This document shows positions 1 to 64,000 of a stretch of DNA of 64,000 nt, in pieces. The position numbers and the translations under genes are program-made. Below the pieces are notes generated by a model. It made no database searches. It saw nothing but the letters and a program-made list of their open reading frames with translations, and was not told the DNA's origin. Origin of the DNA: Pseudanabaena sp. FACHB-1998 (GTDB lineage: Bacteria; Cyanobacteriota; Cyanobacteriia; Pseudanabaenales; Pseudanabaenaceae); the NCBI RefSeq assembly GCF_014696355.1, contig NZ_JACJQA010000003.1, positions 248,001 through 312,000 on the forward strand. Reading direction: 5' to 3'. Position 1 is the stretch's first letter. Every line of letters starts with the position of its first letter.

Positions 1-99
1 CTAACCTAGATTATGTCAGTTATGAAACTACTTGGGGATAGGGATTATTGCTGGATTGCAAGAATTTGTAATAATATGCTGTTTTTTACATGAACTCCA

Positions 100-146
100 A
101 GGAAGATGGTAGAAGGTTTGCAAAGCAAACCTTCTACCATCTTCCT
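100..146. repeat. Perfect hairpin upstream of ispF
   Basis: Two 22-bp arms (100-121 and 125-146) pair perfectly around the loop AAA. No gene is visible before it, so it could end a gene lying left of the window or be one of the palindromic elements scattered through this genome. There is no clear T-run after it. Confidence 0.7.
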
Positions 147-201
147 GACAGCGAAGCCCTTGGGTTTAAAATTGTAAATAGTTAAGCTCAACAAATCATC
201 T

Positions 202-678
202 ATGAATATTCGCATTGGCAATGGTTATGATCTGCATCGACTCGTTAGCGATCGCCGCCTGATTTTGGGCGGAGTTGAAATTCCCTACGAAAAAGGCTTA
301 CTGGGTCATAGTGATGCTGATGTATTGACCCATGCGATTATGGATGCGATGTTGGGAGCGCTTGCCCTTGGCGATATTGGGCATTATTTCCCACCCTCTG
401 ATCCCCAATGGGCAGGAGCCGATAGCATGATGTTATTGCAACAGGTGCAGGAATTAATCGGCGCACAGGGTTGGCGAGTGAATAATCTTGATGCGATGGT
501 TATTGCGGAAGCCCCTAAGTTAAAGCCCCACATTAAAGCAATGCGCGATCGCCTAGCTCAAGCCCTGAATTTACCGATCGATTGCGTTAGCGTCAAGGCT
601 ACGACTAATGAAGGGATGGATGCGATCGGTCAGAAAGAGGCGATCGCTGTTCATGCGGTAGTTTTATTGGTGAAATAG
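202..678 (+). CDS. ispF: 2-C-methyl-D-erythritol 2,4-cyclodiphosphate synthase
   Basis: IspF converts CDP-methylerythritol 2-phosphate to the 2,4-cyclodiphosphate with release of CMP, in the cytosolic MEP pathway that supplies isoprenoids for carotenoids, phytol and quinones. The 158 residues match the usual family length. The metal site is visible as D10-x-H12 and H44, and the GHSDAD motif lies at 35-40. The C-terminal TTNEGMD and [11 protein letters not shown] segments are typical of the family. The gene stands alone. Its last codons form the left arm of a downstream hairpin. Recognition is secure. Confidence 0.97.
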
Positions 679-713
679 TATAGCCAGCACTTCAGGCTGA
701 CTATACTATTTCA
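671..713. terminator. Hairpin overlapping the ispF stop codon
   Basis: 13-bp arms at 671-683 and 701-713 pair perfectly, and a shorter CAGC/GCTG stem lies inside. The TAG stop of ispF is in the left arm. This is a plausible terminator, although only a short T-run is present. Confidence 0.6.
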
Positions 714-748
714 TGAGAATGGTTTCTAAATAAAGATAAGAAAAAAAA

Positions 749-2548
749 ATGGCGATCGGGAAAAGAAGTATGCAGAAACGAACTAGGGTCAAACAATGGA
801 AAGCCGCCATCTTGCTGCTGATCATCGGCATGTGTTCACTGCTGCTTTGGGGTTGCTCAATTAAGTCCGAAGCCCTCAAAGATCGCCTAGTTGTTCCCTT
901 AGATAGCGATATTAAAACCTTTAATCCGATTCTAGTTAATGATGCCTATAGTGGCATTGCGATGAGCTACACCCTCACAGGACTAATTGTCGAAAATCCC
1001 CTCACCAAACAATTAGAGCCAGAACTGGCAGAGAAATGGGAATTTCAGCAAGAAGGCAAACAACTTATTTTTACAATGCGTCCAGACCTCAAATGGTCAG
1101 ATGGTCAACCGCTTACCGTGGACGATGTCCTATTTACCTTTCAAGACATTATCTTTAACGAGAAGATTCCTTCAGGTAGTCGTGATGTATTAAGAATTGG
1201 GAAATCTCAAACCTTACCAAAGATTGAGAAGCTAGACGATCGCCGCATCTCCTTCTTCATGAGTGAACCTTTTGCCCCAGCCCTGCGGACTATTGGCGGC
1301 ACGAGTATTTTACCTAAACATGTTTTTGCTTCTACAGTCGTAGAAAATCCCAATGACAAAAAAATTAAATTCTTAGAAACATGGACACTCAATACGCCCG
1401 TTAATCAATTAGTTGGTAATGGCGCTTACATCATGCAGGAATACCGTCCTTCCGAAAGAATTATCTACCAGCCAAATCCCTACTATTGGAAAAAAGGAAC
1501 TCCTAAGATTGAAAAATTTGTGATGCAAGTTGTGGAATCTCCTGATACCGCCCTACTGCGGTTCCGTTCAGGGGATTTAGATATGTATCGGCTCCGAGGA
1601 GAGGACTATCAATTATTAAAGCGTTTTGAACAACGCGATCGCTACAAAATTTATAATGCTGGGCCCGCGACAGGTCAGTCCTTTATTATGTTTAACCTTA
1701 ATAAGGGACGAGATCCTAAAACCAATCAGCCCTTTGTCGATCCGATTAAATCGAAATGGTTTAACGATGTTAATTTTCGTCGAGCAGTCGCCCATGCCTT
1801 GAATCGGGAAGCAATGATTACGAATTTGTCCAGAGGATTAGCACAAACGCAAAACTCGCCCGTCTCTATTGGTAGTCCCTATTACCTTTCACCAGAGCAA
1901 GGGCTAAAAGCCTATGACTACCTGCCCGAAAAATCTAAGGAAATTTTATTGAAGGCTGGCTATAAATACAATTCTGAGCAGCAACTCCTTGATTCCGAAG
2001 AAAATCTTGTTCGATTTACTTTATTGACTCCTGCGGGTGGAAGAGTTCTCTTAGGCGCACAGATTAAAAACGATTTAGAAAAAATCGGGATGAAAATTGA
2101 TTTTAACCCTGTGGAATTTCGGATTATCTCCGATAAACTGAATAACTCTAAACAATGGGATGCCACGATCCTCGGCTTTACGGGTGGCGCAGAACCAAAC
2201 AGTTCCATTAATCTCTGGGCTACCGATGGAGATTCCCATTTATTTAACAAGGGTAATGTAGGCGAAGAAAAGCCTTTTATTGGGCGTGAAGTTGCGGATT
2301 GGGAACAAAAAATTCATGATCTGATGATTAAGGGAGCGCAAGAGTTAGACGAAACTAAGCGCAAAGTGATTTACGCAGAGTATCAACAACTAGTACAGGA
2401 GCAACTGCCACTAATTCATTTAACCGTTCCTTTATATCTTGTTGCGGTGCGCGATCGCATTGAAAATGCTATACCCTCAGCCTTGGCTGGTAGTACGGGC
2501 GTAACAGGCGCTTTGTGGAATGTCGAGCAGTTAAAATTAAAGTCTTAA
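749..2548 (+). CDS. ABC transporter substrate-binding lipoprotein, oligopeptide/nickel type (SBP family 5)
   Basis: Periplasmic solute-binding protein of the DppA/OppA family, expected to deliver peptides or a similar solute to an inner-membrane ABC permease. A basic N-terminus and hydrophobic stretch (about 19-34) run into LLWGC with the acylated Cys at position 36, a lipoprotein signal. The mature part carries the family segments LAEKWEF, LKWSDGQPLTVDDVLFTF and FRRAVAHALNRE. The length of 599 residues is normal. No permease or ATPase gene adjoins it, so its transporter is encoded elsewhere. A second ATG at 770 is an alternative start with a comparable purine-rich leader. The substrate cannot be read from the sequence. 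Confidence 0.88.
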   Translation: MAIGKRSMQKRTRVKQWKAAILLLIIGMCSLLLWGCSIKSEALKDRLVVPLDSDIKTFNPILVNDAYSGIAMSYTLTGLIVENPLTKQLEPELAEKWEFQQEGKQLIFTMRPDLKWSDGQPLTVDDVLFTFQDIIFNEKIPSGSRDVLRIGKSQTLPKIEKLDDRRISFFMSEPFAPALRTIGGTSILPKHVFASTVVENPNDKKIKFLETWTLNTPVNQLVGNGAYIMQEYRPSERIIYQPNPYYWKKGTPKIEKFVMQVVESPDTALLRFRSGDLDMYRLRGEDYQLLKRFEQRDRYKIYNAGPATGQSFIMFNLNKGRDPKTNQPFVDPIKSKWFNDVNFRRAVAHALNREAMITNLSRGLAQTQNSPVSIGSPYYLSPEQGLKAYDYLPEKSKEILLKAGYKYNSEQQLLDSEENLVRFTLLTPAGGRVLLGAQIKNDLEKIGMKIDFNPVEFRIISDKLNNSKQWDATILGFTGGAEPNSSINLWATDGDSHLFNKGNVGEEKPFIGREVADWEQKIHDLMIKGAQELDETKRKVIYAEYQQLVQEQLPLIHLTVPLYLVAVRDRIENAIPSALAGSTGVTGALWNVEQLKLKS

Positions 2549-2564
2549 AGTAATACCTATAGAA

Positions 2565-2595
2565 GTTGTCATTTTGCCTACGGCAAAATGACAAT
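2565..2595. terminator. Hairpin after the SBP gene
   Basis: 14-bp perfect arms (2565-2578 and 2582-2595) with loop TAC, 17 bases after the stop. It argues that the next gene starts at 2620 rather than at an upstream codon inside the stem. Confidence 0.6.
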
Positions 2596-2619
2596 TCAAA
2601 AACTTTATTTGGGACTTTT

Positions 2620-3312
2620 ATGAAACATCCAAGCCTAGAAAAACTTTTCTACTCCAGTCTAGTTACGGAACATATAGTTCCTGAAGGAAAGGATGCCGAA
2701 TTTAAACATTGGTATCAACTACTTGTAGAAGACGCTAAGCAATGCCAAGGTTTTCTTTGCTGCGACCTCTGCCCACCACTTGTTTGTAAAGATCCCGTAG
2801 TCAAGTGGTACTACATTATTCATTTTGATTCGCCAAATCACCTCAATAAATGGATGGAATCAAGCGATCGCCTCAAATTATTAAAATCTGGTCAGGATAT
2901 TTTTTACGCCTATCGCTTCAAATCTTTCACCACAGGTTTAGAAGGTTGGTTTTCGATGCAATCAGGTAATGCTGAATATGCAGGGCTGGGACCCTCCCGA
3001 TGGAAACAAATTCTTGCAGTAGTTCTAGGGCTTTATCCGATAGTTATGTTGCAATCCCTTATTTTTTCCCGTTTAGGAATCATGCAATCTTGGTCATTGG
3101 CGAATTCGATGATTGTTAACAACCTAATCACTTCCACGATTTTAAGCTTAGTAGTAATGCCTTTTATATCAAAGAGACTAAGATTTTGGCTCAAGCCTGC
3201 TTATCTGCCAATATCGCTAAAGACTAATATCTTTGGTAGTGCTGTTGTAATAACGTTAATGGGAATTATGCTGATTCTTTTTGGAATAATTTCTCCCGTT
3301 AATACCAATTAG
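2620..3312 (+). CDS. ABM-domain (antibiotic biosynthesis monooxygenase-like) membrane protein
   Basis: The N-terminal ~115 residues resemble the dimeric alpha/beta-barrel ABM fold of small heme-degrading or quinone monooxygenases (TEHIVPEGKDAEFKHWYQ near the start, then a C-C-DLCPP segment). Three hydrophobic helices follow: about 125-150, 155-180 and 195-220. ABM-plus-membrane proteins of this layout are common in cyanobacteria and proteobacteria, with no established substrate. The ATG at 2620 was chosen because the longer reading frame begins inside a hairpin. The enzyme activity is an inference from the fold only. Confidence 0.7.
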   Translation: MKHPSLEKLFYSSLVTEHIVPEGKDAEFKHWYQLLVEDAKQCQGFLCCDLCPPLVCKDPVVKWYYIIHFDSPNHLNKWMESSDRLKLLKSGQDIFYAYRFKSFTTGLEGWFSMQSGNAEYAGLGPSRWKQILAVVLGLYPIVMLQSLIFSRLGIMQSWSLANSMIVNNLITSTILSLVVMPFISKRLRFWLKPAYLPISLKTNIFGSAVVITLMGIMLILFGIISPVNTN

Positions 3313-3315
3313 CCC

Positions 3316-3369
3316 GTACAAACCAAAACCAAGAAGCGCCGAAACTCGCTTCTTGGTTTTGGTTTGTAC
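3316..3369. repeat. Hairpin, degenerate member of palindromic family A
   Basis: 23-bp perfect arms (3316-3338 and 3347-3369). The bases on the left (TTAGCCCGTAC) match an outer part of the 10423-10539 element, and those on the right (CTAATGCAAGTGAC) match the 36991-37106 element. It lies between convergent genes, so it can also terminate both. Confidence 0.7.
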
Positions 3370-3394
3370 TAATGCAAGTGACAACACTTATCAT

Positions 3395-4828
3395 TCACTT
3401 TTTGGGAGATAAAACAATTGACTCCTCTTCATGATTTGGTAATAGCCAACTCAGCAGAATAGCTGTCAAACCTCCAGTGGAAATTGATGAGCCAAAAAGA
3501 TTTTGAAAGATTGGTGGCTTATTAACAAAAACTTCAGGTACAAATATTACGCCCAATCCTAAGCCTAGAGACACTGCCACAATAATCATCGAACGACGAT
3601 CAATTCCCGCAGATACGATAATATTTAACCCCGCAACCGCGATCGAGCCAAACATGACTAAGGTAGCTCCGCCCAATACTGGCTGGGGAATAGTTTGGAA
3701 GATGCCACCCACAAAGGGCAATAGACCGAGAATCATAAAAATCCCTGCGACATAAAAACCTACATAACGACTACCAACACCAGTCATTTGAATTACGCCA
3801 TTGTTTTGGCTAAAGGTAGTCGTGGGGAAGGTATTGAATGCGGCGGCAATCAGAGAGTTGATGCCATCACCTAAAACACCGCCCTTAATGCGACGAAGAT
3901 ATACGCCACCTGTGAGAGGCTGACCCGATACCGATGAAGTTGCCGTCAAATCACCCACAGTTTCGATCGCTGTTAATAGATAAATTAAAATAATCGGCAA
4001 AAATGATGTCAAATCAAAACTAATCCCATAACGAAAGGGAACGGGTATTCTAAATAACGGCTGTTGACTTAGAGAACTGAAGTTTACAAGACCCAGCAAG
4101 ATAGAAATAATAAAGCCAATAGTTAACCCGATCGCGATCGCGCCCATGCGTAAAAAGCGATTTTTAGAAAGCGTCAGCATAATTACAATTAGTAAAACAG
4201 TGCCGCCAAGGACAAGATTTTGCGTACTTCCAAAAGAACCATTATTCTTTTCTAAAGCAACTATTCCTCCCGCAAGGCTGATAATTCCTGTTTTGATTAA
4301 TCCTAAACCGATAATCATCACCACAGTTCCTGAAACTACAGGAGTAATTATTTTATCGAGGAGATGCAAAAAACGGCTTAAGATAATTTCGACAAAAGCC
4401 CCAAACAAGCAAACTCCAAAAATTAAACCTAAGGCTTGTTCAGGTGTGCTTCCGCCTTGCAGAGCCACTGTTCCAACTCCCAAAATAGGTCCTAAAAAAG
4501 CAAAACTAGTACCTTGCAGACTTAGCAGCCCCGACCCAATCGGTCCAATTTTTTTGCATTGAATATAGGTTCCAATACCCGAAACAAAAAGCGACATGCT
4601 AATTAAATAGCTGGTATTGGCGGCATCTAGCCCTAAACTGCTACAAATAAGGATGGGAGGAGTAATAATCCCCACAAAAGCAGCCAAAACATGTTGAAAA
4701 GCGACAAAAATAGATTCTGCAATTGGTGGATGATCATTCAAGCCATAAATTAGTCCAGATTTTACTATTTCGGATGCCTCGCTAACCTCAACCTCATCAC
4801 TAGCACTTAAATCTATATTGGCTTGCAT
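3395..4828 (-). CDS. NCS2 family nucleobase:cation symporter (uracil/xanthine permease type)
   Basis: Inner-membrane symporter that imports a purine or pyrimidine base with H+ or Na+. The 477 residues form the usual 12-14 helices. The NCS2 signature near residues 108-130 (QCKKIGPIGSGLLSLQGTSF) and the loop with ETVGDLTATS at about 287-296, including the substrate-binding Glu, are present. The long cytoplasmic N-terminus (about 35 residues) is normal for the xanthine branch. The BMP-type nucleoside importer at 41.9-46.9 kb is a functional parallel. Whether it takes xanthine, uric acid or uracil cannot be told from the sequence alone. Confidence 0.9.
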   Translation of the reverse strand: MQANIDLSASDEVEVSEASEIVKSGLIYGLNDHPPIAESIFVAFQHVLAAFVGIITPPILICSSLGLDAANTSYLISMSLFVSGIGTYIQCKKIGPIGSGLLSLQGTSFAFLGPILGVGTVALQGGSTPEQALGLIFGVCLFGAFVEIILSRFLHLLDKIITPVVSGTVVMIIGLGLIKTGIISLAGGIVALEKNNGSFGSTQNLVLGGTVLLIVIMLTLSKNRFLRMGAIAIGLTIGFIISILLGLVNFSSLSQQPLFRIPVPFRYGISFDLTSFLPIILIYLLTAIETVGDLTATSSVSGQPLTGGVYLRRIKGGVLGDGINSLIAAAFNTFPTTTFSQNNGVIQMTGVGSRYVGFYVAGIFMILGLLPFVGGIFQTIPQPVLGGATLVMFGSIAVAGLNIIVSAGIDRRSMIIVAVSLGLGLGVIFVPEVFVNKPPIFQNLFGSSISTGGLTAILLSWLLPNHEEESIVLSPKK

Positions 4829-4938
4829 ATATTGATATTTTAATTGCTTTAAATATTTGTGTATACTGTATACATCTAGATTTATTAATTCCGCTAGAAT
4901 AAATACAAAAGATAAAAATCAGTCTTATATAACAACCC

Positions 4939-4991
4939 TAAATAATTTAAGAGAGTACAGTCCTTCGGACTGTACTCTCTTAAATTATTTA
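4939..4991. terminator. Strong hairpin after mreD
   Basis: 25-bp perfect arms (4939-4963 and 4967-4991), loop TTC. It starts 21 bases past the mreD stop on the minus strand and ends in TTATTT-like sequence in that direction, so it most likely ends the mreBCD transcript. Confidence 0.8.
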
Positions 4992-5012
4992 ATTTCATCA
5001 ATGCAAAGATGA

Positions 5013-5558
5013 CTACTCATCTTTTCTTTCTAGCGATCGCCACCAGCGACTGAGCGGAAAATAAATTGCTGGCGACCATAGACTGCTGAGAATCGCGGAA
5101 CTGAGAGCAATTCTTTGCTGTAAAGTCCACACATTATCCATACTTGCGCCCATGGCAGTTAGTTGGATGGCGTGCATCGTCTCCACAATTACCGCCATAC
5201 CAAACACAATCAGCGCGATCGAAATAAAATCCTCTTGCATATATCGCTGTTTTTGGAGCAAAGCAGTTAAACCACCAGCGATCGCTAAGCCTAAAGCATG
5301 GGTCGGAGAAGTTCGTACTGCTGCAAAAGTCATACTATCTTGCAAAAGTCCCAGTCCTATTCCTGCCATGGTCGCCAAGATTACAGGACGATTAACACTC
5401 CATGTCACCAACCAAATCAATAACCAATTGGGCGCAATTCCCGCCAAAGTCATTCCCGGAAATCGCGTATACATCGCCAACACACAAACAAATAGCGAAC
5501 CACCTGTTACAGACCAGTTCACCACTTTTGTCGCTAGAGACACCTTGCGATCGAGCAT
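5013..5558 (-). CDS. mreD: Rod shape-determining protein MreD
   Basis: Small integral membrane protein of the elongasome, which links MreB filaments to peptidoglycan synthesis. The 181 residues contain about five hydrophobic segments, beginning with WSVTGGSLFVCVLAMYTRF and including the PNWLLIWLVTW stretch that is usual for MreD. The start codon abuts the mreC stop, and the order mreB-mreC-mreD on one strand is the classical operon. MreD sequences diverge strongly, so the call depends on context plus hydrophobic profile. Confidence 0.9.
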   Translation of the reverse strand: MLDRKVSLATKVVNWSVTGGSLFVCVLAMYTRFPGMTLAGIAPNWLLIWLVTWSVNRPVILATMAGIGLGLLQDSMTFAAVRTSPTHALGLAIAGGLTALLQKQRYMQEDFISIALIVFGMAVIVETMHAIQLTAMGASMDNVWTLQQRIALSSAILSSLWSPAIYFPLSRWWRSLERKDE

Positions 5559-6305
5559 TTAGCGCTTCTCTTGAAAAGGATATACCTTTACATATTCTAA
5601 TAAACCCAGAGGGGTCGAAAACTCGACGATCGCCTCAGGAGAAGGTTGCTTATCTAAATTAATTGACTTGATCCTACCGACAGGAACACTTTCAGGAAAC
5701 AAAGTGCTGAACTGCGAAGTATGGACAATATCCCCGATCTTAACGTCAGGATCACGCTCAAAAAACTCTAAAGTAGCAGTATTTTGGCTTTGCCCCTTTA
5801 GCATTCCCGTAAAGCGACTCCGACTAACGACTACCCCCACTTGACTATTAGGATCGCTAATTAACAAAATTTGACTGCTATTAGGAGAAACATGGGTGAC
5901 ACGCCCAACTAAGCCCCCGGGAGCGACAGCGACCGAGCCAGCTTTGATGCCGTCATTACTGCCCTTACCAATTAAGATTTGATTCCACCAAGAATCAGCA
6001 CCACGACCAATTACTACAGCCCAAACGCCAGAATCGGTGGGGCTAACTTTTACCTTTAAAAGCTCCTTCATCTGCTGGTTTTGAGATTCTAGCTCAGTCA
6101 ATCGGTAGCGCAGTTCCCGTACTTGAGCATCTTGCAATAACTCTTGCTTAGATACACTTGCCTGAAAAGGGCGACTAAAAAATTGATAAGTTTCCATAAT
6201 TGCAACACCATTGGTTTGGCGAATAAACCAAGCCAAACCAAGCCCCGTTGCAACGATAGCAGTCTGGAAACTATAACGCTCCCACCAACTACGAATTGAA
6301 TCCAT
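5559..6305 (-). CDS. mreC: Rod shape-determining protein MreC
   Basis: Bitopic periplasmic scaffold of the elongasome. From the ATG at 6305 it has 248 residues: a short cytoplasmic start (MDSIRSWWERY), one membrane helix at about 14-30, a coiled coil at about 55-85, and the MreC beta domains with VAPGGLVGRV and GDIVHTSQFSTLFPESVPVGRI. The same frame is open 96 bases further upstream into mreB, but that longer start gives a non-homologous Cys/Ser-rich extension, so 6305 is preferred. The mreB stop lies 11 bases upstream of it. Confidence 0.93.
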   Translation of the reverse strand: MDSIRSWWERYSFQTAIVATGLGLAWFIRQTNGVAIMETYQFFSRPFQASVSKQELLQDAQVRELRYRLTELESQNQQMKELLKVKVSPTDSGVWAVVIGRGADSWWNQILIGKGSNDGIKAGSVAVAPGGLVGRVTHVSPNSSQILLISDPNSQVGVVVSRSRFTGMLKGQSQNTATLEFFERDPDVKIGDIVHTSQFSTLFPESVPVGRIKSINLDKQPSPEAIVEFSTPLGLLEYVKVYPFQEKR

Positions 6306-6316
6306 GAAAAACTTAC

Positions 6317-7342
6317 CTATAAATTTTTCAAGCGACTGGTGAGTACACGACCAAGATTTTTGTAGTCTTCGAGTACTCGACCCGCACCAATCACCACACA
6401 ATTAAGTGGTGCTGGAGCAATGTGCGTGACAATGCCTGTCTCATGGCTAATCAGGGTATCGATACCATTGAGTAAAGCACCACCACCAGCCAACATAATG
6501 CCGCGATCGATAATATCGGCAGCAAGTTCAGGAGGAGTCCGTTCTAAGGTTCTCTTTACGGCTTCGATGATTACCGAAAGTGGCTCACTCATACTTTCTC
6601 GAATTTCTGAAGACTTAACGGTAACGGTGCGGGGCAAACCTGACAATAGGTGTAAACCTCTCACTTCCATTGAAGTTTCTTCTTTAATTGGATAGGCTGA
6701 GCCAATTTTGATTTTGATTTCTTCAGAAGTGCGTTCCCCAACTACGAGGTTATGAACGGTCTTCATGTACTTCATGATGGCTTCGCTGAGTTCATCACCT
6801 GCCACACGTACAGACTCACTCAATACAATGCCTTGTAAGCTCATAACCGCAACTTCGGTCGTCCCACCGCCGATGTCAATGATCATGTTACCCGTAGCTT
6901 CGGTTACAGGCAGCCCTGCCCCGATCGCTGCGGCAATGGGTTCGTCAATGGGGTAAACTTCGCTCGCACCAGCACGACGCGCCGCATCCATGACGGCTCG
7001 CCATTCTACGCCTGTAACGCCACTAGGAATGCCGATCGCAATGCGAGGATTAAATACTCCTTTTTTGACTTTTTGAATAAATGCTCTAAGCATTAATTCC
7101 GCAGAGTCAAAATCTGCTATTACTCCGTCTTTGAGGGGACGCACCGCAATAATGTCACCAGGGGTGCGCCCGATCATTTTGTTTGCCTCATCTCCAACTG
7201 CGTAGGCAGTCTTATCTCGTTGATCGATCGCAACAACTGATGGCTCTTGCAACACGATACCTTCCCCAGACACATATATAAGTGTGTTGGCAGTACCGAG
7301 GTCAATGCCGATGTCTTTTGTAAAATGGCGTAATAAACCCAC
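6317..7342 (-). CDS. mreB: Rod shape-determining protein MreB (bacterial actin)
   Basis: Actin-like ATPase that polymerises under the membrane and positions cell-wall synthesis. The phosphate-1 motif DIGIDLGTANTLIY lies near residue 10, the connect/phosphate-2 motif DIGGGTTEVAVMS near 156-168, and the adenosine motif LAGGGALLNG near 285. The length of 341 is standard. It is the first gene of mreBCD; the 5' gap (7343-7781) holds two palindromic elements. Recognition is secure. Confidence 0.97.
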   Translation of the reverse strand: MGLLRHFTKDIGIDLGTANTLIYVSGEGIVLQEPSVVAIDQRDKTAYAVGDEANKMIGRTPGDIIAVRPLKDGVIADFDSAELMLRAFIQKVKKGVFNPRIAIGIPSGVTGVEWRAVMDAARRAGASEVYPIDEPIAAAIGAGLPVTEATGNMIIDIGGGTTEVAVMSLQGIVLSESVRVAGDELSEAIMKYMKTVHNLVVGERTSEEIKIKIGSAYPIKEETSMEVRGLHLLSGLPRTVTVKSSEIRESMSEPLSVIIEAVKRTLERTPPELAADIIDRGIMLAGGGALLNGIDTLISHETGIVTHIAPAPLNCVVIGAGRVLEDYKNLGRVLTSRLKNL

Positions 7343-7460
7343 AGTAAACTCTTCCAGTGGTCAAACTAGCTATATCGCCTTTAAATTTTATTACGATTGT
7401 TGTCATTTAGTCTAGTCTTAACCACTATTCCCTGAAGCCGATACTTTAGGAGGGTGATAT

Positions 7461-7556
7461 TTAAGTGCTTGTACAAAATAAATTACCAAGACCCGTAAAG
7501 TTGCGCCCTGTAGGGGCGCAACTTTACGGGTCTTGATTTGGAATTAATTAAGCCTA
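7461..7556 (+). repeat. Palindromic element family B, copy 1
   Basis: Outer sequence TTAAGTGCTTGTACAAAATA on the left and TTAATTAAGCCTAC on the right flank a 22-bp perfect stem (7487-7508 with 7514-7535). The inverted copy at 8860-8966 matches almost base for base outside and inside; a third relative is at 21255-21369. Confidence 0.8.
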
Positions 7557-7652
7557 CTCCCTTCCCAGCCTAAAAATAGACATTAAAACCCAAGAATTTA
7601 GCTATGCGGCGCGAAGCCCCACCTAGCTAATTCTTGGGTGGGAAGGGAGTAG
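7554..7652 (+). repeat. Palindromic element family C, copy 1
   Basis: Outer inverted repeats CTACTCCCTTCCCA (7554-7567) and TGGGAAGGGAGTAG (7639-7652) enclose a second stem (CCCAAGAATTTAGCT against AGCTAATTCTTGGG). Related copies are at 56464-56560 and, in part, 48056-48130. Confidence 0.8.
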
Positions 7653-7781
7653 CTACTTACTTTGTGAGGTTTTTAGGTTTAATGCAGTGGCAAGGCTATT
7701 TTTTAAATCTAAAAACCTTGGATTGGTTTGTTGCGATATGATTAAGATACATAACAATTATTAACAATTAACTATTATCCA

Positions 7782-8228
7782 ATGAGTGATTGGCTAGAAC
7801 ATACCGTACAAACCGAAGTAAGTATTCCTGTGGAATATGCATGGTCGTTGTGGTCAGATTTAAGCGCCATGCCCCGTTGGATGAAGTGGATTGACTCTGT
7901 AGTAATCACTGATGATCCTGAAATATCGGCTTGGAAGCTTGGCACGAACGGCTTAACCTTTACTTGGAAATCTCGGATTCTCAAACAAATTCCCAATCAG
8001 ATTATGCAATGGGAGTCGATTGGGGGCTTACCTAATCGCGGAGCTATTCGCTTTTACGGTCGCCCTAATCAAACTACTATCGTGAAGCTAAGTATTGCCT
8101 ATGCCATTCCTGCGATCGGGCAGCTAATGGATAATTTATTTTTAGGAAAGATTGTTGAGACTACTTTGCAAGAGGATTTAGACCGATTTAAAGTTTATGC
8201 CCAAGAGGACTTTGCAAAAGCAAGCTAA
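7782..8228 (+). CDS. SRPBCC (START/polyketide cyclase-like) family protein
   Basis: 148 residues with the helix-grip ligand-binding pattern of SRPBCC proteins: the opening strand TVQTEVSIPVEYAWSLWSDLSAMPRWMKW, then alternating strands and a long C-terminal helix (ETTLQEDLDRFKVYAQE). Such cyanobacterial proteins bind hydrophobic ligands; some act as Coq10-like quinone chaperones or cyclases. No catalytic residues can be assigned. It converges on the fur-like gene with a bidirectional hairpin between them. The ligand is unknown. Confidence 0.8.
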   Translation: MSDWLEHTVQTEVSIPVEYAWSLWSDLSAMPRWMKWIDSVVITDDPEISAWKLGTNGLTFTWKSRILKQIPNQIMQWESIGGLPNRGAIRFYGRPNQTTIVKLSIAYAIPAIGQLMDNLFLGKIVETTLQEDLDRFKVYAQEDFAKAS

Positions 8229-8281
8229 GCAGAAAAATTTTTTAAAAGTTTGATAATCCCAAAAAGAAAAGGATTTATATT

Positions 8282-8318
8282 GCAAGGATCGGCGGCGCGA
8301 AGCGCCGCCGATCCTTGC
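8282..8318. terminator. Bidirectional hairpin between convergent genes
   Basis: 17-bp GC-rich perfect arms (8282-8298 and 8302-8318), loop GAA, with A/T-rich flanks on both sides. It sits between the SRPBCC stop (8228) and the Fur-family stop (8332). Confidence 0.8.
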
Positions 8319-8331
8319 CTATTTAGGATTA

Positions 8332-8793
8332 TTAAAAGATAGATCTTTGTCCTTCGGGACTAACTCCAATAATTGTGAGTTGACAGTCTAGAACTGAGAA
8401 ACCATATTTATCTGCAACTTTTTTACTAATCGTTAGGATTTGATCGTTCTTAAATTCAATCACTCGATTGGTCTTGACACAGACAAGATGGTGATGATGA
8501 TGGGGTCTGGGCTGATTAATTTCGTAATGTTTATGATCTTCGGTAAGTTCTAATTCCCGTAAAATTCCCATCCGTGCCATCATTTTTACAGTGCGATAGA
8601 TAGTGGATAGGCTAATATTTTCACCTTGAGTTTTCAATCTTTCATATAGATCTTCAGCGCTTAAATGCTCGCCTTCGGGGAGAGTTTGGAATGTATTTAG
8701 AATCACCTCGCGTTGCGGAGTCATCCGACAACCCTTTGAATTGAGTTCAGCTTTGAGGGATTCAGGTGAATAGGTGGTCTCCACGGAAGTCAT
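8332..8793 (-). CDS. Fur-family transcriptional regulator lacking structural-zinc cysteines
   Basis: The N-terminal half (SLKAELNSKGCRMTPQRE, then LSAEDLYERLK and SLSTIYRTVKMMARMGILREL) closely follows cyanobacterial FurA, the iron-responsive repressor, and the regulatory H-rich stretch HHHHH lies at 98-102. FurA normally has two CxxC pairs, or at least one, in its C-terminal half. Here the first pair reads C105-V-K-T108 and the second S145-P-E-G148, so neither is intact. C22, C105 and C137 are the only cysteines. The 153-residue length is normal. It may be a Fur that works without the structural zinc, or a diverged paralogue. The target genes are not evident. Confidence 0.88.
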   Translation of the reverse strand: MTSVETTYSPESLKAELNSKGCRMTPQREVILNTFQTLPEGEHLSAEDLYERLKTQGENISLSTIYRTVKMMARMGILRELELTEDHKHYEINQPRPHHHHHLVCVKTNRVIEFKNDQILTISKKVADKYGFSVLDCQLTIIGVSPEGQRSIF

Positions 8794-8859
8794 AGCATTA
8801 TCAATAACGATAGCTTCTTGAGAATAGCATAATTAAAAGCAGTGCTAAGCAATGCTTTT

Positions 8860-8966
8860 AATTAGCTAGGCATAATTAATTACAAACCAAAACCCATAAA
8901 GTTGCGCCCCGACGGGGCGCAACTTTATGGGTTTTGGGAATTTATTTTGCACAAGCACTTAATTAG
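8860..8966 (-). repeat. Palindromic element family B, copy 2 (inverted)
   Basis: Reverse orientation of the 7461-7556 element: the right end reads AAGTGCTTGTGCAAAATAAAT on the minus strand. Its 25-bp stem is at 8887-8911 with 8913-8937. Stem sequence and both flanks agree with copy 1 apart from scattered paired changes. Confidence 0.8.
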
Positions 8967-9071
8967 TGAACAGCCTGTAAAACTACGGCGTACAATGCGC
9001 GGGTGACCCAGTTTTGCAGTGTAGCTACTTATGCTATGGTTAAAAATCTCTGTAAATTAAAGTAATTAGCC

Positions 9072-10283
9072 ATGCCATCGTTGCCCCGTGCGATTATTCA
9101 TCGTAAAAAAGTCGATGCGGTTCAGCGTTTTCATCCTTGGATTTTTTCGGGTGCGATCGCTAAACTCCAAGGTGAAGTCCATGATGGCGATTTGGTCGAA
9201 GCCTATAGCGAGGATGGCAAATTTTTGGCGATCGGCTTATGGGGCTTGGGTAGCATTGCGATTAAGGTGCTATCGTTTCAGCCTGTGGAGTCGATGCAAA
9301 GCTTACTGCGCGATCGCCTGAAGCAAGCTTTTATTTTGAGAAAGCAATTAGGTTTAATTGATAATCCAGAAACCAATTGCTATCGGTTAATTAATTCGGA
9401 AGGGGATGGCTTAGCAGGATTAATTATTGATATTTATGGTGATACGGCGGTTTTGCAATGCCATTCCTTAGGAACTTATCGCTATCGTCAAGATATTGCG
9501 GAGATTTTGAAGGAAATTTATGATCAACAGGCGGGCGATCGCTTGCAAGCAGTTTATGACAAAAGCTCAGCGACGCTTTCGCGCAAATCACAAGCTCAGT
9601 CTCAGGATGGTTTATTGATTGGCGAGAAATCGGCTGATAGTGCGGAAGTTTTGGAATATGGACATCGCTTTATTGTGGATTGGGAAAAAGGTCAGAAAAC
9701 AGGCTTTTTCTTGGATCAAAGAGAAAATCGGCGGTTGTTTGGCAAGTATGCGGCTGGGAAAAAAGTTTTAAATACCTTCTGCTATTCGGGCGGCTTCTCG
9801 GTTTATGCGATCGCGGCAGGGGCAAAGGAAGTGCATTCGATCGATAGTTCGGCGAAGGCGATGGAATGGACGGATCGGAATATTGCGGCAAATTTCGACA
9901 GCGATCGCCAAGCTATTCATCAATCCTTTACGGGTGATGTCTTTGATTTTTTAAAGCAATGCGACTCTGATTATGAGGCGATCGTGCTTGATCCTCCTGC
10001 TTTTGCGAAGAGTCTATCCGCGAGGCATTCGGCAATGCAAGCTTATAAGCGCTTAAATTTACAGGCGATGGCAAAATTAAAAAGTGGTGGATTGCTGTTT
10101 ACTTTTTCCTGCTCGCAGGTGGTGAATGTGGAGAATTTCACAGGCGCAGTGACGGCGGCGGCGATCGAGTCAGGACGGACTATTCGCATTTTGGATCATC
10201 TCCATCATCCTGCTGATCATCCTACAAGTATTTTTCATCCTGAAGGGGCTTATCTGAAGGGATTAGTTTTAAGCGTAATTTAA
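9072..10283 (+). CDS. 23S rRNA (cytosine-5)-methyltransferase, RlmI family
   Basis: Class I SAM-dependent RNA methyltransferase. An N-terminal PUA domain (about 3-75, opening RKKVDAVQRFHPWIFSGAI) is followed by an EEHUP-like linker and a Rossmann domain with FLDQRENR (about 214-221), the SAM motif LNTFCYSGGFSVYA (about 234-247) and the catalytic motif LDPPAFAKS (about 312-320). The C-terminal FSCSQVV supplies the conserved cysteine region. The 403-residue length matches RlmI (m5C1962 of 23S rRNA in E. coli). The exact target base in this organism is an inference. Confidence 0.9.
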   Translation: MPSLPRAIIHRKKVDAVQRFHPWIFSGAIAKLQGEVHDGDLVEAYSEDGKFLAIGLWGLGSIAIKVLSFQPVESMQSLLRDRLKQAFILRKQLGLIDNPETNCYRLINSEGDGLAGLIIDIYGDTAVLQCHSLGTYRYRQDIAEILKEIYDQQAGDRLQAVYDKSSATLSRKSQAQSQDGLLIGEKSADSAEVLEYGHRFIVDWEKGQKTGFFLDQRENRRLFGKYAAGKKVLNTFCYSGGFSVYAIAAGAKEVHSIDSSAKAMEWTDRNIAANFDSDRQAIHQSFTGDVFDFLKQCDSDYEAIVLDPPAFAKSLSARHSAMQAYKRLNLQAMAKLKSGGLLFTFSCSQVVNVENFTGAVTAAAIESGRTIRILDHLHHPADHPTSIFHPEGAYLKGLVLSVI

Positions 10284-10291
10284 TCGAGAGA

Positions 10292-10360
10292 GCATCTCAC
10301 TTGGGAACATTTGATGAAGGCAAGGGGCTTAAGCCCCTTGCCTTCATCAAATTAGTAGTA
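10292..10360 (+). repeat. Family F relative with a perfect 42-bp palindrome
   Basis: It begins AGCATCTCACTTGGGAACATTTGA, shared in near-identical form with 56575-56600, and then forms a loopless perfect palindrome at 10310-10351 centred on AAGGGGCTTAAGCCCC. It also follows the methyltransferase stop and could terminate it. Confidence 0.7.
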
Positions 10361-10363
10361 CAT

Positions 10364-10410
10364 AGCAAATTTGGAAAAAGCCTGCAAAGCAGGCTTTTTC
10401 CAAATTTGCT
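10364..10410. repeat. Perfect hairpin, 22-bp arms
   Basis: Arms 10364-10385 and 10389-10410 pair without mismatch around AAA. It is not related in sequence to its neighbours apart from the shared hairpin design. Confidence 0.75.
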
Positions 10411-10422
10411 TGGGTTTTAAGA

Positions 10423-10539
10423 TCTAGCAATGTAAGTTTTGTTTAGGACATAAAACTCCCAAAAGCGAGTTGCGGCGCTTCGCGCCGCAACTCGCTTTTG
10501 GGGTTTTGGTTGGTACGGGCTAACTTTTGCTTTGCTATA
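10423..10539 (+). repeat. Palindromic element family A, copy 1
   Basis: 117 bp, left end TCTAGCAATGTAAG, right end CTTTGCTATA. The central 21-bp stem is at 10458-10478 with 10482-10502. The inverted copy 21933-22048 matches along its whole length, and 36991-37106 shares the ends and the stem design. TATAGC/GCTATA termini suggest insertion at TA. Confidence 0.8.
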
Positions 10540-10608
10540 GCTCTCTATGTATTTAATCTATAGTTGTAATTGATTTAAATCAATCATTAGAAATATCAAA
10601 ATGGAATA

Positions 10609-10690
10609 GTCTCACTTTGGCGGCGACACGGTTTTGCCAAGCCCAGAACAAAGAGCTTAATTCCCTTGCCTTTATCAAATGTTCCACAGT
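10609..10690 (-). repeat. Family F element (inverted)
   Basis: On the minus strand it reads GGAACATTTGATAAAGGCAAGG, continuing through GGCTTGGCAAAACCGTG to CCAAAGTGAG. Bases 56585-56660 show the same series on the plus strand. Its ends are weak inverted repeats (CTCACTTTGG). Exact borders are uncertain. Confidence 0.6.
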
Positions 10691-10813
10691 TAAATGATCT
10701 CTATCAAAATCATCTTAAACAAACCTTAATCACAGCTAAGTAATCTATTCCATAGCAATATTACTTTGGAGTGATTTTCAAGATTTTCTAATTATTTAAT
10801 ATTTAAACTTAAA

Positions 10814-10907
10814 TATAGCAATTTTATTTCATTTGTGAGAAAAGCAAGGGGCTTAAGATAATTGTTAATAAGCTTCTGTTTCACAGGAATTATTTAGGAT
10901 TGCTATA
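10814..10907 (+). repeat. Palindromic element family E, copy 1
   Basis: 94 bp bounded by TATAGCAAT and ATTGCTATA. It shares ATTTGTGAGA inside and ATTTAGGATTGCTATA at the right end with about 37308-37400. There is no coding capacity. Confidence 0.65.
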
Positions 10908-10978
10908 GTTATAATTAATAAATGAGCAACATAATCTCACAATCTGAACATTTTTCTTGGGGAGAATTGTGTTTAATG

Positions 10979-11082
10979 GAAAAACAGTTTTAGCCTTAAA
11001 AAATCAGCAAAGCCTATAAACTCTATAAATCTAGTTTATAGAGTTTATATATTTTAAGACTAAGTTTATAAGACTGTTTTTC
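10979..11082. repeat. 104-bp inverted repeat with nested perfect hairpin
   Basis: Ends GAAAAACAGTTTTA and its near-complement TAAGACTGTTTTTC bracket a perfect inner hairpin of 15-bp arms (11015-11029 and 11035-11049). It lies 131 bases upstream of the NB-ARC start. It could be a mobile-element remnant or a regulatory structure. Confidence 0.65.
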
Positions 11083-11213
11083 TAAAATTATTACTAGTTC
11101 TATAATCTCCTAAATTTATGTTAAATGTCATCCAATAAAATGATATTTTTAATTTAACTTCAATTAAAATGATGTGCTTAATCGGAATTTACAGGAGTTA
11201 ATTAGAGAGGTTC

Positions 11214-12989
11214 ATGAATATTGAAGAAGGGACATCCCTTATATTGACTACCTGCCAAAATTATGAAGTACCGCTAGATTACTTAGATCGACAATTACTG
11301 ATTGGGGCTTTAAATGGGTTAACTGTAGAAAAAATTTATTTGGAATACGATCTTAAAAGTGCCTGTACTATTGGATATTTAAAAACTAACCGATCGCCTA
11401 AGTTTTGGAAAAAACTAAATAATCTTTTTCAGTCTATAGGATTAATTTCTTCCGTAGATAGGTTGGGTCGTTCAAATATTTGGTCATATACTCTTTCATT
11501 ACAAAAAAGAATTCAAGATAACACTTTATCTTTTACTTATGAGCGTATTTGGGATCGCCCGATTCCTGAGGAAAAAAGCGATCGCTTTAAAGTAATTAAT
11601 GATTCTTCACTTACTAGGAATCAATCAAAATCATCGGTTCCAACTAGTAGAGAGTTGCCTGAATTGTTGGAATTTTATGGTCGAGAAGCCGAACTTCAGC
11701 AACTTCAAGAATGGATTGTGCAAGAAAAAAGTAGAATTGCAGCGTTAATCGGCATTGGTGGAGTTGGCAAAAAATCTTTAGCTTATAAATTAATTGAAGA
11801 AATTCAAGGCAATAATCCAGAAAATGCTTTTACGAATATTGTGTGGCGATCGCTACGCCATGCCCCACCAATTCAAGAGCTTTTGAGCGATGTGATTACC
11901 GATATTTGCGATGATGCAAATGTCCCAGTGATTAAAAATGTTGATCGAGGCATTTCTCAATTACTCAGCTTGTTGAGATCGCAACGTTGTTTATTAGTGC
12001 TGGATGATTGGGAAGTTGTGTTAGATCGCAATCGTACAGGGGTTTATCAGCGTGAACATAGCGATTATGGAGAGCTATTAAGATCGGTAGCCACCAATGA
12101 ACACAACAGTTGCTGCATCATTATCAGCCGCGAGATGCCTATTGAAATTGTCAAGAAGGAAAAACTAGCTAATTCTGTTTATCGAGTTTTACCTCTTAAG
12201 GGGCTGGATGTGAATGCAGCAAGTCAGATTTTGATATCTAGAGGAATCGATCCCCAAACTCCAAAATTATTTGACTTAGTCCAGCATTATCAATGCCATC
12301 CTTTTGCCTTGCAAATTGTCGCTAATATTGTGCAAGAGCAGTTTAATGGCAATATTGCCAGCCTTTTACGTTCGAGTACTGTTGTCCTCGATGATGCTCT
12401 CCAAGATCTTTTAGACGAGCAGTTTGAGCGCTTACAACCGACAGAAATACAGGTTATTTATTGGTTGGCGATCGCCTCTCGACCAGTTACGCAAGAGCAA
12501 ATTCATAGTTGGTTAAGCGATCAACCTCCGCGCTCAGTTACGATTTCTACTTTAGAATCCCTCAGGCGGCGATCGCTACTCCAGATTGTGGATATAGAAC
12601 TCGCGAATTTATTACCAGCGGGAGAAGAGCCTTACCCAGCTATTGGCTATACCTTAGAGCCTGTGGTAATGAAATATGTGTTGGGAAGATTTATCGAGCA
12701 GATTTGCCAAAATATTTTGTCACTTCTATCAACTAAGCAAATCGAGCGATCGGGACTGCTATGTAGTCATTCAATTTTGCAAGCAGAATCTCCTGAAGAA
12801 ATTCAACTAATTCAGAAAAGACTCTTAATCTCGCGGATTCGGGCAGTTCTCGGTAGTCGCTGGTTTAGTCAAGAGGTCTTGTTAGCAAATTGTCGTGAAC
12901 TTTTGCAAATGTATGAAAATAGCACTTTGATCACTTTGTGTTATGCAGTCCATAATTTGCAGCTGATTATGGATATGGAAATTTCTTAA
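11214..12989 (+). CDS. NB-ARC (STAND) ATPase with vMAP-type N-terminal domain and altered P-loop, no sensor repeats
   Basis: Signalling ATPase of the STAND class. Residues ~1-80 resemble the winged-helix N-terminal domain (vMAP type) of cyanobacterial NB-ARC/WD40 proteins. FYGREAEL (154-161) opens the NB-ARC domain. The P-loop at 180-188 reads GIGGVGKKS: the Ser/Thr that should follow the Lys and bind Mg2+ is Lys187. The Walker B LLVLDDWE (260-267) and the sensor-like SR (305-306) look normal, as does the CHPFALQIVA segment. The protein ends at 591 residues, with ~100 residues of helical tail and no WD40, TPR or HEAT repeats. GAGAGG six bases before the ATG supports the start. It stands alone between repeat-rich gaps. 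Confidence 0.85.
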   Translation: MNIEEGTSLILTTCQNYEVPLDYLDRQLLIGALNGLTVEKIYLEYDLKSACTIGYLKTNRSPKFWKKLNNLFQSIGLISSVDRLGRSNIWSYTLSLQKRIQDNTLSFTYERIWDRPIPEEKSDRFKVINDSSLTRNQSKSSVPTSRELPELLEFYGREAELQQLQEWIVQEKSRIAALIGIGGVGKKSLAYKLIEEIQGNNPENAFTNIVWRSLRHAPPIQELLSDVITDICDDANVPVIKNVDRGISQLLSLLRSQRCLLVLDDWEVVLDRNRTGVYQREHSDYGELLRSVATNEHNSCCIIISREMPIEIVKKEKLANSVYRVLPLKGLDVNAASQILISRGIDPQTPKLFDLVQHYQCHPFALQIVANIVQEQFNGNIASLLRSSTVVLDDALQDLLDEQFERLQPTEIQVIYWLAIASRPVTQEQIHSWLSDQPPRSVTISTLESLRRRSLLQIVDIELANLLPAGEEPYPAIGYTLEPVVMKYVLGRFIEQICQNILSLLSTKQIERSGLLCSHSILQAESPEEIQLIQKRLLISRIRAVLGSRWFSQEVLLANCRELLQMYENSTLITLCYAVHNLQLIMDMEIS

Positions 12990-12994
12990 AGAAG

Positions 12995-13035
12995 CAATTT
13001 TTGGGGTTGCGGCGATGCCGCAACCCCAAAAATTG
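12995..13035. terminator. NB-ARC gene terminator hairpin, right arm interrupted
   Basis: 19-bp perfect arms (12995-13013 and 13017-13035), loop GAT. Removing the 13036-13175 insertion together with one 8-bp duplicate lengthens the stem to AAGCAATTTTTGGGG paired with CCCCAAAAATTGCTT, so the ancestral hairpin was longer. Confidence 0.8.
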
Positions 13036-13175
13036 GGCGTTAATATACTTGACGGACTTTACAAATTCCTACCCCCCTCAGTCCCCCCTTGGAAGGGAGG
13101 AAGTCTGAGTTCTCCCCCTTGAAAGGGGGAGTTAGAGGGGGTTCTAGATATTTGGTGTTCAAGTATATGAATGCC
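13036..13175 (+). mobile_element. MITE-like element, copy 1, with 8-bp target duplication
   Basis: 140 bp. Ends GGCGTTAATATACTTGAC and, reversed, GGCATTCATATACTTGAA form ~18-bp terminal inverted repeats. AAAAATTG stands directly on both sides (13028-13035 and 13176-13183), a perfect 8-bp target duplication. The interior is the CCCCTCAGTCCCCCC/GGGGGAGTTAGAGGGGG type found in many cyanobacterial intergenic repeats. Copy 2 at 34222-34362 is about 95% identical by eye. It encodes nothing, and no matching transposase is in the window. Confidence 0.9.
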
Positions 13176-13349
13176 AAAAATTGCTTATTTTAAGGGCTTT
13201 AAAAACCAAATCCAGTAAGGTTTTTCAAAACTAAAAATGGCGTAGCCATTTTTTAGTTTGCGTATTACTTTTTGGCGATCGCCTCAAAACTAAAAGTTGG
13301 GCTTATGATCTAGGGTAGGTTTTGGCTGTACATAGGTATACGAAAATTT

Positions 13350-14192
13350 ATGTTTAATGCAACTGAGCTACTGATTAATAACTTTGTCGAGCAATTAAAA
13401 CTAGGATATCGCCGAACCTATGGCGGCTATATGCATGACTATGAAGATATTATCGGTTGGGCTGGCAATATGGCTCTCGAAAATATCGCCAATAGTGATG
13501 CCCTCTACCACAATGTGGAACATACGATATTAGTGACATTGGTAGGTCAGGAAATTTTGCGCGGTAAGCATATTCGGGAAGGCAGAGTATCTCCCGAAGA
13601 TTGGTTGCATTACATTATTTCTTTGGTATGCCATGACATTGGCTACGTTAAGGGCGTATGTCTTCAGGATGGCAATGGCAAATATGCCACAGGTATCGGT
13701 GATGCGATGGTGGAGCTACCCCCCGGAGCCTCGGATGCGGGTTTAACGCCTTACCATGTCGATCGCGCTAAGTTATTTGTCAATCAGCGTTTCGCCAATC
13801 ATGCCCTCATTAAAGCCGAAAAAGTTTGCCGCAATATTGAGCTAACTCGATTTCCTGTGCCGAAAACTGGAGATCATCAAGAAACCACCAATTTTGCGGG
13901 ACTGGTGCGATCGGCGGATTTAATTGGACAGCTTAGCGATCCCCGCTATCTCAAAAAGATTGGCGCATTGTTTTATGAATTTGAAGAGACAGGCGTTAAT
14001 GCTGCTCTCGGATACGCCCACCCCGGAGATTTGCGCCGCAATTATCCTAAGTTTTATTGGACAAACGTTTATCCCTTCGTCAAGGATGCTTTGTATTATC
14101 TATCTCTGACCCAACAGGGACAAGAAATCGTAGCTCACCTGTATTCCAACGTTTTTGTAGTTGAGCATGAAAAGCCCGAATACCAAGCATAG
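13350..14192 (+). CDS. HD-domain metal-dependent phosphohydrolase
   Basis: 280 residues. The HD metal site is readable as H54 (ALYHNVEHT, with H58) and H95-D96 (VCHDIGYVKG), spaced as in HD/PDEase families. Proteins of this exact type are conserved across cyanobacteria, usually annotated as HD-domain metalloproteins without a proven substrate; nucleotides or cyclic nucleotides are plausible. A [2Fe-2S] protein gene follows 27 bases downstream on the same strand, so the two are probably cotranscribed. Confidence 0.82.
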   Translation: MFNATELLINNFVEQLKLGYRRTYGGYMHDYEDIIGWAGNMALENIANSDALYHNVEHTILVTLVGQEILRGKHIREGRVSPEDWLHYIISLVCHDIGYVKGVCLQDGNGKYATGIGDAMVELPPGASDAGLTPYHVDRAKLFVNQRFANHALIKAEKVCRNIELTRFPVPKTGDHQETTNFAGLVRSADLIGQLSDPRYLKKIGALFYEFEETGVNAALGYAHPGDLRRNYPKFYWTNVYPFVKDALYYLSLTQQGQEIVAHLYSNVFVVEHEKPEYQA

Positions 14193-14219
14193 AGAGACTG
14201 AACCAAACCCTAAATTGTA

Positions 14220-14495
14220 ATGGCGATCGCTAAGAGAAAACCCAATTTAACTTGCATTCTCATTTGCCAAAATTCACACTGTTGGCAGAGTGGCGGCCAA
14301 AAGATTTATCAAATTTTGGAAGCAGAATTAAGCGATCGCGGACTTAGCGATCGCCTCCAGATCCAAAAAACGGGTTGCCAAAAGCAATGCCATCAAGCGC
14401 CTAATTTAGTTTTTATGCCCATGAACTTGCGCCAAAGTCACGTCCAATCTGTACAAGTAATTGGGCTGCTAGATCGCTACTTTCTCGACTATTAG
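14220..14495 (+). CDS. Thioredoxin-like [2Fe-2S] ferredoxin-domain protein
   Basis: 91 residues with four cysteines in the C-x4-C ... C-x3-C pattern (C16, C21, C53, C57) typical of the thioredoxin-fold [2Fe-2S] family. An extra C12 is present. TGCQKQCHQAPN is the characteristic second half. Such proteins serve as electron carriers or sulfur/metal-linked redox proteins. The start ATG directly precedes a GCGATCGC site, and no good Shine-Dalgarno is visible, so translation may depend on the upstream HD gene. The partner is unknown. Confidence 0.85.
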   Translation: MAIAKRKPNLTCILICQNSHCWQSGGQKIYQILEAELSDRGLSDRLQIQKTGCQKQCHQAPNLVFMPMNLRQSHVQSVQVIGLLDRYFLDY

Positions 14496-14508
14496 GGCTT
14501 TGCCACAA

Positions 14509-14571
14509 AATAAAGAACCAGACTTTCGATGGTGAGGCTGAGCCTCACCATCGAAAGTCTGATTCTTTATT
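14509..14571. terminator. Hairpin after the [2Fe-2S] gene
   Basis: ~31-bp arms (14509-14539 and 14541-14571) with a single mismatch. It starts 14 bases after the stop codon and ends in TTCTTTATT. It is a convincing terminator. Confidence 0.8.
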
Positions 14572-14738
14572 CAGCTTCTTCGGCACTTAACAAGAGCCAT
14601 CGCTATAGCAGCAACTATTTGCAGTAATATATAAGCTTATACTTGTTTGCCAGTACCACTCAAACCCCCTGCGGATTTTGAAATTAGTATAGGGCTAAAC
14701 TCGGTTTAACAATTTATAAGCATTTATTAAAAGAAAGC

Positions 14739-15839
14739 GTGATTGATACCCGTCTCGATCTTTACACGGCAACTACAGTTCCTAATGGTTGGCCCGGACT
14801 GATATGTCGCTATGCGGACTACTTGCCAGTTACTGACCAAACCCCAATTGTCACTTTGCATGAAGGCAATACTCCCCTAATTCCCGCGATCGCCCTTAGC
14901 GAAAAGCTAGGACGCAATATCAAAGTCCTGCTCAAGTATGACGGACTCAACCCCACTGGCAGCTTTAAAGATCGCGGTATGACGATGGCGATCTCTAAAG
15001 CTAAGGAATCTGGATCGCAGGCGGTAATTTGTGCGAGTACAGGTAACACTTCCGCAGCAGCAGCAGCCTATGCAAAGCGTGGCGGACTCAAAGCTTTTGT
15101 ATTAATTCCCGATGGCAAGATTGCGCTGGGTAAATTAAGTCAAGCTTTAATCTACGGAGCCGAAGTAATTGCGATCGATGGCAACTTTGATCAAGCTCTT
15201 AAAATTGTGCGGGAAATGTCGGAGAAATTCCCGATCACGCTAGTTAATTCGGTCAATCCCTATCGTCTTGAAGGGCAGAAAACAGCCGCCTTTGAATTAG
15301 TCGAAGCGATCGGTGATGCTCCCGACTGGCTCTGTATCCCTATGGGTAATGCGGGCAATATTACCGCCTACTGGATGGGCTTCTCGCAATACTATGCATC
15401 GGGCAAGTCAAAGAAACTACCTCGCATGATGGGATTTCAAGCCGCAGGTTCTGCCCCCCTAGTCACAGGTCAAGTCTTTGAAAAACCTGAAACGATCGCT
15501 ACAGCCATCAGAATCGGCAATCCTGCAAACTGGGCAAAGGCGCTTAAGGTGCGCGAAGAAAGCGGTGGAGCTTTCCATAGCGTCACCGATGTGGAAATTC
15601 TCTCAGCTTACAAGTTTTTAGCAGGTGAAGAAGGGGTCTTCTGTGAGCCCGCCAGTGCTGCTTCTGTAGCAGGTTTGCTCAAAGTCAGCGATCAAATTCC
15701 TTCTGGAGCAACGATTGTCTGTGTACTCACAGGAAATGGAATTAAAGACCCTGACACCGCGATCGCCTGTGCCGAAGCCAAGTTACATAAAGGGATTGCC
15801 CCTGACATTACCAGCGTCGCTAAGGTCATGGGCTTTTAG
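14739..15839 (+). CDS. thrC: Threonine synthase
   Basis: PLP enzyme that converts O-phosphohomoserine to threonine, the last step of threonine synthesis. EGNTPLIPA (42-50) and [11 protein letters not shown] (71-81) with PLP lysine K77 are diagnostic, as is the phosphate-binding [11 protein letters not shown] near 203-213. The 366 residues match bacterial class II-like short enzymes. The start is GTG at 14739, with AAAGAAAG just before it. No other threonine-pathway gene adjoins it. The gene ends in a hairpin with a T-run. Confidence 0.95.
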
Positions 15840-15841
15840 TA

Positions 15842-15872
15842 AAAAGAAGTGATGCAAAGCATCACTTCTTTT
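15842..15872 (+). terminator. Rho-independent terminator of thrC
   Basis: 14-bp perfect arms (15842-15855 and 15859-15872), loop AAA, ending in TTTT, just after the thrC stop. Confidence 0.85.
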
Positions 15873-15878
15873 ATGTCC

Positions 15879-15915
15879 AAGAGAAATGGCGACGCGAAGC
15901 GTCGCCATTTCTCTT
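15879..15915 (-). terminator. Terminator hairpin of the porin gene
   Basis: 17-bp arms (15879-15895 and 15899-15915), loop GAA. It lies immediately after the porin stop on the minus strand, back to back with the thrC terminator. Confidence 0.8.
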
Positions 15916-15918
15916 AGA

Positions 15919-17601
15919 TTAGAAACTAAAAACAGTTCTCAAAGTACCGACGGTTACGGTGCTATTGGCACTGTTGTTATTAGCATTAAAAATCAACTGA
16001 AGATCGGGAGTAATGGTAATGTTGTTGGTGATAGGGAATCGAATGAAAGCCTCTAAATTGGTTTGGGTGCTATTACCAACCTTACTTTCAATAAAGGGCT
16101 GACCCACGGCGATCGCGGCAAGAGAACCCTGTTTCAATAGATCAGGAAATGCTAAACCGATCGCAAAGGTTTGAGGACTAAAACTTGAGGTAGTTCCACT
16201 AGCAGCACTCGCATTACTAAAGTTAAAGGTAGGATCACCCAAAACATTATTGCCCACAACGGCTGTACCGCGATTGTCGATACTACCAAAGCCATAGCGA
16301 CCAAATATAGCAACTCCTTTAGAAAAAGCCCATTCTGCATTAATACCACCTGTATTAAAGTCGAGGTTATTCACAGTACCTCTGGTATATTGCAGACGAA
16401 TCGAAAAAGCACCTTTTTCCCCATTACGCTTTGGTGAATACTCTAACTCCACCGTGCCTTGGTAGGGATCACCACCAAAACCAGCGTTACGAGAAATGGC
16501 AGAGCCAGCTGTTACTGCGACAGGGCTAGGCGTACCTGCATTAGCGGCAAGATAGAGGGCGCGAAAGTTAAAATCGCCGCCGTTAGGGTTCCAATCAATA
16601 GCTCCACCTGCTCCACCTGTTTGGGGATTGATCAGTACAACTAAAGGATTATTGATGAAGAATGTCGAGGAAAAGTCAGCAGCTTCATCATTAGCAAAGC
16701 TATTCTTATCCACATGATCATAGACATGCATCACAGGACCTAGAGAAACCCTGACATCTTTGCCAAGGTTGAAGTCATAGCGCAATTTCGCCAAAGTAAA
16801 GTTAGAGCTATTGCCCGCATAATCAAGGCGAAAAGTATTGAAACCCACATTACTGAATTCATTTAAAGGGTTTCCCAACACGCTGCCAGCCGTTCCTCCA
16901 CCATTGCCGACTTCAAGGCGAGTCAGCAAAAGATCGCTACCCGTAAAGCTCGTATTCAGGTCAAGTCTTACCCTTGCATTGACTGTGGTATTAACGTTGC
17001 CACTACCAGCGATCGGCAAGCCATTGTCAGGAGGTAAGTTCAGTGTATTTCCTGCAAGTGCATTGGTCGAGCTTAGGAATGGACTAGTACTACTGCCACC
17101 ACCAGTTATCGCAAAGATGGCTTGCCCAGTCAATTTTGTCGTGGTCGAAAACTGGCGTTCCTCTAATTTACTGGTCTTGGCTTCTAACGAATCAACTCGT
17201 CCCCTCAATGTCGAGAGTTCTGAAGCAAATTCCTCTTGCAGTTTTTGCAAAGATGCTAGATCTTCTTTACTGACTTTATCCGCTAAACCAGACGAGATGA
17301 TTTCGTTGATTTTGTCCAGACAAGCATTTAACCCTGCAGCAAATTCATAACGACTCAGGGCAGCTTGACCCCGATAGGTGCGATCGGGATATCCTGCAAT
17401 ACAACCATAGCGTTCTACCAAAGATTGCAATGAAGTGAAAGCCCAATCCGTTGTCTTAACATCACTTAGTTGCGATACCGATGTGACATTTTGGGCTAGT
17501 GGGTCACTTTGGCTATTAGGAACTGTGGCGATCGCTGCATTTCCACCAGCCATAGCCAGTAGTCCTAAACTTCCAGTCAAAGCCAAATAATAAGCCTTCA
17601 T
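15919..17601 (-). CDS. Iron uptake porin, SLH domain plus OprB-type barrel
   Basis: Major cyanobacterial outer-membrane porin class that passes inorganic ions such as iron. It has a signal peptide (about 1-27), an SLH domain (about 45-95; LSDVKTTDWAFTSLQSLVERYGCI and GYPDRTYRGQAALSRYEF) that anchors to cell-wall polymers, a coiled coil (about 100-155), and an OprB-like barrel ending in aromatic ...RTVFSF, a normal C-terminal signature for barrel assembly. The length is 560. The leader carries a strong GGTGAGGAGT ribosome site that is also complementary to the conserved core of the sRNA Yfr1. Confidence 0.93.
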   Translation of the reverse strand: MKAYYLALTGSLGLLAMAGGNAAIATVPNSQSDPLAQNVTSVSQLSDVKTTDWAFTSLQSLVERYGCIAGYPDRTYRGQAALSRYEFAAGLNACLDKINEIISSGLADKVSKEDLASLQKLQEEFASELSTLRGRVDSLEAKTSKLEERQFSTTTKLTGQAIFAITGGGSSTSPFLSSTNALAGNTLNLPPDNGLPIAGSGNVNTTVNARVRLDLNTSFTGSDLLLTRLEVGNGGGTAGSVLGNPLNEFSNVGFNTFRLDYAGNSSNFTLAKLRYDFNLGKDVRVSLGPVMHVYDHVDKNSFANDEAADFSSTFFINNPLVVLINPQTGGAGGAIDWNPNGGDFNFRALYLAANAGTPSPVAVTAGSAISRNAGFGGDPYQGTVELEYSPKRNGEKGAFSIRLQYTRGTVNNLDFNTGGINAEWAFSKGVAIFGRYGFGSIDNRGTAVVGNNVLGDPTFNFSNASAASGTTSSFSPQTFAIGLAFPDLLKQGSLAAIAVGQPFIESKVGNSTQTNLEAFIRFPITNNITITPDLQLIFNANNNSANSTVTVGTLRTVFSF

Positions 17602-17616
17602 AAATCACTCCTCACC
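17602..17616 (-). promoter_or_regulatory. Porin ribosome site complementary to Yfr1 core
   Basis: On the minus strand the leader reads GGTGAGGAGTGATTT before the ATG. GAGGAG is a strong Shine-Dalgarno, and GUGAGGAGU (17607-17615) is the exact complement of nine bases of the cyanobacterial Yfr1 motif ACUCCUCACAC. Yfr1 is known to block porin mRNAs at such sites in marine cyanobacteria; regulation here is an inference. Confidence 0.5.
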
Positions 17617-17654
17617 AGAGTATTGAAATTTGTGAGCAAAGTATAGCAAAGACA

Positions 17655-17719
17655 AAAGCATTGCAATAAAAAAGAGTGGCAGCGCAATGCGCTGCCACTC
17701 TTTTTTATTGCAATGCTTT
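17655..17719. terminator. Long hairpin between porin promoter and Uma2 gene
   Basis: 31-bp arms (17655-17685 and 17689-17719), loop AAT. The stem contains the 3' end and stop of the Uma2 gene (17705), so it terminates hisD-Uma2 and uses coding bases in one arm. Confidence 0.8.
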
Positions 17720-18322
17720 GAGAACTACTGACATATCCCCCTTTAATATGGCGATGACATTTAGCCGTAAGCCTTCAAACTCCCGACTATGAATAACTCC
17801 CGCGTTATCAGGAGCTAACTCCACATATTGACCATTTTCTAAAACAAACCAATTGATCGCTTGATCCAATGTTCGCCAGACAATATATTCCTTTACGCCA
17901 TTACGTTCATAGGCTCTTTTTTTCGCGTGTAAATCATAGGAAACTGTACTTGCCGCAATCTCCACAATTAATTCAGGTGCGCCTGTAATATAGCCATCTT
18001 CATCAATTTGAGCATTTCCCCCTACCCTAAAAAGCACAGCATCAGGTTGCGGTTCATTATCATCATCAAGCCTCACTGTTGGCTCAATGCCTACTTTTAA
18101 ACCACTTACCATTGCTTGATATGCAATCAGCCATCCAATAATGCGACCATGAGGTTCAGCATGGGGAGTAAATCTTAAGGGAGATGCCACGTATACAATT
18201 CCTTCGATGAGTTCCGCTTTCTTAATGTTTGAGGCTGTATAACGCCGTTCAAATTCAAGACGATCTAGGCGATCGCCATTTTCCAAAATCGTTAACGTTG
18301 GCGAAGAATTGGCTATAACCAT
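17705..18322 (-). CDS. Uma2 family (DUF820) restriction-endonuclease-like protein
   Basis: 205 residues with the PD-(D/E)xK fold signature of Uma2 proteins: EPTVRLDDDNEPQPDAVLF, then APELIVEIAASTVSYDLHAKKRAYERNGVKEYIVWR, giving candidate D, E and K catalytic residues. Uma2 genes are expanded in cyanobacteria and are thought to be mobile nucleases of unclear role. It begins six bases after hisD and probably shares its transcript, but nothing links it functionally to histidine synthesis. The active-site assignment is from pattern only. Confidence 0.88.
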   Translation of the reverse strand: MVIANSSPTLTILENGDRLDRLEFERRYTASNIKKAELIEGIVYVASPLRFTPHAEPHGRIIGWLIAYQAMVSGLKVGIEPTVRLDDDNEPQPDAVLFRVGGNAQIDEDGYITGAPELIVEIAASTVSYDLHAKKRAYERNGVKEYIVWRTLDQAINWFVLENGQYVELAPDNAGVIHSREFEGLRLNVIAILKGDMSVVLKALQ

Positions 18323-18328
18323 AGCTGT

Positions 18329-19627
18329 TTACAGATCTGGTAGGCGTAATCTGACGGAATCACCATGGGAGGGCAAGCCTTCGGCTTCAGTAAGTAAAGC
18401 GATCGCCCCAGATACTTCTTTTAAAGCTTCAGGACTGTATTGAATCAAGCTGGAATGTTTGAGGAATGTCTCAACTCCCAATGCCGAGGAATATCGCGCA
18501 CCTCCACAGGTCGGCAAAGTATGATTGGGCCCTGCCAAGTAGTCACCCACGGCTTCGGGCGTGGAATGTCCGATAAATATTGCACCAGCATGGCGAATTT
18601 GATCAATCAATTGCCAAGGTTCTTCGACTTCTAGTTCTAAATGTTCGGGTGCAAACTGATTCGATAACTCAGCAGCCGTATTTAGGTTATCAACAACGAC
18701 AATTAAGCCATAATGGGCGATCGCCTTTTCGGTCATTAAGCGGCGAGGATGATTTTCTAGCATCCGATTGACTTCTTCGCAGACCCGATTAGCAAGGCGC
18801 GAGTCATTGGTTAGCAATATTGAGGCTGCCATTTGGTCATGCTCGGCTTGAGCAAGCATATCGGCGGCGACATAGGTGGGATTGGCACTGGCATCGGCAA
18901 TGATTAATACTTCTGATGGTCCCGCGATCGAGTCGATGCCGACACGACCAAATACTTGTTTCTTGGCGAGAGTCACGTAGATATTTCCTGGCCCCGTAAT
19001 CACATCAACCTTGGGGATAGTCTCAGTGCCATAGGCTAAAGCGGCGATCGCCTGTGCGCCGCCCACACGATAAATTTCTTCGACTCCTGCTACTTGGGCG
19101 GCTACCAAAATTGCAGGATTAATTGTGCGCTCCTGCCCCGGAGGCGTAACCATCACAATCTTTTTTACTCCTGCTACTCTTGCAGGTACGGCATTCATCA
19201 AAACTGTACTCGGATAGGCAGCTTTTCCCCCCGGAATATAAATACCTGCTGCATCAACGGGCGTATAGCGCTTGCCTAAAACTACATCCTTGTCGCCAAA
19301 ATGCACCCAGCTTTTCGGCACACGCATCTTGTGAAATTCTTCGATACGCTTGTGCGCCAGTTCGATCGCTTTCAGTAGACCACCTTTGACCTGCTGATAA
19401 GCAGCATCAAGTTCCGATCCACTGACGCGCAATTCGGCCGCCGTGAAGTCCTGACCGTCGAATTCAGAGGTATAGTGCAGAAGCGCTGTATCGCCTTTGC
19501 GTCTTACCGTTTGAATGATTTCGGTGACAGTGGCTTCTTTGTGGATCATCTGATCGTCATAGATGCGATCGCAAATCCGTTTGATTTCGGATTCTGCTTC
19601 AGTTCTCTGGGTGACAATTCGTAGCAT
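18329..19627 (-). CDS. hisD: Histidinol dehydrogenase
   Basis: Catalyses the two NAD+-dependent oxidations of L-histidinol to histidine, with a zinc ion. Diagnostic segments are IYIPGGKAAYPSTVLMNAVPA (split around 130-150), DVITGPGNIYVTLAKK, SIAGPSEVLIIAD, AQAEHD (zinc His), and APEHLEL with the catalytic His. The length of 432 is standard. The ATG at 19627 is the only reasonable start. The Uma2 gene follows. Confidence 0.97.
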   Translation of the reverse strand: MLRIVTQRTEAESEIKRICDRIYDDQMIHKEATVTEIIQTVRRKGDTALLHYTSEFDGQDFTAAELRVSGSELDAAYQQVKGGLLKAIELAHKRIEEFHKMRVPKSWVHFGDKDVVLGKRYTPVDAAGIYIPGGKAAYPSTVLMNAVPARVAGVKKIVMVTPPGQERTINPAILVAAQVAGVEEIYRVGGAQAIAALAYGTETIPKVDVITGPGNIYVTLAKKQVFGRVGIDSIAGPSEVLIIADASANPTYVAADMLAQAEHDQMAASILLTNDSRLANRVCEEVNRMLENHPRRLMTEKAIAHYGLIVVVDNLNTAAELSNQFAPEHLELEVEEPWQLIDQIRHAGAIFIGHSTPEAVGDYLAGPNHTLPTCGGARYSSALGVETFLKHSSLIQYSPEALKEVSGAIALLTEAEGLPSHGDSVRLRLPDL

Positions 19628-19722
19628 AGATTGTGACGTAAGAGGCGATGATTAATCCTAGCTTAACCTGTATTCTCGTAAGTTGTGTGACCTAAAATCT
19701 AAAAAGAGAGTAAGGAAATAAA

Positions 19723-20088
19723 ATGATCAGTTCCCATGATTTGCAAACTTATATTGCAGGAGCAAAGCAACGACAACGGCAAAAACAAATCTTGCTAGAT
19801 GATCGCTATGAGCTTTTGCAAACTATTGCCCAAAAGGGAGCAAAAATACTCAAAACTGATTTTGCCGCTCATAAAGTTTGGTTATTTGGGTCGGGACTAC
19901 GCCGCGAGTTAATTCATTTAGAATCGGATGTCGATCTTGCCGTAGAAGGCTTGGCAGAGGGTCGTTATTTAAGGTCGGTTAGTAGATTGCTAGACCTAAA
20001 TGCTAATGTCAGTGTGGACTTGGTGATGCTCGATGAGGCTTCTGAAAGTTTACGCGATCGCATTCTTCGCGAAGGTAAGGAGTTATGA
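19723..20088 (+). CDS. MNT-type minimal nucleotidyltransferase
   Basis: 121 residues. The Pol-beta superfamily motif GSGLRR (56-61) followed by SDVDLAV (68-74; D69 and D71 as metal ligands) and a third Asp in VDLVML is the minimal nucleotidyltransferase pattern. Such proteins often act as antitoxins that AMPylate HEPN toxins. No HEPN gene adjoins it directly; instead its stop overlaps the start of a CobD-like aminotransferase by four bases (ATGA). A HEPN-like protein is encoded 1.3 kb downstream. An N-terminal ~45-residue helical part precedes the fold. Confidence 0.8.
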   Translation: MISSHDLQTYIAGAKQRQRQKQILLDDRYELLQTIAQKGAKILKTDFAAHKVWLFGSGLRRELIHLESDVDLAVEGLAEGRYLRSVSRLLDLNANVSVDLVMLDEASESLRDRILREGKEL

Positions 20089-21170
20089 CAGAGTATTTAG
20101 CACATTCGACTCGTCCAATTCATGGGGGAAATCTTCAATGGGCGGCGAGTATGGCTGGTATCTCACCAGAGCAAATCTTAGATTTTTCGGCGAGTATTAA
20201 TCCTCTCGGCACACCACAATCAGCGATCGCGGCGATTCAATCCCACCTAAGTGATCTAAGCCATTATCCTGACCCCGAATATACATTGCTGAGACATGCT
20301 TTAGGAAAGTTTCATCAGCTATCACCAGAATGGATTTTGGCTGGTAATGGTGCAGCCGAGCTATTAACTTGGGTGGGGCGTGACTTTTCGCAATTAACGT
20401 CCACGGTTCTGTTTACACCCGCTTTTACCGATTATTATCGCGCTCTAAAAGCCTTTGATTGTCAAGTAGAAAGATATCCGTTTCTATTACAGAATCAAGA
20501 GGTAAGTTTTAATGGGGAACTTCCAGAAATTACTAATTCCCATACTAAAGGAATCTTGATCAATAATCCCCATAATCCTACGGGCTATTTATTTACAAGA
20601 GATAGTATTTTGCCCTACTTAGAAAAGTTCGCACTGGTGGTAATTGATGAAGCTTTTATGGATTTTCTCACACCAGATCAGCAGCAAAGTTTAATTGATT
20701 TAGTTCCCTCTCATCCTAATTTAGTGATTTTGCGATCGCTGACTAAATTCTACAGTTTGCCAGCATTACGACTTGGCTATGCGATCGCCCATCCTGAGCG
20801 TTTACAACGTTGGCAAACATGGCGTGATCCTTGGAGTGTCAATAGTTTAGCTGTCGCCGCAGGTATTGCCGTATTAGACGATGTGGAATTTCAGCAACAA
20901 ACATGGGCTTGGCTAAAAAGTGCAAAATCACAACTATTTACAGGCTTATCCCAAATATCGGGTTTAAATCCATTACCAAATGCTGCAAATTATCTATTAG
21001 TCCAAACAGAAATTGCAGGTTCTCTTTTGCAAAAGGAATTATTACAAAGAGATAAAATTCTCATTCGTGATTGTCTGAGTTTTCCAGAATTAGGCGATCG
21101 CTATTTTCGGGTTGCAGTAAGACTAGAACACGAAAACCAAAAATTAATAAACGCTCTTTCTCCTAGCTAG
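20085..21170 (+). CDS. cobD: Class I/II aminotransferase, CobD-like threonine-phosphate decarboxylase
   Basis: PLP enzyme. HGGNL and ILDFSASINPLGTP (31-44), INNPHNPTG (159-167) and SLTKFYSLPALRLGY with PLP lysine K221 point to CobD, which makes aminopropanol phosphate for the cobalamin lower loop, rather than to histidinol-phosphate aminotransferase (HisC), its closest relative. The length of 361 is normal. It is translationally coupled to the nucleotidyltransferase gene. No cobalamin riboswitch is seen upstream, and no other cob gene is near. HisC-like activity is the main alternative. Confidence 0.75.
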   Translation: MTEYLAHSTRPIHGGNLQWAASMAGISPEQILDFSASINPLGTPQSAIAAIQSHLSDLSHYPDPEYTLLRHALGKFHQLSPEWILAGNGAAELLTWVGRDFSQLTSTVLFTPAFTDYYRALKAFDCQVERYPFLLQNQEVSFNGELPEITNSHTKGILINNPHNPTGYLFTRDSILPYLEKFALVVIDEAFMDFLTPDQQQSLIDLVPSHPNLVILRSLTKFYSLPALRLGYAIAHPERLQRWQTWRDPWSVNSLAVAAGIAVLDDVEFQQQTWAWLKSAKSQLFTGLSQISGLNPLPNAANYLLVQTEIAGSLLQKELLQRDKILIRDCLSFPELGDRYFRVAVRLEHENQKLINALSPS

Positions 21171-21254
21171 CACTTGTTAATATAATTAGACCTAAGTTTG
21201 TAGTGAAGTTTGTGATGAGAAATTGTTACTGATTCAAAATTTCAAATAAAATTG

Positions 21255-21369
21255 TGCTTAAGTACCTCGGCTTAATAAAACCAAGAACCCAAATAAGCGG
21301 ATTCGACCGCTTCGCGGTCGAATCCGCTTATTTGGGTTTTATATTTAATTATGCCTACCTACTTAAGCA
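21255..21369 (+). repeat. Palindromic element, family B relative
   Basis: 115 bp with 10-bp perfect ends TGCTTAAGTA and TACTTAAGCA, then CGGCTTAAT against ATTATGCCTA. The central 25-bp stem (21286-21310 with 21314-21338) has a sequence unlike the other family B stems yet is perfectly paired. Confidence 0.8.
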
Positions 21370-21380
21370 AGTAAACAAAA

Positions 21381-21890
21381 ATGAGTGAATATAGAAAAAG
21401 TCAAATTCCGTCGAAAGAGATTTTTGGAAATGTCAATAAATACGAATCATATCGTGAGGCATGGTCACGGATTAAATTAGCCCAAGAAAATCATTTTTTC
21501 TTGGAAGCAATTACAATTCAGGAAAGTATTATCTCTGATCGTCTCATCAGCTTTTTATCTAGACCCGAATCTCCCAATCCACTACCTGACCACACGAGGG
21601 GAAGATATCTTTCTTTCAATCAGATCATTCAGAAATGGCGCTCAGAGGTTTCAGATACATCAGTTTCATGTATAGCTTTAATTGACGCAGTTGATCGATG
21701 GCGACGTATTAGAAATGAAGCAATTCATGCAATTGTCAAGTCCGATACTGGAGAATCAACACAATCTATTGATTTATTCTTGCAAAAAGCCAAAGAAGCA
21801 GCGGACGAAGGAGAAAGACTTGCAAGAGAGGTATGTAAATGGTGTAAAAAGGAGAAGATTGGGAAAAATTCGTCTCTATCTACATCCTAA
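21381..21890 (+). CDS. HEPN-like protein of unknown function
   Basis: 169 residues, mostly helical. RNEAIH at 111-116 fits the Rx4-6H motif of HEPN ribonucleases and sits, as expected, late in the predicted helical bundle; R-N directly before it adds support. The preceding segment LEAITIQESIISDRLISFLSRPE resembles the second helix of stand-alone cyanobacterial HEPN proteins. The N-terminus starts at ATG 21381, 11 bases after a family B element. A minimal nucleotidyltransferase lies upstream beyond cobD. Activity and partner are unproven; it may simply be a helical protein. Confidence 0.55.
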   Translation: MSEYRKSQIPSKEIFGNVNKYESYREAWSRIKLAQENHFFLEAITIQESIISDRLISFLSRPESPNPLPDHTRGRYLSFNQIIQKWRSEVSDTSVSCIALIDAVDRWRRIRNEAIHAIVKSDTGESTQSIDLFLQKAKEAADEGERLAREVCKWCKKEKIGKNSSLSTS

Positions 21891-21932
21891 CTAGGGTTTA
21901 TAACAGAACAGAAGTACGTCCTATCTGGTTGT

Positions 21933-22048
21933 TATAGCAAAGCAAGAGTTATTCAGTGCAAACTAAAACCCCAAAAGCGAGTTGCAGCGCTTCCCGCCGC
22001 AACTCGCTTTTGGGGTTTTATGTCCTAAGCAAACCTTACATTGCTATA
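21933..22048 (-). repeat. Palindromic element family A, copy 2 (inverted)
   Basis: 116 bp from TATAGCAAAGCAAG to TTGCTATA. Read on the minus strand it aligns end to end with 10423-10539, including TTAGGACATAAAAC next to the stem. The stem has one changed base pair on one side (GCAGCGCTTCCCGCC), so it is no longer fully paired at the tip. Confidence 0.8.
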
Positions 22049-22097
22049 GAACATAAAAAATATACAGTTTGGGAAAACCTAGGACTATTGCAAGATC

Positions 22098-22137
22098 GTA
22101 ATCCATAATGTAGTATGCATACTACATTATGGATTAC
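22098..22137. promoter_or_regulatory. Perfect 40-bp palindrome before rtcB
   Basis: Loopless palindrome with the centre GTAGTATGCATACTAC, ending five bases before the rtcB ATG. There is no Shine-Dalgarno between it and the ATG. As DNA it is an ideal operator for a dimeric repressor; as RNA it would place a 20-bp stem against the start codon. Confidence 0.75.
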
Positions 22138-22142
22138 ATATT

Positions 22143-23324
22143 ATGCCTTTTCAAAAACTAGATATCTCAACGCCCAAGCCAGTCTTATCTTGGGCATCTC
22201 ATGACCTCGGTCATGCTGAAACCCAAATGGCAAAAAATGTTGCCTCCTTGCCCTTCGTGTTTAAACATGTTGCCCTTATGCCCGATGTCCATCTCGGAAA
22301 AGGCGCTCTTGTTGGTTCTGTCGTTGCTACAAAAGAAGCAATCGTCCCTGCGGCAGTAGGAGTGGATATTGGTTGCGGTATGGCAGCCATCAAAACTCCA
22401 TTTCCCTATGAACAGATCGAAGGAAAGCTTAAGCAAATTCGTTTAGAAATTGAAGCCGCAATCCCCGTAGGCTTTAACGATAATAAAGAAGTTGAAAAGC
22501 CCGTCCTCAACTGGCAAGGATGGCGAAACTTTCGCGATTTACATAATGGAGTTCAGCATCTGGAAAGCAAAGCTATGAAGCAAATGGGTTCCCTCGGTGG
22601 GGGAAACCACTTCATAGAAGTCTGCATAGATACCGAAAGTCAGGTATGGCTGATGTTACATTCTGGCTCTCGAAATATTGGCAATATGCTTGCCCAAAGA
22701 CATATTGATACGGCTAAGGATTTAGCAAAACTTGCAGGAACTTCTTTACCCGATAAAGATCTTGCCTATTTTGTATCTGGTACTTCTGAATTTGCTGCGT
22801 ACTGGCGTGATTTGCAATGGGCGCAGTCCTACGCACTTTTTAATCGCGATGTGATGATGGCTCGATTTAAGAAGATTATCGAAAAGCACGCTAGTGGAGG
22901 TAAGCCATTTAAGCCATTGCTAACAGTCAATTGTCATCATAACTACGCTGAGAAAGAAACTCATTTTGGTGAAGAGGTCTATGTCACGCGCAAAGGTGCG
23001 GTCAGAGCGAGAACTGAAGACTATGGAATTATTCCAGGATCGATGGGAGCGAAGTCTTTCATTGTCAAAGGGAAAGGAAATACTGAAAGTTATTGCTCTT
23101 GCTCTCATGGTGCAGGACGCTTGCTATCTCGCAGCAAAGCGAAGGATAGCTTCACTTTAGATGACTTAATTCAGCAAACTCAAGGGGTAGAATGTCGCAA
23201 AGATAGGAGCCTCATTGATGAGATTCCTGCGGCTTACAAACCAATTGAGCAGGTGATGCATCAGCAATCTGATCTAGTAGAAATAGTTGCTACTTTGAAG
23301 CAGGTGATTTGTGTAAAAGGATAG
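22143..23324 (+). CDS. rtcB: RtcB family RNA-splicing ligase
   Basis: RtcB joins RNA 2',3'-cyclic-phosphate (or 3'-phosphate) ends to 5'-OH ends with GTP and Mn2+. The metal-site motif GVDIGCGM (73-80; D75, C78), SLGGGNHFIEV (about 156-166), HSGSRNIG, VNCHHNYAE and the SHGAGR segment with the guanylylated His are all present. At 393 residues it is slightly shorter than E. coli RtcB. It stands alone, with a 40-bp palindrome immediately upstream and a hairpin downstream. There is no RtcA or archease gene nearby. Confidence 0.95.
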   Translation: MPFQKLDISTPKPVLSWASHDLGHAETQMAKNVASLPFVFKHVALMPDVHLGKGALVGSVVATKEAIVPAAVGVDIGCGMAAIKTPFPYEQIEGKLKQIRLEIEAAIPVGFNDNKEVEKPVLNWQGWRNFRDLHNGVQHLESKAMKQMGSLGGGNHFIEVCIDTESQVWLMLHSGSRNIGNMLAQRHIDTAKDLAKLAGTSLPDKDLAYFVSGTSEFAAYWRDLQWAQSYALFNRDVMMARFKKIIEKHASGGKPFKPLLTVNCHHNYAEKETHFGEEVYVTRKGAVRARTEDYGIIPGSMGAKSFIVKGKGNTESYCSCSHGAGRLLSRSKAKDSFTLDDLIQQTQGVECRKDRSLIDEIPAAYKPIEQVMHQQSDLVEIVATLKQVICVKG

Positions 23325-23364
23325 AGACTTTCAAAATTGCAACGCAATTTTGAAAGTCTCTATC
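23320..23364. terminator. Bidirectional terminator between rtcB and the TerB/SHOCT gene
   Basis: 21-bp perfect arms (23320-23340 and 23344-23364), loop AAC, followed by A-run/T-run on either strand. The left arm begins inside the rtcB stop region. Confidence 0.8.
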
Positions 23365-23384
23365 AAAAAACAAAAGTGTGATAG

Positions 23385-24347
23385 CTATAGAAGCTCTTTG
23401 AGCTTTGCTTGATATTCCTCAGGGGTGAGGCTACCAGCTTTTAGTTCCTCACTTAGCAACTGCACCTGTGGCTCGATCGCTTGCTTCTTCTCGGCAATTT
23501 CATCGGCTTTGGTTTTATAAACCGCTTCACCTTCCTTCTTCGCTTGCTTGAAGGCTTGACGGAGGCTAAAGGCATCCATCTCGCCGCCTGAGGCAAAATA
23601 TTCGTTGGCAACTTTGCCAAGCGCCCATGTACTCGCAAAGGCAGTTGTTGCACCAACTACCATGCCAAAGACAGGAACGAGTTTCGCCAAATTGCTCACC
23701 GCAATTCGAGTTCCCGTAAGTCCTAAGCTGCCAAATAACGCTTTGCGAAGGTTTTCATTGTCGCGATCGTATCCCCAGCTCTGTCCAATGGTTTGAGCGA
23801 GATCAAGTTGATTCCAATAAATCAACATATCGAAGGCGATCGCAATCCCCGGAAGCGGAAAAGCGCCTAAAACTGCATTAAGAAAACAAGCATCTGTAAT
23901 TGCATTGTCAACTTCGATCGCCCGTCTTTCGGGATCATCAATTTGACTAACTTGTTCGGAAATAGACGATCTTCTCGCCCGTCTTTCCAAAGTTTCTAGC
24001 CATTCCTGTTTTCCCCAAAGCTTAGAGCTAGTGAAAGTTGTGCCAATTTTGTTTAAAAGCTCTTTTTCTTCTTCGCTGCATTCGCCATCAATATTAGCCA
24101 TAGCATAGGCAGATTGATAAACCATCTCCTGTGCAATTTCACTGGTAATTTGAGAAAGCAATGCATCAATTGGTTCATCGTCCTCATTTAGGAGACGATC
24201 TACGGTAACGCCTTCGGGAAGATGAATTTCTTCAAAAGTGTCGGCAAGACTAGCAAACTCTTCTTCGAGCAATTTGCCGTCGGCTTTTGCCATGCTTACC
24301 AATACCTTAAAGCTTGCCAAAACTTCTTGCTGATTGACTGCGGACAT
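23385..24347 (-). CDS. TerB-like / DUF697-like protein with C-terminal SHOCT motif
   Basis: 320 residues from the ATG at 24347, chosen because GGAAAGGAG precedes it by ten bases. The first ~130 residues (FKVLVSMAKADGKLLEEEFASL, then SAYAMANIDGECSEEEKELL) show the paired D-G helices of TerB-like tellurite-resistance proteins. A central region with hydrophobic helices (FLNAVLGAFPLPGIAIAFDMLIYWNQ, then GTRIAVSNLAKLVPVFGMVVGATTAF) resembles the DUF697/YcjF membrane-associated domain. The C-terminus LSEELKAGSLTPEEYQAKLKELL is a SHOCT oligomerisation motif. Likely a membrane-linked stress or metal-response protein; the function is unknown. Confidence 0.75.
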   Translation of the reverse strand: MSAVNQQEVLASFKVLVSMAKADGKLLEEEFASLADTFEEIHLPEGVTVDRLLNEDDEPIDALLSQITSEIAQEMVYQSAYAMANIDGECSEEEKELLNKIGTTFTSSKLWGKQEWLETLERRARRSSISEQVSQIDDPERRAIEVDNAITDACFLNAVLGAFPLPGIAIAFDMLIYWNQLDLAQTIGQSWGYDRDNENLRKALFGSLGLTGTRIAVSNLAKLVPVFGMVVGATTAFASTWALGKVANEYFASGGEMDAFSLRQAFKQAKKEGEAVYKTKADEIAEKKQAIEPQVQLLSEELKAGSLTPEEYQAKLKELL

Positions 24348-24496
24348 CGAATGCTTACTCCTTTCCAGAAATTGTGACTGATGGTAACAGCGATCGCTCT
24401 GCAAGTCTGTATAAACTTAACCTACTTCTTTGCCCACCCATAGTACCAAAACCAAATTTGACCTTTGATCTTGACTTATTAAGAATTTTTCTAGTT

Positions 24497-24549
24497 TTGG
24501 GCAAACCTCAAAGATAGTTGCAGTGCAACTATCTTTGAGGTTTGCCCAA
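24497..24549. terminator. Perfect hairpin before the TerB/SHOCT gene
   Basis: 26-bp arms centred on 24523. It lies 37 bases downstream of the 62-residue gene's stop (minus strand) and would end that transcript. Confidence 0.75.
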
Positions 24550-24585
24550 GTATAAATTCACTGTTTACTATCTCTAAAACTGAAT

Positions 24586-24774
24586 TTAGCTAACTTGACT
24601 AACTTTGCCTTGATCGATCGCTTTCATCAGATATTCCAAGGCTTCGTAGTCGGGATCGGTGATGTAGCCTTGTTCAGCCAGCTCATGATTAATCATGTTT
24701 TCGATCTCAGGGGTAAGGCGTTTGACGAGGAGTGCGCGGCTAACTAAATTTCGGATAATACTTTTGTTGTTCAT
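24586..24774 (-). CDS. Small conserved-looking hypothetical protein
   Basis: 62 residues, helical: IIRNLVSRALLVKRLTPEIENMINHELAEQGYITDPDYEALEYLMKAI in outline. GTAGAAAGTC precedes the ATG, a modest ribosome site. I recall short cyanobacterial proteins with this acidic, helical pattern but cannot name the family. It has its own hairpin downstream. Coding status is supported by codon structure and by the fit between hairpin and stop. Confidence 0.65.
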   Translation of the reverse strand: MNNKSIIRNLVSRALLVKRLTPEIENMINHELAEQGYITDPDYEALEYLMKAIDQGKVSQVS

Positions 24775-25129
24775 GACTTTCTACTAGGCTGATATTTCTA
24801 CACAAGTCAGCATCCTTCAAAATTGAGAATGGAGATGTGACTTATATCTATTCGTGAAAGTGATTGTTGTCATAAATGATCAAGGTCGATATCTCTATAT
24901 TCCTGTGATCTTCATCACCCAAAGCTTTCTAGCTTGGAAGTGAGGAAACTCAACCCAAAGATCGGCGCTTCCTTACTTCAGTTAGGAGCGCTATAGAGGG
25001 CTTTGACTTACAAAAGTTTTTATTGTTCCATAGCCCAAATAAAAGTGGCGGCGCAATGCGCCGCCACTTTTATTTGGGCTATGGAAATAATTGGAGAGAT
25101 TGCGCCGTCCCTCTTTTTGACGAAGCAAT
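24775..25129. other. Intergenic region, mostly unassigned
   Basis: A hairpin with 30-bp arms (25026-25055 and 25057-25086, loop at centre) belongs to the GGCGGCGC-AAT-GCGCCGCC class. The rest is AT-rich; a GTG-started 29-codon frame at 24854-24943 is too short to support. No RNA gene was recognised. Confidence 0.6.
25026..25086. terminator. Long hairpin downstream of the 92-residue gene
   Basis: 30-bp perfect arms around an AAT tip. It ends 44 bases before the stop of the minus-strand gene at 25130, so it is a candidate terminator for it. Confidence 0.7.
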
Positions 25130-25408
25130 CTAGGCAAATTCTCTGGGCATAAACTTTTGGCTCCAACGCATATCCATGCTGAGGTCGAGATCAGTCAAAG
25201 AAATCCCCCTTTGAAGTTGATGATTAGCTCGGTTATCGATACGCTGCTGCCTTTTTTTGACTTGATATACAGAAGGTAACTGTTTAAGTATTTTGATGTC
25301 GTGGCTTTGCCAATTTGTGTAGCCGTCTAGCCACCGATGATTCGTCTCTACGGGTTGTTTAATAGACCCATAGGAAGGATCAGGGATATGGGAACAAGGC
25401 GAAGACAT
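25130..25408 (-). CDS. Hypothetical protein
   Basis: 92 residues from the ATG at 25408; the frame stays open to 25444 but the extra 12 residues begin in AT-rich leader sequence. It is basic, with no membrane segment; it contains HRWLDGYTNWQSHDIKILKQLPSVYQVKKRQQRIDNRAN in outline, so a nucleic-acid-binding role is conceivable but unsupported. Not recognised. Confidence 0.5.
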   Translation of the reverse strand: MSSPCSHIPDPSYGSIKQPVETNHRWLDGYTNWQSHDIKILKQLPSVYQVKKRQQRIDNRANHQLQRGISLTDLDLSMDMRWSQKFMPREFA

Positions 25409-25561
25409 AACATTAAAGATTAGGAATTTAGATTTAAATCTCAAGAATACTTCTGTAGCTTTTAATACATTATTCTTGATTTGTTCTCATATCATAACAT
25501 ATCAATTTTTGGATTATATAAAGATTTATAAATAGCGTTCCTACACTTTGCACTCACCCCA

Positions 25562-25618
25562 AACCAAGAAATTTTTTGAAAGGGTTGCTTCGCAACCCTT
25601 TCAAAAAATTTCTTGGTT
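25562..25618. terminator. Perfect hairpin between two minus-strand genes
   Basis: 28-bp arms centred on 25590, tip TTGC-TTC-GCAA. It starts after the YkgJ stop (25633, minus strand) and is a strong terminator candidate. Confidence 0.8.
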
Positions 25619-25632
25619 CTTTATTCCCTTTG

Positions 25633-25983
25633 TTAAGCATTAATCGCTTGCTCGAAGCGTAATAATTCGAGAGAGCGATCGCCATAGATGGATTCGATAT
25701 GCTCTTCGCAACAGGCGATCGCAAATTCATCTAGTTCTTCTGGCTCTATGCCAAACATATCGTAAAAAGTATCTGCACCTACCCGACAAAAGCGCGGGCG
25801 GTTTTCGTAAATAGAACATTGGCGATTGAGACGATCAAAGTTAATGCACCAGCCATCACTACCAACCATGCTCAGATATTGCTGTAGCTCGTCAGGCGTG
25901 AGGTAGTCTCCGAGGTCGGGGCGATCGCTAGGATCGAGGTAGCAGCAAGCGCCACAACCACTAATACATTTCCAAGTGGTCAT
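25633..25983 (-). CDS. YkgJ family cysteine-cluster protein
   Basis: 116 residues. CISGCGACC near the N-terminus (C8, C12, C15, C16 region), then WCINFDRLNRQCSIYENRPRFCR, give the Cys-rich YkgJ signature that is thought to bind Zn or an Fe-S cluster. The function is not established in any organism. It is a single gene with its own terminator, 28-bp hairpin arms downstream. Confidence 0.88.
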   Translation of the reverse strand: MTTWKCISGCGACCYLDPSDRPDLGDYLTPDELQQYLSMVGSDGWCINFDRLNRQCSIYENRPRFCRVGADTFYDMFGIEPEELDEFAIACCEEHIESIYGDRSLELLRFEQAINA

Positions 25984-26017
25984 TATTTAAATTGCCATTA
26001 TTAATATTTGAGTCTAT

Positions 26018-26072
26018 CCTAAATAAGTCCCTGAAAGCGCTGCAATGCAGCGCTTTCAGGGACTTATTTAGG
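26018..26072. terminator. Hairpin between hydrolase and YkgJ genes
   Basis: 27-bp perfect arms centred on 26045 with an AAT-type tip (GCTGCAATGCAGC). It lies 55 bases past the hydrolase stop on the minus strand. Confidence 0.75.
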
Positions 26073-26126
26073 CTTTTCAAGTAAGCGAATAGGGTTAAAC
26101 CCTATGCTCAGCGCAAAGCGCTGTGA

Positions 26127-27011
26127 TTACGATAATGATTGATACCAATCTCTGATTAAACCATTGACAACTTCTGGTCGCTCATCGTGGGGACAATGTC
26201 CTGCATTGATGTAATGCTCACTGAGCGATGGATAATACTCGCGGAATTTTGCACCCCTAGCGCGAGAATTCATCCAAGGATCACCTTCACCCCAAATGAT
26301 TAATAGGGGACAGGTCATAGCCGTTAAAAGTTGATCGACTTTTTTGCCTTGTGGCGTACTAAACACTGAGGCAAAAACTTGGGCAGCTCCTTCATCGCTA
26401 GAGGGGCGATAAATCTCTTCAACTAGTTGATCGGTTACGGCAGATTGATCGAGATATACCTTTTGCAACGTACTCCGAATTCGAGATTTTTGGCGCACAA
26501 AGCTAAATAGTAACTGGTTCGCCCAAGGCTGCCGTAAAATCCCCTGTAGGGTTTGACTAATCGCTTTTTGGAGCGGATTAACTTTTTTTGCGCCGAGGGG
26601 ATTGGTATCGGTAAAGGGCCCTGCACTATTGAGTAAGACAATACCTGCTACGGATTGTGGATAGTCGGCAGCAACACAAAGAGAGGCATAGCCACCAAGG
26701 GAATTTCCTGCGATGACAGTCGGGCGTTGAATTTTTTGGTCGATAAAGTCATGGAGTTGATCGCGCCAAAGATCGCCGCTATATTGCCATGCAGGTTTTT
26801 GCGATCGCCCGAATCCTAATAAATCGATCGCGTATACTTCAAATTCTTGACTTAGTTCGGCAATATTTTTGCGCCAATGGTCTGTGGATGCGCCAAAGCC
26901 ATGTATTAATAGCAATGGTGGACGTTGCGTGTTCTTGCCTGCGCTCACGTAATAAATTTTTTGTTCGCGCCAAAGCCAATATTGACCAGCGATCGGTTCA
27001 GTTGCAATCAT
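26127..27011 (-). CDS. Alpha/beta-fold hydrolase
   Basis: 294 residues with the classical triad: LLLIHGFGAS (oxyanion loop, about 33-42), nucleophile S104 in AGNSLGGYAS, the acid in IIWGEGDPW (about 239-247), and His in INAGHCPHDERPE near the C-terminus. The PlySu/epoxide-hydrolase-like layout is common to cyanobacterial hydrolases adjoining pigment or lipid genes. No neighbour gives a substrate. Confidence 0.85.
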   Translation of the reverse strand: MIATEPIAGQYWLWREQKIYYVSAGKNTQRPPLLLIHGFGASTDHWRKNIAELSQEFEVYAIDLLGFGRSQKPAWQYSGDLWRDQLHDFIDQKIQRPTVIAGNSLGGYASLCVAADYPQSVAGIVLLNSAGPFTDTNPLGAKKVNPLQKAISQTLQGILRQPWANQLLFSFVRQKSRIRSTLQKVYLDQSAVTDQLVEEIYRPSSDEGAAQVFASVFSTPQGKKVDQLLTAMTCPLLIIWGEGDPWMNSRARGAKFREYYPSLSEHYINAGHCPHDERPEVVNGLIRDWYQSLS

Positions 27012-27070
27012 TGAATTCTGTTACATATCTTTATATATATCCTAATACTTTTCCAGTCTATCGCCATCCT

Positions 27071-27121
27071 CAATAGATTGAGAGAGTACGCCCCTAAGGG
27101 GCGTACTCTCTCAACCTATTG
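27071..27121. terminator. Hairpin upstream of the hydrolase and asparaginase genes
   Basis: Arms of 25 bp centred on 27096 with a single mismatch, tip GCCCCTAAGGGGC. It sits in a divergent promoter region, so it is more likely a repeat or protein site than a terminator. Confidence 0.6.
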
Positions 27122-27251
27122 AATCTCATAAATGAAAATAGGATGGTTATATAGCCATCCTAAATGGTTGGAGGAAACGCCCCCCTTCTTAATGCTTTGC
27201 ATAATTCAAAACTAAAGTAGGATGATGATGACGATCCTAAAACGTTAATTT

Positions 27252-28211
27252 ATGAATCTTGGCAAGCGTAATCGTTTCTCTGCTAACAAAATTACTGTGC
27301 AACTACTACGCGAGGGGATAGTCGAATCGATCCACTCTTGCCAAGCGGCGGTGGTTGACACTCGCGGTCGAGTGCTTTCAGCCGCAGGTGATCCCCAGAC
27401 GGCTACCTTCGCCCGTTCTTGCCTTAAGCCCATTCAGGCTTTACCCGTTTCCATTTCTGGCGCACAGGAACGGTTTAATTTTTCGGAAACCGATTTAGCG
27501 GTTATTTGCGGTTCGCACCAAGGCACGATCGCCCATGCTAGGCAGGTTTTTAGTATTTTGTGGCGTTGTGATGTGGAGCCAAGTGCTTTGCAATGTCCTC
27601 TACCAGAGTGCCAAAAGAGTCCTTTGCAACACAATTGTTCAGGTAAGCACGCAGGCATGATTGCCATTTGTAAACAACAGGGATGGCAAATTTCCTCTTA
27701 TATGGATCGCCATCACCCCGTTCAAAAACTGGTTTTGAGTACGATGGCAGATTTATTGCATATGCCTGCTGCCGAATTTATTAGCGCCCATGATGATTGT
27801 GGTGTCCCCACCTACTTATTAGAACTGAGTCAGTTAGCTCACCTTTATGCGCTACTTTCAGCGCATGATCAATTACATCTAGAGCGAATTACGCGATCGA
27901 TGACTCGTCATCCTGAAATGGTTTCTGGCAATGGTCAGTTTGATACGGAACTGATGCGTTTGACGAATGGCGAAATTTTGAGTAAGTCGGGAGCCGAGGG
28001 TGTGCAATGCATCGGACGGATTGGTGAAGGTTTAGGTTTGGCGGTTAAGGTGATGGATGGTTCTAAAGCCGCTAAGACTGCGGTTTCGATCCATTTATTA
28101 AAGCAATTGGGCTGGATTAGTCCCACTGTTGCCCAAAGTCTCGAAGAGTCGTTCCTCTCGATTGGCAAATATAGTCGTCTAGAAGCGGTGGGCGAATTAT
28201 CTCTTGCATAG
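27252..28211 (+). CDS. Asparaginase of the Asparaginase_II family
   Basis: 319 residues. This family hydrolyses L-asparagine to aspartate and ammonia and is distinct from the classical AnsA/AnsB enzymes. The segments AAGDPQTATFARSCLKPIQALP, CGSHQG, NCSGKHAGM and DDCGVPTY are typical. It would help nitrogen recycling. No recognisable NtcA box (GTAN8TAC) is found in the leader. Converges on the helicase-like gene across a short hairpin. Confidence 0.88.
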   Translation: MNLGKRNRFSANKITVQLLREGIVESIHSCQAAVVDTRGRVLSAAGDPQTATFARSCLKPIQALPVSISGAQERFNFSETDLAVICGSHQGTIAHARQVFSILWRCDVEPSALQCPLPECQKSPLQHNCSGKHAGMIAICKQQGWQISSYMDRHHPVQKLVLSTMADLLHMPAAEFISAHDDCGVPTYLLELSQLAHLYALLSAHDQLHLERITRSMTRHPEMVSGNGQFDTELMRLTNGEILSKSGAEGVQCIGRIGEGLGLAVKVMDGSKAAKTAVSIHLLKQLGWISPTVAQSLEESFLSIGKYSRLEAVGELSLA

Positions 28212-28240
28212 AAATATGGCGCTTCGCGCCGTATTTCTAT
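28208..28240. terminator. Short hairpin between convergent genes
   Basis: 15-bp arms with a TTC loop (28208-28222 and 28226-28240, one G-U pair), tip GGCGC-TTC-GCGCC. It separates the asparaginase stop (28211, within the stem) from the next stop (28242). Confidence 0.75.
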
Positions 28241-28241
28241 T

Positions 28242-30302
28242 TTATTTGCTAATTTCAATTAAGGGAAGCAATACTCCATTTTGGATTTGTCCATTGGTGC
28301 TGAGTTCGCTGTGGCATAGATAGAGGCGATCGCCTGTACGCGCCAATAAATCTCGAAGTAACCTTTGGAGGCGTTGCATATCGGCTTGGTTTTGGGCTTC
28401 GGCTGTCCATTTTTCGCCATTCCATCCTTTTAGGAAGAGGGGAGCGGCGAAAAGAGCAGCCGATCCTCCCTGTAGCCAAAGATCGGAACTTGCATCTAGC
28501 CAAAATTGCCAAGGATGAGAAAGTCTTGCCATGCGGTATTGGAAGATGGTGGCGAGGACAACGCTATTTTGGGGAGGATTGGGGGCATAGGGATTAGCGG
28601 TGACAGTGCCTTGGCGAATGAGTTGGATAAAATCCGCCAGAATTGTGGCATCTGGTTGATCGAGACGAAGGCTTAATTGCCAATAGTATTGAGCAGTTTC
28701 GATGAGGGATTGGAGAGTGGCTGTATGTTCGTAATTGAGTTTGAGAGGTCGGAAAAAGATGTTAATCGCCCGATCTATAAATAGAAGTGGTGCAAGGGTC
28801 GGCGATTGTTGTTCTACCCATTGGCGCAAGTTTTCGTAGGCTTGATTGGCTTCATAGCCGAGTCGATTCCATTGGTTATAGGTTTCGGAGGGTAGAAGTT
28901 GGGGATTATCGGGATGGGGCGCGAAGCAATAGTCGGCAAGGATGCCAGCACGGACAGGATCGATCGCTTCGGTTAAAACCACTAGCATTTCGGCAATGTG
29001 ATCGCGACTAATCAATTTACCGAGATGGGGATAGACCAAGGCAAGCAGAGTAAGCAGCGATCGCACTTGGGCGGAATGGGAAAGGGGGCGCTGATCGTTG
29101 AGGGGCTGAATATGGATTTGTTTTTTCTGTAATATTTCGGCGATCGCATAGTTGGCGATGTTATCGAGACCGGGGGCAATAATGGCGATATCACTAGCTT
29201 TTACTACTTCAGAGGTGATGGCTTCGGCGATCGCCTCAGCAACGTTGCGAAATAACTTGGCACGGGAAACGGATTCGATGGAATAGACATTCGGATAGGG
29301 TTCGAGAAATTGGAAACTGGGGCTGCTGACTAAGTCAATAACGGTTTCGGTGATTTCTGCCCCTAAAGTATTGGGTTTGGGTGGTAACTTCTCAACCTCA
29401 CAGGCTGATTTTATTTCTTGCCAATAGTCAGGATCTGCGCCTAGTCCCAATCTCGCTGAACCATCGGGATTAAAGGTAAAGACACCTTGAGCATGGTTTT
29501 TAAGCAGAAATTTGCACAGATCACAGGCGATCGCGGGCATTTCATCAGCGCGATCGACAATTACATATTTAAATCTCTGTTTGAGTTGACGTTGGTATTG
29601 AGGATTGGGAAGTAAATGGTGGGCGAAGAGGTCGGTAATAATGCCATAGGTGAGTAATCCGCTTTCCCAGCAATAGTTGCGCCATTCTTGCAACGCTTCG
29701 CTAATTTCTTGCCATTGCTCTGGCTCGGAGGGTTGTATCTCCGCCGCAGGCGGAGATACAACCCCATTCTTTGGAGATTGCTCCAAAACTTCAAGGGAAG
29801 TAGTTTCGATACCCGCATTTAAAATTGTAGGAATTTCCGTAAGATCCCACCCACCATAGGCGGCTAGGAGAAACAAATCGAGTAATCGTCGCACAAGGCG
29901 ATCGCGCCCGACTCCTTCCATTTGCAAAGTATTGGTATCTAGGCGATCTTTCCAAACTTTGCCTGCGAGTTCCTGTTCGTTTTCAACCCTGAGTAGCAAG
30001 GGGAATTGGGCTTTTAAGCTCAGTTTTTTGACTAATAATGTCCAAAATAGGCGGACTTCATCCCGAAAAAAGCTGAGAGGTGTGACAGCCGTGACGGGAT
30101 AGCGTCCGTGGGTGATCAACATGAGGCGATCGCTAAGGCTGCGACGTTGTTGCGAATCGACGGTGAGGACTAGGACTTTTTGTGAAGCTGCTTGAGGATT
30201 TGGCTGGTTTGCAAAGTCAGTTTCTGACCACTGGCAAAATTCCTGCACCATGCGCTCAGTTTTATTGCTAAGACTACCACCCTCAATCCACAAATTAGGC
30301 AT
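28242..30302 (-). CDS. Degenerate UvrD/AddB-like helicase-fold protein
   Basis: About 686 residues from the ATG at 30302 (695 from an ATG at 30329). The layout follows SF1 helicase/nuclease-subunit proteins, but key motifs are altered: the P-loop position reads GGSLSNKT, with Asn where the second Gly should be, and motif II reads VIVDRADEMP rather than VVDEAQD. VFTFNPDGSARLGLGADPDYW resembles motif III. Similar cyanobacterial proteins are often called recombinase-like. It is probably a structural subunit rather than an active helicase. A 35-bp palindrome at 29730-29764 is translated within a Pro/Glu-rich linker (GVVSPPAAEIQPSEP). Confidence 0.6.
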   Translation of the reverse strand: MPNLWIEGGSLSNKTERMVQEFCQWSETDFANQPNPQAASQKVLVLTVDSQQRRSLSDRLMLITHGRYPVTAVTPLSFFRDEVRLFWTLLVKKLSLKAQFPLLLRVENEQELAGKVWKDRLDTNTLQMEGVGRDRLVRRLLDLFLLAAYGGWDLTEIPTILNAGIETTSLEVLEQSPKNGVVSPPAAEIQPSEPEQWQEISEALQEWRNYCWESGLLTYGIITDLFAHHLLPNPQYQRQLKQRFKYVIVDRADEMPAIACDLCKFLLKNHAQGVFTFNPDGSARLGLGADPDYWQEIKSACEVEKLPPKPNTLGAEITETVIDLVSSPSFQFLEPYPNVYSIESVSRAKLFRNVAEAIAEAITSEVVKASDIAIIAPGLDNIANYAIAEILQKKQIHIQPLNDQRPLSHSAQVRSLLTLLALVYPHLGKLISRDHIAEMLVVLTEAIDPVRAGILADYCFAPHPDNPQLLPSETYNQWNRLGYEANQAYENLRQWVEQQSPTLAPLLFIDRAINIFFRPLKLNYEHTATLQSLIETAQYYWQLSLRLDQPDATILADFIQLIRQGTVTANPYAPNPPQNSVVLATIFQYRMARLSHPWQFWLDASSDLWLQGGSAALFAAPLFLKGWNGEKWTAEAQNQADMQRLQRLLRDLLARTGDRLYLCHSELSTNGQIQNGVLLPLIEISK
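29730..29764. repeat. Perfect palindrome inside a coding sequence
   Basis: 16-bp arms around GCA, ending GGCGGAGATACAACCC, lying in a variable linker of the helicase-like gene. It has the same design as the intergenic hairpins but is read through in frame. Confidence 0.7.
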
Positions 30303-30371
30303 AACATCACATAAAATAGACAGGTGCAAAGCACGGATCTATTTTATGTTTTTTCTCTGTGTTTTTTCTTT

Positions 30372-30959
30372 ATGTGGCGATCGCATTTAGCTCGAAGTTT
30401 ACAGCAACATCTCAGCCAGCCTGAAGCTAAGTTTTTGCACCTAGCAACCGTTGGACACGATCAACGCCCCCGAAACCGCACCGTAGTATTTCGAGGCTTT
30501 TTAGAAAATGGCGATCGCTTCTCTACTCCGCTTACGGATTGCCTCAAAATTGTGACGGATATTCGCAGTCAAAAGGCGATGCAAATTGCCGAAAATCCTT
30601 GGGCTGAGGCAAGTTGGTATTTTACAAAAACGCGATCGCAATTTCGGATCTCTGGCAAATTGCTATTAATTGATCACGATTGCCAAGATTTGGAATTGCA
30701 AACTGCAAGGCTTGAGACATGGCAAGCGCTGTCTGATCCCGCCAGAATTCAATTTTCTTGGGCGCATCCAAGGGAGCCAAGGGTACATTTCCCCAAGACG
30801 GAGCCACCTGCGGCGGATGCGCCTCTCGCTTCTTTTTGTTTGGTGTTGCTGGAACCCTGCGAGGTTGATCGCCTTGAACTAAGAGGCACACCTCAAAATC
30901 GCTGGATCTATTGGCGAGATGATCAAGGAAATTGGCTAGAAAAAGAAGTAAATCCATAA
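30372..30959 (+). CDS. Pyridoxamine 5'-phosphate oxidase-like FMN-binding protein (Alr4036 family)
   Basis: 195 residues. The opening LATVGHDQRPRNRTVVFRGF and later AEASWYFTKTRSQFRISGK are typical of the split-barrel FMN-binding PNPOx/Alr4036 family. WIYWRDDQGNWLEKEVNP closes it. The ATG at 30372 was chosen over the in-frame 30324, because the longer start lies in the divergent gene's leader and adds a hydrophobic peptide with no homology. The substrate is unknown; pyridoxamine phosphate is not assured. Confidence 0.82.
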   Translation: MWRSHLARSLQQHLSQPEAKFLHLATVGHDQRPRNRTVVFRGFLENGDRFSTPLTDCLKIVTDIRSQKAMQIAENPWAEASWYFTKTRSQFRISGKLLLIDHDCQDLELQTARLETWQALSDPARIQFSWAHPREPRVHFPKTEPPAADAPLASFCLVLLEPCEVDRLELRGTPQNRWIYWRDDQGNWLEKEVNP

Positions 30960-30994
30960 AAGTGGCGGCGCTTCACGCCGCCACTTTTATGGAT
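30952..30994. terminator. Hairpin between convergent genes
   Basis: 19-bp perfect arms (30952-30970 and 30976-30994) with a CTTCA loop. It overlaps the stop of the oxidoreductase gene and precedes the stop of the repeat protein. Confidence 0.75.
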
Positions 30995-31020
30995 AAAAAG
31001 AAGTTCTAAGAGCTGCTTTT

Positions 31021-32724
31021 TTATCTGTGTTTTCTATTGCCGTAGCGAATGGAATTGATGAGTTGCTTAGGAAAATTAATAAAGCCTTGCCATAGGGAAA
31101 TGAAGAAATTTTCGATTTTGAGAATGATGCCATCCAGCCAAAATACTACTACCATCACAGGATTATAGACGTAGCCTAACAATGCGGCATTTGCTTCAAT
31201 CCATGCCCTCAGAGGGCGATCGCTTTCGGAATCGGTAAATGAAGAGGAATAGGCAAGTAATTCCTCTTCTTCTAAAATCATGCCACCATCTAAACGTTCT
31301 TGAGAAAGTTGGGAAGTTGTAGTTTCAAAATTTTGTAGCTCTCCCGAAGAGTTAATCGCCGCCATATCTGGGGACTTGCTAAAAGCGACGGATTCATATT
31401 CTAAAGGAAGGGGCCAGGGCCCGTTATCATCACCAAAGACATCTTCCATTGTCAGCCACGCTCCTTCGCTAGGCGTGAGGTCGGAGGTTTCATCAAGGGT
31501 AGGTTTATTCAATTGTTTACCAAAGAAATAGGCGATCGCTGCTTCGATGAGGCGTTGGAGTCGTTCAAGTTGGTCATCTATTTTGAGAGAATTTGCCCTG
31601 TCTTGATCTTGATTGCTTACAGAATCTTGAGGACTATTTTTGAGCGGCTCGGCTGCTTCGCCAAAGAAGGACTTAGGGCGATTACCACGCAGATTTGCGG
31701 CGGATTGCTTTTGATTGATTTGGCGATCGCTAGATGCTTGATTAATTCCACCCTTCATTCCATCATTAATGCCATCGTTAATTTCGCCATCACCAGCGAT
31801 CGCTTTTTTGCCAATGAAATAATCAATGGCGGCGGCGATGAGTTCGCGCAACTGTTCGAGACGTTCTCTCGTGCTGAGGGGTGCGTTCTCTTTGAGCGCA
31901 CTAAAAGCTTTAACTGAGTTTTGCGTCCCAGATTTTCCAGAATCTTGATTAGCACTAATGCGCTTTCTTCTTAACTTGGGGCTGTCTGGCAAAGCCTGAC
32001 TAATATTATTCTCAGTTCCCTCAAGCCCTGCTATTTCATCACTTTTACCATTTAATTCATTAGCCTGATCGTTTGGGAGTTCAGTCCGAAATTTAGCATT
32101 CTTCGCTTCAGGATTTCCGAAAAAGTAGGCGATCGCTGCTTCAATGAGGCGACGTAATTGTTCGAGACTTCTATTTTTACCGAGAGCGACATTTTCCGCT
32201 AAGCCATTATTTTCTTTGAGTGCGTTTTGGTTTGCCTGACGTTGTTCTATTTCCTGTTGCCAGATTTCCGCAAAGATTTGATTGGCAAGTAATTTCTGTT
32301 CCATGGCTGTAGGAGCCGTCATATTTTGCGATGGTCGCTTGACGATCGCGGCAATTTTGCGGTCGAGCTGCAATTTGGTGCGATCTATCCAATTGAGAAA
32401 TCTGGTGAGGGGACGCAAATTATTTGGCAAAATCTCCTCGGTCTCATTCAATAACCCTCTGACATCGGACTGCGATCGCAATTCTTGCTTTGGGGTATTT
32501 TTTTGGCGATCGAGGGCGGGAAAAGTACGCTTGGCGGTTGAGGCGATGAGGTATACAGGATATAAAGCCGCTTTGGCAACTTGATAAACAAGGAGGCGCG
32601 GTAATTCGTTGAAGCTAGGAATTTTTTGTAATTGTTGATCTAGCAATTGCCTTGCTCTGCGCCCTAGTTTGGCAGGCAAGGATTGGTCGATCCAGTTAAA
32701 AAGTCGGCTTTGATATCGTGGCAT
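31021..32724 (-). CDS. Cyanobacterial protein with three ~100-residue-spaced amphipathic helix repeats
   Basis: 567 residues from the ATG at 32724 (residue numbers below count from an upstream ATG at 32760; the start is uncertain). No catalytic motif. The 17-residue segment LE-Q/R-L-x-x-LIEAAIAYFFG occurs at 199-215, 301-317 and 398-414, joined by polar, low-complexity linkers rich in Asn, Gln and Ser. A C-terminal conserved-looking block (LTMEDVFGDDNGPWPLPL) precedes a hydrophobic segment (VMVVVFWLDGIILKI, about 535-549) likely to lie in or on a membrane. The N-terminus is basic. A scaffold at a membrane is plausible; the function is unknown. Confidence 0.6.
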   Translation of the reverse strand: MPRYQSRLFNWIDQSLPAKLGRRARQLLDQQLQKIPSFNELPRLLVYQVAKAALYPVYLIASTAKRTFPALDRQKNTPKQELRSQSDVRGLLNETEEILPNNLRPLTRFLNWIDRTKLQLDRKIAAIVKRPSQNMTAPTAMEQKLLANQIFAEIWQQEIEQRQANQNALKENNGLAENVALGKNRSLEQLRRLIEAAIAYFFGNPEAKNAKFRTELPNDQANELNGKSDEIAGLEGTENNISQALPDSPKLRRKRISANQDSGKSGTQNSVKAFSALKENAPLSTRERLEQLRELIAAAIDYFIGKKAIAGDGEINDGINDGMKGGINQASSDRQINQKQSAANLRGNRPKSFFGEAAEPLKNSPQDSVSNQDQDRANSLKIDDQLERLQRLIEAAIAYFFGKQLNKPTLDETSDLTPSEGAWLTMEDVFGDDNGPWPLPLEYESVAFSKSPDMAAINSSGELQNFETTTSQLSQERLDGGMILEEEELLAYSSSFTDSESDRPLRAWIEANAALLGYVYNPVMVVVFWLDGIILKIENFFISLWQGFINFPKQLINSIRYGNRKHR

Positions 32725-32979
32725 AGATAACATCATAAAAAAAGAGCGGCGCGATCGCATCTTTTTTGTCAGATTGATTGATTTTACTGTAAATAATCAG
32801 AATTATTAAGCTAACCAAAAAGCAAAATGTTATGACATTTCGCTATTGGTGCGGGCAATTTCCCGATAACGAGAAGGCGATCGCCTCCTTGATAAGTCCT
32901 AGAACTAAGAGAGAGCGTACACTTCGCGCACTTTTACCTTTATTGGTAACATAGATGCAGAAATATATTGAAATAACTC

Positions 32980-33813
32980 ATGGCGATCGCATTTAGTAAA
33001 TATCATGGCTTAGGCAACGACTTTGTATTGATTGATAACCGCCACAGCGCTGAACCCATCCTCACTCCAGAACAAGCAGAGAAATGGTGCGATCGCCATT
33101 TTGGCATCGGTGCAGATGGCGTAATCTTCTTGCTAAAGACCGATAATGGCGAACATCAGATGCGAATCTATAACTCCGATGGTTCCGAACCAGAAATGTG
33201 TGGCAATGGAATTCGCTGTTTAGCAAAGTTCATGGAGGATTTAGGAATCCCCACCGTTGACGGCAAATATTCCATTCACACAGGCGCAGGCTTGATCGTG
33301 CCGCAAATGGATGCCGATGGATTAGTAACCGTTGATATGGGCAAGCCCTTTTTGACTGCTGCCGAGATTCCCACCACTTTAGGCGAAAGCGATCAAAAAG
33401 TAGTAAACCTTCCCCTCGAAGTCGGTGGCAAAACTTGGAATGTGACTACGGTGAGCATGGGAAATCCTCACTGCATGACCTTTGTGGATAATGTTGATCG
33501 CATTCCCTTAGCCGAAATCGGCGTTCTTTTTGAACATCATCCTGTATTCCCTAAACGCACAAATACCGAATTTGTGGAAGTTGTTAATCGCGGCTATGTA
33601 AAAATGCGTGTATGGGAACGTGGTGCTGGCGCAACCCTTGCCTGTGGCACAGGAGCTTGCGCCACAGTGGTCGCAGGAGTCTTAAATGACCTATGCGATC
33701 GCACCTGTACTGTCAATCTCCCCGGGGGCGATCTCAAAATTACTTGGTCTGCCGAAAGCGATCGCATTTTGATGACGGGACCCGCCCAACTAGTATTTAC
33801 TGGATCGGTATAG
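32980..33813 (+). CDS. dapF: Diaminopimelate epimerase
   Basis: Interconverts LL- and meso-diaminopimelate for lysine and peptidoglycan synthesis. [12 protein letters not shown] opens the protein. The two catalytic cysteines lie in MCGNGIRC (about 73) and GTGACATVV (about 222-230). The 277 residues match the family length. The ATG lies in a GCGATCGC-rich start. No other lysine gene is adjacent; mre genes are 26 kb away. Confidence 0.97.
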
Positions 33814-33850
33814 AGTTGTTTTCCCTCCTTTATAGGGAAACAACTCTATT
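33810..33850 (+). terminator. Terminator after dapF
   Basis: Arms ATAGAGTTG-TTTTCCCT and AGGGAAA-CAACTCTAT pair with one bulged T. It overlaps the dapF stop. Confidence 0.7.
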
Positions 33851-33857
33851 GACTTAA

Positions 33858-34214
<357 letters not shown>

Positions 34215-34221
34215 TAAATTT

Positions 34222-34362
34222 GGCGTTAATATACTTGACGCACTTTACAAATTCTTACCCCCCTCAGTCCCCCCTTGGAAGGGGGGAAGTCTGAGTTCTC
34301 CCCCTTCCAAGGGGGAGTTAGAGGGGGTTCTAGATATTTGGTGTGTCAAGTATATAAATGCC
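34222..34362 (+). mobile_element. MITE-like element, copy 2, with 8-bp target duplication
   Basis: 141 bp, same ends as copy 1 (GGCGTTAATATACTTGAC and reversed GGCATTTATATACTTGAC), so its terminal repeats are closer to perfect. ATAAATTT occurs directly before (34214-34221) and after (34363-34370) it. The downstream hairpin 34364-34394 uses the duplicated bases as the start of its left arm. Copies differ at about seven positions. Confidence 0.9.
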
Positions 34363-34363
34363 A

Positions 34364-34394
34364 TAAATTTGCGGCGCAAAGCGCCGCAAATTTA
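34364..34394. terminator. Hairpin displaced from the HIT gene by the MITE
   Basis: 14-bp arms (34364-34377 and 34381-34394), AAA loop, GCGGCGC tip. It was presumably ~10 bases past the HIT stop before the insertion and is now ~150 bases past it. Confidence 0.75.
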
Positions 34395-34443
34395 GAAAAA
34401 TTGAGTGCGGACTCATTGGCAAAATAAAAAACTAGAGAAGTAT

Positions 34444-36084
34444 ATGACTGTTGTTGCCATTGATTTTGGAACTAGTAATACCGCGATCGCTATTCTTGAA
34501 CATACAGAAGGCAATCGCCAAATTGCAAGACCCAAAACTTTACACTTCAGCGATATTTCTCACGAATTTATCACCCGATCGCCCAGCCCTATAGAAAGTC
34601 ATCAGGTTTGGTTAGTGCCAAGCTTAGTCTATGTGGCTGGTCAACATCAATTTCTCATCGGAGAACAAGCGCGATCGCTAGAAAGTTTAAAAGAGAAATC
34701 TGCTGAGCAGGCAAAGAGGCGATTTAAAGGATTTAAGCGCGATATGGTCGCCAAATTTCAAGCGCCTGCTCGCGAAATTGATGGCGATTATTATGATGCG
34801 GAAGCGATCGCCGAAATATTCTTAATGGAACTTTGGCAAAGGCTCCAATCTCAAGACATTCAACCCACTCAATTGATTTTCACAGTTCCCGTGGGAGCTT
34901 TTGATTCATATCTGCATTGGTTCCGCAGTTTTGCCGCCAAAATCCAGTTCTCTAACTTTCAAATAATTGATGAATCCACCGCCGCCGCCCTTGGCTATGC
35001 GATTACTCGCCCTAACGCCTTGGTGTTAGTTATTGATTTTGGTGGCGGCACGCTGGACTTGAGCCTAGTTCGCACAGCACCGATTAATCATAATTCTCAA
35101 GCGTTCAAAGCCGAAGTGATCGCCAAGTCCGATGCCTATATTGGCGGTATTGATATCGATCGCTGGATTGCCGAACATTTTTTGCGTCAATTACAAATTG
35201 AGCGATCGCAATTGCCAGAATCTAGTTGGCTCAGTTTGTTAGAAATCTCTGAGAAAATTAAAATCCAATTATCTCTTGCTCAAGAAGTGCAGGAACATTG
35301 GCTTGATCCTGCAAATCAATTTGTCTACCAGCTAACTCTCATTCAAGATGAATTGACAGAAATTCTTGAACAAAACCACCTAATTGATCAACTGCGCGAA
35401 GCTATTGATGAAGTCTTATTGATGGGACTAAATAAAGGGATTAGTAAAGCGGCGATCGAAGAAGTTTTGTTAGTGGGCGGTAGTTGCCAAAATTTAGCAA
35501 TTCAGCAATTGATTATTTCTTACTTTGGCAAATCTAAGGTCAAGCTAGGTAAACCCTTTGAAGCCGTTGCTCACGGAGCCTTAGTTTTAGGTCAGGATAT
35601 CGCAATTGAAGACCATCTGCGCCATAGCTATGCCATTCGTCTATGGGAACCATATCTTAACTACTATTCTTTCTATACATTATTTGAGAAAGGCACAACC
35701 TATCCCTGTCAGCGTTCTGAGCCATTGATCTTACAGGCGGCGATCGCTGGTCAATCAGAAATTTGGCTAGATATTGGCGAGGTAGCTGAAGTTACTCAAG
35801 CGGAAGTTGCCTATGACCAGTCGGGGCGGATGACCAGCAGTCAATTGCTCAAACAGTCAGACTTTCGATCGCTAGCTATAAATAGTCCCGTTCGTCAAAA
35901 TAATAGAGAAGAAGATATAGACAAAGTTTGTATAGCCCGACTTGATCCCATCGGTCAGTTAGGAATCGATCGCATTTCTGTCAATTTTAAAATTAATGAC
36001 CGTCGCCTCCTCATAGCAACAATTAGAGATTTGCTTACTAATAAAATTCTCATTGATCAGCAGGCGATCGCTAAATTAGAATAA
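34444..36084 (+). CDS. Hsp70 family protein, atypical (no complete peptide-binding domain)
   Basis: 546 residues from the ATG at 34444. The actin-like ATPase domain shows phosphate-1 VAIDFGTSNTAIA at the start, phosphate-2 VLVIDFGGGTLDLSLV (about 196-211) and the adenosine motif VLLVGGSCQN (about 342-351). After about residue 390 the sequence is unlike DnaK's beta-sandwich and lid, and it ends without a helical lid or EEVD-type tail. Such cyanobacterial Hsp70-like proteins have no assigned client. It lies in the wake of the MITE insertion and has no dnaJ or grpE partner here. Confidence 0.8.
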   Translation: MTVVAIDFGTSNTAIAILEHTEGNRQIARPKTLHFSDISHEFITRSPSPIESHQVWLVPSLVYVAGQHQFLIGEQARSLESLKEKSAEQAKRRFKGFKRDMVAKFQAPAREIDGDYYDAEAIAEIFLMELWQRLQSQDIQPTQLIFTVPVGAFDSYLHWFRSFAAKIQFSNFQIIDESTAAALGYAITRPNALVLVIDFGGGTLDLSLVRTAPINHNSQAFKAEVIAKSDAYIGGIDIDRWIAEHFLRQLQIERSQLPESSWLSLLEISEKIKIQLSLAQEVQEHWLDPANQFVYQLTLIQDELTEILEQNHLIDQLREAIDEVLLMGLNKGISKAAIEEVLLVGGSCQNLAIQQLIISYFGKSKVKLGKPFEAVAHGALVLGQDIAIEDHLRHSYAIRLWEPYLNYYSFYTLFEKGTTYPCQRSEPLILQAAIAGQSEIWLDIGEVAEVTQAEVAYDQSGRMTSSQLLKQSDFRSLAINSPVRQNNREEDIDKVCIARLDPIGQLGIDRISVNFKINDRRLLIATIRDLLTNKILIDQQAIAKLE

Positions 36085-36136
36085 AACCCATGAAGATAAG
36101 GGGGGAGCGTTGCTCCCACTTATCTTTGGGAGTTTT
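36085..36136 (+). terminator. Imperfect hairpin after the Hsp70-like gene
   Basis: Inner stem AGATAAGGGGGGAGC against GCTCCCACTTATCT with a mismatch, extended outward by ACCCAT/GGGAGT. The remaining ~220 bases before the next gene hold nothing I can assign. Confidence 0.6.
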
Positions 36137-36361
36137 ACAGCAATTCCTGATCAAACGAAACACAAGAGAAGATCGATATAAAATTTGTGTTTAATTTAAG
36201 CTCTTGTCTAGATTTAAAGGGCTGAAATTTTGTAGAATCTATAAAGGTATAGCGATATTCATTAATGCTAAGAGCAAGCCAAAATCTGAAATAGGGTTGC
36301 GGCTCTTAACGATGTATCCCATATCCTGACACAAACTTTCAGTCGATGACAGGCAGCACTT

Positions 36362-36871
36362 GTGACTTATACGCGCTCAAAACATTCTCGCCTGATGATT
36401 GCTGTCTTACCTGACGAATCCTCAGCTTTTGAAGCATATCGTCTGCTTCAATGTCATGGTATCTCTCCTGAAAATTTGGCGCTAGTTGGTAAAGGCTATA
36501 GCAGTCCTGATAGTGTGGGGTTATTTAATCCCACTCGCACTACATGGCGCTATGCCAAACGAGCAATGCTTTGGTCAGGAGCGCTCAGTAGTAGCTTGGG
36601 AATTATTTTGCATTTACTGTTGAAATTACAATTGCCAAATCTTGACTGGTATCAGACCCTTTTTGTGATTACTTCTACTCTTGCGCTCATTGGAATGCTG
36701 CTTGGCGCTGCCCTTGGAACTCTATATGGTTGGTTTTTTAAAAGCAGTCTGTCCATTTCTTGTCGCAACTGTCTAGATCGGGGACAGTATTTATTAATGC
36801 TTGAAGGGTCAGAATCTTTAACGCGAAAAGGTCGAGAAATTCTTAATAGTTATACGGTAAAACCTCATTGA
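36362..36871 (+). CDS. Two-TM hypothetical protein with general-stress-like N-terminus
   Basis: 169 residues from a GTG at 36362. The N-terminal ~45 residues (IAVLPDESSAFEAYRLLQCHGISPENLALVGKG) resemble the short alpha/beta segment found in GsiB/YflT-like or DUF1269-like membrane proteins. Two helices follow (about 71-93 and 101-126). C-terminal segment SISCRNCLDRGQYLLMLEG. No good ribosome site precedes the GTG. Not assigned to a family with confidence. Confidence 0.6.
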   Translation: MTYTRSKHSRLMIAVLPDESSAFEAYRLLQCHGISPENLALVGKGYSSPDSVGLFNPTRTTWRYAKRAMLWSGALSSSLGIILHLLLKLQLPNLDWYQTLFVITSTLALIGMLLGAALGTLYGWFFKSSLSISCRNCLDRGQYLLMLEGSESLTRKGREILNSYTVKPH

Positions 36872-36990
36872 TTGATAGCTGTAAGGGCTTCGCCGTAAAA
36901 TAAGAAATTGACTGGACTGATTTTTTGGGTGTAGACGATAGCTTTTTAAAGAGAATTGGGAGAGATCTAGGCAATTTTTAAATAGTTTTT

Positions 36991-37106
36991 TATAGCTGTT
37001 GCCATTCTTGTTAAGACACAAAACCTAAGAAGCGAGTTGCGGCGCTTCGCGCCGCAACTCGCTTCTTAGGTTTTGATTTGTCCTAATGCAAGTGACCGCA
37101 GCTATA
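36991..37106 (+). repeat. Palindromic element family A, copy 3
   Basis: 116 bp, TATAGCTG at the left and CAGCTATA at the right, with paired TTTTT/AAAAA outside. The stem reads GAAGCGAGTTGCGGCGC with its complement, differing from copy 1 at several positions that are matched on both arms (AAGAAGCG against CCAAAAGCG). Confidence 0.8.
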
Positions 37107-37135
37107 AAAACTTATCGCCATAAAAAACAACCCTT

Positions 37136-37174
37136 AACCCAAAAAAGGATAGCCTCGCTATCCTTTTTTGGGTT
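37136..37174. repeat. Hairpin with CTC loop
   Basis: 18-bp arms (37136-37153 and 37157-37174) with a run of T after it, which resembles a terminator although no gene ends nearby. Confidence 0.7.
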
Positions 37175-37307
37175 TTTATATCAAATTTAGTTTGTTGCTA
37201 TACCTTGACGTGAATAGCTACAGCTATATTAGTAATAAGGCACTAATTATTCATATATTCTTTTGATCAGCTTGTAATACCAAAATCCAAAAAGACACAA
37301 AATGACC

Positions 37308-37400
37308 CATAGCCATTCTAATTTTATTTGTGAGATTAAAGGACTTGAGAGAATGCGCCTTAAACAAGCCTACCCTCTTAAATCATTTAGGATTGCTATA
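37308..37400 (+). repeat. Palindromic element family E, copy 2
   Basis: Shares ATTTGTGAGA, a following AAGG segment and the right end ATTTAGGATTGCTATA with 10814-10907; the left end reads CATAGCCATTCTAATTTT. Confidence 0.6.
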
Positions 37401-37452
37401 TTCAGCTAATCCACCATCGGGCAAATTTTAATCTCTAATCAGTCAGTAAGTC

Positions 37453-40400
37453 ATGATTCATTCTGATAAAACCAGTATAAAGATTCTAATTGTTGATGAT
37501 TCGGAAACCGATCGCTGGCTTTTTCGTCATTATCTAACCAATAATCCTACCTATAATTACGATGTTCTCGAAGCCAAAAATATACACCAAGGTTTAGAAA
37601 TATGGCGATCGCATAAACCTGATGTAGTCTTGGTAGATTTTAATTTAGTGGGGGAAACGGGGCTACAATTTCTTGAATCTCTGCATGAGGAAATTCAAGC
37701 AGAAAATCTGGAGAACGGGGAAGAAAAAATTTTAGAACTAAAATTGCCAGTCATCGTCTTGACGGGGCATGGTGATGACAAGATGGCGGTGCAGTCAATG
37801 AAATTGGGGGCTGCGGATTATTTGGTCAAAAACGATGTGACCGATTTCTCCCTGCACCAAAGCATTCTCAGTGTCAGAGACTACTTTGCGGTAAGACAGA
37901 AGCTCGCGCAATCTCAAAAGCGTGAATCAGTGGTTTCTCAAATTGCCTTAGGGATTCGTCAATCCCTTAACTTATATGACATTTGCCTAACGGTCACGCA
38001 GGAATCTCGTAAATTTCTGAAAACCGATCGCATGGTGATTTATAAGTTTAATGACGATATGAGTCGGCGGATTATTGCTGAAGACTTTGGGGAACCTTGG
38101 CAATCCTGTGGCGAATTAGTTAACGAATGTAATTGTTTTCAGTTGTCAGACCAAGTAGCTCAAGAATATCAAAACGGGAAAATTCTAGTTGCTAATGATG
38201 TGCTGAAGGCGAACTTTGCGGAATGTCATGTGCAAATGTTGCAGAGATTTCAAGTTCGCGCCAATATTGTCGTGCCAATTCTGGTGGTGGATGCTTCCGC
38301 CAATAATTTAGGGGAAGAAAACTTAGCGCCATCTGGGTTAAAAGATATTAATCGCGAACATCAGCACAAACTCTGGGGATTAATAATTGCCCACCAATGC
38401 TCAGCTACGCGCAATTGGGAGGACTGGGATATTCAATTCTTGCAACAGTTATCAGTTAATCTGGCGATCGCTGTCCATCAAGCCGAAATTCATCACGATC
38501 TACATAGGCTAAATGCAAGTTTGGAGCAGCAAGTGCAAACCCGCACGCAGGATCTCCGCACCAGTGAACAGAAATTAAGTTCTATTCTCAATTCCTTGCC
38601 AGATATTATTAATTTAATTAGTCATGATGGTATTTATTTGGAGTCAAAACGTGATAATCGTCTTTATGACTTGATTCCAGAAACAATAAATCCTGTTGGC
38701 AAGCACATTTATGAGCTTTTGCCAGAGCATATCGCCCACAGGCAAATGCAAGCAATCCACCAAGCGATCGCTACTAGAGAAATCCAATGCTTTGAGCAGA
38801 TCTATCAAGTAGATCATCTCTACTATTACGAAGAAGTACGCATTGTGGCGATCCGTGACGATGCGGCGATAGTAATTGTGCGGGATGTGAGCGATCGCCG
38901 CCGTGCGGAGGAGTCCCTAAATATAGCGGTGGAAGCTTTACAAAAAAGTGAAGAACAACGCCGTCTTGCGATCGATCTAAATCATATTGGTTGTTGGGAT
39001 TTTGATGTGAAAACTGGTCTTGCAATTTGGAACGAGAACCATCATAGGATAATGGGACTCGAACCAGACCAAGCTGAAAGTGGCTACGCAACATGGCGCG
39101 ATCGCGTCCATCCCGACGATCTAGATTGGGTAGAAACAGCTATCAATACAGCTTTAGAAAATCACTCCATGCTGGAAGTGGAATATCAAATTATTCATCC
39201 ATCGGGCGAAATTCATTGGGTGTTGTCTAAGGGGCGAGGTATCTATGACGATCTCTCCAATAAACCCGTGCGTATGGTGGGAGTTATATTAGACATTAGC
39301 GATCGCAAAAATGTAGAGCTAGCACTCGAAAAAGAATTTATCCGTAATAAAACTCTCTTTAATAGCTCCTTTGATGGCATCTATATTTTGGATAGTGCAG
39401 GTAAATTTATTGAGGTTAATCAAAGCTACGCCAATATCTTGGGCTACAGCATTAACGAAATGCTTAACCTCAGTATTTATGATATTGATGTTAAATGGAC
39501 AAAAGATGAGCTAGATACAGGGTTGGCGGAGTTTAAGAAACAAAAAAAAGTGATGTTTGAAACCCAACATCGGCGCAAAGATGGCTCCATTTGTCATGTA
39601 GAAATTAGTGCTACTTCGGTAGATTGGGATAATGACATTGTTCAGTTCGGCATTTGTCGTGATGTAAGTAATCGGAAACTTGCCGAAGCAAAACTTCAGA
39701 AACAGCAGCAGGAGCTACAAACCCTTGTAGAAAATATTCCTGATGTGGTCGCTAGATTTGATCGGGATTTGCGACGTATCTATATCAATCCCGTGATTGA
39801 GTCAATTCGGGGGATTTCGGCTGAAGAGTTGATTGGTAAATCCCCCGAAGAAGTTCCTCTTCCTAATGCGCTCCTAGAGGCTCTCCATAAGGTTTTAGAA
39901 TCAGGACAACAGGAGATCATTGATTTTGCCTATGATTCAATTAGTGGATTGAGATATTTTCAATCGCGACTCGTTCCCGAGTTTGATGCTAATGGTGAAA
40001 TTATTTCCATTTTAAGTATATCTCGTGACTTTACGGAGCAGAAAGTTGCAGAACAAGCTTTGCAATATCGGGTTGAGCGTGAGCAACTCCTAAACTTATT
40101 TATTCAAGTTATGCGTAGTTCTCTAGACCTAAAAGTGGTGTTTAGATCTGCGACTGACGCGATCGCCAGATTACTGGATTTAGAGCAAGTAGCGATCGTG
40201 CAATATTTACCAGAGCGCAAAGTTTGGAAGCATGTAGCTGTTTTAAAGGAAAGTCCAGAGGTTTTTGATGATATAAGTTTAGAAATTCCCGATCTGGATA
40301 ATCCTTTTGCAGCAAAGCTCAAGCAGAAAGAGATTGTACAAATAATTGATGCCGAAGCTATCGAAGATAAGATTAATCGTGAGATAGCCACAAAAGCTTC

Positions 40401-41853
40401 AGGAGCGTGGCTATTAGTGCCGATTATTGTGAATAATCAAGTTTGGGGTAGCCTGAGTTCGCGCAAGTTAAATAAAGTCACGCAATGGGAAGCTCAAGAA
40501 ATTGATCTAGCACAGACGATCGCCAATCAGTTAGCGATCGCTATTCAGCAAGCTAATCTCTATCAACAACTCCAACAGGAGCTATCGGAACGCAAACAAA
40601 CCGAAATCGCTTTAGCTCAAGCAAAGGAAGTCGCCGAAGCTGCTAGCAAAGCCAAGAGTGAATTCCTAGCCAATATGAGTCATGAAATTCGGACTCCCAT
40701 GAATGGAGTAATTGGCATGGCTCAGTTAATCGCCTCTACACCTTTAAGGGAAGATCAAAGAAAATTTGTACAAATCATCTTAGATAGTGGAGATGCCCTG
40801 TTAACAGTAATTAACGACATTCTCGATTTTTCAAAAATAGAATCTGGGAACTTACAACTAGAAAGCAAAGATTTTCATATTATTGAAATTATTACTTCGG
40901 CTTTTAATCTTTTAAAGCAACAAGCCGTAGATAAAAACATCCAGATTCACATGCAAATTTCTCCGCAAATCCCTCATTTTGTAATCGGAGATAAATCTCG
41001 TCTACGTCAAATATTAATCAATCTATTAGGTAATGCCATTAAATTTACTAATCAAGGCACTGTTATCTTAAAAGTTGATGGACAATTTATTTCTGACACC
41101 ATCTATAAATTTAAATTTGCGATCGCGGATACAGGCATCGGTATTGAGAAAAATCATATTACTAAACTGTTTAGACCCTTTACCCAAGCCGATGCCTCCA
41201 TTAGTCGTCAGTTTGGTGGCACAGGTTTAGGATTAGCGATCTGTAAGCGTTTAATTGAGTTGATGAATGGCACAATTTGGGCGGAGAGTAGTGGTAATAT
41301 CGGCGGCATCCCTGACACGAAATGGATTCCCCAAAATACTACTCAAGATGGTACAACTTTTTATTTTAATATCATCTTGCCGATCACCATTCATCAACCG
41401 ACAAGTCAGAACTCATTAAATATCACGGTATCTAATTCCATCCTTAATCCTGAAGAAAGTCCTGTCAAAATTTTAGTGGTGGAAGATAATACTCTGAATC
41501 AAAAACTAGCAATATTAATGTTGCAAAAGCTAGGTTATAAAGCGGATCTAGTAGGTGACGGTAGTGAATGTGTGAATTTAATCCTTAATCAAGATTCTGG
41601 TTTAGCCTATGAATTCATATTTATGGATCTTCAAATGCCAATTATGGATGGAATTAGTGCGACAAGGTTGATTAGAAGTAGGCTGGGTAGTCCTGATAAA
41701 CCTTGGATAGTGGCTCTGACAGCCGATGTTTTAATGGAAGAGCGCCAAGCCTGTATCGATGTGGGGATGAATGATTATATCAGTAAGCCTTTTAGCGCTA
41801 AAGATCTAGTCAGAGCTATATCGGAATATCTAAGAGTAAAATCCCAAAGATAA
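37453..41853 (+). CDS. Hybrid sensor kinase: REC-GAF-4xPAS-GAF-HisKA-HATPase-REC
   Basis: 1466 residues. Receiver domain 1 (about 10-140) with acceptor D62. GAF 1 (about 155-345) has C258-H259 in AECHVQML, the position of the bilin-binding Cys-His in cyanobacteriochromes, and C228 in ECNCFQ, which resembles the DXCF second cysteine with D replaced. Four PAS domains follow (about 375-490, 505-620, 630-745, 755-870), then GAF 2 (about 880-1035), HisKA with H1077 (SHEIRTPMNG), HATPase (about 1190-1310) and a C-terminal receiver (VEDNTLNQKL, MDLQMPIMDG). It is probably soluble. Likely a light- or redox-responsive hybrid kinase; chromophore binding is an inference. Confidence 0.92.
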   Translation: MIHSDKTSIKILIVDDSETDRWLFRHYLTNNPTYNYDVLEAKNIHQGLEIWRSHKPDVVLVDFNLVGETGLQFLESLHEEIQAENLENGEEKILELKLPVIVLTGHGDDKMAVQSMKLGAADYLVKNDVTDFSLHQSILSVRDYFAVRQKLAQSQKRESVVSQIALGIRQSLNLYDICLTVTQESRKFLKTDRMVIYKFNDDMSRRIIAEDFGEPWQSCGELVNECNCFQLSDQVAQEYQNGKILVANDVLKANFAECHVQMLQRFQVRANIVVPILVVDASANNLGEENLAPSGLKDINREHQHKLWGLIIAHQCSATRNWEDWDIQFLQQLSVNLAIAVHQAEIHHDLHRLNASLEQQVQTRTQDLRTSEQKLSSILNSLPDIINLISHDGIYLESKRDNRLYDLIPETINPVGKHIYELLPEHIAHRQMQAIHQAIATREIQCFEQIYQVDHLYYYEEVRIVAIRDDAAIVIVRDVSDRRRAEESLNIAVEALQKSEEQRRLAIDLNHIGCWDFDVKTGLAIWNENHHRIMGLEPDQAESGYATWRDRVHPDDLDWVETAINTALENHSMLEVEYQIIHPSGEIHWVLSKGRGIYDDLSNKPVRMVGVILDISDRKNVELALEKEFIRNKTLFNSSFDGIYILDSAGKFIEVNQSYANILGYSINEMLNLSIYDIDVKWTKDELDTGLAEFKKQKKVMFETQHRRKDGSICHVEISATSVDWDNDIVQFGICRDVSNRKLAEAKLQKQQQELQTLVENIPDVVARFDRDLRRIYINPVIESIRGISAEELIGKSPEEVPLPNALLEALHKVLESGQQEIIDFAYDSISGLRYFQSRLVPEFDANGEIISILSISRDFTEQKVAEQALQYRVEREQLLNLFIQVMRSSLDLKVVFRSATDAIARLLDLEQVAIVQYLPERKVWKHVAVLKESPEVFDDISLEIPDLDNPFAAKLKQKEIVQIIDAEAIEDKINREIATKASGAWLLVPIIVNNQVWGSLSSRKLNKVTQWEAQEIDLAQTIANQLAIAIQQANLYQQLQQELSERKQTEIALAQAKEVAEAASKAKSEFLANMSHEIRTPMNGVIGMAQLIASTPLREDQRKFVQIILDSGDALLTVINDILDFSKIESGNLQLESKDFHIIEIITSAFNLLKQQAVDKNIQIHMQISPQIPHFVIGDKSRLRQILINLLGNAIKFTNQGTVILKVDGQFISDTIYKFKFAIADTGIGIEKNHITKLFRPFTQADASISRQFGGTGLGLAICKRLIELMNGTIWAESSGNIGGIPDTKWIPQNTTQDGTTFYFNIILPITIHQPTSQNSLNITVSNSILNPEESPVKILVVEDNTLNQKLAILMLQKLGYKADLVGDGSECVNLILNQDSGLAYEFIFMDLQMPIMDGISATRLIRSRLGSPDKPWIVALTADVLMEERQACIDVGMNDYISKPFSAKDLVRAISEYLRVKSQR

Positions 41854-41882
41854 AGTCTAGAAATGTCTAGGCTTCAATCTTT

Positions 41883-42848
41883 TCAATCTTGATCAAAAAC
41901 TTTGCCCAAAGAGGCGGGCGGCGTAGTCCTAATCGTGCTGAGGATGCCTTGCCTGAGCGATCGCGGCAAAGTTGATAGGAGGCGATCGAGCCATTCTCCA
42001 GAGGTCAGCGCTAACATCAAGATCATCAATACAAAGGGAGCCGTATTAAATACCTGAGTTGGCACATCGGGAATTGCGCTCTGGGCAACACTGGCAAGGG
42101 ATTGTAAAATCCCAAACAGGTAAGTTCCAAGGGCAACCCGTAGCGGATTCCAGCCGCCAAAAATGACGATCGCCAGAGCAATCCACCCATAGCCTGCGGT
42201 ATGTCGATGACTCCAACCTGCTTTAAAATCCAGAGAAAAGGCGGCTCCTGCAATGCCCATTAATGCGCCCCCAAGGAGCGTATAGAGATAGCGCATTTTA
42301 ACGACATTAGTACCTCTAGCAAAAGCGGCGGCAGGTTGTTCGCCTACGGTTCTTAAAATCAATCCGCCTTGGGTACGATAGAAAAAGAACCAACTAAATA
42401 GAATCAAAATATAGCTACTGTAAACCAGTAAATCACTTTGAAATAGCAATTTACCAAGAACAGGAATACTTTCAAGAATTGGGATTTTGAAACTGGGAAC
42501 GGTGATTCCTTCTACCCTCACAATAGGATTACCGAGGAATGAGGATAAATCGCCACACATTAGGGCCAGCACAAAGCCGATGGATACCTGTGATTGTTTG
42601 AGCGTAATCGCGCCAATGGCGACGATAAGAGCGATCGCTGCTCCCACGAGCGCCGCCGCCGCAAATCCCAAGATGAGACTATTGGAGAATTTAGCTACGG
42701 CAAAACCCGTCATCGCTGACATGAGAATTGTGCCTTCGGCGGAGAGATTGATTACGCCTGCGCGTTCGGTGATAGTTTCGCCAATCGTGGCAAAAATCAA
42801 AGGTGTAGAGGTGGCGATCGCTGTCGCTAAAATCGTAATGATATCCAT
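41883..42848 (-). CDS. BMP-type nucleoside ABC transporter permease 2
   Basis: 321 residues, ~8-10 hydrophobic helices. It is the second permease of the purine-nucleoside BMP importer family (NupQ/YufQ-like), with NLSAEGTILMSAMTGF near the N-terminus and GAALMGIAGAAFSLDF mid-protein. It is separated from permease 1 by a 177-bp gap that carries a repeat element, unlike the tight spacing of the other three genes. Confidence 0.88.
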   Translation of the reverse strand: MDIITILATAIATSTPLIFATIGETITERAGVINLSAEGTILMSAMTGFAVAKFSNSLILGFAAAALVGAAIALIVAIGAITLKQSQVSIGFVLALMCGDLSSFLGNPIVRVEGITVPSFKIPILESIPVLGKLLFQSDLLVYSSYILILFSWFFFYRTQGGLILRTVGEQPAAAFARGTNVVKMRYLYTLLGGALMGIAGAAFSLDFKAGWSHRHTAGYGWIALAIVIFGGWNPLRVALGTYLFGILQSLASVAQSAIPDVPTQVFNTAPFVLMILMLALTSGEWLDRLLSTLPRSLRQGILSTIRTTPPASLGKVFDQD

Positions 42849-43025
42849 AGGTTTGTGCTTGTTTAATTAGGTTTGAACTTACGCAGACTTTTGTAAGACC
42901 CTTACCCCTAGCCCCTCTCCCAACAAGGAGAGGGGAACAAGAAAAATCTCTTACTCCCCTTCTCCCAGAAAGGGAGAAGGGGTTGGGGGATGAGGGCAAG
43001 TTAGATTGGGCGAATCTCCCATAGC
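42849..43025. repeat. Repeat element inside the ABC operon
   Basis: The sequence around 42880-43010 carries CCCTTACCCCTAGCCCC, CCCCTTCTCCCAGAAAGGG and GAAGGGGTTGGGGGATGAGGG, the pyrimidine/purine-rich type of cyanobacterial intergenic repeat. It lies between the two permease genes and would add several stems to the operon mRNA. Borders are unclear. Confidence 0.6.
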
Positions 43026-44087
43026 CTATGATGCGGAATTTTTAGTTAACTTGGCTAAGCCTTCGCCCAGAATGGCAAATAATAATAAGGCTCCTTGGAT
43101 AATTCCCGAAAGGGAAGAATCTAGGCTTAAGGATAGCGGTAATTCCAGACTGCCGACATTGAGCGAACTAAATAGAAAGGCGATCGGCAAAATTAAAAAT
43201 GGATTGTAATTAACCAGCATCACCACCAAGAGAGCAAGAAATCCCAAATTACTGGAAATATTGGGAATCAAGCGATGGAATACGGCTACTACTTGCAAAG
43301 ATCCTGCAATTCCTGCAAAAGCACCACAGATCGCAAAACTACTCAACATTTGGGCGATCGCAGGAATCCCCAAAACATAGGCGGCGCGTAAGTTATTACC
43401 CACTGCTTTGAGCTTCAGCCCGAAATAAGTTGCCTTAATAATTACCGTCGTGAAGATCAGCGCAACAATGGCGATCGCCAAAGCGATCGGGCTAAATTCC
43501 GTATTGCCAAAATTGGGCAGTGATAACGCATCACTAAAAGGTTCTGTGCCACTCATGGAGGCTACACCCGATCTTTTCCAAGGACCAAAAACTAGATAGA
43601 GCGCTAGCCCTTGCGTCGTAAAATTCATGCCTAGCCCTGCAAAAATTTCGCTGACCTTACCATATATATTAAGGAATCCCGCTAAAATCCCCCACAAAGC
43701 GCCGCCTAGAATGCCCGCTAATATTGCTAAGGTAATCGCGATCGCTGGTGAAAATCCTTCAGGAATCGCTCTTAACAAAAAAGTGGCGGCGATACCACCT
43801 GCGGTAATCTGTCCTTCAATGCCGAGGTTATAAAGCCCTGCGGTGAAGGTAAAAATCAAGCCACAGGCGGCAAGTAATAATGGACAAAGGGTGGAAATTA
43901 CTCGCGCAAAGCGATCGCTACTGCCAAAGGCTCCATTCCACATCCCCGCCGCTACTTGAACTGGTGAGGCGCTAGATAGCCAAATCACCACCGCAATAAA
44001 TAATAGGGCGATCGCAAAAGCCCCGATCCGAAAATAAGTAATTTTAGGAATCTTGGAGATTTTGGAGATCATTGGCAAACTATTCAA
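43026..44087 (-). CDS. BMP-type nucleoside ABC transporter permease 1
   Basis: 353 residues. First permease of the same importer (NupP/YufP-like): TAGLYNLGIEGQITAGGIAATFLL and GKVSEIFAGLGMNF are family segments. Its start overlaps the ATPase stop by eight bases. Both permeases are of the small-molecule importer fold with many glycine-rich helices. Confidence 0.9.
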   Translation of the reverse strand: MNSLPMISKISKIPKITYFRIGAFAIALLFIAVVIWLSSASPVQVAAGMWNGAFGSSDRFARVISTLCPLLLAACGLIFTFTAGLYNLGIEGQITAGGIAATFLLRAIPEGFSPAIAITLAILAGILGGALWGILAGFLNIYGKVSEIFAGLGMNFTTQGLALYLVFGPWKRSGVASMSGTEPFSDALSLPNFGNTEFSPIALAIAIVALIFTTVIIKATYFGLKLKAVGNNLRAAYVLGIPAIAQMLSSFAICGAFAGIAGSLQVVAVFHRLIPNISSNLGFLALLVVMLVNYNPFLILPIAFLFSSLNVGSLELPLSLSLDSSLSGIIQGALLLFAILGEGLAKLTKNSAS

Positions 44088-45624
44088 ACTTCCCTCCGAT
44101 CGCTTGTCCTAGCCTATCTACACTCAGATTTTTTGCATCCATCGGTTGCGATACCTTGCCGCCACTAAATACCAAAATGCGATCGCTATATTGCAAAATC
44201 TCATCTAAATCAGAAGAGATAAAGAAAATCATCATACCCTTTTCGCAACGCTCCATCATTTGTTTCCAAATCCATAGGGAAGACTCAATATCTAATCCCC
44301 TTGTCGGTTGTTCCATTAACAGCAAATTTAAATAATCAGGCAATAAAGAAATTTGGGTACGTTGCTGATTACCACCCGATAGCCGCTCCACCTTAGACGC
44401 AGGCTTACCACGAATGTTAAACTTCTCAATCGCTTGATGCGTAACTTGGCGCGTCTCACTCCAATTAATAAATATACCTGATTGCGAAATAGAACTAGCT
44501 TGGCGGAGCATAAAATGCTCTTGAATCGAGAGTCCCCGAATTAAGCCATCCTGCAAGCGATCGGCAGGCAAATAGGCGATTCCTGCTTTGAGAAATTGCC
44601 GATAGGGTCGGTGAGTCATATCTAAATCACCGATGCGAATTGTGCCAGTTTTGGGCTTCAGCAATCCCGCACAGGCGAGTAAAAGTAACTGCTGCCCATT
44701 CCCTTCTAAACCCGCCAGTCCAATGATTTCTCCAGACTTCACCGTTAACTTATCGAGCTGCAAACTTAGGCGATCGCCTTCAATAAGCAAATCATGAATA
44801 CTTAAGGCAATTTCTGACTCCTCTAATTTACCCTCATGCTTTGCAGGAAGTGCCATTTCGCGCCCAAACATCATATCTACCAAAGACGCAGCTAACTCTG
44901 CGGAATCCCTTCCTTTTATCTCAGATTCTCCTACGACTTCGCCCTGACGCATCACCATCAGGCGATCGCATAGTTCCTCTACATCCTCTAATTTATGGGA
45001 CACAAAAATAATTGACTTGCCTTCAGAAGCTAATTGCTTCACCGCTTTAAATAAAGCCGTTTTTTGAGAAGCGGAAATACCCGTAGTTGGCTCATCCAGA
45101 ATTAAGGTTTGCACCCCCAGCGATAATAAGCGCAAAATTTCTAGCTGTTGCCGTTCGCCGACAGTGAGATTTTCGAGGCGATCGCTAGGATGCAAATCAA
45201 AGCCAAAAGCTGCGGCAAGTTGTTGCAGTTCTCGCGTTAGCTGTTGGCGATTAATTTGGTTGGCTTTTTTTACTGGATTTCGGCGCTCTTGTTTAGCCTG
45301 TTGCTTTGCTAAGATACTCCGCCCTGCCATGAAATTATCGAGTACTGAGAGGGAAGGAAAGTCCAAAGGATCTTGGTGTAACATCCCAATACCCGCACAA
45401 ATGGCATCCGCAGGAGTTTTAATCTCAACCTCAGTTCCATTTAATAGAATTCTGCCACTATCCTTGGTAATGAAACCACTCAGGATTTTAGAGAGAGTGC
45501 TTTTGCCAGCACCATTTTCGCCTAAAATCCCGTAAACACTTCCTGCCTCAACGGTCATTGAGATATCGTGATTAGCGCGGACATTACCAAAGGATTTAGA
45601 GATGTGGCAGAGTTCAACTTTCAT
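44080..45624 (-). CDS. BMP-type nucleoside ABC transporter ATPase, tandem nucleotide-binding domains
   Basis: 514 residues with two ABC domains. Domain 1 has the P-loop GENGAGKSTL (about 33-42), signature LTVGERQQLEIL and Walker B TLILDEPT. Domain 2 is less canonical: GLEGNGQQLLL stands where a P-loop should be and LSGGNQQRTQ is the signature, the usual state in this family. Starts two bases after the BMP gene stop. Confidence 0.93.
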   Translation of the reverse strand: MKVELCHISKSFGNVRANHDISMTVEAGSVYGILGENGAGKSTLSKILSGFITKDSGRILLNGTEVEIKTPADAICAGIGMLHQDPLDFPSLSVLDNFMAGRSILAKQQAKQERRNPVKKANQINRQQLTRELQQLAAAFGFDLHPSDRLENLTVGERQQLEILRLLSLGVQTLILDEPTTGISASQKTALFKAVKQLASEGKSIIFVSHKLEDVEELCDRLMVMRQGEVVGESEIKGRDSAELAASLVDMMFGREMALPAKHEGKLEESEIALSIHDLLIEGDRLSLQLDKLTVKSGEIIGLAGLEGNGQQLLLLACAGLLKPKTGTIRIGDLDMTHRPYRQFLKAGIAYLPADRLQDGLIRGLSIQEHFMLRQASSISQSGIFINWSETRQVTHQAIEKFNIRGKPASKVERLSGGNQQRTQISLLPDYLNLLLMEQPTRGLDIESSLWIWKQMMERCEKGMMIFFISSDLDEILQYSDRILVFSGGKVSQPMDAKNLSVDRLGQAIGGKFE

Positions 45625-45626
45625 GG

Positions 45627-46883
45627 TTATTTGGTAGCGCCTTCAATACCTTGTAAGAGTTGGGTGAAGTACCAAATCTGTTGTGGGGTAGCCGTTTCAC
45701 CTTCTTTAAGGAAAGGAGTCCCATCTTGATAATTGAGAGGTCCTTTATAAAGATTAATTGTGCGATCGCCCAATCCCTTAATAAATTCCGTAAGGATCTT
45801 ATCATTCTCAGGAGTCAAAGCCTTACCCTTCTCAAAGCCCACGGCGGAAGTGTCAGGATTATTTAAATCTTTCCAATTTGGCTCTGCGGAGATAAATTCA
45901 CCAGTAAATTTACCTTCCTTCACTTTTTTGATCTGATCGAGATAGGCGGGACCCCAGTTGTAGTAGGGAACGCCAACACAAATGTCAGGAGCAAGATTAC
46001 AACCTGTTTTGAGATCGTAATGCACAAACTTAACCTTCTTACCAGCCTCAGCAGCTTTCTTGCCTTGAACCGAAACTTCGGGAGTATCAATCCCTGACAT
46101 GACCACATCAAAACCATTGTTATAGAAGTCATCAGCCACCTTGGTCGGATCAAGGGTCTGTCCCGGAATATTGAACCAGAAACCAATCCAAACCACTTTG
46201 AACTTCAAATCTTCAGGATTTTTCTTGCGATAGGTTTGCCAGCAGTACTTAGCCCCTAAATAGCTAGCAGAAGCCAATCGGCGCGTTTCATCGTTAATTA
46301 AGGGGCCCACATAGCCAATTTTGCCCAATTCAGAACTGAGCGCCGCCGAGCAACCCGCAATCATTTTGCCATACTCGATCTGAGGCATCACATTGCCTAG
46401 ATTTTTTTGATTTTTAAAATTCTTTCCTTCTTTCCATGCGTAATCACCACTGGAATGAATGACCGAAACATTGGGATGTTTTTTTGCTGTTTCTAATGCA
46501 TCATCCTTAAAGTCATCGGAATTGAAAATTATGAGCTTTGCACCCTTAGCAATCAAGTCATCAGCCACCTGTGAAGCCTTCACATTAGGGCGATCGCCGG
46601 GGTTAACCTTATCCACATAATCAAACTGAATTCCCGTTTGCTTTTCCATTACATACTTAGTTGCTTCGTAATGCGCCTGATTCCAACCAGAGTCATTCTT
46701 AGGACCCACCAAGATCATTGCGGATTTAAACTCTTTAGAAGCATCGGCACTTACCGAAGGTGCGGCAGAAGGCGTTGTAGGGGTCGGACTGTTACAAGCA
46801 CCAGCCATAATTCCTACTAAAGCCGCAGTCCACAAATATTTAGTGGAAACTATAGAAGCAATTCTATTGATTATTTTTCCCAT
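45627..46883 (-). CDS. BMP family nucleoside-binding lipoprotein
   Basis: 418 residues, the substrate-binding component of the importer. Signal peptide with lipobox MAGAC (acylated Cys near 31), followed by a Ser/Thr/Pro-rich linker and BMP-domain segments (AMILVGPKNDSGWNQAHYEATKYV, NVSVIHSSGDYAWKEGKN, EYGKMIAGCSAALSSELGKIGYVGP). The family binds purine nucleosides in several bacteria (Med/PnrA/BmpA). First gene of the four-gene operon; operator-like inverted repeat 85 bases upstream. Confidence 0.92.
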   Translation of the reverse strand: MGKIINRIASIVSTKYLWTAALVGIMAGACNSPTPTTPSAAPSVSADASKEFKSAMILVGPKNDSGWNQAHYEATKYVMEKQTGIQFDYVDKVNPGDRPNVKASQVADDLIAKGAKLIIFNSDDFKDDALETAKKHPNVSVIHSSGDYAWKEGKNFKNQKNLGNVMPQIEYGKMIAGCSAALSSELGKIGYVGPLINDETRRLASASYLGAKYCWQTYRKKNPEDLKFKVVWIGFWFNIPGQTLDPTKVADDFYNNGFDVVMSGIDTPEVSVQGKKAAEAGKKVKFVHYDLKTGCNLAPDICVGVPYYNWGPAYLDQIKKVKEGKFTGEFISAEPNWKDLNNPDTSAVGFEKGKALTPENDKILTEFIKGLGDRTINLYKGPLNYQDGTPFLKEGETATPQQIWYFTQLLQGIEGATK

Positions 46884-46967
46884 GGATTATTTTAATTAGA
46901 TTTTTAGATCCTGACAAAAGAAGACTGAGTTTAGATAATACTTTGATTACACCAAGTTTAATGCTAA

Positions 46968-46997
46968 TTTCGTAAGGTGTAGGTACACTTTACGAAA
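46968..46997. promoter_or_regulatory. 30-bp inverted repeat upstream of the BMP operon
   Basis: TTTCGTAAGGTGTA and TACACTTTACGAAA pair with only G-U-type differences around a central GG, 85 bases upstream of the BMP start. The spacing and symmetry suit a repressor operator in the operon's promoter region. No known box matched; it could also be an unrelated small repeat. Confidence 0.5.
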
Positions 46998-47224
46998 CTG
47001 GAAGTAAGGCTCCCGCAGATTTTTACTTTTTATATCTAATGGCGCTTTGCTCCTGCATCACTGCCTATAAACTGTTGTAAAAAGCATTTGATTATACTTT
47101 TTTCATTTAAGGCGATCGCTTTAGGAGCAAAGGTATTAAAGATTACATTCCGAAAGGCTTCAAGGAAGAGAATTAGGTTGATTTATGGGACAATTCTCTT
47201 TTTGAGTTTTACAATCTTGTGCGG

Positions 47225-47273
47225 AGAAATATTTTTAAAAGCGGCGATTTGCGCCGCTTTTAAAAATATTTCT
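47225..47273. repeat. Perfect hairpin before the GST gene
   Basis: Arms of 22 bp (47225-47246 and 47252-47273) with an ATTTG loop. Not at a gene end; probably one of the dispersed palindromes. Confidence 0.65.
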
Positions 47274-47325
47274 GGATTTTAGTTAAGCGCAAAGCGCTGT
47301 AGTAGGTAGACGTTAGATTTTATTT

Positions 47326-48042
47326 ATGAGATTCTCAATTCTTTATTCATTTAGACGATGTCCCTATGCAATTCGCGCCAGAATGGCGTTAGCCTATGCT
47401 GGTATAGCCTATGAATTGCGGGAGATTACTCTCAAAAACAAGCCAAAGGAAATGTTGGAAATTTCTCCTAAAGGAACAACTCCTGTAATGCAAGTATTTG
47501 AGAATTTTGATCAGGAGGGGGCGGCGTTTAAGGTTTTAGAAGAAAGTTTAGATATTATGCAGTGGGCGATTCAACATAATGATCCTGAGAACTGGAAGGA
47601 TTTGTCCGCTACTTCCTTAGAAGTTACCCAGAGGCTTATTAATTCTAACGATCGCGAATTTAAGCAAGCCCTCGATCGCTACAAATATCCCAATCGCTAC
47701 CCAGAGCGATCGCAAGAATCCTATCGGCCACAGGCGGCGGAGTTTTTACAGGTTCTAGAATCCCAACTTCAGGGAAATAATAATTTCTTGCCTAACTTCT
47801 CAAATAATTTTCTGGTAAGCGATCGTCAAACCTTAGCTGATGTTGCCATATTTCCGTTTGTGAGGCAGTTTGCCTATGTGGATATCAATTGGTTCCTTGC
47901 GAGTCCCTATCCTCATTTGCAACAGTGGCTAAAATGGCATGAGGAGAGCCAGCTTTTTGAACTTGTCATGCAAAAATTTCCCGTATGGACTCCCGATCAA
48001 GAATCGCCAATATTGTTAGGACATAAACACCAAATATTGTGA
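47326..48042 (+). CDS. Glutathione S-transferase family protein
   Basis: 238 residues. N-terminal thioredoxin-like domain with FRRCPYAIRARMALAYAGI (about 9-27; C12 a candidate active Cys as in omega-class GSTs) and TTPVMQVF. The C-terminal helical domain includes LADVAIFPFVRQFAYVDINWF. No partner gene is adjacent; the function in detoxification is inferred from family only. Confidence 0.85.
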   Translation: MRFSILYSFRRCPYAIRARMALAYAGIAYELREITLKNKPKEMLEISPKGTTPVMQVFENFDQEGAAFKVLEESLDIMQWAIQHNDPENWKDLSATSLEVTQRLINSNDREFKQALDRYKYPNRYPERSQESYRPQAAEFLQVLESQLQGNNNFLPNFSNNFLVSDRQTLADVAIFPFVRQFAYVDINWFLASPYPHLQQWLKWHEESQLFELVMQKFPVWTPDQESPILLGHKHQIL

Positions 48043-48055
48043 GGTCGATAGGACA

Positions 48056-48130
48056 ACCCCAAAACCAAGGATTAGCTGTGCGGCGCTTCGTGCCACACAG
48101 CTAATCCTTGGGTGGAAAGAGCGTAGGCAT
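48056..48130 (+). repeat. Palindromic element, partial family C
   Basis: The stem 48065-48111 (23 bp with a mismatch) is followed by TGGGTGGAAAGAGCGTAGGC, which recalls the GGGTGGGAAGGGAGTAG end of family C. The left side does not show the CTACTCCC end. It follows the GST stop and may terminate that gene. Confidence 0.65.
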
Positions 48131-48136
48131 CACGAT

Positions 48137-48481
48137 TTAACGTAATTGGTTAGAGCGATGATAGTCGTAATCAGTTGAACGATAGATAGACTGGTGTTGC
48201 TGTTGATAGAAGAGCTCTTCAATCCAGATGCGTACTTCTTCTTCAGAACCAAAGGTTGCTGAGCGATTGGTATTAGGGTCATAGACGCGCCAGTAGGGCT
48301 TACCCGAACGGGCTTGGAGTTGCCAGACCTTTATTTCAGATTGGGAAGTAAAATATTCAGCTATTTTTTGTCCTAGTCTTTTGAGAGATTCCATGAGGCT
48401 ATAATTCTGTGGTAGAGGCGTTTCATTATTGAGATTGAGTGCTTGAGGTTCCAATGGAGATGAAGTTAAGGGCGTATTCAT
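48137..48481 (-). CDS. Hypothetical protein with WRVYDPNTNR motif
   Basis: 114 residues. The C-terminal 60 residues (SEIKVWQLQARSGKPYWRVYDPNTNRSATFGSEEEVRIWIEELFYQQQ) look like a small domain found in many cyanobacterial hypothetical proteins. The N-terminus is Pro/Ser/Leu-rich and likely disordered. Its leader runs into the 13-bp repeat array, so that array may regulate it. Confidence 0.65.
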   Translation of the reverse strand: MNTPLTSSPLEPQALNLNNETPLPQNYSLMESLKRLGQKIAEYFTSQSEIKVWQLQARSGKPYWRVYDPNTNRSATFGSEEEVRIWIEELFYQQQHQSIYRSTDYDYHRSNQLR

Positions 48482-48564
48482 GGCGGTTAGTGAAGTAGTT
48501 TGTTGTGAATAACCAAATAGTAGAGTAATCGCATTTTCTTCACATCACCCGTCTCGACTCAGTA

Positions 48565-48653
48565 GATTGGTTTATCCGATTGGTTCATCCAATCGGATAA
48601 ACCAATCGGATAAACCAAGTGGATGAATCAATCGGATGAACCAATCGATAAAA
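48565..48653. repeat. Array of 13-bp repeats, CCAATCGGATRAA type
   Basis: Five units on the plus strand (48589-48601, 48602-48614, 48615-48627, 48628-48640, 48641-48653) and one full plus a partial unit on the minus strand (48571-48583, from 48565), with mirror symmetry near 48587. Units differ only at the last bases or one central base. It lies in the divergent gap, 84 bases past the 48481 start and 108 bases before the 48762 start. Probably a multi-site regulator binding array. Confidence 0.75.
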
Positions 48654-48733
48654 AATTACCTGCGATCGCGGGAATTGCGAAAAGCCTAATATCCATGATG
48701 CTAATCACAACCCAAATTAAACTTTCTATCAAC

Positions 48734-48759
48734 ATTGGAGATACATATTGGAGATACCT
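48734..48759 (+). promoter_or_regulatory. Duplicated ribosome-binding site
   Basis: The 13-bp unit ATTGGAGATACAT/CT is tandemly repeated (48734-48746 and 48747-48759), so GGAG appears twice before the ATG at 48762. The second copy has the right spacing (8 bases). Confidence 0.65.
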
Positions 48760-48761
48760 AT

Positions 48762-49004
48762 ATGCAGAATGTCGCAACTCCCGATCCGCTGATCTTTAGA
48801 CAAGCAAATCCCAGAACTTCATCGATCAGGAAAGCTAAACACAATCAAAACAACGAGCTTGAAATATGCTTAATAACCTTTGTGCGTAGAGCCTTAGACG
48901 CAACAACCAAAGGTGATTACTCGATCTATACATCACTGTCAATCCTTGATCATGCATGGACTGCCCAAAAGTTAATATGGAGTCTGCGCGAACATCAGGA
49001 CTAG
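48762..49004 (+). CDS. Small protein upstream of a histidine kinase
   Basis: 80 residues; the ATG at 48762 is chosen over the TTG at 48735 because of the doubled GGAG site. Helical C-terminal half (NNELEICLITFVRRALDATTKGDYSIYTSLSILDHAWTAQKLIWSLREHQD in outline), no known motif. The kinase gene follows 39 bases later on the same strand, so they are probably cotranscribed. Not recognised; could be a regulator or adaptor of the kinase. Confidence 0.6.
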   Translation: MQNVATPDPLIFRQANPRTSSIRKAKHNQNNELEICLITFVRRALDATTKGDYSIYTSLSILDHAWTAQKLIWSLREHQD

Positions 49005-49043
49005 GATTATCAAGGCATAAGCTCAGAAATCACAGGAATTGAT

Positions 49044-50444
49044 ATGAGGTTGATTCGCCCTTTTCAACGATTTATTAAAAGATTGACTTTGCCAAGCCAA
49101 ATCAACAGCGTATCCTCTGAATTTTTGGCATGGCGACAGCAATTTTTTATCGAGCGACTTCAATTACTTGCTTGGGTAGTTTGGATCGTTTTAATTTTGG
49201 TGACGCTTTTAAACCTGACGGTGGTAATTCCTAGCCTGAATGGCACTGGCGATCCCAAGCTCATGTTTAGCTATGCAAGGACACAAAATTATTTGGAACG
49301 TGCGCTTAGCCAAGTAATTTGTTTTTCAATAGGTCTATTAATTTGCCGATCACCTTGGATTCATCGAGCGCCAGTCAAAGTGTTTTTGATATTTAATGCA
49401 CTGGTTCTTTTGCCTTCCCAAATTCAAGCCGCCTTGTATGGTGGAATTAGTCTGGATAGTGAGGTTTGGTTAATTTTCTATCCCTTGCAAGCATTCCTAA
49501 TTCCTGTCCATTGGCGTTTGCAAGTGCTTTGTCAGGCTGTGCCTTTGGTATATTTTCTGATTGGCTTTATTTTCGGTTTACGAGATCCCTTTATCAGTCT
49601 ATTACCGCCCTATGTCGTTACAGGGCTGTATACCCTCGTAATTTGTGCAGTTGCGGATGCGGGAGCTTTTCTATTCGAGCGATCGCGTAAGCGTGAAATG
49701 GAACTCAGACAGCAGTTACGTGCTTTTATCCATGCCGTATCCCACGATTTACGCAATCCTGTCTTAGGTGCGGTGATGACCCTCAAAAGCTTTCTAAAAC
49801 CATCAGAATCAATGGCAATGATTCCACAGGAATTATTAGAACAAATGATTGACAGTGGCGAACGTCAGGTTGAGTTAGTGAATACGCTTTTAGAAACCCA
49901 TAATACTGAGTTACGGGGAATTGTGATTCATCCACAATCTATTTTATTACATGAATTAGTGGCAAGTATTCTCCAAGATTTTCAGCCCTTTTTTCAGCAG
50001 CATAAAACTTCTATTAATAATGTTATCCCCCCTAATCTGCCCTCGATTTATGTTGATTCTCTCCAATTTCGGCGCGTCTACGAAAACTTAATTTCTAATG
50101 CGCTGAAATATAATCGCACAGGATTACAAATAACCCTAGATGCGGAAACCTTTGCAAGTAAACGGCAAACTAAAAAGTTGTTAGGTAAATCTAAAAACTC
50201 AGAAACAATAACTTGGATGCGTTGCACCGTCAGTGATAACGGTGTCGGTATTCCTCCCGAACAATGCGATCGCCTCTTTGATTTATACAGTCGTGGTCGT
50301 GACCAAAGGCGATCGCTCAGTCTTGGTTTAGGACTGTATATGTGTCGTCAGATTATCTGCGCCCACGGTGGTGAAATTGGGGTCATCAGTAGCCCCGAAA
50401 AAGGTTCGACATTTTGGTTCACCGTTCCCATTGTCCAAAATTAG
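49044..50444 (+). CDS. Membrane sensor histidine kinase
   Basis: 466 residues: ~6 N-terminal membrane helices (about 40-62, 88-100, 112-130, 140-160, 165-180, 190-210), short linker, HisKA with H234 in AVSHDLRNPVLG, and an HATPase domain with the N box near SLQFRRVYENLISNALKYN and G boxes DNGVGIP and LGLGLYMCRQII. No periplasmic sensor domain is evident, so the membrane helices probably sense. No response regulator gene is adjacent. Preceded by a small gene that may be part of the system. Confidence 0.9.
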   Translation: MRLIRPFQRFIKRLTLPSQINSVSSEFLAWRQQFFIERLQLLAWVVWIVLILVTLLNLTVVIPSLNGTGDPKLMFSYARTQNYLERALSQVICFSIGLLICRSPWIHRAPVKVFLIFNALVLLPSQIQAALYGGISLDSEVWLIFYPLQAFLIPVHWRLQVLCQAVPLVYFLIGFIFGLRDPFISLLPPYVVTGLYTLVICAVADAGAFLFERSRKREMELRQQLRAFIHAVSHDLRNPVLGAVMTLKSFLKPSESMAMIPQELLEQMIDSGERQVELVNTLLETHNTELRGIVIHPQSILLHELVASILQDFQPFFQQHKTSINNVIPPNLPSIYVDSLQFRRVYENLISNALKYNRTGLQITLDAETFASKRQTKKLLGKSKNSETITWMRCTVSDNGVGIPPEQCDRLFDLYSRGRDQRRSLSLGLGLYMCRQIICAHGGEIGVISSPEKGSTFWFTVPIVQN

Positions 50445-50473
50445 GATAGGCATTGCTTTGCGCCGCCTATCCT
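50443..50473 (+). terminator. Short hairpin after the kinase gene
   Basis: AGGATAGG/CCTATCCT outer stem; weak inner pairing. Overlaps the kinase stop. Confidence 0.5.
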
Positions 50474-50499
50474 CTGTCTAAAAATTACAAATAACTACC

Positions 50500-51291
50500 A
50501 TGAATATCCATTCAACTAATCATCAATCCATCCATTCTGCTACCCATAGAAATATTCGACTCGCACTATTTTGGGCAGTCTTAGGCGGATTCGGAACCCT
50601 CGCAGGATTTCCCTATATTTTGTCACTCATCCCCCCATCGGCAACTCCACCCGTTCCCTTACCAATTTTGGCGATCGCTGGTGCGATTCAGTCGGGAGTA
50701 TTAATGTTCTTTTTAAGCTGGATCGGTTTGCGTTTAGGGCGATCGCTTGGACTAGATACTCCCTTTGCTCGCGCCTTGGTCTATGGCGCAAAATTACCCA
50801 GAGTCTCAAAAGCAGGACTAAGACTATCTCTAGTTAGTGGCCTTCTCGGCGGCGCAATTTTAGTGATTCTTGCTTTATTGTTTCAGCCTCTCATGCCCCA
50901 GACATCTGTATCTACTTCCTTAAATATCGATCTCTGGAAACGATTGCTAGCAGCTTTCTATGGCGGAATTACGGAAGAGATTCTCCTACGCTTATTTTTA
51001 ATGACTCTGATTACTTGGGTACTTTGGAAAAGTGGCTTGAGAACGAAAAATCATCCTGCAAAATTAGCTTTCTGGATCGCGATCGCGGCGGCGGCTTTAA
51101 TCTTTGCGATCGCCCATTTACCAGTTGCCGTAACCATCTGGACATTAACCCCGATTGTGATTATCCGCACGATTTTACTCAATTCTTTGCTAGGTGTTGC
51201 CTTTGGCTATCTCTACTGGCGTTGGGGATTGGAATATGCAATTTTCTCTCACTTTCTCGCTGGGCTAGTTTTACATGGTATCGGTGGATAA
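50500..51291 (+). CDS. CPBP family intramembrane metalloprotease
   Basis: 263 residues, ~7 membrane helices. The Abi/CAAX-like motifs are present: EEILLR (motif 1; metal ligand and base, about 153-158), FAIAH (motif 2) and FSHFLAGLVLH (motif 3). Bacterial CPBP proteins often confer bacteriocin immunity or process prenylated peptides. Ends near the accessory region that begins at 51.3 kb. Its target is unknown. Confidence 0.88.
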   Translation: MNIHSTNHQSIHSATHRNIRLALFWAVLGGFGTLAGFPYILSLIPPSATPPVPLPILAIAGAIQSGVLMFFLSWIGLRLGRSLGLDTPFARALVYGAKLPRVSKAGLRLSLVSGLLGGAILVILALLFQPLMPQTSVSTSLNIDLWKRLLAAFYGGITEEILLRLFLMTLITWVLWKSGLRTKNHPAKLAFWIAIAAAALIFAIAHLPVAVTIWTLTPIVIIRTILLNSLLGVAFGYLYWRWGLEYAIFSHFLAGLVLHGIGG

Positions 51292-51303
51292 TTATGTATG
51301 GTA

Positions 51304-51327
51304 GGCGATCGCTGTCAATGTTACAGA
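51304..51327 (+). repeat. Direct repeat, left copy, flanking the toxin-antitoxin segment
   Basis: GGCGATCGCTGTCAATGTTA plus CAGA, identical to 52917-52940, with further similarity outside: AATGGCTGGCGCTCT against AATTGTTGTCGCTCT after a 10-11-base gap, and ATTATGTATGG against ATTTAGGATGG before. The two copies bracket two toxin-antitoxin-like pairs. Confidence 0.7.
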
Positions 51328-51400
51328 GAGGTTATAGAAAATGGCTGGCGCTCTCAATCATAATGGTTAGCTAGGTTTGTGAGAGGGCGTTGATATCTCT

Positions 51401-51766
51401 CTATTCGCTTTGCTGATAAATGCGGATACGTCCACGCTGAATTATCCAGAGATTGCCTGTGATGTTCTCACGCTGTAATCCTCCAATTAGAGTTTGAATA
51501 GCATCGGTCAAATCATCTATTGTTGCTCTATTCGGAAGTCTTAACACAGCAATTCCTTTGTATTCAGATGGAACATATTGTAGAGGGTTGCTAAAGTCTA
51601 GGTCTAGAGTCACAAGACAGCGATCTTCTGCCTGACATACTGTGATGACCGTTGGATCGGATGCTGATGTTAGTCCTTGTTCGAGTACTGTAGAGACATC
51701 ATGACCTGCTTGTTTTGGTTGATTGATTCCTCTTTGACCGATATTCTCGTCTAGTTTAAATTTCAT
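51401..51766 (-). CDS. DUF5615 family PIN-like nuclease
   Basis: 121 residues. The start MKFKLDENI and the later LVTLDLDFSNP show the acidic residues of the DUF5615 PIN-like family, thought to be RNase toxins or related nucleases. Its start overlaps the DUF433 stop by four bases. This DUF433-DUF5615 pair recurs widely in cyanobacteria and is regarded as toxin-antitoxin-like; activity has not been shown here. Confidence 0.85.
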   Translation of the reverse strand: MKFKLDENIGQRGINQPKQAGHDVSTVLEQGLTSASDPTVITVCQAEDRCLVTLDLDFSNPLQYVPSEYKGIAVLRLPNRATIDDLTDAIQTLIGGLQRENITGNLWIIQRGRIRIYQQSE

Positions 51767-52011
51767 GCTGATTGCTCAATGGGAATATCAATATAGCGAT
51801 CGCTCGACATGGCGGCTCCATAGGCAATGCAAGCATAAATGTCTTCTGGTTGCAGTTGGGGATATTCTTCTAGTAGTTCAGGGATGCTAGTGCCACTGGC
51901 TAGAAAGTCGAGAATTAGAGATACCCAAATGCGATGTCCGCGAATACAGGGTTTTCCAAAACAAATATTAGGATTAATCGAGATTCGATTTAGAAGTTCT
52001 TTTTGTTTCAT
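51763..52011 (-). CDS. DUF433 family protein (antitoxin-like)
   Basis: 82 residues. The HTH-like DUF433 pattern is visible: GKPCIRGHRIWVSLILDFLASGTSIPELLEEYPQLQPEDIYACIAYGA in outline. It precedes and overlaps the DUF5615 gene in the typical order for this pair and would act as the antitoxin or repressor. Confidence 0.87.
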   Translation of the reverse strand: MKQKELLNRISINPNICFGKPCIRGHRIWVSLILDFLASGTSIPELLEEYPQLQPEDIYACIAYGAAMSSDRYIDIPIEQSA

Positions 52012-52084
52012 AACTTTAGTTTTTGGTTATCCTACACATCAAACGCGATCGCCATGATGATCATCCTCTTATCGTAATTTTATT

Positions 52085-52429
52085 TTATTCGTAGTTAGCC
52101 AGAATACGGCGAATTTCTGCGGCTGGGATATTTGACTGCTCAGATTTTGAGTAAATCGTAACTAAAATCACCGATGTGGCTGTTTTGACGTAGTAAATGA
52201 CTCTGTAACCTGCGCTTTTACCTTTTTTGTTGTCTCGATTCTTAATCCGCAATTTGAAAACTGTATAGCCAATGTTAGTAATTTGATCGCCTTGAAAGTT
52301 TCCTGCTTGCAGATCGTCAAGAATCGGTTGCAAATCTGCGCGAATGTTCCGATACTTTTTCGATAAATCGCGAAGTTTATTTTTAAACTCTTCTGAAAAT
52401 TTAAGTTCAACTAATGGATCAATCGACAT
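52085..52429 (-). CDS. RelE/ParE superfamily toxin
   Basis: 114 residues from the ATG at 52429 (an upstream ATG would add 14 residues within the antitoxin gene). LKFSEEFKNKLRDLSKKYRNIRADLQPIL and the beta-strand end YRVIYYVKTATSVILVTIYSKSEQSNI are RelE-type. R79-ish in SAGYRVIYY and the C-terminal K/E residues would form the ribosome-dependent RNase site. It overlaps the antitoxin gene by 11 bases. Confidence 0.85.
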   Translation of the reverse strand: MSIDPLVELKFSEEFKNKLRDLSKKYRNIRADLQPILDDLQAGNFQGDQITNIGYTVFKLRIKNRDNKKGKSAGYRVIYYVKTATSVILVTIYSKSEQSNIPAAEIRRILANYE

Positions 52430-52694
52430 CAATCCCTTCCCATAGTTCTGAAATTGGCTTGGTTCTGCCATTCATTACGTCATCCCAACCACGCCGAAAA
52501 CTTTCTATCGCAGGTTCGAGTTCCTGTGAGGTTTCTTGTGGGGTTAAGTTTTGAGTTTTTCGTTGAGTTACGGCAATATCTCGATCTAATAGTTCTCGTA
52601 GTTTGATTTTCTCGCGCAGTTCCAGAGAACTCATCATTTCTATGAGAGCTTTAAAAGGAAGAGATAAATTTACTTTTACTTGTGTACGTTTCAT
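52419..52694 (-). CDS. RelE-type antitoxin
   Basis: 91 residues preceding the toxin gene with an 11-base overlap. The N-terminal KVNLSLPFKALIEMMSSLELREKIKLRELLDRD segment is helical and probably dimerising; the acidic C-terminus (SELWEGIDVD) would occupy the toxin. No known DNA-binding fold is obvious, so the family is assigned from context. Confidence 0.75.
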   Translation of the reverse strand: MKRTQVKVNLSLPFKALIEMMSSLELREKIKLRELLDRDIAVTQRKTQNLTPQETSQELEPAIESFRRGWDDVMNGRTKPISELWEGIDVD

Positions 52695-53135
52695 GTTTAG
52701 TTTAGATCCTCATTTTTGTATTTATGATTTTTTATTGCAATTTTACACTTCCAGAAGGATCTCAAGTGTTTACTAGCAATATATATTACCCTGTGTAAAT
52801 CGCTATTTTGATTTTCGGCAGATTAAGGGCGATCGCCTCTCACCAAACCCAAACAAAACCCAATAATCGAGTTGGTACTAAAGATCGCTCTTGCTTGAGG
52901 ATGCTAATTTAGGATGGGCGATCGCTGTCAATGTTACAGAAAATTGTTGTCGCTCTAAATTAGAAGGTTGAGATAAAGTTTAGCGCGATCGCTCTTTGAG
53001 TCGAGTTTGATGTAGTTGCTGTTTTAGATTTCAGAAAAGTACTCCCTTTCACCAGCTAGGCTGAAAATGCTAACATAATCTCAGTTATTCATTACTAATT
53101 AGCTTGGCATTACCTCTTTAACAATACTTTCTACT
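52695..53135. other. Intergenic region at the right edge of the toxin-antitoxin segment
   Basis: Holds the right direct repeat (52917-52940) and four GCGATCGC or near-HIP1 sites. No gene, hairpin or RNA was recognised in the remainder. Confidence 0.6.
52917..52940 (+). repeat. Direct repeat, right copy
   Basis: 24 bases identical to 51304-51327 (GGCGATCGCTGTCAATGTTA plus CAGA), with weaker flanking identity over about 60 bases. Distance between copies is 1.6 kb. Confidence 0.7.
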
Positions 53136-54665
53136 TTAATCAAAAATTTCTATTTTGATTTTTGGAACAATAGAACCAGAACCAAAACACCAGCTCTCTC
53201 CTGTTTTAGTATGTGATTGAGCCTCAATAGCACGCATCAATTCTAATGAGGCTTTATTCTTCTGTTCTAAATCAAACGCAATATGCTCACTTCCATTTCG
53301 TATTACTTCTTCATTAATATAATATATTTTTATATTATTTATATCGTAACCAATTGCATCAAGAGTCTTTAAATAAAAAGTACAGTTTAAGTCGTACTCC
53401 ATGTTAATTAATATATCAAGAATTAAAGGAATCGCATTTCTAGCTGGCAAGCCTATTTTACCTACTGCAATAATTGCAGACTTACAAATTTCGTTGTCAG
53501 AGTCTCTAATTAACTCAATAATAGAAGACACTACTTCTATAGCATCTATACCAATTTCTGAAAGCGCCCAAGCAGATTTTCTTCGGATTAACTGTCTTTC
53601 ATCTTTAAGTAAATTCGCAATAGGTATAACTGCTTTAGCTCCGATATTTACTAAAGTATCCCAAGCCTCAATATTTCCTTCATTTTGAGATTTTATTAAT
53701 TCAATAAGTTGTGGAATAGCTATTTGTGAGTCTTCTCCAAACTTAGACAGAGAATTAACTGCTAAAGGTTTAAAATGATCAACTGGAGAAGATAATAATG
53801 AGAGAGAGACTTGAATATCATTCTTACGTTTTATATAATCAATATTCTGAAGTTCTATAAGGACATCTTGTGCTGCTTGAAAGCGCTCTAATGGATCAAT
53901 TGCTAACAAATTTTTGATAATTGAATAGGTGTTATCTGAAATATATTGCTTGCCAGATTCTATCCAAGATTCATCAAACAAAGTTTGTAGATCTTCTGGT
54001 GACATTCCAGTTAGTAGATGAAGACATGTAGCTCCAAGAGAATATAGGTCACTAGAAAAAGAAGAATAATTATCTGGAGATTGATAACCTTTAGTACCAT
54101 CTGGGAAGCTATAGGGTTGTTGAATATCACATTTGTGATTGCTATTTTTAACAATTTGCTCGGCTGTACTTCCATCCATTCTCTTAGAAATACCAAAATC
54201 AAGCAGCAGCAGCTTACCACTATTTTCTTGCCTCATAACATTAGATGGCTTGATATCTTTATGAATAATACCTTTTTTATGAACAAAATCTAATATAGGT
54301 AATATTTCAGAAAGCAAGTCTAAAATTTGTGTTTCACTAAATTTGCCGTTAGATTGCAATTCATCTTCAAGATTTTGACCTTGAATTAGTTCTTGCACCA
54401 TACAATCTTGGTCATCGATATAAGCAAGCAAGTTTGGTGTCTGTGAGTATTTTTCAAGTTGTAAAAGGATTCTTGCTTCTTCCTTAAATAAATTTCTTAA
54501 ATCTTTTTTATCTTGGAAATAAGTATATACAAACTGTTTTACAACACATTTTTCATCAAACCTTAAATGGTCTTTAGCTAGAAAAGTTTCGCCAATCCCC
54601 CCTGATTTTAATTCCTCAATGATTTCATATCGATTGCTTAATAAGCTACCAATTTCTAAATTCAT
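53136..54665 (-). CDS. Serine/threonine protein kinase with HEAT-like repeats
   Basis: 509 residues. The kinase domain has the Gly loop LKSGGIGETFLAKD, K43 (CVVKQF), catalytic loop IIHKDIKPSN (H135-K136-D137; normally HRD) and LDFGISK (156-160). HEAT-like helical repeats follow (about 280-430; IVSSIIELIRDSDNEICKSAIIAVGKIGL and similar). Position 136 Lys rather than Arg suggests an altered regulation of the activation loop. The gene is notably AT-rich and has no GCGATCGC site within it, unlike its neighbours. A possible HGT import; substrate unknown. Confidence 0.88.
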   Translation of the reverse strand: MNLEIGSLLSNRYEIIEELKSGGIGETFLAKDHLRFDEKCVVKQFVYTYFQDKKDLRNLFKEEARILLQLEKYSQTPNLLAYIDDQDCMVQELIQGQNLEDELQSNGKFSETQILDLLSEILPILDFVHKKGIIHKDIKPSNVMRQENSGKLLLLDFGISKRMDGSTAEQIVKNSNHKCDIQQPYSFPDGTKGYQSPDNYSSFSSDLYSLGATCLHLLTGMSPEDLQTLFDESWIESGKQYISDNTYSIIKNLLAIDPLERFQAAQDVLIELQNIDYIKRKNDIQVSLSLLSSPVDHFKPLAVNSLSKFGEDSQIAIPQLIELIKSQNEGNIEAWDTLVNIGAKAVIPIANLLKDERQLIRRKSAWALSEIGIDAIEVVSSIIELIRDSDNEICKSAIIAVGKIGLPARNAIPLILDILINMEYDLNCTFYLKTLDAIGYDINNIKIYYINEEVIRNGSEHIAFDLEQKNKASLELMRAIEAQSHTKTGESWCFGSGSIVPKIKIEIFD

Positions 54666-54820
54666 GATTTCAAACTTAAATAGATTTACATTAATTGTAC
54701 TTATTGATCCAATAAATTTTTACTCAGTTAGATAAACCTTGTATTAAATTGCAAAAACTCTGACCTGCTTGTTATTTTTGTTGTGTTTTTTGTAAAGATT
54801 GCACGATCACCTTAGTCAAA

Positions 54821-55219
54821 CTACCAAAAAATACTAATCAAGTTTGCATCAACAATATTTTGATCACAACTCAAAAGAGCTACCTGATTTCCTTGCCCCT
54901 CTACCACCATAGCCGTTGATACAATCTGGCGATCATGCATCTCATTGATAGAAATGAGTTCCACACTTTTCTCAATTACATCAGCATCAAGTGGATAGAT
55001 AGAAAGTCGTTTATCTTGTTTCACTACCTTTAACAAAGCATCAACAGAAGGAATCGATGTCTTGCCACGACTCACAATCCATACCGACTCAGCCAAAGCG
55101 ATCGCAGGTAAAATCAATTCACTACTTGAATCCGCAATAATTTCTTTAGCAGTCACCCCTAAACGAGAATTACCTTCCAAAAACCAAATTAAAGCGTGGG
55201 TATCAAGAATATATTTCAT
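54821..55219 (-). CDS. vapC: VapC-like PIN-domain toxin
   Basis: 132 residues from the ATG at 55219 (the open frame starts 21 bases further up, overlapping the antitoxin gene). KYILDTHALIWFLEG with D6, the acid in AESVWIV, and LLSCDQNIVD near the end match the PIN metal site. RNase cleaving tRNA or mRNA by family. Antitoxin gene immediately upstream. Confidence 0.88.
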   Translation of the reverse strand: MKYILDTHALIWFLEGNSRLGVTAKEIIADSSSELILPAIALAESVWIVSRGKTSIPSVDALLKVVKQDKRLSIYPLDADVIEKSVELISINEMHDRQIVSTAMVVEGQGNQVALLSCDQNIVDANLISIFW

Positions 55220-55230
55220 AATTGTTAGAA

Positions 55231-55464
55231 TCAAGCCCACCCAAGAGCATCGTCAATATCACCATTAAACTCAGCATCTCTAAAATCAGCTTCAGTCGAT
55301 TGTTGAGAACCTGAAAACATCCCAAACGACATAAACTGACTAGCTCGATTAACTGATTCAGGCTTAAAGAAAGTCACAAAAACTTGACTCTCCGTAATAT
55401 CTTGGGGAATTTCTGCTAACTCGACTTTACCGTTCCGATATATTCCTTGGATTGTCTGTAACAT
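55231..55464 (-). CDS. VapB-like antitoxin
   Basis: 77 residues, encoded directly upstream of the PIN toxin, 11 bases apart. N-terminal TIQGIYRNGKVELAEIP has the beta-strand-turn pattern of AF2212/AbrB-like antitoxins, the rest is acidic and probably binds the toxin. Family assignment is tentative. Confidence 0.75.
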   Translation of the reverse strand: MLQTIQGIYRNGKVELAEIPQDITESQVFVTFFKPESVNRASQFMSFGMFSGSQQSTEADFRDAEFNGDIDDALGWA

Positions 55465-55562
55465 AATCGTTTGCGCTGGTTAATTTGAGCGATCGCCAAT
55501 CAAGTGTAGCACTACAACATTTTAGTGAATATTCATAGCGATTAGCATAACATCGGTAGCAG

Positions 55563-56243
55563 TTAGCTCACTAATCCCGATCGCAATGCTAGAACCGCCG
55601 CTTGCACGCGATCGTTGACCAACAACTTATTCATAATGCCGCGTACATAGGTCTTTACCGTATGCTCACTCAAATATAAAGCCTTTGCAATTTCAGGATT
55701 ACTATAACCTTCGACGATTAAACGTAATACTTCCATTTCTCTTTCTGAGAGCGTTCCCTGTGGAATTGGTGGTATGTTTTTTGATATAGGCGTGGCAATC
55801 TTAACCTGATCCACCACCAACTGGGCAATTTGAGCATCCAAATATGTCGCTCCCTCATGTACTACAGCGATCGCCTGCGTTAACTGATCCACACTTGTAC
55901 CCTTAACGCAGTAACCATCCGCACCACTAGATAGCGCCGCAAACACCTCTGTCCGTTCCGTATGCGATGTCAGCATGATCACCTTCATCTGGGGCAGCGC
56001 TTGCTTAATCTGTTGGGTTGCAGCGATCCCGTCTAAGTGAGGCATTCCCACATCCATCAACACCACATCGGGAAGCAGACTCGTGGCAGATTCGATTCCA
56101 CCATAGCCATCCTCAGCAATACCAACTATTTCAAACTGAGAATTAGCTCCCAACAAATGCTTTAAACCTACCCGCACCATCGGATCATCTTCGACAACTA
56201 GCAGTTTAATTTTTATCGGGTTTAATGTTGATTGTTCACTCAT
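55563..56243 (-). CDS. NarL/FixJ family response regulator
   Basis: 226 residues: receiver domain with VVEDDPMVR (acidic pocket), acceptor D64 (VVLMDVGMPHLDG), MLTSHTER and a C-terminal LuxR-type HTH (about 160-220; LSEREMEVLRLIVEGYSNPEIAKALYLSEHTVKTYVRGIMNKL). Not next to a kinase, so its partner is elsewhere. The leader contains only scattered sequence and no hairpin. Confidence 0.93.
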   Translation of the reverse strand: MSEQSTLNPIKIKLLVVEDDPMVRVGLKHLLGANSQFEIVGIAEDGYGGIESATSLLPDVVLMDVGMPHLDGIAATQQIKQALPQMKVIMLTSHTERTEVFAALSSGADGYCVKGTSVDQLTQAIAVVHEGATYLDAQIAQLVVDQVKIATPISKNIPPIPQGTLSEREMEVLRLIVEGYSNPEIAKALYLSEHTVKTYVRGIMNKLLVNDRVQAAVLALRSGLVS

Positions 56244-56463
56244 ATTGCTAGTTTGTGATGGTTAGGCGATCGCATAAGAACATAGCTAAAACCTGCTCCC
56301 CATGCTGGGCGTACGCCACAGGCTTTGGGATTTTAGATTTAATTGAACCCAGATACTTATTAAGTATCATGACCTGACGAAGAGCATTAAATTTGCTAAC
56401 GTCTAAACTCATTGGAAGAACTTAGCTAAATCAAATTTTACTCAAAAATACCATTTATTAATC

Positions 56464-56560
56464 ATACTCCTTTCCCAGTCAAGAAATAGCGGTGCGTGGC
56501 TTTGCCACGCACCGCTATTTCTTGGGTTTATATGTATATTTCTTTGGTGAGAAGGGAGTA
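56464..56560 (+). repeat. Palindromic element family C, copy 2
   Basis: Outer TACTCCTTTCCCA at left, TGAGAAGGGAGTA at right, and a central 20-bp stem (56481-56500 with 56504-56523) whose sequence is unlike that of copy 1. Confidence 0.75.
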
Positions 56561-56571
56561 AAGATTTGATG

Positions 56572-56660
56572 GAGAGCATCTCACTTTGGAACGTTTGACA
56601 AAGGCAAGGGGCTTAAGTCCCTTATCTAGGCTTGGCAAAATCGTGACCGCGCCAAACCCT
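56572..56660 (+). repeat. Family F element, copy 3
   Basis: GAGAGCATCTCACTTTGG, TTTGACAAAGGCAAGG and GGCTTGGCAAAATCGTG match the members at 10292 and 10609 (inverted). Its last part reaches to about 60 bases before purH. Confidence 0.65.
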
Positions 56661-56722
56661 AAGCGATGTAATTGCTGCGCTAAGCGCTGTAGAATAACTT
56701 GATGAATATGGAGCGAATATTT

Positions 56723-58321
56723 ATGAAACCCCTTGCCCTTTTGAGTGTTTCTGACAAAACAGGACTACTCGACCTTGCCCGTGAATTATCAACCACTTAC
56801 CAATATCAATTAATCAGTAGTGGCGGAACTGCTAAGGCACTCAAGGCGGCAGAGCTTGAAGTTACTAAGGTTTCGGACTATACTGGCGCACCCGAAATTT
56901 TAGGTGGCAGGGTAAAAACCTTGCATCCGCGCATTCATGGCGGCATCTTGGCTCGCCTTGATTTACCCGAACATCAGCAAGATTTGTCTGACAATGAGAT
57001 TCAACCAATTCGGATTGTAGTTGTGAATCTCTATCCCTTTGAAGAGACGATCGCCAAGCCTAATGTTACTCTAGAAGATGCGATCGAAAATATAGACATT
57101 GGGGGACCCACCTTAATTCGAGCCTCAGCGAAGAACTATAAACATGTTGCGGTCTTATCTAGTCCTAGCCAATATGCAGAATTTCTAGAGGAACTAAAAG
57201 CGAACAATGGTGAAACGACTTTAGAGTTCCGCAAAAAATTAGCGATCGCCGCTTTTAGACATACCCAAGCCTATGACACAGCGATCGCTAAGTATCTAAG
57301 TGGCGATTTAGAAAATAGCTTGCCAAGCAATTTGGAAACAGAAATCCTTAATACGGAAGAGAAATTATCCAATACAATTTCTTCCTCCTATACCTTGTTA
57401 TGCAATAATCCTAAGCCTTTGCGCTATGGCGAAAATCCCCATCAACCCGCCACATGGTATCAAGTCGGAGCAATTCCGAAAGGCTGGTCAGCCGCGCAGC
57501 AATTGCAAGGGAAAGAACTCAGCTTTAACAACTTGCTCGACCTAGAGGCGGCGCGTAGTATTGTGGCAGAATTTAGCGATGAGCTAGCCTGTGCCGTGAT
57601 CATCAAGCATAACAATCCCTGTGGTGTAGCGATCGCGCCGACCATTGCGGAAGCCTATCAAAAAGCCTTTGATGCCGATTCTACTTCGGCTTTTGGTGGT
57701 ATTGTGGCGCTCAATCGTCCCATTGACGAAGAGACAGCCAAGCTTCTCAATAAAACCTTTTTGGAATGTGTGGTTGCGCCTGCATGTGTGCCAAGTGTCA
57801 CAGAGATTCTAGCGAAAAAGCAAAATCTGAGAGTTTTAGTACTATCGGACTTCAAGCATGGTTCGCAAGAGACCGTCAAAACCATTGCTGGAGGGATGTT
57901 GGTGCAAAAATCTGATGATGAGCCAGTTCAGTCTGATGCATGGCAAGTGGTCACCCAAAAGCAACCGACCCCAGAGCAGTTGCAAGAACTTCTCTTTGCT
58001 TGGAAGATTTGCCGTCATGTGAAGTCCAATGCGATCGCCATTACCAAAGATCTCACAACCCTCGGCGTTGGCGCGGGGCAAATGAATCGAGTGGGTTCGA
58101 TCAAAATTGCCTTGGAGCAAGCAGGCGAAAAGGTTCAGGGCGCTTGTCTCGCCAGTGATGGCTTCTTTCCCTTTGATGACTCGGTGCGGACGGCCGCAGC
58201 AGCAGGGATTACCGCGATCGTTCAACCTGGGGGAAGTATGCGTGATGCTGATTCAATCAAGGCTGCCGATGAACTTGGTTTAGTGATGGTGTTAACAGGC
58301 GTGCGCCATTTCTTACATTAA
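56723..58321 (+). CDS. purH: Bifunctional AICAR formyltransferase/IMP cyclohydrolase
   Basis: Last two steps of purine synthesis. 532 residues from ATG 56723, chosen because GGAG lies nine bases before it and because family N-termini begin MxxxLLSVSDKTG. The IMP cyclohydrolase domain (about 1-200; GGRVKTLHPRIHGGILAR) and the AICAR transformylase domain (about 215-532; FNNLLDLEAA, IKHNNPCGVA, FDADSTSAFGGIVALNR) are complete. Adjacent to no other pur gene. Terminated by a classical hairpin with T-run. Confidence 0.97.
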   Translation: MKPLALLSVSDKTGLLDLARELSTTYQYQLISSGGTAKALKAAELEVTKVSDYTGAPEILGGRVKTLHPRIHGGILARLDLPEHQQDLSDNEIQPIRIVVVNLYPFEETIAKPNVTLEDAIENIDIGGPTLIRASAKNYKHVAVLSSPSQYAEFLEELKANNGETTLEFRKKLAIAAFRHTQAYDTAIAKYLSGDLENSLPSNLETEILNTEEKLSNTISSSYTLLCNNPKPLRYGENPHQPATWYQVGAIPKGWSAAQQLQGKELSFNNLLDLEAARSIVAEFSDELACAVIIKHNNPCGVAIAPTIAEAYQKAFDADSTSAFGGIVALNRPIDEETAKLLNKTFLECVVAPACVPSVTEILAKKQNLRVLVLSDFKHGSQETVKTIAGGMLVQKSDDEPVQSDAWQVVTQKQPTPEQLQELLFAWKICRHVKSNAIAITKDLTTLGVGAGQMNRVGSIKIALEQAGEKVQGACLASDGFFPFDDSVRTAAAAGITAIVQPGGSMRDADSIKAADELGLVMVLTGVRHFLH

Positions 58322-58329
58322 ACTTGCCT

Positions 58330-58362
58330 AAAAAAAGGCGGCGCAATGCGCCGCCTTTTTTT
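58330..58362. terminator. Rho-independent terminator shared by purH and the hybrid kinase
   Basis: 15-16-bp arms, GGCGGCGC-AAT-GCGCCGCC core, A-run before and T-run after, so it works in both directions between convergent genes. Confidence 0.9.
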
Positions 58363-58369
58363 TGTGGGA

Positions 58370-61300
58370 TTACTCCGCAATTAAAAGAAAGCGAATGTTT
58401 TCCATATTGCTCTCATTTCGCAAAGCTTGAATTTGGGTGGCAATCTTAGTGCTGGCGATAATTACATCGGGCTGAGAGGCGATCGCATGGCTTCGCAGAT
58501 CATCGATGGGTGAAATTGTTGAAGGTAGAAAGCCTTGATTTTGTAGCATATCCGTGAGGATTCCAATCGACACAAAGTTCTCATCAACGATTAAAACCTT
58601 TTTGCCTTTGCTAGTTTTGCTAGACAACAAAAGCTCCACTTCACGCATTAAAATCACCATATCAAGGGGCTTAGTCACATAGCTATCAATTCCCAAATGT
58701 AAGCCCTTTTCCTTATCATCGAGTACAGAGACGATAATAATGGGAATGTCTAAAGTCGCAGGATCGGACTTAAGAATGGCGGCAACATCATAGCCATTGA
58801 TGCCATGCATGACGATATCAAGGGTGATTAAATCAGGGCGACTTTCCCGCACCTTCCCGATCGCATCCTGCCCATTATCCGCTTCTCTGACCTCATACCC
58901 CTTCGCTTCTAGCTCCTGTCTCAGCAAATTCCGAATGCTAGGATCATCATCAATTACGAGGATATTTTTAGGAGTCTTCCTATCGATCTGAATATCAGTA
59001 TTTAGATCTAACTGAGCTTCATGGATAATTCTCTTTTTAAGCTGTTCAATGAGAATATCAAAGTTAATGGAAGGAATGTCATTTTGGGGTTGGGCAGCCT
59101 TAGCGATCGGGATACTAAAGGAGAAGATGCTACCCTTGCCGATTTCGCTCTCCACCCAGATCTTACCACCATGATGCTCGACAATTTCTCTGGAAATCGG
59201 CAAGCCCAGCCCCGTACCCTGTGGCTTGTCGGTGAGGGTGTCGCCCACCTGCTTAAACTTCTCAAATACCTTGGGCTGATCCGATTCCGAGATCCCTACG
59301 CCTTGGTCTATTACACTCACCACGATTGTTTGCTCTTGTCTTTGCACGCGACAAGTAACACTACCGCGTTCCGTAAACTTGACGGCATTCGAGATGAGAT
59401 TAATCACCACTTGGATTAAGCGATCGCGATCGCCAAGGATATTGGGTAAATTCTCCTCAATTTCTCGAATAGGATTTAATCCTTTCTGCTCAAATAGTGC
59501 CGAGGTGGCGGCAAAGGCTCGATCAATCACTTCATTAATTGTCAAGCTATCCATATTCCATTGCATCTTGCCAGCTTCAATCTTGGCAACATCCAAAACC
59601 TCATTAATTAATTTTGTAAGTCTAGTTCCTTCAGAAACAATAATTTCAATATTTTCGGCAACTTGACGGACACTGCGTTTCACCTTCTTATCTTCTGTTT
59701 GAATGAGAGGAAAGATTGATTCGTCTAGTTTTTTCTGAATGAGCTTAGCAAATCCTAAAACCGAAGTAAGTGGCGTTCTTAATTCATGGGATACCGTGGA
59801 GATAAAGTCTGTCTTCATGCGATCTACTTCTTTCTCCGCCGTAACATCGCGAATTAAGATCACAGTGCCTAAATAATTGGTGCTTAATTCAGCCTCTTCA
59901 TCAAGATTAACTTCCCTAAAAATAGAAGTTGCGACCGCTTTACCTGTACGGCGATCGGGCAAGTTAAACTCCGCACTAAAGACCTGTTTGGGATTTTCTC
60001 TAGTGCTAGTGACTAGATTTGCAATCTCCTCGGCTTTAAAAATCTCGCTATAGCTAGTCGCATTGGCTAAAGTCTTACTACTTACGCCAATCATCCCCGC
60101 GATCGCAGGGTTAAATTGAGTAATCCGATCTGCGCCATCGACCACCAACAAGCCATCCACCATGTTATCGATAATGGCTTTAATTTCACTGGTGCGCTGC
60201 TCAACCTTCTGCTCCAGAGTGCGGCTGTAGTCAGCCAACTGCTCACCCGAAGCCTTTAGCTGCATCGTCATTTGATTAAACGCCAGAGCCAGAATCCCAA
60301 TTTCATCCTTAGTTAAAATTGGTGCTTGAGCATTCAGGTTGCCTCCTGAGACTTGGTTTGCAGCATCAGCAATCACCAGAATTGGCTGGGTAATCCGTCG
60401 GGCTAGCAAATACACAGCAACCAGCAAAATACCTGCGGAACTAAGTCCAATCAGCAAGATGTCTCGCGCTAACCGATTTGCAGGTTCAAAAGCTTCATCC
60501 TGATTGATTTCCGATAGAATAGCTAAGTTTTGACTGGTTGACCAACGGAAAACGCCCACTACAGGCACACCTGCATAGTTAGTGTATAGCCCATAACCAT
60601 CCTGCTTCGCAAGCGCAAGGTCAATACCTTCACTTCTCACTTCAGCGATTTCTTTTTTATCGGTTTTTGCCTCTGTTTTCGTGTCTGTTTTGCTATCCCC
60701 TTTAGTATCAGCTTTATTTTTATTCTCTTCCCTAGAAATGAATACGCTCTTTTTGCCAGCACGACCGACTAAATAAGTAGCACTAGTTTTACCTAAGCCA
60801 GTCCGTTCACGAATGAGGTTATCGATGTCTTGGAGCGCTAAGTTAACGGAAATCGCTCCCATTCTCGTGTCTTCGCGATCAAATACGGGAGTAGCAAAAG
60901 TAATCTGCGCTCTTCCTGTGGCAGGTGACAAATAGAAATTAGGAACAACGGTATTCGCACTTTGCAACGTAAAGAAAGTTGTGGGATCGCCTAAAGGTCG
61001 AAACTTGCCAGCCAGATTATCTCCTTCACTAGAAAAAACGACGAAACCTCCATTAGTAGTGGCGATAAAGCTCGTTAAGTTAGGTTTGGTGGCAATTACT
61101 TCCGATAAAAATTTGTTCAAACGGGCATAGGCGGCGATGGATTCAGGGGTTTTGGGAGTATTAGTTAAGAGGGTGGTTAGCTCTTCTCTGACGTTAGGTA
61201 ACTGGGTTAGTAAAATGACATCTTTGCGTTGATTGCTAACCCATTCATTCAGTTGATATTCCTTAAGAGATGTGGCTACCTTTAAACGGTCAATTACGGA

Positions 61301-61423
61301 AACTTGCAGAGCATCACGCGATCGCACATAGGCGGAGAAAGCCACAATACTTACCGTTACCGTAGACAGTATTGAGAAGTAAGTAACTAGTTGAAGTAGT
61401 AGGCTTTTTCCCCAGAAATTCAT
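58370..61423 (-). CDS. Membrane hybrid sensor kinase: dCache-HAMP-PAS-HisKA-HATPase-REC-pseudoREC
   Basis: 1017 residues. Membrane helices at about 9-30 and 320-342 enclose a periplasmic Cache domain (about 40-315) that contains a lysine/threonine-rich insertion (235-258). HAMP (322-390), PAS (412-530), HisKA with H546 ([10 protein letters not shown]), HATPase (about 665-775; DQGVGI, GTGLGL), a receiver with acceptor D869 and K918, and a second, shortened receiver-like domain from ~940 in which the acceptor position is S991 rather than Asp. A sensor of an extracellular signal with an internal phosphorelay; the second domain is probably a binding module only. Confidence 0.93.
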
Positions 61424-61575
61424 TTTTAACCTCTAGTTTGTTTAATCCGTTAACTCTAAGAACGATCTTCACAACCATCTTTAAGTTGTTGCGATCATCC
61501 TAACTCGACTTTTAATATTAGTTTAGATATTACTCAATCGCGTTAATTTAGGACGATTAATATCTAAGCCGCCAT

Positions 61576-62991
61576 CTATTTCCAATTGGAAAATATTTCT
61601 GTAATTTGCGTGATCGCTTTATTGGCCGCTTGGTCAGGTGCAACTTGATCTTTAACAATACTTAAAATTGCTTTAGCCCAAATGTTGCGCTCTAAAACCA
61701 CACTATAGGCAGGATTAATGGCTTCATAGGAAGGACGGGTTGGCGTTTTTAGTAATTGGTTGATTGCTGAGGCAAAATGCGGATCTGGTTCCTTCCAAAA
61801 GGGATCTTCTAAAAGTTGCGGCATCACAGGGATCATTCTACCTTTACTCCCTTCACGAATAAACTTACCTAAAACCTCTGGCTTTAGTAAATATTTTAGA
61901 AAGCTTTTAGCGGCTTCTTTATTTTTTGATTTTTGAAAAATCACGACTTGCTTAATACCTAAAATTGACTTCAAATCAGAGCCATCAGGACGATTTGGCA
62001 AATCGGCTGTCACAATTTTACTAAAATACAAATCACGAGAAGATTCGTTATATTTATTCTTAGCTAGCTTTTGGGTTAGAGGAATCGAGAGGGTGCTGTT
62101 AACAGTCATCACTGATTGCGATTCCAAAAAACTAATATTATTTCCAGAATCAGACCATTCAATTGCTTTGGGAGGGACATATCCACCTTTGTATAGTTCA
62201 GTATATTTACTTAGGGCTTGAACTACTTTTCCTTTATTAGCGGCTTCATCTAAAATCAGCTTGCCATTATCGTCCAAGATCTTGACATCATAGGCTTCTA
62301 GAAATTCTTCAAACCCTAAAAAAGTATCTGTACCAATATCCGACATAGGGATCGCCATGCCATATTGAGAAGTTCCGCCCCTTTTTGTTCTTATATTTTG
62401 CTGAACTGTTTGCCAAAACTGCCAATATTTATCCCAATCTTTGGGAATATCACTATCTTTAAATCCTGCTTCTTCTAAGAGATTGCGCCAATAAAAGACA
62501 TGCACAGTTTGTTGCCCAATCGGAGCGGCATAATAATGCCGTTGATTAATGGTTCCATTTTGGTAATTAACAGTTTGCAGAGCTACAGGTTGATAGGAAC
62601 TTTTAATTGGCTCAATTACATCGGATATATCAGCTAGTTCATTTTTCCAAGCTAGTTTTGGGAAAAGGTTAGTATCTCCCGTTGTGCTGTAGAGAAAGTC
62701 AGGGGGATTACCTGAGTCTACAGCCTTAACTACTTCCGAATCCAAAAGATTAGCTGGTATCAAGCTTAAAGAAGCCTTGAGTCCACTTTCTTTTTGCCAA
62801 CCCTCGACCAATTGAGCAACTAGCGTGTTCTCTTCGGTCAGAAAACCTTGTGGCCACCAGATGCGAAATTCTTCTGAGTCGGAGGAGTTTCCATTGCTGG
62901 TAGTGATATTACTGTTATTAGAGGCGCTACATGTAATCAGCCCAAAGGTGATGAGAAATATGATGAGCCAATTGCCTATCCGCTTATACAT
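61576..62991 (-). CDS. ABC transporter sugar-type substrate-binding lipoprotein (SBP family 1)
   Basis: 471 residues. The signal ends in LITCSAS (Cys about 22; Thr before it is a less common lipobox). The mature part has the family-1 patterns FRIWWPQGFL..., LLEEAGFKDSDIPKDWDKYWQFWQTVQ and the C-terminal AKSFLKYLLKPEVLGKFI. It resembles maltose/multiple-sugar binding proteins; no transporter genes are adjacent. Promoter gap upstream is 150 bases with no hairpin. Confidence 0.88.
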   Translation of the reverse strand: MYKRIGNWLIIFLITFGLITCSASNNSNITTSNGNSSDSEEFRIWWPQGFLTEENTLVAQLVEGWQKESGLKASLSLIPANLLDSEVVKAVDSGNPPDFLYSTTGDTNLFPKLAWKNELADISDVIEPIKSSYQPVALQTVNYQNGTINQRHYYAAPIGQQTVHVFYWRNLLEEAGFKDSDIPKDWDKYWQFWQTVQQNIRTKRGGTSQYGMAIPMSDIGTDTFLGFEEFLEAYDVKILDDNGKLILDEAANKGKVVQALSKYTELYKGGYVPPKAIEWSDSGNNISFLESQSVMTVNSTLSIPLTQKLAKNKYNESSRDLYFSKIVTADLPNRPDGSDLKSILGIKQVVIFQKSKNKEAAKSFLKYLLKPEVLGKFIREGSKGRMIPVMPQLLEDPFWKEPDPHFASAINQLLKTPTRPSYEAINPAYSVVLERNIWAKAILSIVKDQVAPDQAANKAITQITEIFSNWK

Positions 62992-63141
62992 TTTTACTTG
63001 CCTTTCTGATTACCTTTGGAGGATGTTGTAATTAGAACTAGTGAATCTGATTTCTCGGTGAAGAGAGCCACTCCCTTACTTTTTGAAGCCTAGTAACACT
63101 TTTTGAATATAGTGGGAATTGACTAGGAATACTAGAGCAAA

Positions 63142-63978
63142 TCATATAACTTTAGATAGTGCGCGGAGGCTGGGCATACATAAGCTCGGTCGAATGGATT
63201 TGCTGGAAGCATCCAGATAAGACGAGGTCTCGGTGATCCAAATGCTCGGAATTTTTGCTTTGTTTGCCATAAGGATGTCGGAAGCTAACATATCACCAAT
63301 TATGAGACAGTCTTTGTAAGCAATCTGTAATTTTTGGGTGATAATGTCTAACATAATTGTATTGGGTTTTCCGATTTCCACATCAGCATTACGCGCAATG
63401 GCTGACTCGATCGCCCCGACCATTGCGCCACACCCCGGCATAAGCCGATCGCCTTCCACAGGAAAATTGGCATCTCGATTACAGATGATCAATTTAACGT
63501 TACGGACTAAGGCTCTAAGCGCGATCGCGATCGCTTCATAGTCAAACTTCGGGTCAAGCCCCACTAACACGGCTCCACAATCATCTGGCTCTGCTAGTTT
63601 TAGCCCTTGGCTTACTACTTCAGCCTTTAGAGCCTCAGTCCCAATTACTAGCACTCCTTGATTTTGGTCAAGTTGATGTTGAGCGATGTAGCTGGCGGAT
63701 GCCTGAGCCGCCGTCAAAATCTCTTGGCGATCGCAAGCTACACCTAAACTATTAAGCTTGCTCAAAATCGCATCGGTGGAACTAGCAGAATTATTAGTTA
63801 AAAAGACAATTTTTTTATCTAGTTGTCGAAATTTGGTGATCGCTTCATCCGCCCCTTTAATCACTTGCTTACCCTTATAGACCACCCCATCTAAATCGAT
63901 CACAAAGCAGGATTTCTCTCTTAGCAAATCCTGAATGTTAAGCCCTGTATCTTCGTCTAAGTATTGGTCATAATCCAT
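63142..63978 (-). CDS. HAD-IIA family phosphatase (NagD/PNPase-like)
   Basis: 278 residues. Motif I FVIDLDGVVYKG (nucleophile D28, about 26-37), motif II LTNNSAS (about 59-65), motif III/IV IGDMLASDILMANKA near 222-236, a cap domain of the IIA type between. Members dephosphorylate nucleoside monophosphates, 4-nitrophenylphosphate or glycolate phosphate (PGP-like), the last being of interest in a photorespiring organism, but substrate is unproven. It is the last complete gene; the final 22 bases of the window hold no feature. Confidence 0.88.
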   Translation of the reverse strand: MDYDQYLDEDTGLNIQDLLREKSCFVIDLDGVVYKGKQVIKGADEAITKFRQLDKKIVFLTNNSASSTDAILSKLNSLGVACDRQEILTAAQASASYIAQHQLDQNQGVLVIGTEALKAEVVSQGLKLAEPDDCGAVLVGLDPKFDYEAIAIALRALVRNVKLIICNRDANFPVEGDRLMPGCGAMVGAIESAIARNADVEIGKPNTIMLDIITQKLQIAYKDCLIIGDMLASDILMANKAKIPSIWITETSSYLDASSKSIRPSLCMPSLRALSKVI

Positions 63979-64000
63979 AAGCGATCGCGTCCTTAAATAT

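Follow-up and report, generated by a model that had tools for sequence, protein, structure and literature searches.

Does a short mobile element of Pseudanabaena sp. FACHB-1998 seek out hairpins, or does it reach them by way of the sequence that they contain? The question is raised by a 64,000-nucleotide stretch of the genome, referred to here as the window, in which two copies of the element lie against a hairpin each (Table 1). From this coincidence, the first-pass annotation had proposed a target preference for palindromic terminators that would let the element spread with little damage.

Table 1. Coordinates of the two element copies in the window, with their target duplications, adjoining hairpins and upstream genes.
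Feature	Position	Strand	Details
ORF upstream of copy 1	11214..12989	+	592 codons including stop
Hairpin adjoining copy 1	12995..13035	.	19-bp stem, 3-nt loop
Target duplication of copy 1, left	13028..13035	.	AAAAATTG; in 3' arm of hairpin
MITE copy 1	13036..13175	+	140 bp; ends GGCGTTAATATACTTGAC / GGCATTCATATACTTGAA
Target duplication of copy 1, right	13176..13183	.	AAAAATTG
Gene upstream of copy 2	33876..34214	+	112 aa, putative HIT-like protein; presumably histidine-triad (HIT) like, named by eye from the motif HLHIHVLGG
Target duplication of copy 2, left	34214..34221	.	ATAAATTT; begins on the final base of the upstream gene's stop codon
MITE copy 2	34222..34362	+	141 bp
Target duplication of copy 2, right	34363..34370	.	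ATAAATTT; outer part of hairpin arm
Hairpin adjoining copy 2	34364..34394	.	perfect 14-bp stem, loop AAA

Both copies have 18-bp inverted ends close to GGCRTTNATATACTTGAC and 8/8 target duplications, and at 140 and 141 bp, with no transposase gene, they have the size, ends and duplications of a MITE. Direct reading of the two sites bore out that the same element lies against a perfect hairpin at each. When the flanks of copy 1 were joined with one duplicate removed, 22 perfect pairs, one mismatch and three more pairs were obtained (arm of 26, score 23), compared with the 19 pairs present now, so the longer perfect stem anticipated for the empty site was recovered. The claim that copy 1 splits the right arm held for the outermost pairs only, which are cut off from the rest, whereas beside the element the 19-bp stem remains complete by virtue of the duplicate. 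At copy 2, the duplicate ran into the left arm of the hairpin as described, with 7/8 of its bases inside the arm. Folded as a single DNA strand, copy 2 itself was predicted to form a strong structure (-46.2 kcal/mol, z -11). An intrinsic terminator would have a GC-rich stem with a T-run behind it in the direction of the gene. A simple terminator scan flagged the copy 1 hairpin on the minus strand only and left the copy 2 hairpin unflagged.

The genome and those of relatives were searched for the same ends. The genome of the window contained 14 copies in total: 13 were nearly full and measured 136-141 bp, and the other was a 143-bp variant with a different interior (L086). Among the 61 loci scanned for end pairs in this genome and its relatives, 12 yielded none by the rule used and 49 were kept, 47 of them measuring 131-177 bp and two being long. 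Duplications were exact (8/8) in 26 of these 49 pairs and 7/8 in 7 more, giving 33 pairs with at least 7/8. An 8-bp target duplication is typical for the IS1595 family of transposable elements.

The two long elements, both from Pseudanabaena sp. UWO311 (G007), have the ends of the MITE and measure 4683 bp (L084, positions 2025-6707, 8/8 duplicate TTTATAAA) and 7219 bp (L085, positions 1985-9203, 8/8 duplicate TTAATTTT). A longer match to the right end of the MITE was also found in these elements. The protein encoded by L084 matched PF12762 (6.5e-40), PF12760 (1.5e-10) and NF033547 (9.1e-55), and an ORF of L085 matched PF12762 (6.3e-36) and NF033547 (7.3e-51), identifying IS1595-family transposases; the DDE and zinc-ribbon domains of IS1595 were found in these long partners. 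In L085 a stop interrupts the matched part of the transposase gene, and the open frame is shorter. The passenger genes of the two elements include one for a P63C-domain protein and one for an HSP90/MutL-type ATPase-domain protein that is weakly BbrUII-like, below the model cut-off.

At E<=1e-40, the cognate transposase was detected in one of 26 Pseudanabaena genomes, and the genome of the window gave 0 matches at this threshold, being a draft of 64 contigs in which the gene may be unassembled. It contained four weaker IS1595-type matches, all near contig ends, and the stretches retrieved around these were without the MITE ends, the best end match having 4 mismatches. The window copies are thus MITEs, the driver of which is either missing from this genome or not included in its draft assembly.

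For the analysis of targets, the 33 pairs with a duplication of 7/8 or 8/8 were used (31 short, 2 long), and the 16 of 49 pairs with a lower value were dropped. Copies in relatives came from the fetched loci, a set that is not exhaustive and from which partial copies and single ends were left out. For each target, the flanks were joined minus one duplicate and a score was given to the best inverted repeat without gaps that overlapped the octamer, with a score of >=9 taken as a hairpin. Control DNA amounted to 864 kb with 129,990 intergenic positions, defined as lying outside ORFs of >=100 aa.

The duplicated octamer lay in a hairpin arm in 19/33 targets, compared with 22.3% of the intergenic controls (binomial 1.2e-5). 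In the genome of the window alone, the same was true of 9 of the 12 clean-duplication copies among the 14, against 23.9% of intergenic controls (binomial 2.7e-4). Insertion into palindromes above chance was thus confirmed for the 33 clean insertions, and the hairpin association is real. Since the intergenic DNA of the genus is itself rich in hairpins, the proper baseline is high, and the two of two seen in the window were weaker evidence than they had seemed. The remaining 14 targets comprised 6 that lay, by eye, in palindromic repeats, either centrally or within one of the halves (L012, L031, L084, L092, L093 and L104), and 8 outside both hairpin arms and such repeats. In a loose sense, 25/33 targets therefore touch a palindrome (19 in arms plus 6 in repeats by eye). 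Among the dropped pairs, the left duplicate was associated with a hairpin of score >=9 in 5/16 (L090, L094, L097, L112 and L120), and in L100 this held with the right copy only.

It could be argued that the element has no target preference and that MITEs merely survive only between genes, where hairpins abound. Consistent with this, 26/33 insertions were intergenic, and the 22.3% of the 129,990 intergenic controls found in arms compares with 1.0% of 1,500 sampled coding positions. The observed 19/33 is nevertheless well above the intergenic rate itself, and the sequence of the targets is far from random (AUC 0.98). Pure chance combined with intergenic survival was rejected on these grounds and is considered highly improbable.

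The non-random sequence took the form of a dyad-symmetric motif across the 33 targets, with about five C-rich bases, the A+T-rich octamer and about five G-rich bases. C had a frequency of 0.62 over the five bases to the left of the octamer, G one of 0.59 over the five to its right, and the octamers were 90% A+T; in the 16 dropped pairs, the corresponding flank values were 0.51 and 0.44. When leave-one-out motif scores were entered together with hairpins into a logistic model, the motif term given the hairpin had a p value of 2e-60 and remained at p <1e-28 in every fit. The hairpin log odds ratio (lnOR) given the motif was -0.01 +/- 0.43 for all 33 targets and 0.43 +/- 0.75 for the 12 of the genome's own. 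Motif-matched sampling from a smaller control (459,242 positions, 68,947 intergenic) gave a similar picture, with 19 targets in hairpins observed and 17.6 expected at a score of >=9 (p 0.37), 21 and 17.9 at >=8 (p 0.16), and 14 and 16.4 at >=12 (p 0.86). The proposed preference for palindromes therefore stood insofar as hairpin arms are enriched among the targets, but the motif predicted targets better, and the hairpin lost its place as the best predictor once the motif was included.

The opposite reading is that the transposase recognises a hairpin or cruciform and that the C-W8-G motif is merely what hairpin edges look like in this genus. The 19/33 targets in arms are what such recognition would produce, and some structural signal was found where the motif is weak or the repeats are set aside. 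Folding with DNA parameters gave an octamer pairing of 0.71 for targets and 0.56 for random intergenic positions, and the 13 weak-motif targets tended toward high pairing (0.74 versus 0.56 for random intergenic positions, p 0.009), although their difference from mid-motif positions (0.61) was not significant (p 0.11). For the 21 targets outside the repeat family, the hairpin lnOR given the motif was 1.13 +/- 0.51 at a score of >=8 (p 0.02), a weak excess remained at >=9 (0.79 +/- 0.48, p 0.10), and the value at >=12 was 0.24 +/- 0.48.

Several observations argue against recognition of structure as such. Fourteen of the 33 targets lay in no hairpin arm (by eye, 6 of these were in repeats), and among the 8 free of both hairpins and repeats several bear the motif, for example L005, L010 and L085. 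A motif derived from these 8 targets alone told the 13 targets in unique hairpins apart from control hairpin positions with an AUC of 0.977. In the same 13 targets, the flank facing away from the stem, on which the hairpin imposes little, was G-rich too, with G at 28/65 positions, the value for control hairpins being 17.9% (p 1.5e-4 by resampling). At a motif score of >=8, 68.5% of 130 controls lay in hairpins versus 11/20 targets, and the 20 strong-motif targets were no more paired on folding (0.69) than the 130 strong-motif controls (0.75). With no hairpin effect detectable across all 33 targets once the motif was controlled, pure hairpin recognition is disfavoured and considered unlikely. 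The preference is thus attributed largely to sequence, structure possibly contributing a little, and landing in hairpins probably follows from the C-rich/AT-rich/G-rich sequence that hairpins happen to contain. This set does not allow motif to be separated completely from palindrome, since the motif forms a short C/G dyad of its own and 19/33 targets lie in hairpins, with a further 6 in repeats.

Of 12 further loci with related transposases, 5 had similar ends and 8-bp duplications, 4 of these being in other phyla. In this small sample of five IS1595-type elements outside the genus, the target flanks neither made the motif evident nor refuted it. One element, from a Chthoniobacterales MAG (L219), has related ends and a palindromic duplication, CTCCGGAG, within GTCC-CTCCGGAG-GGAC, so its target is again dyad-symmetric.

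Palindromic repeats contributed a substantial share of the targets, 12/33 lying by eye in repeats of the type CCCC-TTTTTAAG-GGGG or variants of it. The word TTTTTAAGRGG occurred at 25 places in the genome of the window, of which, by eye, 17 were in 11 palindromic-repeat loci and 8 were unrelated. Six of these 11 loci were occupied by the element and five were empty (by eye); a seventh occupied repeat (L012) was missed by the word. Such numbers might also arise if the repeats were themselves mobile units carrying the MITE, in which case the repeat cases would not be independent insertions, and several of the loci do have flank sequence in common. The insertions were, however, found in the left arm (L004, L007), in the right arm (L008, L011) and in the centre (L012), each with its own duplication, and enrichment for both motif and hairpins remained in the 21 non-repeat targets. 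Transport by the repeats is accordingly regarded as very unlikely. The targets were spread over many unrelated hairpins, repeats and non-hairpin sites rather than being confined to one position in one palindrome. L013 and L086 lack the core of the palindrome and are flanked by its left arm on the left and by its right arm on the right, as would be expected from recombination between insertions in the two arms.

The consequences of insertion appeared mild, in agreement with the suggestion of little damage. After insertion, 17/19 hairpins retained >=70% of the stem score, and the two that lost more were long repeats (L008, L106). As the cut falls at the stem edge and the octamer is duplicated, most hairpins keep their stem score. 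Only 17% of 270 strong-motif controls (motif scored with six flank bases) were intergenic; given the 26/33 for the insertions, it is likely that insertions within genes have been selected against.

Relatives were compared using one genome per species. The HIT gene preceding copy 2 was found in 23/24 of them, and a hairpin with a score of >=9 was present within 90 bp of its stop in 17/23 and absent in 6. No element end (<=3 mismatches) was detected within 250 bp of the HIT stop in any of the 23. The hairpins 3' of the gene differed in sequence among the relatives. This comparison supports the view that the place after the HIT gene often carries a hairpin, the exact ancestral site not being fixed thereby. 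An orthologous empty site for copy 1 was not obtained, the matches listed covering only the element and its downstream side.

Taken together, the data are best accounted for by a non-autonomous MITE with the ends of an IS1595-family transposon, for which a transposase would have been supplied in trans in the past. This transposase would cut its targets with an 8-bp stagger and would prefer a dyad in which an A+T-rich core of 8 bp is flanked by about five C-rich bases on the left and about five G-rich bases on the right, presumably by reading the motif directly. Hairpin edges would supply the motif as a C-rich stem followed by a T-tract or as an A-tract followed by a G-rich stem, and the CCCC-TTTTTAAG-GGGG palindromic repeats would supply it as well. 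If insertions last mainly between genes, the surviving copies would come to lie in hairpin arms, where the 8-bp duplication would restore the arm beside the stem and usually leave the hairpin foldable. This explanation as a whole, with a MITE mobilised in trans into a C-rich/A+T octamer/G-rich target and hairpins as suppliers of the motif, is considered likely. It draws on the ends, the duplications, the partner transposase, the motif, a hairpin enrichment explained by that motif and stem retention as measured by score, all of which were observed here. A combined scheme is also conceivable, albeit unlikely, in which selection of C5-W8-G5 is helped by extruded hairpins (so that weak motifs are used when they lie in arms), recombination between insertions in two arms replaces the core by the element (L013, L086), and palindromes captured between insertions could yield new MITEs that have the same ends but differ in their palindromic interiors.

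The palindromic interiors of these elements were varied. A second MITE-like family, with ends AGAGCGTGTTTGAGAAGT...ACTTCTCAAACACGCTCT and apparently flanked by TA, has the element's palindromic core of 75 bp in its interior at 10 loci (L014, L016-L021 and L023-L025, around 1440-1640); two element families thus have a palindromic interior in common. IS1595-type ends were in turn found around another palindromic interior, of the CCCCTTCTCCCGCAGGAGAAGGGG type, in L104, L105, L106, L116, L099 and L086, which looks like the capture of different palindromes by these ends. Directly after copy 1, at 13199-13270, the window contains a repeat of ~66-75 bp with further copies at 82-94% identity, present in at least 16 of 25 genomes searched. 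Families of long near-perfect hairpins occur in the window at 7485-7535, 8886-8936, 10453-10507, 21965-22019 and 37020-37074.

The analysis yields a rule for target choice by an IS1595-type mobile element that can be put to the test, and it indicates that an apparent taste for hairpins can arise from a short flank-core-flank sequence, with the mildness of the insertions coming from an arm rebuilt by the duplicated octamer. It also calls for caution, as hairpin counts made without a motif-matched control can mislead toward structure targeting, and the known REP-targeting cases are candidates for re-examination with such controls. In the part of the literature searched, neither a C-W8-G target nor an association with palindromes was found for IS1595-type elements. 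IS1595 is not mentioned in PMC6382973 or PMC10969869, and in PMC3281130 it occurs once, in a reference. The four passages on IS1595 in PMC9208149 concern neighbourhood or distribution, one of them reporting that its occurrences are over-represented between genes of the same direction, and none deals with target sequence.

Bacterial MITEs as described in the review PMC10969869 resemble the present element in their short size, inverted ends and mostly intergenic location, and the BOX/RUP/SPRITE clusters of pneumococcus likewise have elements within one another; the Pseudanabaena MITE differs from these in having a defined target motif by which the association can be explained. The IS1595 family (PF12762, NF033547) is matched by the long partner in its DDE and zinc-ribbon domains, 8-bp duplications and passenger genes, but the window copies measure 140-141 bp and have no transposase. 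The IS elements known to target REP sequences, namely IS1397, ISKpn1, IS621, ISPsy8, ISPa11, ISPpu9 and ISRm22 (Tobes and Pareja 2006, PMC1525189), are like the MITE in their repeated insertion into extragenic palindromes. ISPsy8 is described there as interrupting the REP at a single exact point, whereas the MITE has its targets at the edges of hairpins that are numerous and unrelated but have a flank motif in common. The palindrome-entering families named in that paper are IS3, IS110, IS4, IS256 and IS5, with IS1595 unmentioned. Palindrome-entering IS elements are thus known in other families, and the Pseudanabaena MITE is an IS1595-type case.
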